From positions 18,186,001 to 18,250,000 of the forward strand of contig NC_091100.1 in assembly GCF_024713975.1 (NCBI RefSeq): DNA of 64,000 nt, in the 5' to 3' direction. The notes under the pieces are model-generated. The model was not told where the DNA came from, searched no databases, and saw only the letters and a program-made list of their open reading frames with translations. Shown piece after piece: positions 1-64,000 of the stretch. Position 1 is the first letter of the stretch. Each line of letters starts with the position of its first letter. The stretch comes from Paralichthys olivaceus. Its lineage: Eukaryota; Chordata; Actinopteri; Pleuronectiformes; Paralichthyidae. A program made the translations under genes and the position numbers.

Positions 1-2400
1 CTGTTGGCAGCCCTCAGTGGCTCACGTTGATGCGCGTGTGGCGCGCTGTTAGTAATTCGCACGGTCATGGCGCCATCCCCGCGGGAGTCGCAGCTGACTT
101 CAGTGCCACGCACGAGGAGCGGCCGGTGATGTTGCAGAGTGGCCATGTTGACTGCTCTGAGACGCGGAGACGATGGTTGGAGGGGAGGGGGGGGGACGCT
201 GAATATTAATAATATCTTCTTATGCCGCTCAGGCAACAAGACGCGGTGCGTGGGCGCCGCGTGTGCACATGTGGCACGGCGAGGAGGGGGGGAGGCGGCG
301 GCGGGAGAGTGACAGGGAGAAGGGGGGAGAGAGAGCAAAGGTGTTCGTTGGAATAATCACGCTGCATGAATGGTGAGCGCCGCACAGACGTCTCCTCTAC
401 GCACACAGCAGTCTGCACATTCACTCACACAAGACGCACCGTTCCAGTTTCTTGAGCAGGTCATTATCCAAGCCCGGTTTGCGTCAGTACTCACATCACA
501 TGCGTCCTCCTCCGAAGAGGCTCTGGGTTTGATCCCGGCTCTCTCTCCAGCTGCGGTAAAAACACTGTCATCACTCCTTCTGCCTTCTGAACTGAACATC
601 CTTCTCGGAAACGACTGGTCGGTGATGCAACGGGCTCATGCTTTTACGCCTTCAACCATTCGCTCCTGACGTTACATGACTGGAAATCACCTCCTCTGGA
701 CGTGCGCAATATCTCGATGCTGCTGGCATCACACAGTCAGATCAGCTTCAGGAGAAAATGCCCAGATTCTTTCTTCATTCCGGGAAAACTGTGATTTTGT
801 GGAGGGGAGAAGGTGGAAAACAGCGCTCAGGTCCAGGGCTTCATTGTACAGGAGCACACACTCACAGGCTGTCAACAGTTGGCGTAGTGCGCAGCGAGCG
901 AGTTCCAAAAGTTACTGAGTCCCTCTTATCTCCACAACTGTCAATGTGCTCGTCCTTTGCCTTCGTGAAAACACTCCCAGTATTGTAATGAACAACTAGT
1001 AGTGCTCCAATAAAAATTATAAAGCATCTACACTATTAGAAAAATATAGGCCAGTAATAATTTATCTGTTCTCTTGCTCTGTAGACTTCAGAGCTACGGT
1101 GTGAAAAAAAGGTTAATGCCAAATTAAAAAGTAGGTAAACTGTTTAAAAAAGTAGATGAGTGGTAATCCAAGCAGCTTTACCTTCCACTACATCCCTTCT
1201 CGTGTGTCGCTCGGGTGCGCTATGGGTTTGCATTTCTTCTTCTCATGCACTCTTCTTCCATTTTTAATCCAGCGGGCCCTCGCAAATATTCCAGACTGGG
1301 TTATTTCGGAGCCCTGTCCATGTAGTCCAAGAATCCGATCATGGGAGGCCTGACAGGCAGGCCTATTCCCACGGATTTAGCCCCGTCCTTTCCTGAACTC
1401 CCTCTCCGGATCTCCACCGTTTATTCCCCCTCTGCCTTCCGATGAGGGGGTCGGGGGAGGCGTGTGCGCAACCAGAAGACGCGTAATCCGCGAAGAGAAG
1501 CGCAGAAAACACCATCCGCTGGCCCCGGTTTGGCGAAGGTTTGCCTCTGCTGGGAGTGTCTGCAACTTGTTGCGCGCAGTTGGCAAAACATGGGCTACAG
1601 CTATGAGGAACTGCCTCGGTCGGAACAGGCTGGTCTATAAATAGTGATGATCAAAACTCTTGCAATAACAACACCAACGGCGTGTAACATTTGAATGATC
1701 TTCTCCAACTTACTGCAGCAACAGCAGCGCTTAATACAAAAAACACGCAACACTTAAAAAAAACAAGTGGTAAAACGCGTGTAAAACGTCAGCGATAGGC
1801 CCCTCTCTCGTTTCCAAAAGCTCCCAAACTTTTTTTTCGTTCCCAGGCCGTATTTCCTGCGTTTGGAGAGGAGACCCAGTTCTCTGGTTATTTGGAGCTG
1901 AGGCTGGATTTCCTGCCCTCGCATTCCCCCAGAGCAAAGGAGTAGAAAATCCCCCAGAGCGATGCAGGAGACCCCTCGGACATGTTCTCGATGAGATTAT
2001 GTTGAAACATAAAACCGAGCCCACGAACAACAGCAACGTATCTCAGCCAGTGCCTCAGCTCTGGGTAGCGCTAGTTTTCGCTGGCATGCGTGGGTCCAAC
2101 AAACACAACACTGTGCGCTCTGGTGCGTCCTCTTCCGTCCGCCGCTGGTTGCCACCCTTTTCTCCCCCTTTTTTTCCACCAGTCTCTCTGCCGGGCCTGG
2201 GAAGGAGGGGGGGGGGCTAAATTGAAAGCAGACCCTCAGCGGGAGTTTCGTGGCTGGTTTTCCGTCTTCCCCGGGAGAACTCCACTCCAGTACCTGCCAC
2301 CATCTTCGCTGCGACTGGGTCTGAGATCCTCCCTCAGCTGGCGGGGTGGGTTTGTGGGAAAAGCGTGTCAAGCGAAGCTTAGTGTGAGAGAAAACACGGT
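1..2400. promoter_or_regulatory. CpG-rich non-coding block at left edge, possible promoter/5' region of an off-window gene
   Basis: The stretches at about 1-900 and 1390-2400 are rich in G, C and CpG, unlike the AT-rich DNA that follows. No open frame here resembles a known protein, and no splice-bounded exon chain was found. Human ADCY9 lies next to SRL in the same orientation, with its 5' end facing the SRL 3' end, so this block could be the promoter and 5' UTR of a minus-strand adcy9 whose coding part lies left of position 1. That identity is a synteny inference only. G-rich runs at 179-199 and 283-328 could form quadruplexes. Confidence 0.45.
1635..1644 (+). promoter_or_regulatory. Consensus TATA-like box in CpG-rich block
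   Basis: The string CTATAAATAG is a near-perfect TATA box on the plus strand inside the GC-rich block. No plus-strand gene was found downstream before srl (minus strand), so it may be fortuitous or may serve a non-coding transcript. Confidence 0.2.
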
Positions 2401-5400
2401 TTCCGGTCGATAAGAAATTTAGAATGTTTCACACGTGATTTAAAGATAACGTTTATGGCCTGTTTGACAGAAACAGATGAAAGGAGTTTTGCTTTCATGT
2501 GTTTTTTGGTTTAATTGAACTTTTTTTAAGTTAGTTGCGGGGAAAAAATAAAATCATAAAAAGGTTATAAATTCTGAAAATTAAACAAAAACTTAAAACA
2601 AGTATACCAATGACATCTGTCAATCGATCAATGAACCAACCAACCAATCAATATATTAACCATCCAACCCCAACGACCCTCCTCCTGTCTCTCTGTGGTT
2701 TACCGAATTTTCCTCATGGCATCAGAAAAAAAGATGTTTTTAGATAAATGGGCTGATTTCACCTCGATGGTTAATATTTTACAATCTGCTGTGGGTTGAC
2801 AAGATAAACTTGTTCACGTATTGAACTCCTGTAACCTTTATTTAATATTTTGAACAACAATAATTATCATAATTACAAAGTGCTAATAGCTAACCACTGT
2901 TCGCTACACTGGCTACATTTCATGCAGTAACATTTATTTCATGTATCATCATACATATCAAGCTATGGGGGTTAATTTCATGAAAACTGAGCTTATTTAA
3001 CAAACAAACTCATTGTCAGGGATGAGCAGTATTTATGATACATGTATTTGAAATACATATTTGAAATACAAAATAGTGTATTTTGTCATATTTGATAGGT
3101 TTGATGAAAATTGATTCATTTTTTATATCAAAATACTATTTTTACATCATAATATAAAGTGTTTTGTGTTTTTGTAGTTTAAAAATAGTAAAATACTTTC
3201 TGAGAAGTCCAATTGATGACATCATAAAAATGAAAATCGATGCATGCAGCTTCAGATTTGTGTCTTTTCAGTAATTTGTTAGCCTGTTGAGATCAGAACA
3301 TTGAGGTTCGAAAAATTGATGATCCAGCACGAAGCAAGACCCAAAGAAGAAGCACAAGGTGAGAAAATGTGTCGGTTGCCAGTTCTCCGTCAATTGTTTG
3401 CATAAATTGTCACAATTGTTAACAGTTCCTGTCAGGTTTTGGTGTTTGTTTCAGTATCCTAGGCTAATTCAAATGTACGCAGTGTTCTAGCTAAATATTT
3501 AACCCCAGTAATATGAGCAACCCTCACTGTTATCTTACTACTTTGAGCCTATGGTAATTTTTCATCAGTTTTACATGTGATAAAAACTGTAAAGTGTTTC
3601 AGAGTTGTTCTACAACATTACTTTATAATGCCACAAGCTAGTTTAACTTAGTTAATGCCATGAAACAACAGGTTCTTATCCCATCCAACACTGGTGTTTG
3701 TTGCAGCAACTTCTCTAAGTCTAAGTGTGAAACTTAGTGGGGGCTGTTTTGTGAGAATTATTCTGAAATAACTCGGTGCTATTGAACAAGACTGTGTCGA
3801 CACTTGAATAATTTATTAATTTATTACTTAGAAACTAGTCGTTTTATAAAAGTGGTATAAGTTGTCTGCTTATGAATGACTTGTTTGTCATTGTCGTCAG
3901 TGTGGTGTAAGGTATATTTACAATATATATTGATGTTTCAATGTTGAATGCTGATGTTGAAGAAGACACAGTATCTTGATGTTGATTGCCACCTGCTAAT
4001 AAACTGAACAAAGACCTTTGAAGAAACAATCATGTTTAAACTTTGAATCCAATAATAACCCTCATTATAGACATGAGTGTGTGTGTCTGTGTGTGTGTGT
4101 GTTGAGGAGCTTACAAGAGAGGTCTGTATACAGAGTTGATAAAGCCACACTGATAAGTCTGTGTTTACACTGTGACTAAAAGCTGGGAGTACGGCCTGTC
4201 AGCCCAGGAAACACAGACTACACACAGAATATAGGCTTGAATAAATATGATAACATACCGTATTTACTCTCGAAACATCTACTATGTATGTCCAGGTGTG
4301 TCAATGTAGTATGTGTGTGATTGGGTCGCGGTCAGATATTATACTGACCGCTCTGGTGAAATGAACTTTACCAAATTATCAATCAGATTTGATAAAGTGG
4401 GACAACTGAAAATGTTTGAAAAAACTCAATGCATATTTTGTTGCTGAAATACATCACAAACATAATTTGATAACTATTAGTAACATTCTCTTGTGTATGG
4501 CAGATTTATATCCTTAACATTAATATTTTCAGAATGGTAAATTGGTAAATGGTCTGTATTCGTATAGAGCAGCTTTTCTGGTCTTGATGACCACTCAAAG
4601 CACTTTACAGTACAGTTTTGCCATTCACCCATTCACACACACATTCATACAGTGAATGACTGACCAAGAGAAAAAAGATTATTCAGTTTTGATGGACATA
4701 CCCAGGTTACATGTAGTGTGATGTTGTGAGAGGGAGTGTCATCCAGGGGAGATACATCCCCTCCCAGTGGTTGCAGCAGAGACTACAACCCGTCATGGCA
4801 TCCGGTTAAGTGACTACATTTCCCATAGTCAGCAGAGCAAGAGTTTTATGTTACAGTAAAGGCAGAGAATAAGAAGTTCAACTGAAAATACCTGTGTTTG
4901 TTTGTTTAGCCACTGTCTGATGGAATTAAGTTAACCTTTTGCTGACAGTACATTATTTGAGTTAGAAACCGCCGCTTGTCATCTTCCTTTGTGCACCCAT
5001 GACTCACAAGCCTCTCTGGACCTCTCAAGAGATCACAGCAGCCATGTCCAGACAAGCCCATTACAGGTCAAGGGAGTGAAATAGAAATAAATATATACAC
5101 AAGGACTGTGCAGGTACAGAAGGCTACTCGAAACTGTTGTGGGAGTGTGATTTTGGGTTCTGAGCAAGTTGAAGCATTTGAAGTGGAATGCATCATAAGA
5201 ATATAGAATATGATATAAGAAATGCATGAAGAATGTAAAGAAATATGGATCAATGAAGCTTGTTCAGAGATAATGTCTCTGTCTGCAGTTGTTTATTAGC
5301 TTTTGTGCACATGTCCAAAAATTATTTACACAGGAATATAAATCTGGCCAATTCAACTTTGTGAATGTGTAGTAAAGTTTTGCAGTTGTAGAAATACAGC

Positions 5401-6290
5401 TGTCTAATCTTAAAGCAGCTAAAAGAGGATTTAGGCCTGAACAAAACTTACCATACATTACCAGATATCCATTATTTTATTGTATTTTATTTTTGTTCAT
5501 TGCTAAATCTTTGATAATTAGAGATTTTCTTGTTGAACTATGTGCTCTTAAGTCTTCTAATGCACATCAGTCAGACTTGCTTGAAAGGGCTGTTTTGTTT
5601 GTGTTTGTCTACAATATGCAAATTTAGTTGCAATTCCTTCCTCTGTGTTCTCAAATGACTGAAAGTTATTAATTAAACATCAAGTTATGGAACTCAGAAC
5701 TCAGAAAAGTTGCTCTATGGTTGAAGCTGAACATTCAACTATAAGTCACAGTTTATAAATGGAAAAAATGTGTGGAAAAAATCAAATCAATTCGAAATTG
5801 TCTCACATGTATTTTACATATATCACCATTTCACTGTGATGCACAGACCATTATTATGAGCTAAGGCTCTAAGAAAAATCATCAAACTTTACAAAATATA
5901 AAAAAGTTGAATTAGGCTGAAATAGCTTAATGAAATAGCTGAAAATCCTGTGAGTGTTTAAAGCTTTTATTAGGTCTTTAGCTAAAAGTCTATGCTTAAG
6001 TAATTGAACTTCATTTCATAACTTAATTTCAATGGGAAACATTTCTCTTTTAATAGTTCTGAAAGCATAAATATATTGGAAAACTAAGTACATCCGAAGA
6101 TGTCCTGATCAAGCTGAGCGTTTGAAAAGTTTAAATGGGTTTTCTGTGTTGGAGTGAGTGCAATTAGTTATGATAACAAATCATTTCTATAATAAACTTG
6201 GAATAGCGTCATACAAAAAACTAAGTTACTGTAGTTTTTAGTTAGTAAATAATCACTGTTAAATAAAACACAGAGAACCCTTCTATCTAT
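2401..6290. other. AT-rich intergenic DNA with dispersed repeats
   Basis: No coding exon was recognised. The segment around 3010-3200 contains short inverted motifs built on TATTTGAAATACA and looks like a small palindromic mobile element. A (GT)n tract lies at 4077-4103 and a dispersed fish repeat at about 4536-4800. Confidence 0.5.
4536..4800. repeat. Dispersed teleost repeat fragment
   Basis: The segment runs from a doubled 'aatggtaaat' motif through text such as 'gaccactcaaagcactttac' and 'ccattcacccattcacacac'. I recognise this as a very common interspersed repeat of fish genomes. The family name cannot be assigned without a repeat library. Confidence 0.5.
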
Positions 6291-7102
6291 TTTATTGTCC
6301 CAATAATGAGGAAATACAGTATGTGCCCTGACGTGACAATGTCCCACACTGGTTTAACTGTAAATACACAGCACAGCAGATTTGACAAACCATCTTCAGA
6401 CTTTGCAAACAAAACAAACGATGGAGTGGCAACATTTCTCTGAAGAAAGACACTTGAATACATAATGTACAAACTTGAAAACAGTGAGGAATAAGAAAAG
6501 AATAACTTTCAACAACACAAGAAAACAACAATCTCAGATTTCACAAACATACGGTATCACAAGCAGCTATGTAGAAATAAAGGCTTTTTATTTTTTCTCC
6601 CTGTTGGAGGAGGGTGGAGAAAAGAAAAGAAAACCTCTGCACACATTCACACTTTGCAGACTGCAATGGCTTTAGAAAGTTGACTACATGCCTCTTGTGC
6701 TACACTTTTGTGTCTTACAAAAATACTCAACGCAAACACTTTCATTGTACAGAGAGTAGCAGAGAGTTATACAGTCATAGAAAAGTATTTGAATATTTAT
6801 TTATTTATTTTCTGTCATCTACATTTTCTGTCATAGTTTGGTAAAACCCCTCCCTATGACGCATACAGATAAAAACAAGCACTAACGAGTATCTTTAAAT
6901 ACTTTCTGACTTCAGATCCTTTTGGTGCTTTATATTTTTTCACATTTTCTACTCCCTTTCTTTCTCATTCTCTGCTCAGTCTCCCCACATCCAGTCCTGA
7001 ACATGACAACAGAGGAGATTACTTCAGGAAACCCTCTGGCTGCTGCTTCTGCTGCTGCCATCTGCCTCCTCTGTTCCTCCTCCTGCACCCTTCCCCTCCA
7101 TC
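6291..7102 (-). other. srl: srl 3' UTR with candidate poly(A) signals
   Basis: Downstream of the srl stop the minus strand carries overlapping AATAAA hexamers at 6796-6810, about 300 nt after the stop, and another at 6291-6296. No coding sequence lies between. Either may be the cleavage signal, so the true 3' end is uncertain. Confidence 0.5.
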
Positions 7103-22447
<15,345 letters not shown>

Positions 22448-22600
22448 CTTGACTGCCAGGGGCCGTCCTCTTGTCCACCGCCGTTATATATACCTCCGGC
22501 TGAAGGTCAGAGGGCATGTCTGTGGAGGTGGGGCGCAGCAACTGCACCCACATCAGACATTGTGTGTCACAGCAGCTGCCCGGTCTAATCAGGAATGTTG
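22448..22600 (-). promoter_or_regulatory. srl: srl core promoter with TATA box
   Basis: On the minus strand TATATATAAC lies at 22483-22492, about 36 nt upstream of the srl ATG (22447). This spacing predicts a very short 5' UTR. A CAGCTG E-box lies further upstream at 22573-22578, of the type bound by myogenic bHLH factors. Function is inferred from position only. Confidence 0.55.
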
Positions 22601-22679
22601 AGTCAGAGAGAAACAGGAAAAGACTGATGAGATAGGACATTTTTGATATTTGCCAGTGGAAAATACATGAATCCTGATT

Positions 22680-23010
22680 TTAAAAAATCCAGCATATTTA
22701 GGGGACCGATATCGGAGTGTGTTCAATTTGGTGAAGCTTGATTGAAATTAGGCCACTGATGGGATTTGATGAAGTTGCCATTGTAGTACATTCTGCTAGG
22801 GAGGTTATGTTTTTGTTTGTTTGATTTTACTAAGTTTTCATCAAACTACACAAGAGATTACCAACAAATGTTGTGGATGGTTGAGGCCTGAGCCAAGGAT
22901 CTTTATGAAAAACTCTTACATGTTTAGCAGGCTCATATTAACAAATGTGTGCAATATGGTGCAGATCCAACTAAAAGTCCAGATCTAGTGGATTCAAATT
23001 TTGTCCCATA
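22680..23010 (+). repeat. Dispersed repeat family C, degraded copies between srl and tfap4
   Basis: Two partial, diverged pieces carry 'catatttaggggaccgat', 'gtgcaatatggtgcagatcc' and 'ccagatctagtg' motifs shared with the copy at 46440-46770. They fill the short gap between the srl promoter and the tfap4 3' end. Confidence 0.45.
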
Positions 23011-23133
23011 AGTGGACTGTTAGGCCTCGAGCTGCTGCTAAATGAGGCTGCTCAAAATCACCACCTGGTGGTCAAAGGGTCACATGTGAAGAACTCCAGT
23101 AAACAGAAGAGGTGTAATAAAAAAAGTACAAAT

Positions 23134-25796
23134 TTTATTTTTTTTTCATCTTTACAAAGGCCTGTTTACCCAAGTTTTTTTATAAACAAAATATAACAGC
23201 TTCTCATCGACCTGGACTGATGGAAAAAAATAAAACAAAACAAAAATCACACAAAAAAATGTATAAAAAATAGCTTGTCACCGAAAAATGGAAAACGGGA
23301 CAAATACAAACGAATGAAAAAGTCAGAAAAGCAGTACACAATAGACAGATGACAAATTGCGTCACAGCGAAGGGCTTACGAAAAATAAATGGCAAAAAAA
23401 AAACAAACAACCTTACTCATCATTGATTCAGGCAGTACAGAACAGCAAGTGCTTCATATCAAATATCGCAAAGTTCCACCAAAAGACAGCAGTGCTGCAA
23501 CACAAAGTACAGAAACAAGTGTTTTTCTGACCAACAACAAACCTCAGCTACACTCCGGCTGTGGTTTAGCTTCTGTCTGCAGAACAACAAATGCTTTAAC
23601 AAAATGAGCCCCTCCCCCCTGGTTTGGCATGAAAAAACACTAATCTAACCGGACATGAAAACTGACGTCAGCAACTGAAGCGTCCACACAAGACAGTTTC
23701 ACACTGAACGCATCAGTCATGTGATTATAGAAAAAAAAAAGATGTAAAACACAAAAAATAAACTAAATGTCAAAACAAAATCCCACTTAAGACAAGAGGA
23801 AACAGCAATTAGTAACATGCATTCAATTGGCAACAGAACACGTAGAGAGATCAAAAGACGAGATATAAATCCAAAGAAAAGGAATGTTTACAGCATCAAG
23901 TCGGCGAATCAAATCGAGTGTGACAGGAGAGACGCCCGGAGCAGGGATTTCCAGTCAGATTCCCGGGAGAAATACAAACGACGAAACATGAGGTGGACAG
24001 ACTCGATGCGATTTAAAGAGAGACGGAGTTTGTAGAGGAAAATCTGCAGTTCAGTCTTTTAGGTTCATATTTCAGTCTCACTGATGGAGCGCTTTTTTGG
24101 GGCATTTAATGCACTAAAAAAACATGATCTATCGTCACCGTGCTAAGTTAATAACTACAGCTGCCGAATTCTTGTTTGACAGTTTTATTTTGTTAAAGTG
24201 ATGCTTTCTGGGATGGAGTTCAGTGAGAAGTGAACCTCTTATGTTCTGAAGTGAGCAAATATCACAACGCAACAACATAGAATGTGCTGCCATTTTTGTA
24301 TCCTCCCTGATCCCCTGCTTTAATTCCAAAATATGGAAACAACAAATTCAGGAAACATGATTAAGTGTGAAGTTACGTAAATAGTTCTGGCCTTGGGTTC
24401 ACTGCTCGTCCGTGGAGCACCAGGTTGACAAATCACCTTGAAAAAGAGACGACTACATTCTTTGATACAAGCATATCAAGTTTCATACATGTACTGTAGG
24501 TGTAATGTGCACACCTACCAACGATGCATAGATAACTTCACCTCGTGTATAAATGGCACCGACGAATGGACTGAATATGGGTTTGCATAAATAGCAAAAA
24601 ACTCGAGTGCATAGTCACTAAAATCTACAAACCAAGAGCAGAAGATAAGACTGAAGTTGGAGGGAACACTGGAAGCCTTCATGCTTCGTTCGCATGTCAA
24701 TCCTCAAAATCTGCTTTTCAGATTTTCAACATCAGCCGGACTTTACATTTTCACAAAATCCTATTCAGTGAGATTGTATGAAATTGATTAAAAATCAACG
24801 CCCATCTGATACAAAATGCTGGTAAATGTTTTCAGGTTCACAAACCAAATATGTTTTGGTTTTTTTTAGTCTAGGGGAGCTACAACCACCATCACCAGCC
24901 AATAAACAGATCAACTGGCCGACTGTGGTTGAGACAGTTCTGAATTCATGTGAAGGCCTCCAAACCTCCAGTTTTAAAGTTGTTAATCTCATTATAACAA
25001 AACGTTCACCTTAAACATTCAGTAACAATGACGAAGGAAAAAGTGAACAAACACATGGACAACAATAAAACCAAAAGATGATTCATGTAAATAGCTCCAG
25101 AGCTTATTTGTTAAGGGCTTTTTTTTCTTCAAGTAAATCCGGTGGAATTTTCTCAATTTAACTTTGCGATTAAGTGTGTTTTTTCCCAAAAGTTAAAATT
25201 TTGAAATGCCCTCTGTTGTAGTTTAAGTTGGGTTTAAAAGGAGATAAAGGAAAAAACAAGGTCAAGACAGGGGAAGAAATAACTGCAACTCCACATCCCT
25301 TTTCAGAATCAAGAGCTGCTTGCTTATTGTGTCGTTACATTCAACTCTCCGTTACACTAAACCCATTAACATGTAGCAAAAATAATACTGTCAGTGTGCC
25401 AGTGACGACGGGTTACTGATGCTGTGACGGTAGCACACACCAACACAAAAGACGGGTAGGGCAGACGGATGAATGATAGCTGTTTACGAGAGGAGACCCT
25501 TAAGTTTTCAAGTAGCGACAGACCGGCTCAGACACTAAAAAACAGCCTCGAGAACTCCCACAGAGCCTCCTGCACACGCTGACCATCCTATGTTTTCAAT
25601 CTTCAGAGATTTTACAGTACAAGACTGACACTGAGCTTAACCACTGGATGTAGGAGTTTGGATAATGCCAAAGACAAATTCTCTTTTAAAAAAGTAGTCA
25701 AGCTCCTGGAGGGAATTTTACAGTGAGTAGGCATTTTAAGTGTTTGTGAGAGAGAGAGGGTGTATGTGTGTCTGTTTGGGGGGGGGTGGGGGTGGA
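23134..25796 (-). other. tfap4: tfap4 3' UTR (predicted) and poly(A) signal
   Basis: No coding exon lies between the tfap4 stop (25797) and the minus-strand AATAAA at 23134-23139, giving a predicted 3' UTR of about 2.66 kb. Directly after the stop the sense RNA is C-rich (positions 25795 down to 25778). The extent is inferred; other signals may be used. Confidence 0.45.
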
Positions 25797-26435
25797 TCAG
25801 TTCATTGAGCAGTCCTCTCCCTCTGTGTCGGTGTCTGTGTCTGAGCAGGCGGTGTCCATGGCCGCGTGGGCGGGGCTGACGATGACGGCTCGTCTCTGCT
25901 CCTCCTCGGCGCTGGCTCTCCTCTCCTGAGTGCGTTCAATGTGCTGGATGGCCTGAGAGGAGAGACGATGGAAAACAGAATAAATAATTAAATCTAGAAA
26001 TGACAGGAGGAAAAAAACCTGAATCCCCCCCCGACATCGAATAGGTTCTTTCCCCACATCACATTCTTCAACAGAGTTTCGTGGTAATCAGTTCAGCTAT
26101 GTGTAATCTTCTTTACAAACTAGCACCCAATCCGACAGGAGTAAAAAAAAAAAACCACCATACCCTTCAAAACTTCCCCAAAAAGTACAACAAACACGTA
26201 CCTGCACAATGGTGTCCAGGTTCTGTCTGGACGTGGACACAGTGCTGGTGTGGACAGACGGACTCATGGTCACCACGGTAACGTGATGGTGGGGGTGCTG
26301 GGTTAGTGTCGGAGCTGGGACGATGACTGTGGGGTGATGGGTTGGGGCGGGGTGAGTGGGAGCAGACAGCACCTGGAGGACAGACAAGATATGAATGAGC
26401 TAAAATAAAAATGCATTTTTCCTTTGTGTCTTTTC

Positions 26436-26491
<56 letters not shown>

Positions 26492-29400
26492 GGTCTAACC
26501 TGCGGACTGTGTGTTTGCCTGTCGACAGCGTGGATCTGCTGCAGCCGTAACAGCGTCTGGCTCTGGAGGATCGCCTGCTCCTCCTCCACCTGCTGGGTGA
26601 TCACCTTCAGACGCTCTGGGTGCAGCTGGGTGTCCAGAGAGCGCACCTGTGCACACACACAAAATACACAGGTATGTTTGTTATATCAAACACCACTTCG
26701 CACACATCCAAGGCTTTTAAACTACTGAGCAAATATACATAAAAAACCGAGCAAATATAACAATCGGTTCAAGTGGTAGCACAATAATCTTGAGAACTGG
26801 TGTTACATATTAGGAATCTAAAAATGAATATGATCAATAATCACATTTACACACTTGGCTTTAGTCTGCCATTACTGTTTTCTGAACAGGTTTGATTTGC
26901 TGCATTTTTAAGCATGTGTAATGTAATGATACAAACTGGACCACTGACAACACACACAAATAGACTTGGATGCGTTCAAGATAATTTCTCAGCTCGTTGA
27001 TCAGAGGATAGAATTCTCTTTGTTCCCGACGGCTTCTCAGGATTGGATGGACCCAATGTTTTCAAAATCATCCTCACCGCTCGACTCTATTTCACAACTG
27101 CAAACTTTTGGAACAGTAATAATAAATGTTGCCTTCTTGTTATTAACTTACTTAAATACAATACTAAAATTGTTGTAACCCCCCTTTAAAAAGTTCCTGA
27201 GTTGTGAAAATTGGTTTTAATTGTGTTTCATTTCTCTACCCCTCATACAATAAGATAGACAAGCATTGAGTGCAAGTGTTAAAATATGAGACGCTTAACA
27301 CACACAGTGAAATCTTCTATTAATAAAAAATACAGAATTACTCCCCCTTCTTATTTTAGACTCATGAGAAATATCTCACTCCTGCATCTTTCCTTCTGTT
27401 TACATTCCTCTTTCACTTCCTGTTAAAGTTTCTGTTTGTCTTTACCAACTATTGAGTTGCCTCTATCATAACCTGCTGTTCAGGTAGATCCAGGATGTGA
27501 GCAGGATGCCAGGCATTGGCTGGAGGATGGTCAAATCTGTCATCACCAGCAGCTCCCACCATGTTGAAGTGGACTGGTGATCACATGGGGTAAAAATGGC
27601 TGCTATATCTGAAAAACTGGTTTGTATATGTTGACATCTAATACCCAGTGAGACCTCTAGATAAGATAAGTTTGTGACCTAAAGATGTGGACTTCATTTC
27701 CATCTCTGATACTTCCTCTTTCTATGTTTACCTATTAGGTTTTATTTCTAATTGAACTGAAACTTGAGCAATTGCCTGTTTTAAAATGTAAAAATTTGAT
27801 TTGGAATAGAAGCAGTGTTAAGTAGGAAGAGGATGTGTTATGGTTGTCTTAGATCATGATCCTCATCGTGTGGCCTTCAGCTTCAATTGACAATAGATAT
27901 AGAAACAAAGCATCACAAACCATAGACACGGATCAGATCGTGAAGTTAGTCTGAGAATGAAAAACTTACTGGCATTGTTAAATCTACTTCTTCTTTCACT
28001 ACTGAAATAAATGCTGAGAACCTTTTGATTTAGCTGAGTATAGAACTCAAACAGGACATGAGTCATAAAGTCTCACCTGCTCCTCCAGCTGCATTCGAGC
28101 CGAGCGCTCCTTGTCTAGTTGCTGTCGCAGCTCTAACATTTCCCTCCTCAACTCCTCGACCTTCTCCTCCTCCAGAGTGTCTGGAGAGCCGATCCCTTCA
28201 TCCTTCTCCTCCGCCCGCCTCCTCTTTGGTGACGAACCACTGAACTCCTGAAATAACAGAGACCACGTAGAGTTCAATTTAAAAGAGTCAACGTGCATAT
28301 TGCAACTTATGAACCACAACATGAATACATTTGAAAGAACAAAAATTCATTGTCAAAAAGGAAATCAGAAGCTAAAGTTTAGTTTCTGCAGTTTCAATGT
28401 GTCGTGCATGTGAACAAGGTAAACCTGCCAGTGGTGGTAATGTACAGTATATATGATCAGTCTGAAATGGGATAGGGCAACCTGGTTTTATCCGCATGGA
28501 GAGACACAAAGAAGGTAAAAAATATGGCACCAGCTATTACCTGGATGAAGCGCTTGAGCTGGTTGTTCTGTGCCAGGAGCTGTGTCTTCTCCTGCTCCAA
28601 GGTGAAGATGTAGTCTGATGTTTGCTGCAGGATGGCCGCCTGGCAGAAATGAAAAGAGCAGCACATGGACATTTAACCTTACAGACTCACAAAAGTGTTG
28701 CTGAAGCCGAGAGGAGACTACAATCATGACCAATGTGTCAAAAATGTAATTTCTCCCCCAACACCTGTACCCCAGCTTTTAAAGATTCATCATCCTGAGT
28801 TATAATCTACACCGTAACAAGTCAAGTGTTCACACCTTGCTGAGTTTCTCCCCATCTGTGTGGGGCAGGAGTGTTTTGAGGGACTGGAAGCCGGCATTGA
28901 TGCTTTGCATTCTCCGGCGTTCATTGCTGTTGGCGATCTCGCGGCGGATTCGTCTCTCCTGGTCCTGGGCCGTCTCCGGACTGAGCGGGATGTTGGCCAG
29001 GCTGAAGAAAAAGAAAGATGATCACTATTCAGTCCATAAAAGTGTTGTCCCCAATGAGGCTGTATAAGCTCCTTGTTTACATAATCGTGTCATAGATAAA
29101 TTGTGGAAATATCATCATTAAAATGTACATGTGGTACTGCATCAAAAAGAAGGTATTCAATGTTGATTTCAGTATTGATCAGACTGCTTTCAAAATTGTT
29201 TATATGATTTACTTACTTAGTTAATTACTTAAAGGTCCAGTGTGAAAGATTTAGGTGAAATGGCTCTATTGGCCTTTATATTCAAATACTTTATATTTAC
29301 ATGGAGGGGGTCCTCTCTACAGAGGATGCCATGTTTTTCACATTAGTCCAGACTGAACAAACTACACAACACCTTTTGAGTTTTTATGACAACTGAAGCC

Positions 29401-31805
29401 ACCACAGGTTCTTTTTCATGTTTGGAAGGAGAGGGTGAGGTGAGGGGTGTTCAGCTGCAACCTGCAACTTCAACACTAGATATCACTAAATTCTACACAC
29501 TGTACCTTTATTTGTTTGATAATAAAAGAACGGTTTGTCCCCTGAACATTTTTCACAAGGTGACATTATCAACTTACTTATTTTACTCATCACCCCAAAA
29601 CATTCTGTTCACTATAATCAACAATCAAGAAAAGCAATCATTTCTCAAACTTGAGAACCATCAAATTTTCTTTCAATTAACAAAACTGAAATATTTTCAA
29701 GCTGTAGTTTAAAATGTGTTTAGATCAACTAGTTGTTGCAGCTCTATAGATAAAAAAAAAATCCTTAATTTTCGGATGGATAAATAAAACTGATGCACTG
29801 CAACAATGAAACTCATGATCATCAGCCATCTCTGACACTCAGAACCTTTAACCTGCGGCTTTAACAGACCTCACTCCTGACCTCTCTACATTCCTCAGGC
29901 GAGCTGCATGGGGGTCTTCTGAGTTTGACTGAACTCGGTGCCCTCTCACTCAACTCCCCCCCATGAGGCTGGATGCTATAGTGGCAATACCATCTCATAA
30001 CATATTTACTCAGGCTGGGAAATAGGTGAACCATTAAGGCAAAAAGACGGTCATGGGACCAAGAAGACAACAAACTTGAAGAACCAGATCTGGGATGTTT
30101 ACAACACCGACAAAGGTCTCACAGAGGGCACAGCTCGAGCTTGTTTCAACAAAAAGATCAGTGTGTGTGTGTGTGTGGGGGGGAGCTAAATTTAAATAGT
30201 CTGACTTGATTTAAAGCTGTGTGTCTACAAGTGAGTGAGTGTTTACAAATCAACTAAAAGCACAGACAGCAGTCGAGACAATGTCAAAAGCTCTATATTC
30301 CTGAAATGGATTATATCCGTACTTGTTTTTTATTTTGAAAGCTCCTCGATATATCTATCAATGGGATAAACCCCTCATGGTGGCTGCAACATTTAAAAGT
30401 TAATATTAGGATTAAATTAATCAACAATGAAAGGTTATTTATTGAACATGTGCTCACGTCATGGGGACATTTAAAACAATCAGATCTACTTGATAAGGTG
30501 GAGGACTTTGATAATGATCTTATATACTTCTATAACAGATACACTTTGTAAGGTCTGCTTGTATAGGTGAGAACTGCAGCTACACACATGTGAGTGTATT
30601 GATGCATATCTTTGTCTGTTTTATGGGTTGTTTGTTTTTCTTCATTATTCTTCTTTTACCTGGTTCTGATTTTTCGTCAATTTGCTAAAATTCTTGTCAC
30701 TAAACCTTTGAGATCATTGTTGTGGAAAAAAACAATAAACTAAAAGTCATTAAAAAAAACCCTGGTTGGGATGGATCAGACAGGAAACAACCACATGTGT
30801 AAGCGTGTCTGGAGGAGATGAAATCCGCCGCTGACAGCTGGGGCCGCCAGGAGCTGCGCACCTCCACCATGGCCGGAGGAGGGCGCACCTGGGCGGCAGC
30901 GGGGGGAAATGTGACTCCGCTCCAGCCGCAGGCCCCCTGGCATCATGGAGAACAATGCTTTCCTCCTGCTAACTGAGCTAGCACGGCGTCGTTAGCCTGC
31001 CGCTAACAGACTCGCACACACGCCCGCCAGCTGATAACACTGTGAACGACAGTGAAAACGAGCGGGATCACGTGAGAGAAAACCCCGACGTGTGTTCATC
31101 CGCAGCGCAGCAGCAAAACACTGCCAGCTAACTAGCTAGCCAGGCTAAGCTAATTTTAGCACGCTACGCCACCACGGAGGTTTACAACGACGAGGAAACA
31201 CAAACACACGAGGTCATTATCTACCCCCTCGACACCAAATCCCCCGTCACACCACTGCAATAAAGCGAGTTGAGCTGTGTGATCAAATGTGTCTTCTCCG
31301 ACATGTGATTGTGTTCAGAGCAGCGCGGCGGCGGGCAGCTCGTTAACTACCACGTGGTTGCTGTTCATCTGGACTCAGATGTATTGACTTCGTGCGGAGG
31401 ATTTACATATTCCAGAGCCGAGCGGCTGCTAAACGCGCCCGGTGTCGCACAACATGTCGTAGGGGGGAGCTACGCGTAACAACGCGGGTGGTACCCACCG
31501 CGTGTCCCCTCGCCGAGGAGCGCGGCGGCAGCTGCCACAACAAGCTGCTAATGTCCACAACCACCGTGCCGCCAGGGTACCGCGGCGGAGCTAACGGCTA
31601 GCATGCTAACCGGAGTCAGACCGCAGCTCTCACACGCACACACACACGGGGACAGACACGCGCTACGGGCACATGAAGGAGCGGCGCGGTGTGTAGCCGC
31701 AGATCTGCTCACGCACCTGCAGAGACCCCCGATCACGTCCTTCTCCGTCTTCTTGAACTGCTGCAAGGACGACATCTTCTCGGTGGGCATCATGAAATAC
31801 TCCAT
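25797..31805 (-). CDS. tfap4: Transcription factor AP-4 (bHLH-leucine zipper)
   Basis: Seven coding exons, minus strand: 31717-31805, 28836-29001, 28541-28639, 28077-28247, 26500-26646, 26202-26372, 25797-25952. They join in frame to 332 residues, against 338 in human. The N-terminus MEYFMMPTEKM is diagnostic. The basic region and helix-loop-helix span about residues 45-103, including NSNERRRMQSINAGFQSLK with E57 and R60, the positions expected to contact an E-box. A first zipper follows to about 118, then the nuclear basic stretch SPKRRRAE, a second heptad region (LRREMLELRQQLDKE), a His/Pro-rich part with THHPTVIVPAP, and the conserved SVSTSRQNLDTIVQ and EEEQRRAVIV blocks. AP-4 binds CAGCTG as a homodimer and controls proliferation genes downstream of MYC (known). 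The ATG has A at -3 and G at +4. Identity is certain. Confidence 0.97.
26441..26487. repeat. (GT)n microsatellite beside tfap4 exon 5 donor
   Basis: A long GT run lies about 12 nt inside the intron after the exon 26500-26646. On the transcribed (minus) strand it is a CA repeat. Confidence 0.9.
29229..29510 (+). mobile_element. MITE family A, copy 2 (shorter, clear terminal inverted repeats)
   Basis: Lies in tfap4 intron 1. The ends AAAGGTCCAGTGTG (29231-29244) and CACACTGTACCTTT (29496-29509) are inverted repeats with one mismatch. It lacks an internal stretch of about 90 bp present in copies 1 and 3. Confidence 0.75.
30340..30760 (+). mobile_element. Possible LINE 3'-end fragment in tfap4 intron 1
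   Basis: A plus-strand open stretch with no start codon ends at a stop at 30549-30551. It encodes text such as PSWWLQHLKVNIRIKL and FDNDLIYFYNRYTL, and is followed by an AT-rich tail with AATAAA-like and poly(A)-like ends near 30733-30760. This has the layout of the C-terminal end of a LINE ORF2 plus 3' tail. The family was not identified with certainty. Confidence 0.4.
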
Positions 31806-32010
31806 GCTTTCACAGCCACCTTCTCCAGCCCGTGTTTCCCGTCTCCTCTGCCTCCACCGCGTCCCTCGCTCGCTCGCTCGCTACGATGTTCTGCTCCTCG
31901 CCCGCACGGATCTCACGCGTCTCCTCAGCGGCGCATGTCTGCGGATCCCGCGGCAGGAGCGTGTGGATGTTCGACAGCTGCGCTCACAAAAACACACGTA
32001 AGTTGAAGCT
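30830..32010 (-). promoter_or_regulatory. tfap4: tfap4 CpG island, promoter and first intron start
   Basis: CpG-rich DNA covers exon 1, its 5' flank and about 0.9 kb of intron 1. It contains CACGTG E-boxes at 31069-31074 and 31351-31356. CAGCTG sites occur at 30835, 31028, 31529 and 31975, and continue upstream at 32027, 32145 and 32170. A short (AGCG)n run in the 5' UTR lies near 31863-31882. No TATA box was seen and no upstream ATG occurs in the proximal 5' UTR. Confidence 0.75.
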
Positions 32011-34299
32011 GTGTTGCTTCTTCACACAGCTGATGGGGTTCCCTCCAATGTGTGTGTGGCCTCTTGCCTCCGCCTATTGCCTCACTGTGTGTGTGTGTGT
32101 GTCTGCTGCCTCCGCCTACTACTCTGTGTGTGTGTGTGTGCGTGCAGCTGATCCATGTGAGGCGGGAAACAGCTGGTTGGAATCAGAGACCGTTTTCCGG
32201 AAAACAGAACAAACAAACCTTTCTGTGTAAATGCGGTGGAACAAATCAAGCCCTCACATACCCCAGCCATTATATACAAATACACACATGCATATATGAA
32301 TATGTGAGTGTGTGTGTGTTTTTGTTTGTTTGCAAGAATGAAATTGATCCACTTCATAAAAGAGTGACTATTATTATTGTGTGTATTCACTTGTTCTTTT
32401 TACATCTTCACACTGAGTGTTCTTATCTAGTATATTTATTTCATAATTGCACTTTTTATTCTGTTACAGTATATTGGTTTTTCTGTTGTTTTGTCTTTTA
32501 CTACTATAGCCAGTTTATTGTTGCTATAGTTTTATACATGATTGCATTTGTTTTAGCCAGTGTGTGTCAATAAACCTCTTCTATCTTCAGTGAGGAAGGA
32601 ACAACACTACATCACTAATGCTGAAAGTTTACTATAGTTTGCATTTCATTTGAATGTATTTATTTGCAGTTGCATAACATGATTCAAAACCCCATTTGTA
32701 TCTATTGTCTTCTGTCTCTTTGTGTGATTGTGTGTGTGTGTGTGTGGTTGTTTCACGCCATGTTGTGGCTGTATTTTGTCATCATTTTCCATCTCCTTGG
32801 GTCTCTCTGTGGTTGTTTGTGTGTCTGTAACATTTGGCAGGTAAAGCACAGGGGCCCTCTGAGCCATTGGGCCCATGGACCAGTCCCTTTGGATAATCAA
32901 TTCATGACTCAACCAGATAGAAAACTGAAATGATAAAGATCTAAAGGTAACACCTGTATTATTACTATTACATCTTCGATCCACATCAATAGATGCTCAC
33001 CAATCTTTTTATCCAGTGCTGGCTCCAAACATAAAACCTAACCTAATACTTTTTTACACTATACTGTAAAGCACAGAATGTGAAAATTACATTATTTTGT
33101 TCAAACAATATCTTTCTGTGTGTTAATAAAAGGCATATTAGAACAGTTGACTAATAACTTAAATGACCATAGAAAATGCATTTCTCCATTTTTGGTCAAA
33201 ATCAGCTTTTCATTTTATAGTTAGAACCTGTTAGACACAATTAATAATTCATAATTAATTTTAGCAGCAGTGAAATGTGCCTCTGTGACTTAAAATGAAG
33301 CAATATATTATTAGATCATTTAAATAGTCTTTAGTAGCCTTACATGCACACAACTGTGTGAAGTTGTAGTTTGCAATGCCCACTTTGCTCCTTGAACACA
33401 AAAGTTGCAAACTGAAAAATAGATGATTTATTAAAAGGTGCATTCATTTCCAGGTTGGACAACATTTAGCTATGGAGGGAGACAATGAGGTAATGTCCTC
33501 TATGTTAGAGCTGACAGCATGAACAGACCAGCATTGAGCAGCAGGTGGCAGTACTGCACCATAACGTTTGTTTCCAACAATGTGGATTTCGTCATTTACG
33601 TGGACAAATACTGTCAAAACTGTAGGGCCACACTTTTTGTGCATAGATGCAAAACAACCTGTCAGTGAAATGAAATTTTAGATAGTAATGGAAATAATGA
33701 ATAGAGTGGATCCAAAATAATTAACAACAACAACAACAATGATTTTTAGTTGTTAACCCTGAATTGAAAAAAGAAAAATGTCTAATCCTGAGATAAATAT
33801 TTTTTTTATTTAATTGGAGTGATAAATCTACATGTGTAGGGACAGACAGGGATTGTTTTCCCGGATCTTTTCGGCAAAATAATTATCACAACCTCTTAAT
33901 TACTGTAATTAACCCTGTTCTCTCTCATCTTGACTGGTCTAGATAATCTTCTACAGAGGCTCCTCTGATTTAGAGCTCAGAAAATGTTGGACCTGTCGTT
34001 TGCATCCATGCTAGTTTGAGGCTTAAAAAAATAAACATGTTAAAAAAACCTTTTTGAACTAAAAGTTACTGGCTCGTGGTTTTGTGCATACATGTGTATA
34101 TAGTGAAGACTTTAGAGTTTAAGGAATTTGATAATGTGTATGTTAAGGTAAGGGTTAGTGTGTAACTGTTTTTTAGTGGTAAAGTGGTAAGTAAAAGGTA
34201 AGGTTTCAATATATTGTCGTCAAACTGCAGTATATGAATCCAGTGAATACTTTCCAATGAGAAGCTGTCTTCAGTCAGTGACTCTTTTTTACAGAGGGC

Positions 34300-34610
34300 T
34301 GATAATGTGAGCTTCATCACATGGTGCATCAAACATAATGACATCACAGTGAAGTTGACCTTTTGCATATAAAATATCAACACCTCATCATTTTGTCTTA
34401 TTCAACATTTGTGTTGAATTTAATTCTTGCATGAATTCCTCACGTGTTTGGTGAGGTCACAGTGACCTTTGATCTCTGATCAACAAAATCGAATCAGTCC
34501 AACTTAAGGTCAAGTGAAAGTATGAGCCAAAACTGAAGAAATCCCCTCAAGGCATTCCTGAGACAAGACATTCATGAGAAGAGGACTCGGAGTAAAACAG
34601 AACGCTTCCA
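34300..34610 (+). repeat. Dispersed fish repeat carrying a perfect ERE and a DR1
   Basis: The text 'gaggtcacagtgacctttga' and 'ccctcaaggcattcctgaga' matches a repeat I recognise as common in fish. It includes AGGTCACAGTGACCT at 34454-34468, followed directly by TTGATCT, which with the preceding TGACCT forms a DR1 on the other strand. The outer boundaries are approximate. Confidence 0.5.
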
Positions 34611-34628
34611 GCCACTGATTCCATTGAG

Positions 34629-34720
34629 CAGGACACTCATGTCCACCTGCAGGACACTCATGTCCACCTGCAGGACACTCATGTCCACCTGCAGGACACT
34701 CATGTCCACCTGCAGGACGG
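34629..34720. repeat. 21-bp minisatellite, four perfect copies plus a partial one
   Basis: Copies start at 34629, 34650, 34671 and 34692, with a truncated fifth at 34713. Each unit holds the inverted repeat GGACA..TGTCC with loop CTCA, and each junction forms CCTGCAGG. Confidence 0.95.
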
Positions 34721-35108
34721 CCTGGTGTTCCTCAGTGGGATGTTGTGGTTGTAGTTTACTCCAGTGTACTCATGTTCAAACAGTGACTGACGCGGAGCCT
34801 TGCAAAGAAACTTAGTACATGCCCATTCAACTTTATCTAAATTAACAGGTCAAGACATGGTTTTCTTTGTCTTCAATTCAACCTACCATGTTCACTGCTC
34901 ACAGCGAGCTACGATAATATATATTTCTACCTGTATTGTATTGTTTCATCCTCTCTTTGCCTACTGCTTGTCATCAATCCACTTTCTCAAGCCGTTTCTG
35001 AGTTTCTCATAGTCTTACTTCATGAAATTTGCCTGGATGCTGAAAAGTTTGTTCCTTAATAAAAAGCTAAAGTAAAGTAAACACACCTGAAGTAGGGTTT
35101 CATAGGTT

Positions 35109-36058
35109 TTTATTTTTTCCCCATGCAATAAATCTTTACAACACCATAGTAAAAACTAAAAAAATTATATATTATATATTGTACAAGGACATATACAAAT
35201 ATTTGTCCCTTATTCCCGCCCAAATTTATAAAAATGATTCTCTCCCCTTTTCTCCACCTATCTTGTTTGAGTATGACAAACACAAAGCGCAACATATATA
35301 ACCTTCCTCCTTTCACCTTAAAATAGCATATTTTTTGGAATACAACAAACCTAATAATGGGCTACTCCTCATACAAGAAATCCACTCCATCCTACATTTA
35401 GATATGTTAGTCTATCTGCAGATAATCAGATGCAGCAACTCTTCCACAAAGCACTGACATAGTATTACAGCTCCACATCAGGAAATACTTCAGAATTGAA
35501 AATATTCCGAGATGCGTCACATGCATCATTAACAACAGAGCAGGAGAACACATCTTAAATAAATGGCAAGTGCATTCTTAATTTTTAACACACAATAATT
35601 CTCAATTTTCAAAAATGACATTAGTAAAAGTGAAGATGGGCTTGATGCTGCAGACGAGGAGCAGATACACAGCAGATACTATACAGGTCCATAGATTCAT
35701 TACATACTAAACTCCCTAACATCCATGAAGGCTGCATTCTTACAAAAAGTAAACAGTTGAACATGTGTTCAGACGTTATGATTACATGCATTCAAACAGG
35801 CGTTTCCTTTGGCAGAGAGAAACTTGGAATGTTTAAAGATTTGACAAAATCTTGTCAAAAAAAAAAAAACAGAAATCTAAAATCATCAAATGACTATCAG
35901 TGTCATTGAGAATAGTAGTGACCTTTAATAACCCTTCAACAGCTCCGTTATGATAAATTATGACCTTTAAAGCTTTATATTACTAACGTAAATGCAGGTT
36001 TGATCATCCTTCATCGACAGAGTAAAGCATGAAACCCTGATATTGACTAGTGCAAAGA
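35109..36058 (-). other. mvb12a: mvb12a 3' UTR (predicted) and poly(A) signal
   Basis: AT-rich non-coding sequence runs from the mvb12a stop to a minus-strand AATAAA at 35109-35114, about 950 nt. The extent is inferred from the signal. Confidence 0.5.
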
Positions 36059-37672
36059 TCACTGAGCTGATGTGACGCCTCCTGCTGGCAGAGATGGTCT
36101 GGTCCTCTTGGCAGCAAATTCCTCCACAGCAAATGTGTAGTTATACTAAAGAAATACCACAGTGAGTACATTCATCCAAAAGTTTAAGCATCACTTCTCA
36201 GGTTAAACAATATGAACAATATGTTCTCAACAATCTGGCTGATATCAAGTGTCACATGTGAGCCTACCTCATTTTCAATGTCTTGGAGGGACTTTATACG
36301 AATGTTGTTTATTTGAGAGTTCAGCTGAAGAGCCTATGAGAGAGAGATGTCAGCACATGTTTAGGGACCACAACAAAAACACTGCTGTGTTTTTAAATGG
36401 AATCCATCAATATCAAACCCACCGTCCCGTTCGCCTGGGCATCAAACTTTGGGTGCAGACTGAAGGGAACTCCATCGAGAGCTGCAGAGAGTGGGGGGGG
36501 GTTACAGTAGAGTGTGAGTGGGCTGCCTCCAGTGACAAACTGTGACACATCCATAACAGTATTGAGTACCTGTAATTCCCTGGATGCTGCTGTCAGCAGG
36601 TTTGTCCAAGTTGTCCTTGATTTGAAGGCTGCGGCGTCTCTGACTAATTTTACCATACGGCTGTGGAGGGGGGTTGCTGTGGAAACAAATACAAAGATAT
36701 TACAAGAATAAAATAATCATTCATGCACTTTTATTTTTTAAAAGATTTTCGAGATACACAGTCAAATGATGATTTTTCAAATCCCTCTGACTTGTTATCT
36801 TATCTAGTCATGTCTTATAAAAAGTGTTATACCTGGGTCTGAGGGGCAGAGGAGGAAACTGCTGATCCAGTGAGATTCTGCGGATGTCCAAGCTCACGCT
36901 TCGGGGTTTGGCTTGAGGCATGGGGTTAGAAAACGGTCCCTTTTTGCACCACAACACGTAACCATTGATTTCTCTGTGGTGAGGACACATGGAATGATAC
37001 ACTGATAAACGTACAGTACAAAAGAGAATAGCTCATCTCTGTTGATGGGATTTAAGAAATGCATCGACACAACCTGTGCAAGTCAAATGTTGGAGTGTGT
37101 GTGCTACCAACCCCACGTATGTGTAGTGCTGCAACATCATTTTGCTTTTGGCTGTCAGTTTGATGTCCAGCACAGCTGTGTCAACGCTGCCGACTGGGAC
37201 GACACGCGCACACACCCGCTTCTTCTTAGAGACACAGGCCTCTGACACACAAACAGAGAAAAACCTTTTCAGACATTAACTCTGGAAAATGTCCAGAACA
37301 TTCAGGCGAACGCTGGCGTCTGGGTAGAGCACGCAGGAGGCGGGACATGACGTATAAATTCTGCTGTGGAAATCATCATGTGTTTTTGTTTACAGCCACA
37401 CCGGCTTTGGCCCTTTTCACCAAAATCTCTTTAAACGTGTCTTTACAAGTTCACATCTTCTTTGCAGTCTTCTAAATGTATGACACCTCTTTTCACCCTG
37501 AGTTATTTGTATTATTTTTGTTTTTATTTAATTTTGTGCACCCATCAGTACGCCAATGCCGTGAATTTTCCATGTTTTCAGTGCACATATTAAAACTGCT
37601 AACGAGAGAACATAAAAAAATCCAAAAAGTAAATAAGACACATAATCATAAAATCTGCAATAAATATAGAAA

Positions 37673-37704
<32 letters not shown>

Positions 37705-38699
37705 CATGCTCACTTGCTTCAAGGTGCTCTGCGATAAAGCAGTAACCATGGGGAATCGAGTCTTTGTCTGAGAGAAGCCGAATGTCAGAAATCACCATAC
37801 CACCATTCAAGTCCTATAAAAAGAGAGAGACTCAGTCCATGTGTGCACCACAGGAGGGACGAGTGCAGAGAACAAAAGAAAACATACATACAAGACAGAA
37901 ATAAAATGGTTATGAAAAGTGTCTCTTTAATCTGATGAACTGTTACCTTGCTGTAACAGAGGTAATATCCAGACTTTATCGCAAAGCTGCGTGTGAAGTT
38001 CGCCGCTGATCCGTCTTCTGTGATGCTGATCTGCAGATGGACAGAGAGAGAGAAGAGTCAACGGAACGAGGCCTAAGTATATACCTGTTTATCAGAAGCA
38101 AGCAGCGATTCAGAAACACACATGTCCACTTGAAGACAAGAGAAAAACAAACCCTGCACCAATGGGTGCCATTCAGAAAACAGTTATTATATAATAGATT
38201 GTTGATGTTGTTCATTCAAATAACATGATGAGACATTTACATTGAGCAGCTGCAGAACATCCTGGTTTTCTGTCAGGATGTTTTGAAGAGGAAGTTTACA
38301 GTCAGTTGAAGGAACGTTTAAACAACCAGCGTGTTTCTGAAGGTCAGGTTTACAGTTCATCAAAACACAAACTGACCTACATGAAGTGTGCAGCTACGTC
38401 TGGTACAATTTTATGTCAACTGTTGCACCATTTTCTCAGTATCTGACATTGTTGACATAACATTTTAACATAATTTTATCAGTCAAGGAATAAAAGATTC
38501 TCACACTACTCATATTTATTTGGAAGCTATACCTAAATGGTCTAACACTCCAGAGAGGTATTGTGTATGGCCCTCTCTATAAGCCTTTATTCTAGATCTC
38601 TGCTTGTACCATGATGAAGTCTTTGGGGCAGGTGCTGGTGTTGGAGGTCCACGCCACTGCCGTAATTGGCCGGATGACCCCACGCTCCATCATGGACAT
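36059..38699 (-). CDS. mvb12a: Multivesicular body subunit 12A (ESCRT-I subunit)
   Basis: Nine coding exons, minus strand: 38610-38699, 37947-38030, 37714-37813, 37112-37241, 36833-36973, 36570-36676, 36423-36481, 36268-36333, 36059-36145. All phases join, giving 287 residues (human about 273). The N-terminal MABP domain shows [23 protein letters not shown] and [20 protein letters not shown], as in MVB12A. A proline-rich linker (PPLPLRPR) could bind SH3 domains. The C-terminal UMA domain holds [13 protein letters not shown] and [22 protein letters not shown]12 subunits join TSG101, VPS28 and VPS37 in ESCRT-I and sort ubiquitinated cargo at endosomes (known). The 'DTAVLDIKL' and 'GYVLWCKK' blocks favour the A over the B paralogue. 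The ATG is the first codon of its exon, so a non-coding exon precedes it. Confidence 0.93.
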
Positions 38700-39399
38700 C
38701 TGAGGGAGAAAAGGAAAGAAATGTTTATCAGGAAGTTCGGAGGAAAAGAGAACAGAATGGTGGGCACACACATGGATGTGTAAATAAAATCTTGTCAGTC
38801 TTTTCACTGTCCGCAGTTTTCAGTAATGTTACATTCCAGTAAAAGCATTTTCGCGGGTGTACAGACGACACGATTGTGGTGGCGTAGGGGCAGGAGTGTG
38901 TGCTCTGTCTGAACTTGATGGCATCATGAGAGTTGTTGTGTCCTCCAGGCTACCATTCCCAGCCTAAAAATCTGTTATCTCAAGGCAACATTGTCTGGGA
39001 CAGAAAGAGCCAATTCAGTCTAAATAGTTGCATCAACCCTAAACTTTCAAGGACAGAGGGAAAGTGTTCAGTGCAAGAATTCATCCTGACTACAGCAGCG
39101 AGTCAGTTCATGAGAAAGTGACTGTTTAACCAACCTTTTTAAAGTTTATTTGATAAAAAACATATTCTAGTCAAAAACATCCTTCCTAGTTTGCTGATTT
39201 CAATTGCTGACCAGTTCTCCTCATGACATATTCTCATTTACATATGAAAATTGCTTGATATTTATTATTGATTATTATACGTTCAGAGGCTGAAACTGAC
39301 CTCAGTTTTCATGAGATGGAGAAAAGTTTAGTAAATAAAATGAAAATCAGGTCTCTGAACCCTGACTATTTCACAGTGGTTTTAAAATATATAAGCAAG

Positions 39400-39442
<43 letters not shown>
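39400..39442. repeat. (AT)n microsatellite
   Basis: Nearly uninterrupted TA repeats with a single G, in the first intron of mvb12a. Another TA tract lies at 40738-40772. Confidence 0.9.
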
Positions 39443-39997
39443 ATATGACACCTTTGGCCTATCAGCTCAGAGTAAGAAAAAATATATCATCAATAAACAA
39501 AGCATTCTTATATAGATCCTCCTCAGAATAGACACTTGCAACCATCGCTGTTTTGTGTTTGTTTCTGTTTTATCATTACATATTTTTATTATTGTCATGC
39601 ATTTATCTTAATCACCCTGGATGATGATAATCTAACATTATTTTGTTGTTTTTTTGTTGTATCCTCAAAAACTCGATCAATACTAAAGTTAAATAAATAA
39701 ATGACAATGAGGAAAAGAAAAGGAAGTGAACAAGAAGTATGAGAATATCGGCTGATCGAACAAAGAGCTCGTTACTCGAACCAGACACCAGTGTATTGCA
39801 CCCATCAGTGTGAGTTAGTATCAGGGTGTGAAGTCACACGAGTCATGTACAGGTGAATCAATCCTGGCTGCGTGTTGACAGTTTCACTGCTTTAGACGAA
39901 ACACGATCACACTTCCCACAGTTTTACACGATTCATAATAACAGGGAGTGTTGAGTCGTTTTCCATGTCCCTCCATGAGAAGAAGAGTTGAGCTCAC

Positions 39998-40200
39998 CTT
40001 TGTTCCTTTGACTAAACTTCGCTGTTCCTGGTTTGAAATGAGCTCAGGTCCCGTGTGCTGAGTGAACAAGTGAACTCCTTCAGAGACAAACTCACTCTGA
40101 GTGTGTGCTCGCTTCTGTCTCTTCAGGAAGCTGACGTTCCACAGGAAAACTACTTTTTAGGGACCAGTCGAAACGTCCTGGTCTTCTTCGTCAAAGCAGG
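39998..40200 (-). other. mvb12a: Probable non-coding first exon of mvb12a
   Basis: A strong minus-strand donor (AACAAAG then GTGAGC) ends a segment at 39998. Joined to the exon starting at 38699 it places AAAG before the ATG, a good initiation context. The upstream limit is a guess; no ATG occurs near the donor. Confidence 0.5.
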
Positions 40201-40247
40201 AAGTAGTGAATCCATTCTGACTGCAACTCCCGTCAGGCCACGGGGCA

Positions 40248-40255
40248 TGACGTCA
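40248..40255. promoter_or_regulatory. mvb12a: Full palindromic CRE in putative mvb12a promoter
   Basis: TGACGTCA is an exact CREB/ATF consensus, about 250 bp upstream of the inferred exon 1 donor, in a locally CpG-containing stretch. Confidence 0.5.
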
Positions 40256-40399
40256 TACGGTCAGACGTAAATACCACCAACTCAAGTCTGAAGCTGAACG
40301 CAAGAGGGCAGCATCACACCTGTGTTAGAATAAACATGTCCATGTTTAAGATTTAAGAATAAGATCCCACTCACAGCATGCAACATGCAAACATGGGGA

Positions 40400-40672
40400 A
40401 ATTAGACCTCTGTATTCAACCCATCAGTGTGGACACAGCACACACGGAACACACGGAACACAATCCACACACCGACCACACACGGAACAGTGGGCAGCCA
40501 TGAAGGCGCCCGGGGAGCAATTGGGGGGTTCGGTGCCTTGCTCAAGGGCACCTCGGCAGTGCCCAAGAGGTGAACTGGCACCTCTCCAACTTCCATCCAT
40601 GCTGGACTTAAACCGGCCACCCTCCGGTTCCCAAGCCAAGTCTCTATGGACTGAGCTACTGCCTCCCATGTC
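40400..40672 (-). mobile_element. tRNA-derived SINE
   Basis: Read on the minus strand, the element starts with a tRNA-like head containing an A box (TAGCTCAGTCCATAGAG, around 40643-40658) and a B box (GGTTTAAGTCC, 40604-40614) at tRNA-like spacing. The body includes 'ccttgagcaaggcaccgaa', followed by a CACACGGAACA-type tail. These are RNA polymerase III internal promoter features. An open frame through it is a repeat artefact. Confidence 0.75.
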
Positions 40673-41385
40673 ACAGCTGTCTTTTAAATACCTCTGTCTT
40701 CTCTACATACATACACCCAACCATAGACACATACATATGTTTATATATATATATATGTATATATATATAAATACTTCTTTATCTTTGTTTATAATAATCC
40801 TCCAGACACAGGTTTAGTCCATAGTATGGATTATGAGGACATACTGATCCAAAGGTTTACTGCCTGGTAGCTACAGGAAACACACCTTCTTTCAAACACT
40901 CGTCTGAATCAACTTGTGTGTGCTCATGTGTACACTGGAGACGTGACTGGAGGTCCTTGTTGACATGGCAACATGAAGAACAGACCGCAGACCGTTTTTT
41001 GTTGCGAGCAAGTGGACTGTTCCATCTGTGTGAGGACATTTAGCTTCATTGGTTGATCACACACAAGCTGAGCTGATGTGAAGTCATATCTGAACTAATG
41101 TCCTTTAATTAATCTTAAAATAAAAAATAGGAAATCAATCTGCATCAGACGGAAATCTACCCTCACCAGAACCCAATTTGGAAAATACTTGTATGCGACA
41201 ATGTACAGCACATATCCATTGTCTCATAATGGAGTATTTTAAAACGAAACCGGCACTCTGCATCATTGCACTATTTCTCCATTTCATCGTCATTGTTGTT
41301 GTGTTTTATGTTCACATACATACTTTTGCATATATATTTATATTCATGTATATATGAATATAAATATATACCTTGTTCTGATTTG

Positions 41386-41587
41386 TGTGTGTGTGTATCT
41401 GTGTGTGTGTGTCTGTGTGTGTGTGTATCTGTGTGTGTGTGTGTGTGTGTGTGTGTATCTGTGTGTGTGTCTGTGTGCTTTTTTGCAGGCTTAGAGTGAT
41501 CTGGTTAATCTGCCACATTAGTTGGTCAGATGTCATTGCTGCAAGACTCTTGTGTTTGCATGTGTGTGTGTGTGTGTGTGTGTGTGA
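41386..41587. repeat. Compound (GT)n microsatellite
   Basis: GT runs broken by regular ATCT and CT inserts from 41386 to 41480, then a second GT run at 41561-41587. Intergenic between mvb12a and the Ig gene; no exon is seen in 40700-42500. Confidence 0.9.
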
Positions 41588-42505
41588 GGAGGCGGTCATT
41601 GCACTTGTTATAGGATTATGAATGAAACGATCTCTGGAACCACATTCTAATTGCCAGACAATTTGCACAACTGTGCACATTAAAAACCCCTAAAACGAGT
41701 CTTCATTTTTCAAAGGGTGTTTAGTGACTCCTTAAGAGCTGGTGTTAACTAACAGCTCTGTGTGAGTGTGCATGAAGGATACTTGTTCATTTGTGTGTGT
41801 ATTTATCTCATGATTCAGAATATAATATAGGAGATATAGTCCATTAGTAGGTCTTTAATCATATTGTTTCTGAAGCAGAACTCAAAAACCATTTGGATTT
41901 TTTTGTGACATTTCACAGTTTTGTTGATCTGGAAGTTTAGTAGTAGCTTTTGATATCGTAGGTTTATTTCTCTTTATTTTTATGCCTCAAAGCGAAAAGT
42001 CTGAGGGTCTGATTGATCAGCCGCTGTAAGGCTACGTTCATAGGTCAACACACACGCACGTAGCTAAATCATTTTCTTGGAAAGCAGAATGACAAAGTTA
42101 AATCCACATCCCTGTGTACTGTAGTTAATCACAAGTAAAATAAATGAAATCCTTAAGTCCAGCTTTGGCTCTTTTCAACAGAACATATCCTACAATGTCT
42201 GCACATGTAATGTCGGTGACATGAGCTATTTATTAGAATTGACTCACTTGACATCATTCAGGCCCAAAAGATAACTTTTGTGAGCAAGCAAATATTAACT
42301 AATTAAAAAAATAAGAAAAACAACATTGGAATGAAATGCTTCATAAGCGACTGAAGCTTACAGTGTTTGAATAGGAGAGGGGTAAATGGTAAGCCAGGGG
42401 TTAAAGGTTGAAAGTGATTGTATGAAAAAGAGACAGAGAAAGAGACGGAGAGACAGAGAGAGGGGATTAACTGTGGGGAGAAAGTGAGGTTGTTCTCTGT
42501 TCACC

Positions 42506-45500
42506 ATGGATTTATCACCTGGGGCTCTGATCCTCTGCTCACTGTTATGTTCAGGTACGAATCTGATTTGATTTAAAAACAGCAAAGAAACATCGACTGC
42601 AATATTGTGGATTTAGCAGGTTTGTCTTTCATTGTTGTAGCCTCTCTGTTGCGTGATGCCTGTAGAGATGTGCAGTGGATTCTTTTTGTACTTTAAAGGG
42701 TCGAACAGCAACTAAACCAATATGTGATATTAATCTGGATAATCCACAAATGTTGCTGTCAATAGATTTTATAAGAATCATTTTCTACTTAAAAAAGTCC
42801 TTTCTTTGTCTGTCTGTCTTTTTGTGGATTTAAGCAGAATCATTTCTGGAACGACTTTCTTTTATTTTATGGCTCCATAAGAAAGTTTGAAAACTCTGAT
42901 TCCCGACATATCAGTAGAATAATCTACACAGGGACAATTTTGTATACACTGACTATACTAACGTTAATGATGTTAATGATTATTCATAATACATACCACA
43001 CACGTGACACTTTCTGAAGAGAAATTTACAAATTTCATTTGTACTTTTCCTTTTTCCTTTGCCATCAAATAACTTCTGTTCAATCAGTGTATTTGCTCAG
43101 ACTGTTTGCTTTGGGTTGCTGTTTGTTTACACGCTTTTATCCCAGACCTGACTAAAGGTTCATAGAACATGTGTGTGCGTATGTGTGGTATCACCAGCTC
43201 TCCTCTCTCTGTGCAGTGGCTGGCCAGGCTCCTGTCGTCTCAGTGGAGCCCCGGGTTGCCACAGTGCGCCAGGGGGAGTCTGTCAGCTTTAGGTGCCAAG
43301 TTGGGAGCGGTGCACAGCCAGTCCAACTGGAGTGGAGGAGAGCCAATAACCAAGCATTGCCAGGTCAGGGGCAGTAATCAAATTTGAATGTTTATGTGAT
43401 AGGGTCCGATATAATAAATAGAGAAATGCACAGTAATAATCCAATGCAATGCATCACAGAATTTATAGCAACTGCTAAACCCTTGATGCCTGTAGAGGAG
43501 CCTTTAAAGACAACAAACAGAAAACATTAGAATTAGACCATAACATGAATTGCAGATGCAGCAGTACAACTGACCAGAGTACACATTTGCATACATATAC
43601 ACATGCAGCAGTACAACTGACCAGAGTACACATTTGCATACATATACACATGCAAATACATATCCACTCACAGAAACACATGTAAAGTACATACAAATGC
43701 ACATGGTGTCTACACAAATACACACACACCTTCCCCCAGTACCTATACATGTACTGCAAGATTGATTGGCTTATTTGAAATCCTTCTGCTCTAATTTAAA
43801 ATGTTGGAAGTACAAAGTAAAGTGATTTTTTTCCCTACAGACAATGCTAAGGTTGGTCCTGATTCCTCTGTGCTGACTATTGCTAACGCCCGAGCCGGAA
43901 ACCAGGGCCAGTACCGCTGTGTGGCAGCCAACTCTGCAGGCCGCGGCACCACCACAGCTGTGCTGAACGTCAAATGTAAGCCTGTCTTCACACTTTCTCC
44001 ACGACTGATTGTGTGTGAGCAACTCTGGGGCCCATGAATAGATATTGCATACTATACTATTATATATACTATCAAAAAGTTCAAAATAGATGGTATTATA
44101 TTTGACATTAATTATGCTGATGTTATGAAAGTAGAGCCGTGACTGAGGCAACATACAAAGTACTTTATGAAAATAGTGTGCAGTACCCATGTCTACAATG
44201 GGAAACTGATTAATTGATTTCAGATGAGAGTTTACTTTGGAGTGTTACTATCAATGCTGAAGCCCCAAACATAACACTTGTGTGTGAGTGCATCACATAT
44301 TATTTTGAAGTACTGCAGGTAGACACAGTTAGACTTCAATATTTAGCAACTAAAGACTCAGCTTCTTCCCCGAAGAGTTGGTTGAGACCAAAAAAGAGCT
44401 AAAAGAGAAGAAATACAGAACCAAAATTTGGCAAGTGACCTGAAAAGTGACCCCTAATGAATGATAATGTTGCTCCATAACTAGATGAGTATATGATAAT
44501 AAAAATAAAAACAATAATAATAACAGTTTCCCAACAATTTGCCATATAAACTTAAAAGATCATGATGTCTATTTAAAAATTGAAGGATGAATGTTATCGT
44601 ATCGCTGTGTCCTCTCTCTTTCTCAGATGCTCCTAAAGTGCGGCTGACACCCGCGGGGCCCCTGCATGTCAGGATTGGTGACCCTGTGTCAATTGGGTGT
44701 CGTGCCACAGGCAGACCACTCCCCAAGCTGAAGTGGATACGCCAAGGCTCCACTCTGCAGCTGGTTACCACGGAAACAAACGATGTCAACACCATACAGG
44801 TGAATTCCGAACATCTGCATAAGAATAACTTGAATTAATTTCCTCATTTTAGTTGAATAGATATAAAACAATACTTGCAATCTCATTCCTCAGTGGGCTG
44901 CGGTGCGTCCAGAGGACTCAGGAGTTTATATCTGCCAGGCTGAGAACAATGAAGGGGTGACAGAGGTCAAAGTTGAAGTCATTGTTGAGGGGGGGCCGGG
45001 AGCACCAGTGGCCACAGTGAGCACTAAAGAGATGACGGTGGTGGAGGGACATACAGTCACAATGGAGTGTCAGGCCAGTGGTAAGATGTTGTTGTGCTCA
45101 AATATATTTCAGTAACAGTTCTGCTCTCACTTCTCATTTCTCCCCTCACTTTTGTTTTCTCTTCCTCCTCCCAGGTTCCCCTCCTCCTATCATCACCTGG
45201 TCCAAGCTGCGAGCTCCGTTGCCATGGAAACACACAATGGTCGGTGGTGTTTTGACACTGACCAGTGTGGGGCGACAAGACTCAGGACAATACATCTGCA
45301 ACGCGACCAACATCCATGGCTACAGTGAGGCGTACACGCAGATGGAGGTGGACAGTGAGTGGAAGAAGCAGAGTATAACAGATAGTGTAGATCCACATTC
45401 TTTGTCCCTGCTCAGGTTAAGAAAAGGTGTCTTCTCCTTCACACAGCTCCTCCATATGCCACCTGCCTGCCCGACCAGGTGAGACTTCGGCCGGGGGACT

Positions 45501-45809
45501 CCCTGCGCCTGCAGTGCCTCGCCCACGGCTCTCACCCCATGCAGTTCGTGTGGAGCCGGGAGGGCCGGGCCAGCCTTCCCCCAGGAGCAGTAACCACAAA
45601 GGATGGAAAGCTGCTGGTGGCTCACGTTAAACTGAGCGACAGCGGAACATACAAATGTGGGGCAACCAACCACATCGGCTCCAGTGAAGCACTGGCCAGA
45701 GTCATCATAAAGCGTGAGCTAGCCTTTATGTTTGCTCAATTTAAAGACCGTTAAAATCGACTCTTTCTTTCCTTCATCTTGTCTCCTTTCTTTTTTTTTT
45801 ACAGCTTAA
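42506..45809 (+). CDS. Secreted four-Ig-domain protein resembling perlecan (HSPG2) domain IV
   Basis: Eight exons, plus strand: 42506-42554, 43217-43363, 43841-43975, 44627-44799, 44894-45080, 45175-45354, 45447-45713, 45805-45809. They join in frame to 380 residues ending VIIKP-stop. Exon 1 encodes a signal peptide (MDLSPGALILCSLLCSG). Four I-set Ig domains follow, each with its Cys pair: FRC/YRC, GC/YIC, EC/YIC and QC/YKC. Ig3 and Ig4 carry motifs close to perlecan domain IV, such as VEGHTVTMECQASG, GQYICNATN and LRLQCLAHG, and the linker TPPYAT resembles perlecan's APYAT. No transmembrane segment or GPI signal is seen, so it is probably extracellular. An extra Cys (C297) in Ig4 has no partner. 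N273 is a glycosylation sequon. A poly(A) signal lies at 46227-46232. The exact orthologue is unknown to me; it may be a lineage-specific duplicate of part of hspg2. Confidence 0.88.
43556..43649. repeat. 47-bp perfect tandem duplication
   Basis: Two identical 47-bp units (43556-43602 and 43603-43649) lie in intron 2 of the Ig gene, followed by a CA-rich stretch to about 43732. Confidence 0.9.
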
Positions 45810-46274
45810 TCCATTGTGGTCATATTGTCTGATTGACAATCCATCGATTCAATCCAATTTCTACAAGCCTGGATCCATTACTTTTTAAATGTTTTGAACA
45901 CAGAATCATATTTATCGATTCTCACACTTTGATGAATGAAGGTTAGACAGCAACACAGTTTAGATGTTTGGTATTATTGTGCATATGAGTTAATTTTATA
46001 CTTTTATAAAAAATGGATGCTGTTGCTGTTGCTGCTTCTGTCACATATCTGGCTTCAGAGAGCTTTTCTCTTCTGTGTGAAGTCTGTGCTGACGTCTGAC
46101 ATGCTGCAGTGTCTGTGGGAGGTTTTCTGCTGGAATGCTTCTACACCCTGTCCTTCATGGCATCTGCTGAGTTTACACTGTTGCACTGTTTGAAATGAGG
46201 CCACAAGACAAACAACAATCTGATATAATAAAAAAGAAAGTCTTTATTGTGACACCGAATGCTAAATCAATAAA
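45810..46274 (+). other. 3' UTR of the Ig gene with two poly(A) signals
   Basis: AATAAA occurs at 46227-46232 and 46269-46274 on the plus strand, about 420 and 460 nt after the stop codon. No further exon was found downstream. Confidence 0.65.
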
Positions 46275-46439
46275 GTTGGGAATAATTTATGAAATTGTTG
46301 TTTACAGTGTATACATGATAGGGACTGTAGATAAAAGGTATTAACAGAGGGAGGGGTGTCAGAGACCTGTAAGTTTGCTAAATGATGCTAAAAGTCTTCC
46401 CTCGCAGTTAAGTTAATAATTATTATGTTTTCATTAGAG

Positions 46440-46770
46440 TGTGTTTGCTTGTCAGATTGCAGGATTACACAATAACTACTGAACGGATCACGACCAAAAC
46501 TCAGGAAAGAACCCAATAAATTTTGATGTGGATCTGGATTAGGGGGCGGATCCAGCAATTATTCTTTTTCACTTTATTCAACATTTTTTTGGGCATTTTT
46601 CAACATTTCTTTTGTTTTCTTAGAGAATCATTCACTTATCTTGATGAAATCTGGATCTGGCATATTTAGGGGACTGATTTATGAGTTTGTGCAATTTGGT
46701 GCAGATATCTGAATAAAAATCCATATCTAGTGAATTTGAATGAGGTTTCATAATACTATTGGGCTCTTCT
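46440..46770 (+). repeat. Dispersed repeat family C, fullest copy
   Basis: Contains 'aggattacacaataactact', 'gatctggattagggggcgga', 'ttttcactttattcaaca' and 'tgcaatttggtgcagat', linking all other copies in the window. Confidence 0.65.
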
Positions 46771-49303
46771 GAGTGCTATTCTAGTTACATAAATAGTTTC
46801 ATCAAAATGATTGCATTACAAGGTACAATGTGAATGAACATCACTCGAAGCAAAACAAACTTCACTGTCACCAATCAGGTTTAACATGTAAATAAAAAAA
46901 TGATTTACATTCGACTTTCAGGCACTTGTGTTGTCTCCAAGCCAGAAAAAGAGCAATCTGAGCTCTCACACCCTTAATAAGCCGAGGGACAGATGCAGTG
47001 CACAGTCAAACAAGCTATTGTTTTCCAAATGCCTCCATGTAGTCCATAAACAGAATAAAAGCATCTGTCCGATCACTGCAGCTCTCTGTGTAAATATGGA
47101 CTGTAAACTCCTGCTGAACAGGCAAAGTTCAGTTTGATCACACAGACGTGTTGCAAGATGAAGCACCGATGGTTATGCTGGTTGCATGAAATCTAAAACA
47201 GCTCTGCCTATATGAGGTGCTAGCTCGACATTTAGGTTTTATGGCTACAGCAGGGGGTTTGAAAGAGAACGACCATTTCCACGAGCTGCTGCCAGGACCC
47301 AGGGGTGACTCAGGCCTCCTTTGTAAAAACCTCCCAACCTCCATGGAGTTACAGGCCTCAGCCTTTCCACTGTTCCTCTCTATCTTTACAACATCTTCAG
47401 GTCGGGGAGGAAACATCTATCGTATGTCACCTCGCTTCACCCCCTCACTTCTTAGAGCCACTGAGGAATGGGGAGTTGATGGAAACAAAACACAGCAGAG
47501 TTAACTCTAGACCACACTTTGCTTATGTTGGCCTTAAGAGGTGGGGACAGGCAGAGATAACAGATGGTGTGTCATGGCCGTATCAGTCAAAGAGAGAAAA
47601 CAAAGTCCCACATATTCATTTTTCTTCACATTCTATTACAGTAATAATAATGACAAACTTTTACTGCATTGGAAAAATACTAAGCATGCCGTACCTGCTG
47701 CAACAAAAACCACGTCACCCCAATGAGGTTAGAGCGTCCTGTGGAAATGGTGTGATGGGAGGCTGTGGTTTTCACTTGGTGAACCCAGATACCTTGCAGC
47801 TTTGCAGCAGTGTTTTTTTTTTTGTATCCACATATTCTGCATAAGATATAAAGGCAGACCGATGCGATGATATGGAGAGCATATCGCACTTTGCTTTATA
47901 TCTAAACTCACGTTGTCTCTTTAAAAATAGTGTTTAACTGTTACATTTTTGTCTTTCACAGACTGAGGAAGTTGTCTGTGAAAGTGGGGCTTGACTGCTG
48001 ACAGGAAGGAGACATTCTCTTGGCCAAATAGGTCACTAAGGATGGAAAAATAGGCTGCATGACACAGAGGAGCGATTTTCATAGCCTTCTCCCTTATATG
48101 GAAGAAAAAAGAAACATATAAAGGTCTTTGAAACACAACCTTTACATATCTACAGCCAGGAAATCAGTGCTAATCCCAGTCATGAGGTTGTGACCCTTCA
48201 GGCTGTCCTTGCTTTGAACACTGTATGGGATGAGAAGGGAAAAATATAAACTTCTTGGCTTATCTCACTATTCTTCTCTTGTGAAATACACAATACTTCC
48301 ATTTTCAAGCTGAGAGACAAAATTCCTCACTTTGTGGAAGTTTTACACTTTAATTTCATTCAACTTTAAAAACTGCCAAGAGATTTAAAGTTAACAATAG
48401 TTTATTTCACACAAGCCAAAAAGGTTGTAGGCCACTGCACTTAAGAGTTGTTAACTTTCAATATTGAATTCTGCATTTTGGTTTATAAGCTTTGATGGTT
48501 GTGAAAGGCTGGTTAACACCTGCACGCACATGCAAACACACACAGACACACACACATATGTTAGTTTGACACTTTACACAGAGCTTGCACTGTGAACATC
48601 TTTATTTTTCTGTTGTTTCCATTCTCGACAACTTGTGGTCCCCTTTTACACCGTTCATCACAGAGACATCAGCTCTGAAACAGAGAAACAATGCAAGATA
48701 TGTTTTAATTTTCTTTACGGTCAAGCAATTCAGAGAACCAATCATGACAAGGTCTCAGGATATTCCAAACAAATCAAATTCGTAAATGATTCATCATCTA
48801 TAAATAACAGAACTTGATTTGGGTGACTCAATATATTGAATTCTCACTTTCACCATCCTTGGTAAAACTGGGAAAATCGGAGAAACCTGTGTGAGTGGGG
48901 TCATCACAATAACTGAGTAAACTAATCTTTGTGTCCCTGATATGTTAATTATGATCTGTTTCTCTGATTTTATTTGTCTTACAGACTTTAAAATAGCACA
49001 TTAAAACACTGCCAGCTTAATGCCGCTGCAAAGAGGCTGCTGCTTGTTGCAGGGTGGTGTCAATACAGCCTACATAGGCTTCAAGCTTTTTTTCATTTTG
49101 ACATTATGTCACTTGTGACTTGTGACACAAGAAAACAGCTGCTTGAGGTCGGGGGAAAAAAACATCTGACTAAAAATAGCAGACTGATCGAAAGCCAAAG
49201 GTACAACATGTACAGCATGTTGCTTCACATCCTTTGTTTTTTCAACCGAACATTTACAGAAGGGCTTTACAAAAATGAAAAGTATATTGTAAAGAACTGT
49301 GTT

Positions 49304-49674
49304 ATAGTATAGTGTGTAGAATTTTGTGATATCTAGTGTTGAAATTGCATGTTGCAGTTGAAATCCCCTCACCTCATCTCTCCTTCCAAAAGTGAAAAAG
49401 AAACTGTGACCGCCTTTAGTTGTCATAAAAACTCAAAAGGTGTTTAGTTTGTCCAGTCTGGACTAATGTAAAAAACATGGCGGCCTCCGTACAGAGGACC
49501 CCCTCGATGTAAATATAAAGTATTTAAATATAAAGGGTCTTTTCTGGAGCAAAGAAAACTACAATTCATACAATTTAGATGAAACGAACTGGTGAAAACA
49601 TCATGAGAATTATTCTATATTAAAAATCTGCCAATAGTTCCCTTTCACCTAAATCTTACACACTGGACCTTTAA
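49304..49674 (-). mobile_element. MITE family A, copy 3 (inverted orientation)
   Basis: Intergenic, in reverse orientation to copies 1 and 2. It ends 'tacacactggacctttaa' at the high side. The internal text 'ccagtctggactaatgtaaaaaacatgg' region and the adjoining sequence mirror copies 1 and 2. Confidence 0.7.
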
Positions 49675-49951
49675 CAGTAATCCAGCAAAAACACTAAAAT
49701 CTGATAAAATGAAAACAGCTATTGTCTTTGCAATTATCTTCTATCGTCAAGTGACCATTAGTGACTCACCATCAATCATCATTTCATATGAAAACATGTG
49801 ATTCATTTGTTCATAATAGGTAATTTACTGTATTGAAACTAGAAATAAAGATATGAAAATGATTCATACTGGTTCTTTTTCTTTTACATTTTCCTCAAGG
49901 GTAAAAATGTCAAAAGAACATTTACTAAAATGAACAATAAAAAGTGATGGA

Positions 49952-50002
<51 letters not shown>

Positions 50003-50924
50003 AATAGGCAGAAAGAAGAGAAGAAATGTGTCTAAAAGGATGTGAGGGGGAGGTATGAGGATGTGGCATTGGAGCGCATGGTGAGGAAAAAAAAAGTAAA
50101 ATCCTCTCAGGTTTTCAAACTAAATGATATGTTCGACGGTGGAAAATGAAATACTAGTGGACCAGAGCTTGTCTGTCCCTCAACTGTGTAATCATAAACT
50201 CAGTTTCCTTATGGAAAGATCCTGTTTGTGTGAGTGTGTGTGCCTGCAGCTCTGGGCACTAACATCTGTAACATCGGTCAGTATTATAAAGCTTTATTCC
50301 ACAGCATCAATTCAAAGTCCTGGAACTTTCCACCATATAGTCATGTGATGTAACAGTGGAGCAACGTTGACGTGCCATGGCGATGAATTTTGTTATCCTA
50401 CACTGTCACTGACAGTTGGTCTGTAGTTGACAGCAGCGGATTAATATTTCATTCCCCTGTCACCCCTGAGTGGGAAGCGTTTGCTCTCTCCCATGCCCAA
50501 TGGTTGGGTTGGGGTCCCACCCTAACAGTAAGAACAATTGTAAAATACTGCAGACATGTAACTTCTCCTTCTGGTGAGTCAGGCTGTGTGGAAACAAAAA
50601 ACGAAATGAGAGGAAGTTGGGAAAAACCATCAGGTACGTCATGTTTATCAAAGACAAATCTGCACATGTGTTTACACCTGGAGCAATAAGTTATTTATTT
50701 TAGATGGACGGATGGTGCACACATGCTGTGTCAGGAAAGAAAGGCGGTGAGGGGAGAGTATCAGTTTGGTTATGATTTTTTTTTGCTAATGCTTTTGTAT
50801 TGCAAGATCTCTCTTGTATTAACTTCTCATAAAACAAATGGTGGATAAGTTGACAAACATTGATAAATATTTGATTCTGCAGAAACATTAAATACAACAG
50901 AAATATGTGCAAATCATCACCAGT

Positions 50925-51290
50925 AGTAGGATGTAACAAAATACTACTTTACTTTACTTCATTACTGTACGTAAGTACAATTTTCATGTATCTGTACTTT
51001 CCGTTACTTTTCACTTTTACTCCATTACATTAATCTGCACATATCTGTACTTTTTACTCCACTCACTGATCCAATCAGAGTGGGCAGGTAACATTAGGCC
51101 CCGCCTCCTCTGATGAAAGTACTGAACCTGCAGCAGCAGCATCACTGGTGAAGAAACACCTGAAATGAACTGAGGCTGAGACTCAGCAATAATGATGCAG
51201 TAGACCTTTACTTGTACGTATTTAGTTTTTAGTATTAGCTTTTACTCAAGTAGAAAAGTTAATGTGGAAGTTTTAGGTGTATTTCTGGGC
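50925..51290. repeat. Dispersed teleost repeat built on TACTTTACTTCATTAC motifs
   Basis: The stretch with 'tactttactttacttcatta', 'gtacgtaagtacaatttt' and 'cacttttactccattaca' matches a widespread fish interspersed element. Family not named. Confidence 0.5.
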
Positions 51291-51640
51291 ATTACGCGAG
51301 TCGGAACAAGAGCAGCAATGAGCTGAGTCAGAACTCAGTCCTCTGTTCTTGGGTTGAGCCATTTTATTAAATCAGTCACCAAATTATAATGTGTCAAACT
51401 CTCCTGAACAGCCCTCAACAAAGTGTTTGTGAATTAATCCCAGGCTTATTAGGTGGCTTTAACTATTCTTTGATTTTTTTGTACAGTACTTTGGTCAACT
51501 CTGCTTGTTTTAAACATGATTTATGATCACAAGGAGAAGGTCAAGTGCAACAGCTTCCTTATATCCAGTAAGTCTTGTACAAATGAAACACATTTTTGTC
51601 ATTTCTCCTTTTTGGTTATGACTGCTGGTCAGTGGACAGA

Positions 51641-51699
<59 letters not shown>

Positions 51700-51949
51700 A
51701 CACCATGTAGTTCAGCTGCAGATAAAGTTACAGTTGGTTTCAACTGCCTGACTCAATGAGAGGCAAAAAAGAGCTCAATGGATAAACACCATCTAAACAC
51801 ACACACACAAGTTTGCACTGCTAGGAGACGGTAGTGACTTCCATTTATTGTGGACAGCCTGACCAAAATCTTTCCCTAACCCTAACCATGACCGATACAT
51901 GCCTTACTCAAACCTTAACCTAACCACTATTCACTTCTTACCACTGACC

Positions 51950-52327
51950 TTAAAGGGATAGGTCACCCAAAAATGAAAATGTGCTCATTGGCTACTCACC
52001 TCTGTTCCGAAGGAGGCGTGTGTGAAGTGAAAAAACACGTTAGTTTCAGGGGTAAATCCAATATAATTGGCGACCGCTTTTTCAAACGTTAAAAAAACAA
52101 ACTTAAAATGCCTCCATTTAGGGACACTTGGATAAGACCACACAAGCAGTATGGAGGCATTCAATATTTTACATTTGAACAAATGGTCACCAATTTTTTG
52201 GGATTTGGCTGCAACGATGTTTACCCCTGAAACTCCTAATGTTTTTTGTGGACTCTTCACCCACCCCTCCATTGGTATTCTTGTATATAATGAGTGAATT
52301 TTCATTTTGGGTGAACTATCTCTTTAA
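51950..52327. mobile_element. MITE family B with about 30-bp terminal inverted repeats
   Basis: The left end TTAAAGGGATAGGTCACCCA continues into AAAATGAAAAT. The right end, reverse-complemented, reads TTAAAGAGATAGTTCACCCA continuing likewise. The interior is non-coding, so it is non-autonomous. Confidence 0.8.
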
Positions 52328-54532
52328 CCAGGAGCACAGACATGATGTTTTGTCCCATTAGGACCAGGTGTTGGTCCCCATAAGGTCTTCTGGTCCAGAC
52401 CAGGTCACTGTTTATAACTGAAAAAAGTCCCAAAGACATAACAAAAATAAATAAAGCACACACAAAGACACACACCAGCACTTTGTTAACAAGCTGCATC
52501 TGCCTTTTTTTTTACTTGCTCTTATTACAGATGTTGAAGGGACATGAACTTTTATTCTCTCATCCTCTTCCTGCCTCCAAGCGATTCGTGATTGCTCTGT
52601 CTCCATGCGTCTGCTCATTTGTCTCTGTGTGTCTGGCCCTCTGCTCTGTCGGCAAGAATATGATGAAAAACTGCAACAGAGTCAAGTCGGTGCTTAGCAA
52701 AACCAAGACAGAGAGACGATAAGAGACTGAGGGGAGGAAAAGAGATCGTATCAGCTTGAGTTTCTCTCACCATGTATGAGATTGCATCTGAAGATAGACC
52801 ATCAGCCTGTAGTGGAAAGTGTTATACAGCAGGATATGTTTTGCAACTGTATGCTGCGGTTCTGCATCAGTCACTGCTGTTTGCAACAAGAACATCTGAT
52901 CTCTGAGCATTTCCGCTATCTCCACATAAATCAAAGAAATGTGTAGGTTAGTGTATGACAACTCACCTACCTACACTTACATTTGTTTGTTATGTACACT
53001 GTCCTCTTACTCTCAGTTAATGTCTTTGGTTTATCCTCCTCCCATCTGGATTCCTGGGTCCTCTCCTTCACAGCAGCTGTTGTTTTACTTGTTTTTGGGT
53101 CAGCCGTGCTGTGATGTGTCATCTGACCATTTGCTAATGTGCAGGCAGAGGGTTGTAAGAGCAGTACTCTGTATTTAAACAGAGTTCTAACTAGTAATCA
53201 GCATTTATTTCAAAACACAAGAGCAAATGTGTAAGTGTTTATGTGCTCTAACTTCTGCTGCATGCCAAGCAATGTGGCTCTCTACCTACAGTAGTAAGGG
53301 AATGCTATTTATAACAGAAGGCCAAGAGCATAAAATTGACCCGCTGCATTTGTCTTCTTGGATTTCACATGGAGCATTATAAAAGGCATGTTCAGAACTA
53401 ACACATCCACTGTAATATTTCCTAATGTCACCTGATCCTGGACACTACCATATCTACTCCATTTTTTCTTCTGTGAAGAACTTTCTAACTTTGGTAAGAA
53501 AAGTGCTGTATGTCATATTTGAAACACTGCAGCTCTGTTCTGCTCTTCACTGGATTGGGCAAGTGTCTCATCAGTTATCCAAGGTATTGTTACATTAACA
53601 TCAACGTCATTTATTCCCCTAAAACTCTTCTGAAATGTCAAACGAAGTTATGTGAAAATATGAGTGTGTAATGTTACGCTAAGCAGCCAGAGTTAGAACT
53701 AAATGCTAGTCTACTTCTTCATATTAACTGTATAGAGCTGTGAGCTGGGAGGAGCTATTTTCTTGCGCCCTATTAATTTTTCCATCAGGTGACTCACAGT
53801 CTCACAGAGCTTGGACCTACCTTAAACTCATCTGGTTCAATCATAAGTCCAGATAAAATATCATTTGAAGAATATTAAAGTCAAAGGGCCAAGCTTGAAT
53901 ATGTCAAACCTCTTGAATGTTATCGTCTTTCTGTTGACATCTTTGTCTGCGTCTTCTGCGTGCATGCTTCCTCTTTTTCGTCCTGAGATATCTGTAGTAA
54001 TTGTGTTTATACATACAGTTTTGCATACATCACGTTTTTGAAAACTTGGGCTGGGAGAAAAAACTCCAGGTCAACTAAGGCCAACTCTGTCATTTTATGC
54101 GTTCTCACTTACAACATAATTTCAGGAGACTATGCAATCTATTGCGTTACTAACAGCTGCCTTTTGCAAACAGTTTCAATTCAATTCTGATCTTCTGATT
54201 CCTTCGTTGGTCCAGCGTTACAGTTTCTAACCTCTCATTACGTCTGCCTTAACCCTCAGACAACGGTGAACGTCATCAGTAGGTTGCTCTGTCTATTGGT
54301 CAGTCTCTACAGCTGACTGTGGACACTGTGGATGACAGAGGTGCAATGTCATGGATATGGATGCGTATTAGAAACGTCATTAATGCGCCCACCCACGGTG
54401 AATTCTCTCGCACTCATCCTGTTTTCCCACATGGTGTCATTATCCAGAGTTTTCCCCTGGAGGCTGAGACTAAAAACTCAGCAGAATGTCCTTGAGCAAC
54501 TCATTCAGACTTTTATTGCTTTCTCACATACA

Positions 54533-54640
54533 GAAGATAAGATAAGATAAGATAAGACTTTATTGTCATTGTCACTGTAGTGACATTAAAAGGTGCTTAA
54601 CTCATTTAAAGTTAAAACTAACAACTGTGCTTGATGAGTC
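54533..54640. repeat. (GATAA)n tract and adjoining repeat tail
   Basis: Five or so GATAA units are followed by 'gactttattgtcattgtcac', a form of tail seen in fish retroelements. Five adjacent GATA-factor core motifs result by chance of the repeat. Confidence 0.6.
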
Positions 54641-55318
54641 ATTATGAATCTTCTCCTTGATGAACTGATAATGTTCTTAGTAGGTTTAACTCAGAGACTC
54701 AGGCCATTCTAAGTACTTCATTTATCCTGCTTCTGTCCTCTGTCTGTGAGAACATGTCTGGCTCTGGGTGAAAGGCTGAACTCTGAGAACGGAAGTAGGC
54801 GGTTTGGATGGAGTAAGAATCGAGGGAGTATACAGGGGAATGAATCTATGATTACTGACAAAACTCAAGTAAAGCAGCAGCTGTTTGGATTGAGTGTTAG
54901 TCATCGGCCTCTCTCCAGTCTCTGTGCCCCCCCTCCTCTCTCTCTCTCTCATGAGAGTCTCCTAAATAGCTCATGAAATAGAGGCCACATTGGAGCGTGG
55001 GGGGGGGGGGGGATGTGGAAGACCGTGGTGTAGACAGAGGAGGGGTTTGTGCAGGGCAATGTGATACGTTGCCATTGTGAGAGACACATGGAAAAAGAAA
55101 CAGAGCGAGGGAAAAGAGCAAGAAGGAGCACTCTGAAGGAGTAAAAGCCACACTCATAAGAGAAGGGGAGGGAAACATAGAGAGAGAGCAGGAGGGGGTG
55201 TGTGTGGGGGTTGGGGGGGGGGGTGGGCAGGGTGTGCTCAGACTGAGAGTCTGAATCTGAATCAGAGAGGAAGAATGCTGTTGAAGGTTCACTGTTATGC
55301 TTCCTCCCTCACAAAAAA

Positions 55319-55326
55319 TATAAATA
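55319..55326 (+). promoter_or_regulatory. Possible TATA box of the adhesion GPCR gene
   Basis: TATAAATA lies about 235 bp upstream of the ATG at 55560. A start site near 55350 would give a 5' UTR of about 210 nt without obvious introns. Inferred from position. Confidence 0.35.
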
Positions 55327-55559
55327 TAACTTCTACATCCAGGACTCATCTTTTACATTAGTCTTTTTCAGTTCTTTTACACTTTTTATTCATACTTTGT
55401 GGATTGCGCTGCTCTTGGACAACAGCTGCATCTGAAAATCCTAATATCTCTCTGGACTTTTTTGTGAGATTACCTAATACTTTGATCACTGGACATCAAC
55501 AACTGAATACATTGTTCTGACAAAGTTGTCTTCCGTGTGGGACACTGTTTGCCTCTGCC

Positions 55560-55599
55560 ATGGGGGTAGGGAATAAGGAGCTACTCATTCTCGGTAAGT

Positions 55600-55638
<39 letters not shown>

Positions 55639-58600
55639 AAGGTTTCGTGAAATGTACATGGAAGTTTAGACATTGTGTTAGACTTCAGTTAATTTACTTC
55701 CCCTTATTTCTTCAGCAGACATAGTATATCCCATTAGAAGAGCCTCCAAGTTCTTGGTTTGAACCCTGGTTCTGTTGTTGGCATGTTCTCCTTGTGTCTT
55801 TGTGGTTCATCTCCTGCTTCTTCTCACAGTACAAAGTCACGTAGATACAGTAGGTGTTAGGTGCATTGGAGACTCTAGATTGACCAAATGGGTGAATGGT
55901 TGTTCCTCTTTATATTCAGACCTACCTCTCTAGCTGCATCCCCTCCACTGCCCTTAAAGTGATAAATAGATAATGGATGGATGGATAAAAAAGCTGACTG
56001 TTGTTCACCTGGGCAGCATCAGTGATGTTAACCCTGTCAGGCACTGAGCGCTGTGCAGCCGTGTTAACAGTGGTGAAGTGTGGATGGAGGTCAGGGTGGC
56101 TGCTGTGTTGTAAAAACCTCTGTCACTGCACTGATGCTGCACTGAACATGTCAGTCAGAATCAACAAGGCCTGATGGCAGCCGCAGAGTCACCACAGGAA
56201 GAATACATGAGCCTTTTCTAAACAAACCACAAACCTGATTGGAAGAATTATACACTTGGCAGATTTGTGAATAAGTTAAGGTGGTTACATCAGTATAGGC
56301 TGCCATAGATGATTTAGTATATAGAAATGTTATTAAATTATGTTATTATATAGAGAGATATATGTTGATTGTTATATTAAAACACACAGTACTAGGACCA
56401 AAGTTCATGCTATTTATCAAATACACACCATTACCATGTTTCACAATGTTTAAAATATTATACAGACCGTAGCCTTTATGTATTATGATAGTTGATATAT
56501 GTGTGCAAATTGTGATGTAAAACAAAATGCTTAATACAAAGTAATAATCTTTATTTATAAGTGTATTTTATCTTCAAGCCACAGTTTGATTTCACAGCTA
56601 AAGCATAATTTTTGGGTCACACTGTTTAGTTCATGTTTGTAGCAACACTGCTAGATGTGTAAATCGAAACTGGTTGCCACAGTATTAGATAATATATTAT
56701 TAGATTTGAACTCTTTGGCTTTGGCATATACTGTATAGGAAACCTAGTATGCAATTACAACACAAGATACTGTGTAGATAATCAATTACCAAAGGTCAAA
56801 AGTCAATTATAGCACAAAAATATTTCAGCATGACAATATTACATAAGTTTTTAATCCAAAGATTTTGTTTAGCTGCTTTTTTCAATAAATCTATATTGAA
56901 GCAAAGAAAAAACACAAAACGAAAAAAGAATAGGTTATAATTATGATCAATAAAAAATAAATCCAACAAAAGAGGAATTATTGTTTCTCAGAACCGTTTT
57001 TTTAAAGCTTTACAGAAACACAAATTACCCTAATTTCTGAAATGAGTATTAATAATAATTATAATAATTATAGTTAAAATCATTACAATAATGAAATAGT
57101 TGAAATAGCACCGCACTTCATTACAAAACATAGAAGACAACTAGAATAATCATAATTCAAAAACTTATTTAAATGATTAAATAATAATAAAAGATTCAAA
57201 ATCGGAGACAGCTAATTATATAGTCTAATATAAAATCTAAAAAATCAAAGTCAAGAAATAAAATGATAAAAAGAACAGGCTAAAAGAAACATTATAATAG
57301 ATAAAAACAAGCATGTTAAAGCCTGGTCCTCTTTGGTCAGTCTTGACCGAGGAATATCTATCATGGCCTCATCATTATACAGTATATTGGGGAGGAATGA
57401 TTTAGAAGCTCAGTGAAGTAGCTTGGTGCCATGAAGGTCAACAGCAATATTTAAAATCCATTCTTGAACACACAGGCAGCCAGTGAAGGGAAGCTGATAT
57501 ATGGGAGATGCGATCTTGCGTACATGATTTGGTCAAGAGTCTGGCAGCTGCCTCTTGAACACCCTGAGAGTGAGCGATCATGTTTTGGTTCTGGCCTGTA
57601 AACACAGCTTCACAAAAATCCAGCTGAGACGTAATAAAACATGAATCACTTTGTGGAGAGCACAGAGGAAGAAGCTGCGCACCTCCACTTTCTCTCAGGC
57701 CCAAATGTAAAGCAACAGCAAGAGAGAGAGAGACAGAGAGAAGTGCAGCTTACACAGAGACAGAGGAGACGGATTCTGTGAGAGACAATCTATTCTTACT
57801 GATGAATGAAACTCAGTGTCACATGAAGTCAGGCCTTGTGTCTGTTTGCAGTTGTGTGGTGATAAAGTTAGAATCAATCCCACTGTTTTACTCAGTTAGA
57901 CACACTCTGTCTGGTTTTGGTAAAGTGGTGTTACTGTTAGAGCTCCGGCCTCATCACACAACAACAACAGAGGGCTTATTGTGTTCTATCCCAGGGAAGG
58001 GAGCTGGATGTATTTTCTGACTTACACCATATGTAGCAGGATCTGTGCTCTGCTGCACCAGTGACTCCTGAGTCAAAGAAATGTGACATGTGTCTGCAGT
58101 GGTGTGGAGACAATCTATTATACAGGGAGTCATGGGTGGAACTTAGCAGGAGGAGGGAGTCACATTATTTACATAATAAGCATACAGTGTACAAACCCTC
58201 AATTTCAAGCATAAAGAGAGAGATACACTGTCAGTCATGTTCCGATGAACACAGCACAGACACACAAACACGTGCATTCGGCTAATATTAGAATAAAATC
58301 CAATTTCTCGGTGTGGGGGGGGGGGCTAAAATCTGATTGGCCCCTGAAATGCCCCTGTCCTGTCTGTAGTTTTAAATAAAGTACTCACTTACTTACAAAT
58401 AGTAATAATAAATATGACATTTTGTTAAAGATTTTCATTTTCTAAGCTTTTTTGATGCAATCTTCTTGACCAAGGAAAGATTTATTCATCAGCTAAAAGT
58501 AAACAAGAAATGACTTAAATGTGCACCTTAAAGAAATTTTGCATGGATGTTGGATATGTAATTGGTCCCTCTGTGTAAATTAAGGACCCTTCATGGCGCC

Positions 58601-61600
58601 TGATTAAGAAAATCACTTCCTAAATTGAGAATAAAAACACTCTCAGGATGTTTTGTAATATTTGGCATTAAGAGCAGGGATTTTTGCAGGGGCAAATATG
58701 AGGAAGCATGGTTACAGTATTAGTATGAGTTTTTTTTAAGTGGCCAACTCAAATAGAAGTGTCCTTTTCAAACCTCCCTTGTGGTATAATATTAATAAAT
58801 GTTAACTAATGTGTCGTCCTCATCATTTCAAGAATTTCCCCTTGGGGATGAATAAAGTATGTCTATCTATCTATCTATCTATCTATTGTCAGCGTCTCCC
58901 TCTATTGTAAAATAAAACTAACTGGCCTTTTTTTTTTCCCCTGCAGGCTTGTTGTGTATGCTGGAGAAATGTTTCCCTGAATGTTCTAACGGTTACGAAA
59001 CCAAACAAGGGAAATGTGTTGGTAATAATCTACTATGACCTCTGATTTTAACTATCCCCTCTGTCACTGGAGTTTACCTGAAAAACAAATGTTTCTGATG
59101 ACACTCCACTTGGTTATTTCCTTTTTTAGGCATCGAAGCAATGCTCATTTCCAGGGCAATTTACAATGAAAACATAAATAGAGGAGGTTTAAATTCCTCG
59201 ATCACCACAATTCAAAAGCAAGCAGCTAAAAGAAATACAAATTCCTGGCATGATGGCAGTGCTGTAACTTCAGAGTGATAATCATGGTGCACAGAGGAGG
59301 TAGAAGAAAAAATGCTGATTAGAGAGATTGCTTAAAATATCATGTTTTGATGTATTTTCCTCTCTTCTTCGTTTTTTCGTATTCAAATCTATAGATCTCA
59401 ATGAGTGTGAAGACTGGCAAAATAAGTGTGGGAACCACACAAGCTGCCACAACACCATTGGCAGTTTCTACTGTCAGTGCTTAAAGGGCTTCAAGAACTC
59501 TCTTGGGAAGGTCAACTTCACCGGTGGAGAGTTGACAAGTGGACAGTGCCTAGGTGTGTTTGTGTGTGTGTGTGTGTGAATGTGTGTGTGTGTGTGCAAC
59601 CAGTTGCTTCTCTATGCTCATTGTTACCACCATCTTCACTCTGTCAGATATGAACGAGTGTATGAATAACGATGAAATCTGCGGCCGTGCGGGTAATTGT
59701 TCTAATCTGATTGGGAGCTACAAGTGCACCTGCGAATCTGGTTACACCAGTGGCAACAATGGCACAGAAGTCTGTAGAGGTGAGTAGTTACAGCTTTGTG
59801 TTGCTGTATATTAAGGTCGACACAACTTCCCCCCACTATCCAGAAATAAAGCTAAAACCTCCTGGACACAAATCCTGACTGCACTTTAAGAAGAGTTCTG
59901 CTGTGCTTGGATTTTGCTGAGAAAACAACATACTCAAGGAAATCATGAAAAGTGGAAGTTGACATATTGTCATCTTCCTTCTTAAGTTTTATTTTTTCAC
60001 ATTTAGCGATTTTGTCACTTTATGAGCGTACAACTAAACTTTGATTTTCAGCTGAGATAAAAATTCTGTCCTTGTCCATATGTGAAAAGCAACACTTTGA
60101 CATGGCCAGATGGAGCACCATTAAGAACGCATGTAAAAAGTTTCGGTTTAAAACATTTGTTTGGCGTATACAAGACGTTAATACTAACTAACACACATAA
60201 CACTGTGCACTTTTATTTTTGCTTATAATAGCCACAACCATAGTAGTTTCTTGATTCCATTAGTTGCTTGATGCTATCAAAAACGAGGTGAAACATCATG
60301 ATTGACAGCTGAATCTCGAATGGTCAAGTACATGTGTCAGCAGAGCCCTGCTACTGCGGCTCCATCCCCAGATGGCTGTTGCACAGGCTTAACCTAATTG
60401 TGTAAGATGGCAGCGTTTGCATCAGGGATATTTTGTCTTCATTTCTGGACAGTGGGAGGAAATGGATATGCGTCCAGTTCGTGTACAGTTCACATCCACA
60501 ACAAGTCACTGGTCAGATTAGTCTCACAACTCCTCAGATTATTAGTGGACATTTTTTTTTACATACATGTAGTAATGATGTCATATAAAAATGATCCTTA
60601 TCATTCAAATAAAACTTAAAATAGCCTAATTCTTTTCTTCCACCTAAGGAACATTTCCAAAACAGGAAATCTGTCTGCCCGGAGCTGATTTTTGGAAATG
60701 TCCTGCATAATTTTTTTCAATTGAGATTTAGCTATGAAGTGTATCATAAAATAAAGACATCTCTTTCCTACTGCAAATACGAATAGTGTTGCATGTTGAA
60801 TGAAATGAAACAAAATCTCCCATCCAGGCAAGTCCAGAACCCTTTCTCAAGATCCTAATGGCTCCACTGTGCCTCAGATACTTTGATGTTTGTTCCAATA
60901 TGGACCAAAGCCATACATTATATATTTAGAACTGTTTCTACTTATCCTTTCACAGACATAAATGAATGTCAAAAAGCTGAAATTAATGGAGAGGACATCT
61001 GTGGAGAGAGAGGCTTGTGTAAGAACGAGGAAGGGAGTTATTGGTGCAAGTGTCAAAAAGGATACACCAACTACGGCAACAAAAGGACTCCATGTTCAGG
61101 TTAGTGTAGGTGTACACTGTTCCTCTGTATGGACTTAATTTCATAGTAGTGCATTTTGAATGGCTTTTATTTCCTCATGTTAAGCTTCTACTTGTTCTCA
61201 TCCTCCTTGCATAAGCTTCATAACACAGTTGCCTCATTGCTCTGAATGCTCGCTCTGCCTTTATGCTGCTTCTCATGGTAACTTGTTAATGTCACAGTAC
61301 TCTGTGGTTTATGAATCACAAGACAACAGGAGTGGTATCAACACTCCTCTACTTTCTAATCATACTGTGATGAAGCATCAAACTCACATGTTTTAATGTG
61401 ATGTTTCCATGTTTCCAGAGCTTAACTGTGATGGCTTCAGGGCTGATAGTGGACCTACACCGGTAAGCTGCACGTAGCGTGATGTAAAACTGCAACGTCA
61501 AGAGATAAATAAAACGTGTTATGGTTTTATACCAGATTTATTCAAGCCTTCGTCCTCCTTTAGGCAACTTCGAATGTAGAGTTAGTTAAAGTCCAGCATC

Positions 61601-64000
61601 CCAGGGGTCAAATATCCTGTTAATCAGCATTTCCTTTATTTAATATTAGTTAGACCACACTGTGGCCCTGCAGGGTTTAGTGTATGTGAGGTTTACTATC
61701 GGGCTGAATGGTGTTATTATTCTCTCTCTCTCTCTCTCAGCTGCTCGGAGGCTTGGCAAATATTTTGTCCCTGATGAGAAACAGCTGTTTGGCTCTGTCC
61801 AATCGAAGTGCTGCCAGTGAAGAGATGGGTGATGGAGATGCTCTACTGGCGGTCAGAAAATCAGACACACACACACACACACACTAATGCACACACAAAA
61901 ACACAGGCAATATTCTTAAACCCCCTCTCACTTTTGTGCTACAACAGAAACTTTTTACAGCCACCAATGCCGTCCTGTCCCCCGGTCGTCAGGACAGAGG
62001 TGAGGATGTGAGCGTGTTGCTCAGCACAGTGGATAACTCCATCATGTTCATTGGTCCTCAGCTCAAAAAAAACCACACCAAGATAAACACCACCGAGACA
62101 GGTAACATTTTCCATCAGCACAGCTCTGCCCATTAGAACACATGGGCCACTAACTTTAATGATAAATGAATGAATGAAAATAGAAATGTTTCTGGAAGCT
62201 AACTTCAACTGTGCAGGTTGATTTGTAATGAGTTATTTGCTGGAATAGATGCAGAGATTGCTGTTCAAAGGGGAAACACACGACCCAATGGACTGATCCA
62301 TTTGACCAATGAGAACGCAACACTCTACACCGACTGGGAAACAGCATCAGGGACAGGAACATACCCTGGTAGACTCTTCTTCCCCTGTTTTGTCTCATCT
62401 GCTTTTCTGACAAAAGTCACGACTACCGTGAAATACCATATATATTTGTTTTTCACAGGCTTTGCTTTGGCTGCATTGCTGAGCTATAAGAACCTTCACA
62501 ACTCGGTGAACAGGTCTTTTGAGGAGCTTAAAGGACAAGAAAAAGATGGCATGGATCCGTCCTTCCAGATCTTCTCTAGAGTTGTGTCTGTTGTGGTCTC
62601 TAATCCCTCCACTCAGAATCTGAGTCGCTCTGTCAATATCACACTCAGACATTTAGAGGTAGCTCCACCTGTCCCAGTCTTTCAAGTGTCTTCTATCCGT
62701 GTTACTTATTTTAAACAATTATGAGTAATCAAATATGAGGTTGTGAATAAAACAAACTGTCTGTCTGTAACATATTGGTTTTGTTATGTGTGTTAGAACA
62801 CAGAGGAGTCCCCTGAGGTGAGGTTCATCTGTGCTTACTGGAATGAGAGAGAGGCCTGGTCCACAGATGGCTGCTATCAACAGCACTCCAACGCCACACA
62901 CACTGTGTGTACATGTGAACATCTGAGTAGCTTTGCTGTGCTCATGGCCCTGTATCCCATTGAGGTAAGAAGGACACAAACCAATGTATTAAAAAAACCT
63001 TCAACAAGAATGGCACACAGTAGAGCACATTACAACCATTAAGGCCTAACAGTCCCTTTGAATTTCATCAAGATCTGTGAAAATGTCAACAAAATGCCCT
63101 ATCTCACAATGTTAAAGGAAATTAAAAACATTCCTGGATCTGCCCCCTGATCCTGATCTACAACAAACCCATATGACATCCTTCCACCAAGTTCTGTAGT
63201 TATCTGTCAAGGAGCTTTTGACCAATGGTGCTAGGTAACAGACAAACAATTGGTAGAGGTAAATATGGGCTAAACTGCTGTGTAATGCTGTGTAAAAACA
63301 CCCGTCTCTTGTCACGTCTCGAATCAGGTGAGAATCTAACTGCCGATGTGAGGACAGAACCTAATCTTTATTCTGACTTAGGTAAATAACTATGGTAGGT
63401 AAATACACAAAGTTAAGTAGACCCAGGTACAACTAATCAAGGCAAGGCAGGTAAACAAAGGCAGGAAGTTATCTGAAATAAGACACAGGTGTAAGTACCA
63501 AGACAAAGAAGAAATGTCTAAGAATATGCAAAACAACAGAGACACAAAGCCAAAAGCCAAGAGAAAGAAAGACAACAAAAATTCCATCAGCACAATAAGA
63601 GTCCAACAAAAGATCCATCCTTTTCGATACTGCTTATCCTTTCAGGGTCAGAAAGAGAGTTGGAGCCATCACAGCTGACATTTGGCAAGAGGCAGGGTAG
63701 ACAAACAGAAATTACACACTCACACCTGAAGTCAATTTACTGTAGAGACTCCAATTAGCACAACTGCAATATGCTTGTCTTTGGACTGTGGGGGGTGACA
63801 GTGCTAACCACTGCACCATTACCCTCCACAAAGAAATCAAACAGTCCAGAAAAAGTCAGTCAAACACATCAGAAGTCCTAAAAACGTTTCCTCCAAGGGT
63901 CTAAATACAAATCAAAAGTCTTTCAAAAGCTGAACACAGAAGCAGAATCATTTCATCACTCTCACAAACTCTGTTTCTATTTGCAGCTGTTAAATGTAGA
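55560..64000 (+). CDS. adgre5: Adhesion G-protein-coupled receptor, ADGRE5/CD97-like (partial, 3' end off window)
   Basis: Twelve exons seen, plus strand: 55560-55593, 58947-59021, 59395-59553, 59648-59779, 60956-61099, 61419-61462, 61741-61851, 61948-62101, 62249-62368, 62459-62658, 62797-62964, and 63987 onward, cut by the edge. The joined frame gives 447 residues before the last exon. Residues 1-20 look like a signal peptide. A degenerate EGF remnant (C20 to C35) precedes three Ca2+-binding EGF domains opening DLNEC, DMNEC and DINEC, one per exon, all phase 1-1. A Ser/Thr- and Asn-sequon-rich GAIN domain follows. The GPS has C403, W406, W412, C417, C429, C431 and the cleavage site HL/S at 434-435; the tethered agonist would begin SSFAVLM. 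The seven-helix part lies beyond 64000. CD97 acts in leukocyte adhesion through CD55 and other ligands (known for mammals). Assignment to ADGRE5 rather than another ADGRE member is likely, not certain. Confidence 0.88.
55598..55635 (+). repeat. (GT)n microsatellite at adhesion GPCR exon 1 donor
   Basis: The GT run begins within four bases of the donor GTAAGT at 55594. Confidence 0.9.
55740..55990 (+). mobile_element. Dispersed repeat family D (tRNA-like B box), copy 1
   Basis: Contains a B-box-like GGTTTGAACCC at about 55759, then 'ggcatgttctccttgtgtct', 'ttggagactctagattgac' and a 3' end of GGAT repeats near 55980. This matches a common fish SINE-like element. Lies in intron 1 of the adhesion GPCR. 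Confidence 0.6.
57430..57704 (-). mobile_element. LINE reverse-transcriptase C-terminal fragment
   Basis: The minus strand encodes a degraded peptide with [22 protein letters not shown] and ASLHWLPV, the signature of the C-terminal part of CR1/L2/Rex-type non-LTR retrotransposon proteins. No complete ORF remains. It lies in intron 1 of the adhesion GPCR. Confidence 0.8.
58822..58890 (+). repeat. Retroelement tail with (CTAT)n microsatellite
   Basis: 'ttccccttggggatgaataa' followed by tandem CTAT units is the usual 3' tail form of several fish LINEs. It stands just upstream of exon 2 of the adhesion GPCR. Confidence 0.65.
59554..59597 (+). repeat. (GT)n tract that includes the donor of EGF exon 3
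   Basis: The intron starts GTGTGTTTGTGTG, so the donor itself is part of the repeat and departs from GTRAGT at positions +3 to +6. Confidence 0.9.
62797..62964 (+). CDS. adgre5: GPS exon of the adhesion GPCR
   Basis: This 56-codon, phase 0-0 exon carries the whole GPCR proteolysis site, with [20 protein letters not shown] and FAVLM. The residues required for autoproteolysis (His, Leu, Ser) are intact, so the receptor should be cleaved into two non-covalently bound parts. Confidence 0.9.
63060..63245 (-). repeat. Dispersed repeat family C, reversed copy
   Basis: 'cctggatctgccccctgatcc' region and 'atccttccaccaagttctg' are the reverse of the family C core. It lies in the intron after the GPS exon. 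Confidence 0.6.
63615..63830 (-). mobile_element. Dispersed repeat family D, copy 2 (reverse)
   Basis: Reverse complement of the copy at 55740-55990: 'gatactgcttatcctttcag', 'gtagagactccaattagc', and 'gtgctaaccactgcacca' at the tRNA-like end. Confidence 0.6.

Follow-up and report, generated by a model that had tools for sequence, protein, structure and literature searches.

The window, a 64-kb stretch of DNA corresponding to positions 18186001–18250000 of contig C8, carries on its forward strand (42506–45809) an eight-exon gene with a coding sum of 380 amino acids. Judged by its sequence, this gene is almost certainly paralogous to an internal part of hspg2, the perlecan gene, and originated as a partial duplicate in which the introns were retained. 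The best explanation of the data as a whole, which we regard as probable, is that a duplicate of hspg2 Ig16–19 gave rise to a secreted matrix ligand resembling perlecan Domain IV-3. Repeat numbers follow a working sequence of human HSPG2.

Gene organization

All seven introns are of the GT-AG type, with phases 1, 1, 1, 0, 1, 1 and 1 (Table 1). The start codon at 42506 is found in a good context (CTGTTCACCATGG), 21 bases downstream of an in-frame TGA at 42485, and the GC content at the three codon positions (0.61, 0.51 and 0.61) compares with 0.356 in the introns. An initial annotation of this DNA had described a complete gene of 380 residues with its own start, four Ig domains, stop and poly(A) signals, and splicing, phases, Pfam matches and AATAAA motifs all agree with it. 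The signal peptide proposed there is likely, as indicated by hydropathy only: a lone N-terminal hydrophobic segment reaches a 19-residue mean of at most 1.96, and past residue 40 the mean does not exceed 0.87. Intron 2 contains a 47-base unit in two head-to-tail copies at 43559 and 43606 (span 43559–43652).

Table 1 Features of the window and of the hspg2 locus on contig C6 (window positions unless a contig is given)
Feature	Position	Strand	Content or evidence
Exon 1	42506–42554	+	Start codon and likely signal peptide MDLSPGALILCSLLCS; phase 1 at end
Exon 2	43217–43363	+	Ig A, first half; corresponds to first exon of hspg2 Ig16 (C6:24579647–24579790)
Exon 3	43841–43975	+	Ig A, second half; corresponds to second exon of hspg2 Ig16; 135 bases each
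Exon 4	44627–44799	+	Ig B, first part; corresponds to first exon of hspg2 Ig17; ends at the common phase-0 intron
Exon 5	44894–45080	+	End of Ig B and start of Ig C fused, as in hspg2 Ig17/Ig18
Exon 6	45175–45354	+	Ig C, second half, with WSKLR.PLPW motif; corresponds to second exon of hspg2 Ig18; 180 bases each
Exon 7	45447–45713	+	Whole Ig D in a single exon; corresponds to hspg2 Ig19 exon; phase 1 at end
Exon 8, coding end	45805–45809	+	One Pro codon completed, then TAA stop; acceptor CCTTTCTTTTTTTTTTACAG
AATAAA, first two of five up to 47000	46227, 46269 (46227–46274)	+	Sequence scan of 45801–47000
EHD/sarcalumenin-like GTPase	7024–16000, around 7–9 kb	−	8126–8593 matches EHD4, E=2.6e-30
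bHLH-zipper reading	~28.5–29.1 kb	−	Reading frames
MVB12 gene, two pieces	36–38 kb	−	DUF2464, E=1.6e-7 (above cut-off) and 0.0021 (below)
Adhesion receptor, EGF_CA and GPS exons	From 59.3 kb	+	Pfam; best GPS matches ADGRD1 and ADGRE5
Full hspg2 (as taken here)	C6:24567875 to ~24612000	−	Genome search, Pfam, working human HSPG2 sequence

The terminal exon adds a single codon, so a different 3' end would be easy to accommodate, and the phase at the end of exon 7 is 1, as is usual where modules are added; both points would fit a longer gene in which exon 7 is joined to distant exons encoding a membrane anchor or extra domains. However, a long polypyrimidine tract precedes exon 8 and AATAAA follows 0.4 kb beyond it, unspliced read-through past exon 7 meets a stop within 15 codons, and the EGF exon located downstream sits together with the GPS exon of an adhesion receptor. 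Furthermore, when a profile of the four Ig domains was compared with the 1647 open reading frames of at least 25 residues in the 64-kb window, the six Ig-bearing frames were the exons of this gene. The next three matches were weak (E=0.01 on the antisense of exon 2, and 0.23 and 0.69 in isolated frames), and no further Ig exon, downstream or elsewhere in the window, was found by this profile. We therefore consider a longer gene improbable.

Genomic surroundings

The EHD/sarcalumenin-like gene, two pieces of which gave no Pfam match, is presumably sarcalumenin (SRL), and a very Glu-rich reading frame (15058–15987) occurs in the same gene region. The bHLH-zipper reading we take to be TFAP4; the 28047–28346 piece gave no Pfam match. 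The SRL–TFAP4 pair is, we assume, also linked on human 16p13.3. On the other side of the gene, the EGF_CA and GPS exons of the adhesion receptor are consistent with the adgre5 neighbor named in the initial annotation. Six of the ten flanking reading frames submitted to Pfam had no match. A reading frame at 57438–57749 on the reverse strand looks by eye like part of a LINE-type reverse transcriptase, also with no Pfam match.

Predicted protein

The product is predicted to be a secreted, basic matrix protein (pI ~9) of ~361 residues composed of four tandem Ig domains. Pfam assigns four Ig stretches to the 380-residue protein (Ig_3, E=2.1e-63; I-set, E=2.7e-61), and the families matched are nine Ig families and the Ig-like Izumo-Ig entry, with nothing else. 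Each domain has the Cys-Trp-Y.C core of the I-set, for which Pfam scores above cut-off, and all eight canonical cysteines are intact (43/92, 135/182, 227/272 and 314/361). Cys297 in Ig D is an extra cysteine outside the canonical pair, and it is a matter of speculation that it could link dimers. A sequence scan shows five Ser-Gly dipeptides, the feature considered for heparan sulfate attachment, and one N-glycosylation sequon at Asn273 in Ig18, which matches the position of a sequon in the working human HSPG2 sequence and is missing in the hspg2 of contig C6. Exon 7 alone, modeled with AlphaFold2 from a single sequence, gave a mean pLDDT of 55.7, and this model was set aside.

The full hspg2 gene on contig C6

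A search of the 588-Mb, 25-contig assembly with the 380-residue protein returned 95 matches from the best 108 of 489 candidates. Among these best 108, identities above 50% were obtained, besides the exons in the window, only at C6:24577488–24579809 (minus strand), where the pieces follow the order of the query from 24579809 down to 24577488 with 58, 35, 58, 55 and 38% identity; matches on other contigs, among the same best 108, had ~25–44% identity. Within 100 kb around this locus, the working human HSPG2 sequence aligns collinearly, though not without gaps, over the Ig region, the LG/EGF modules and on to the last exon. Four of eight pieces of the locus were matched by Pfam; along one strand they read LDLR-A, laminin-EGF, Ig and laminin-G, the laminin-EGF piece with 21.5 bits, barely above the cut-off of 21. 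No Pfam match was obtained for the other four, chosen as candidates for SEA, for laminin-IV (two) and for the last exon. We take the C6 locus to be the full perlecan gene of this fish, and since full hspg2 is present there, the gene in the window is an additional copy of one part of it.

The working human HSPG2 sequence was set down independently of the C6 locus, and its match to that locus supports it. Of 17 peptides from this sequence, three occur in published articles, whose available text assigns them to P98160 or perlecan: SPVISIDPPSSTVQQGQDASFK in PMC10429090, IAHVELADAGQYR in PMC4148700 and TWSKVGGHLRPGIVQSG in PMC5442728. No human HSPG2 splice variants were found in print at the predicted intron positions.

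Exon-by-exon comparison with hspg2

Exons 2–7 measure 147, 135, 173, 187, 180 and 267 bases in the window gene and 144, 135, 182, 196, 180 and 261 bases in the hspg2 of C6. All five internal introns fall on aligned residues in the same phase, the two genes have in common an unusual phase-0 intron inside Ig17 and the lack of an intron at the Ig17/Ig18 boundary, and the phases at which the block is entered and left are identical. Over the block, 182 of 358 residues (51%) are identical between the two fish sequences, compared with 154 of 356–357 between the window gene and the working human HSPG2 sequence, and 173 of 362 between fish hspg2 and that human sequence. The last value, which refers to the Ig16–19 block, differs from the analysis of domain IV in a review, according to the available text of which zebrafish perlecan is less than 20% identical to human perlecan (PMC6266596). 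When 554 reading frames from the hspg2 strand of C6 were compared with those of the window, each of the six exons was best matched by the corresponding hspg2 exon; all matches with E<=1e-3 lay inside the gene, and no other hspg2 exon was found in the 64-kb window.

The window gene shows two of the features that mark an hspg2 paralogue, namely collinear best matches to consecutive repeats and common intron positions and phases. The coincidence of exons, introns and phases points to a partial duplication, introns included, to which a signal exon and a stop exon became attached. This upholds the initial annotation, which had proposed that part of hspg2 domain IV was duplicated and acquired a signal exon; its alternative, an independent small protein, is not needed given the match to the hspg2 of C6. 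An origin by retro-copying was excluded because the introns are retained.

Assignment to Ig16–19

Among 13 human repeats of the working sequence, the best matches of Ig A–D are, collinearly, Ig16, Ig17, Ig18 and Ig19, with scores of 213, 147, 237 and 199 against 103, 121, 149 and 123 for the respective runners-up; divergence is greatest in domain B (147 versus 121 for the next repeat). With 12 of the 13 human repeats, an unnumbered early one being dropped, the assignment to Ig16–19 ranks first of 11880 with 796, followed by 751, and the next consecutive block reaches 423.

In a tree of single domains, the first three window domains pair with human Ig16 (100/99), Ig17 (86/82) and Ig18 (80/75), and the fourth is placed in an open fork with human Ig19 and the Ig16 pair. 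With fish hspg2 added, groups are formed for Ig16 (92/99) and Ig18 (87/94), and none for Ig17 and Ig19; in the Ig16 tree, the window copy falls outside fish plus human (94/54). In a three-way comparison of 354 columns, 119 are alike in all three sequences and 91 differ in all, 59 are identical in the window gene and fish hspg2 only, 53 in fish hspg2 and human only, and 32 in the window gene and human only. By the column counts and the Ig16 branching order, the copy may have arisen within fishes or earlier.

Other Ig proteins as relatives

PDB searches returned generic I-set proteins among the matches listed (the best 60 of 260, 60 of 200, 60 of 99 and 42 of 42), with DSCAM on top at 157 bits and titin, contactin-2 and ROBO among the others. 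The best solved structures among those listed are hence of the kind that would be expected if the gene were an unrelated I-set gene of DSCAM, contactin, ROBO or titin type resembling perlecan by chance, and two multi-Ig single-exon loci in the same genome point the same way: C9:7261012–7261947 covers residues 84–371 in one piece with 92 bits and 30% identity, which is more than any single exon of the C6 locus scores in the own-genome search, and C11:17701502–17702293 gives 74 bits at 30% identity. However, such proteins share the Ig fold at ~25–44% identity, whereas hspg2 is matched in domain order, in intron positions and phases and in the WSKLR.PLPW motif; furthermore, the window protein scores 318 bits against Ig16–19 of the working human HSPG2 sequence (phmmer), and the best PDB chain reaches 157 bits. 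The probability of a chance resemblance is accordingly negligible. Pattern searches of viral and prokaryotic contig collections gave 2 and 16 matches, none of which was confirmed.

Dense groups of Ig_3 matches are located at C8:1.38–2.31 Mb and C10:0.17–0.62 Mb. On C8, which also carries the window gene, the scores of many of these matches are almost the same, suggesting a recently expanded Ig family; the C10 group includes single reading frames of several thousand residues that are titin-like.

Origin and age of the copy

The copy almost certainly arose by duplication of a genomic segment carrying the exons of Ig16–19 with their introns. This segment starts and ends in phase 1 and so fits between a signal exon and a terminal exon; symmetric phase 1-1 modules are a classic route to new secreted proteins. 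With a signal-peptide exon ending in phase 1 ahead of it and a short terminal exon behind, the spliced block could yield a complete secreted protein. The reading frame of the copy has stayed open, with dN well below dS.

Between the window gene and the hspg2 of C6, the NG86 method gives dN 0.44 and dS 1.36, and LWL85 gives dN 0.46 and dS 1.37. The resulting dN/dS of ~0.32, a rough value with dS near saturation and both branches mixed, speaks for net purifying selection, and the age of the copy can be read only roughly from a dS so close to saturation. Such a copy is old, as might be expected of a decaying duplicate devoid of function; on the other hand, its frames, splice sites, eight canonical Ig cysteines and signal exon are all intact and dN is one third of dS, which makes decay very improbable. 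It is probable that the product is under selection and secreted.

The dS of ~1.36 is also old enough for a different origin, in which a second, complete hspg2 produced by the teleost genome duplication, or by an earlier one, was reduced to four Ig repeats, and only one other hspg2 locus was found among the best 108 of the 489 genome candidates. A remnant of this kind, however, leaves unexplained why no trace of the other hspg2 exons is found in the 64-kb window and why the neighbors (the sarcalumenin-like and tfap4-like genes, MVB12 and the EGF/GPS adhesion receptor) are not those expected around HSPG2, and we regard it as unlikely. The partial, intron-retaining duplication of Ig16–19 is the origin that we prefer.

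Possible function and known systems

Counted back from the last repeat, the window block presumably corresponds to repeats one to four of the seven that make up perlecan Domain IV-3. One of the best conserved stretches, [IT]I[TH]WSKLR[AS]PLPW[KRQ]H in Ig C, sits, as we take it, at the place where Ig21 carries the cell-adhesion peptide TWSKVGGHLRPGIVQSG, a peptide that presumably lies outside the block. According to the available text of PMC5940808, Domain IV-3 consists of the last seven Ig repeats of human perlecan domain IV and on its own clusters prostate cancer cells, lowers FAK phosphorylation and binds Sema3A, effects that are reversed by MMP-7 cleavage. The clustering by full perlecan is also reversed by digestion of its sugar chains (PMC5940808), so that a piece without chains need not behave alike.

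Since the block is part of Domain IV-3 and its Ig C stretch is conserved, we infer a small secreted ligand with partial Domain IV-3 activity. For the predicted product such activity is a tentative proposal, with a chance somewhat below even, by analogy with a domain that was assayed as the full set of seven human repeats in prostate cancer cells (PMC5940808). The product would then act like the first half of Domain IV-3: at basement membranes it would bind partners of Sema3 type or on the cell surface and shift the balance from substrate adhesion toward cell–cell cohesion, as a companion or a competitor of perlecan. A soluble mimic that competes with perlecan is plausible in view of the block representing the first four repeats of the bioactive Domain IV-3.

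Compared with HSPG2, with which it shares the same four repeats, their order, exon boundaries and phases, the window gene is predicted to lack domain I as well as the LDLR, laminin-type and LG modules and the other Ig repeats, and the LDLR-A, laminin-type and LG/EGF modules that surround the long Ig array of a perlecan orthologue are not part of it. It has a signal exon, a stop and poly(A) signals of its own, and it is located on C8 and hspg2 on C6. With respect to Domain IV-3 (PMC5940808, as far as the available text goes), it represents the first four repeats in free-standing form and without the last three, as a gene of its own. Separate genes, each with its own transcription, carry parts of perlecan in Trichoplax, where perl1 and perl2 are 13 kb apart and, according to the available text of PMC4398486, jointly make up one perlecan, whereas the present fish also has a full hspg2. 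In Atlantic salmon, the automatically named gene 106577870, 'basement membrane-specific heparan sulfate proteoglycan core protein-like', appears in the available text of a post-vaccination transcriptome study (PMC6668776) by name only, without sequence; we make no claim of orthology. We suspect that automatic annotation already gives the window gene this same name in fish databases. Among the open-access articles listed in literature searches, titles and abstract openings contain no description of a stand-alone four-Ig paralogue of perlecan.

Perlecan is usually viewed as one giant gene whose bioactive pieces are released by proteolysis. In a bolder reading, to which we give only a small chance, the bioactive end of the perlecan Ig array would have become, in a fish lineage, an independent and separately regulated secreted signal that is free of the other perlecan modules and equivalent to a genetically encoded half of Domain IV-3. 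It is similarly unlikely, but conceivable as part of the same reading, that this signal forms a disulfide dimer, perhaps through Cys297, and competes with or modulates perlecan–semaphorin signaling at tissue borders or in immune cells. A separate gene for such a piece would mean that the function of Ig16–19 could be removed or overexpressed with full-length perlecan left untouched, and the locus clearly exemplifies a multi-domain exon block, symmetric in phase (1-1), giving rise to a new secreted gene.
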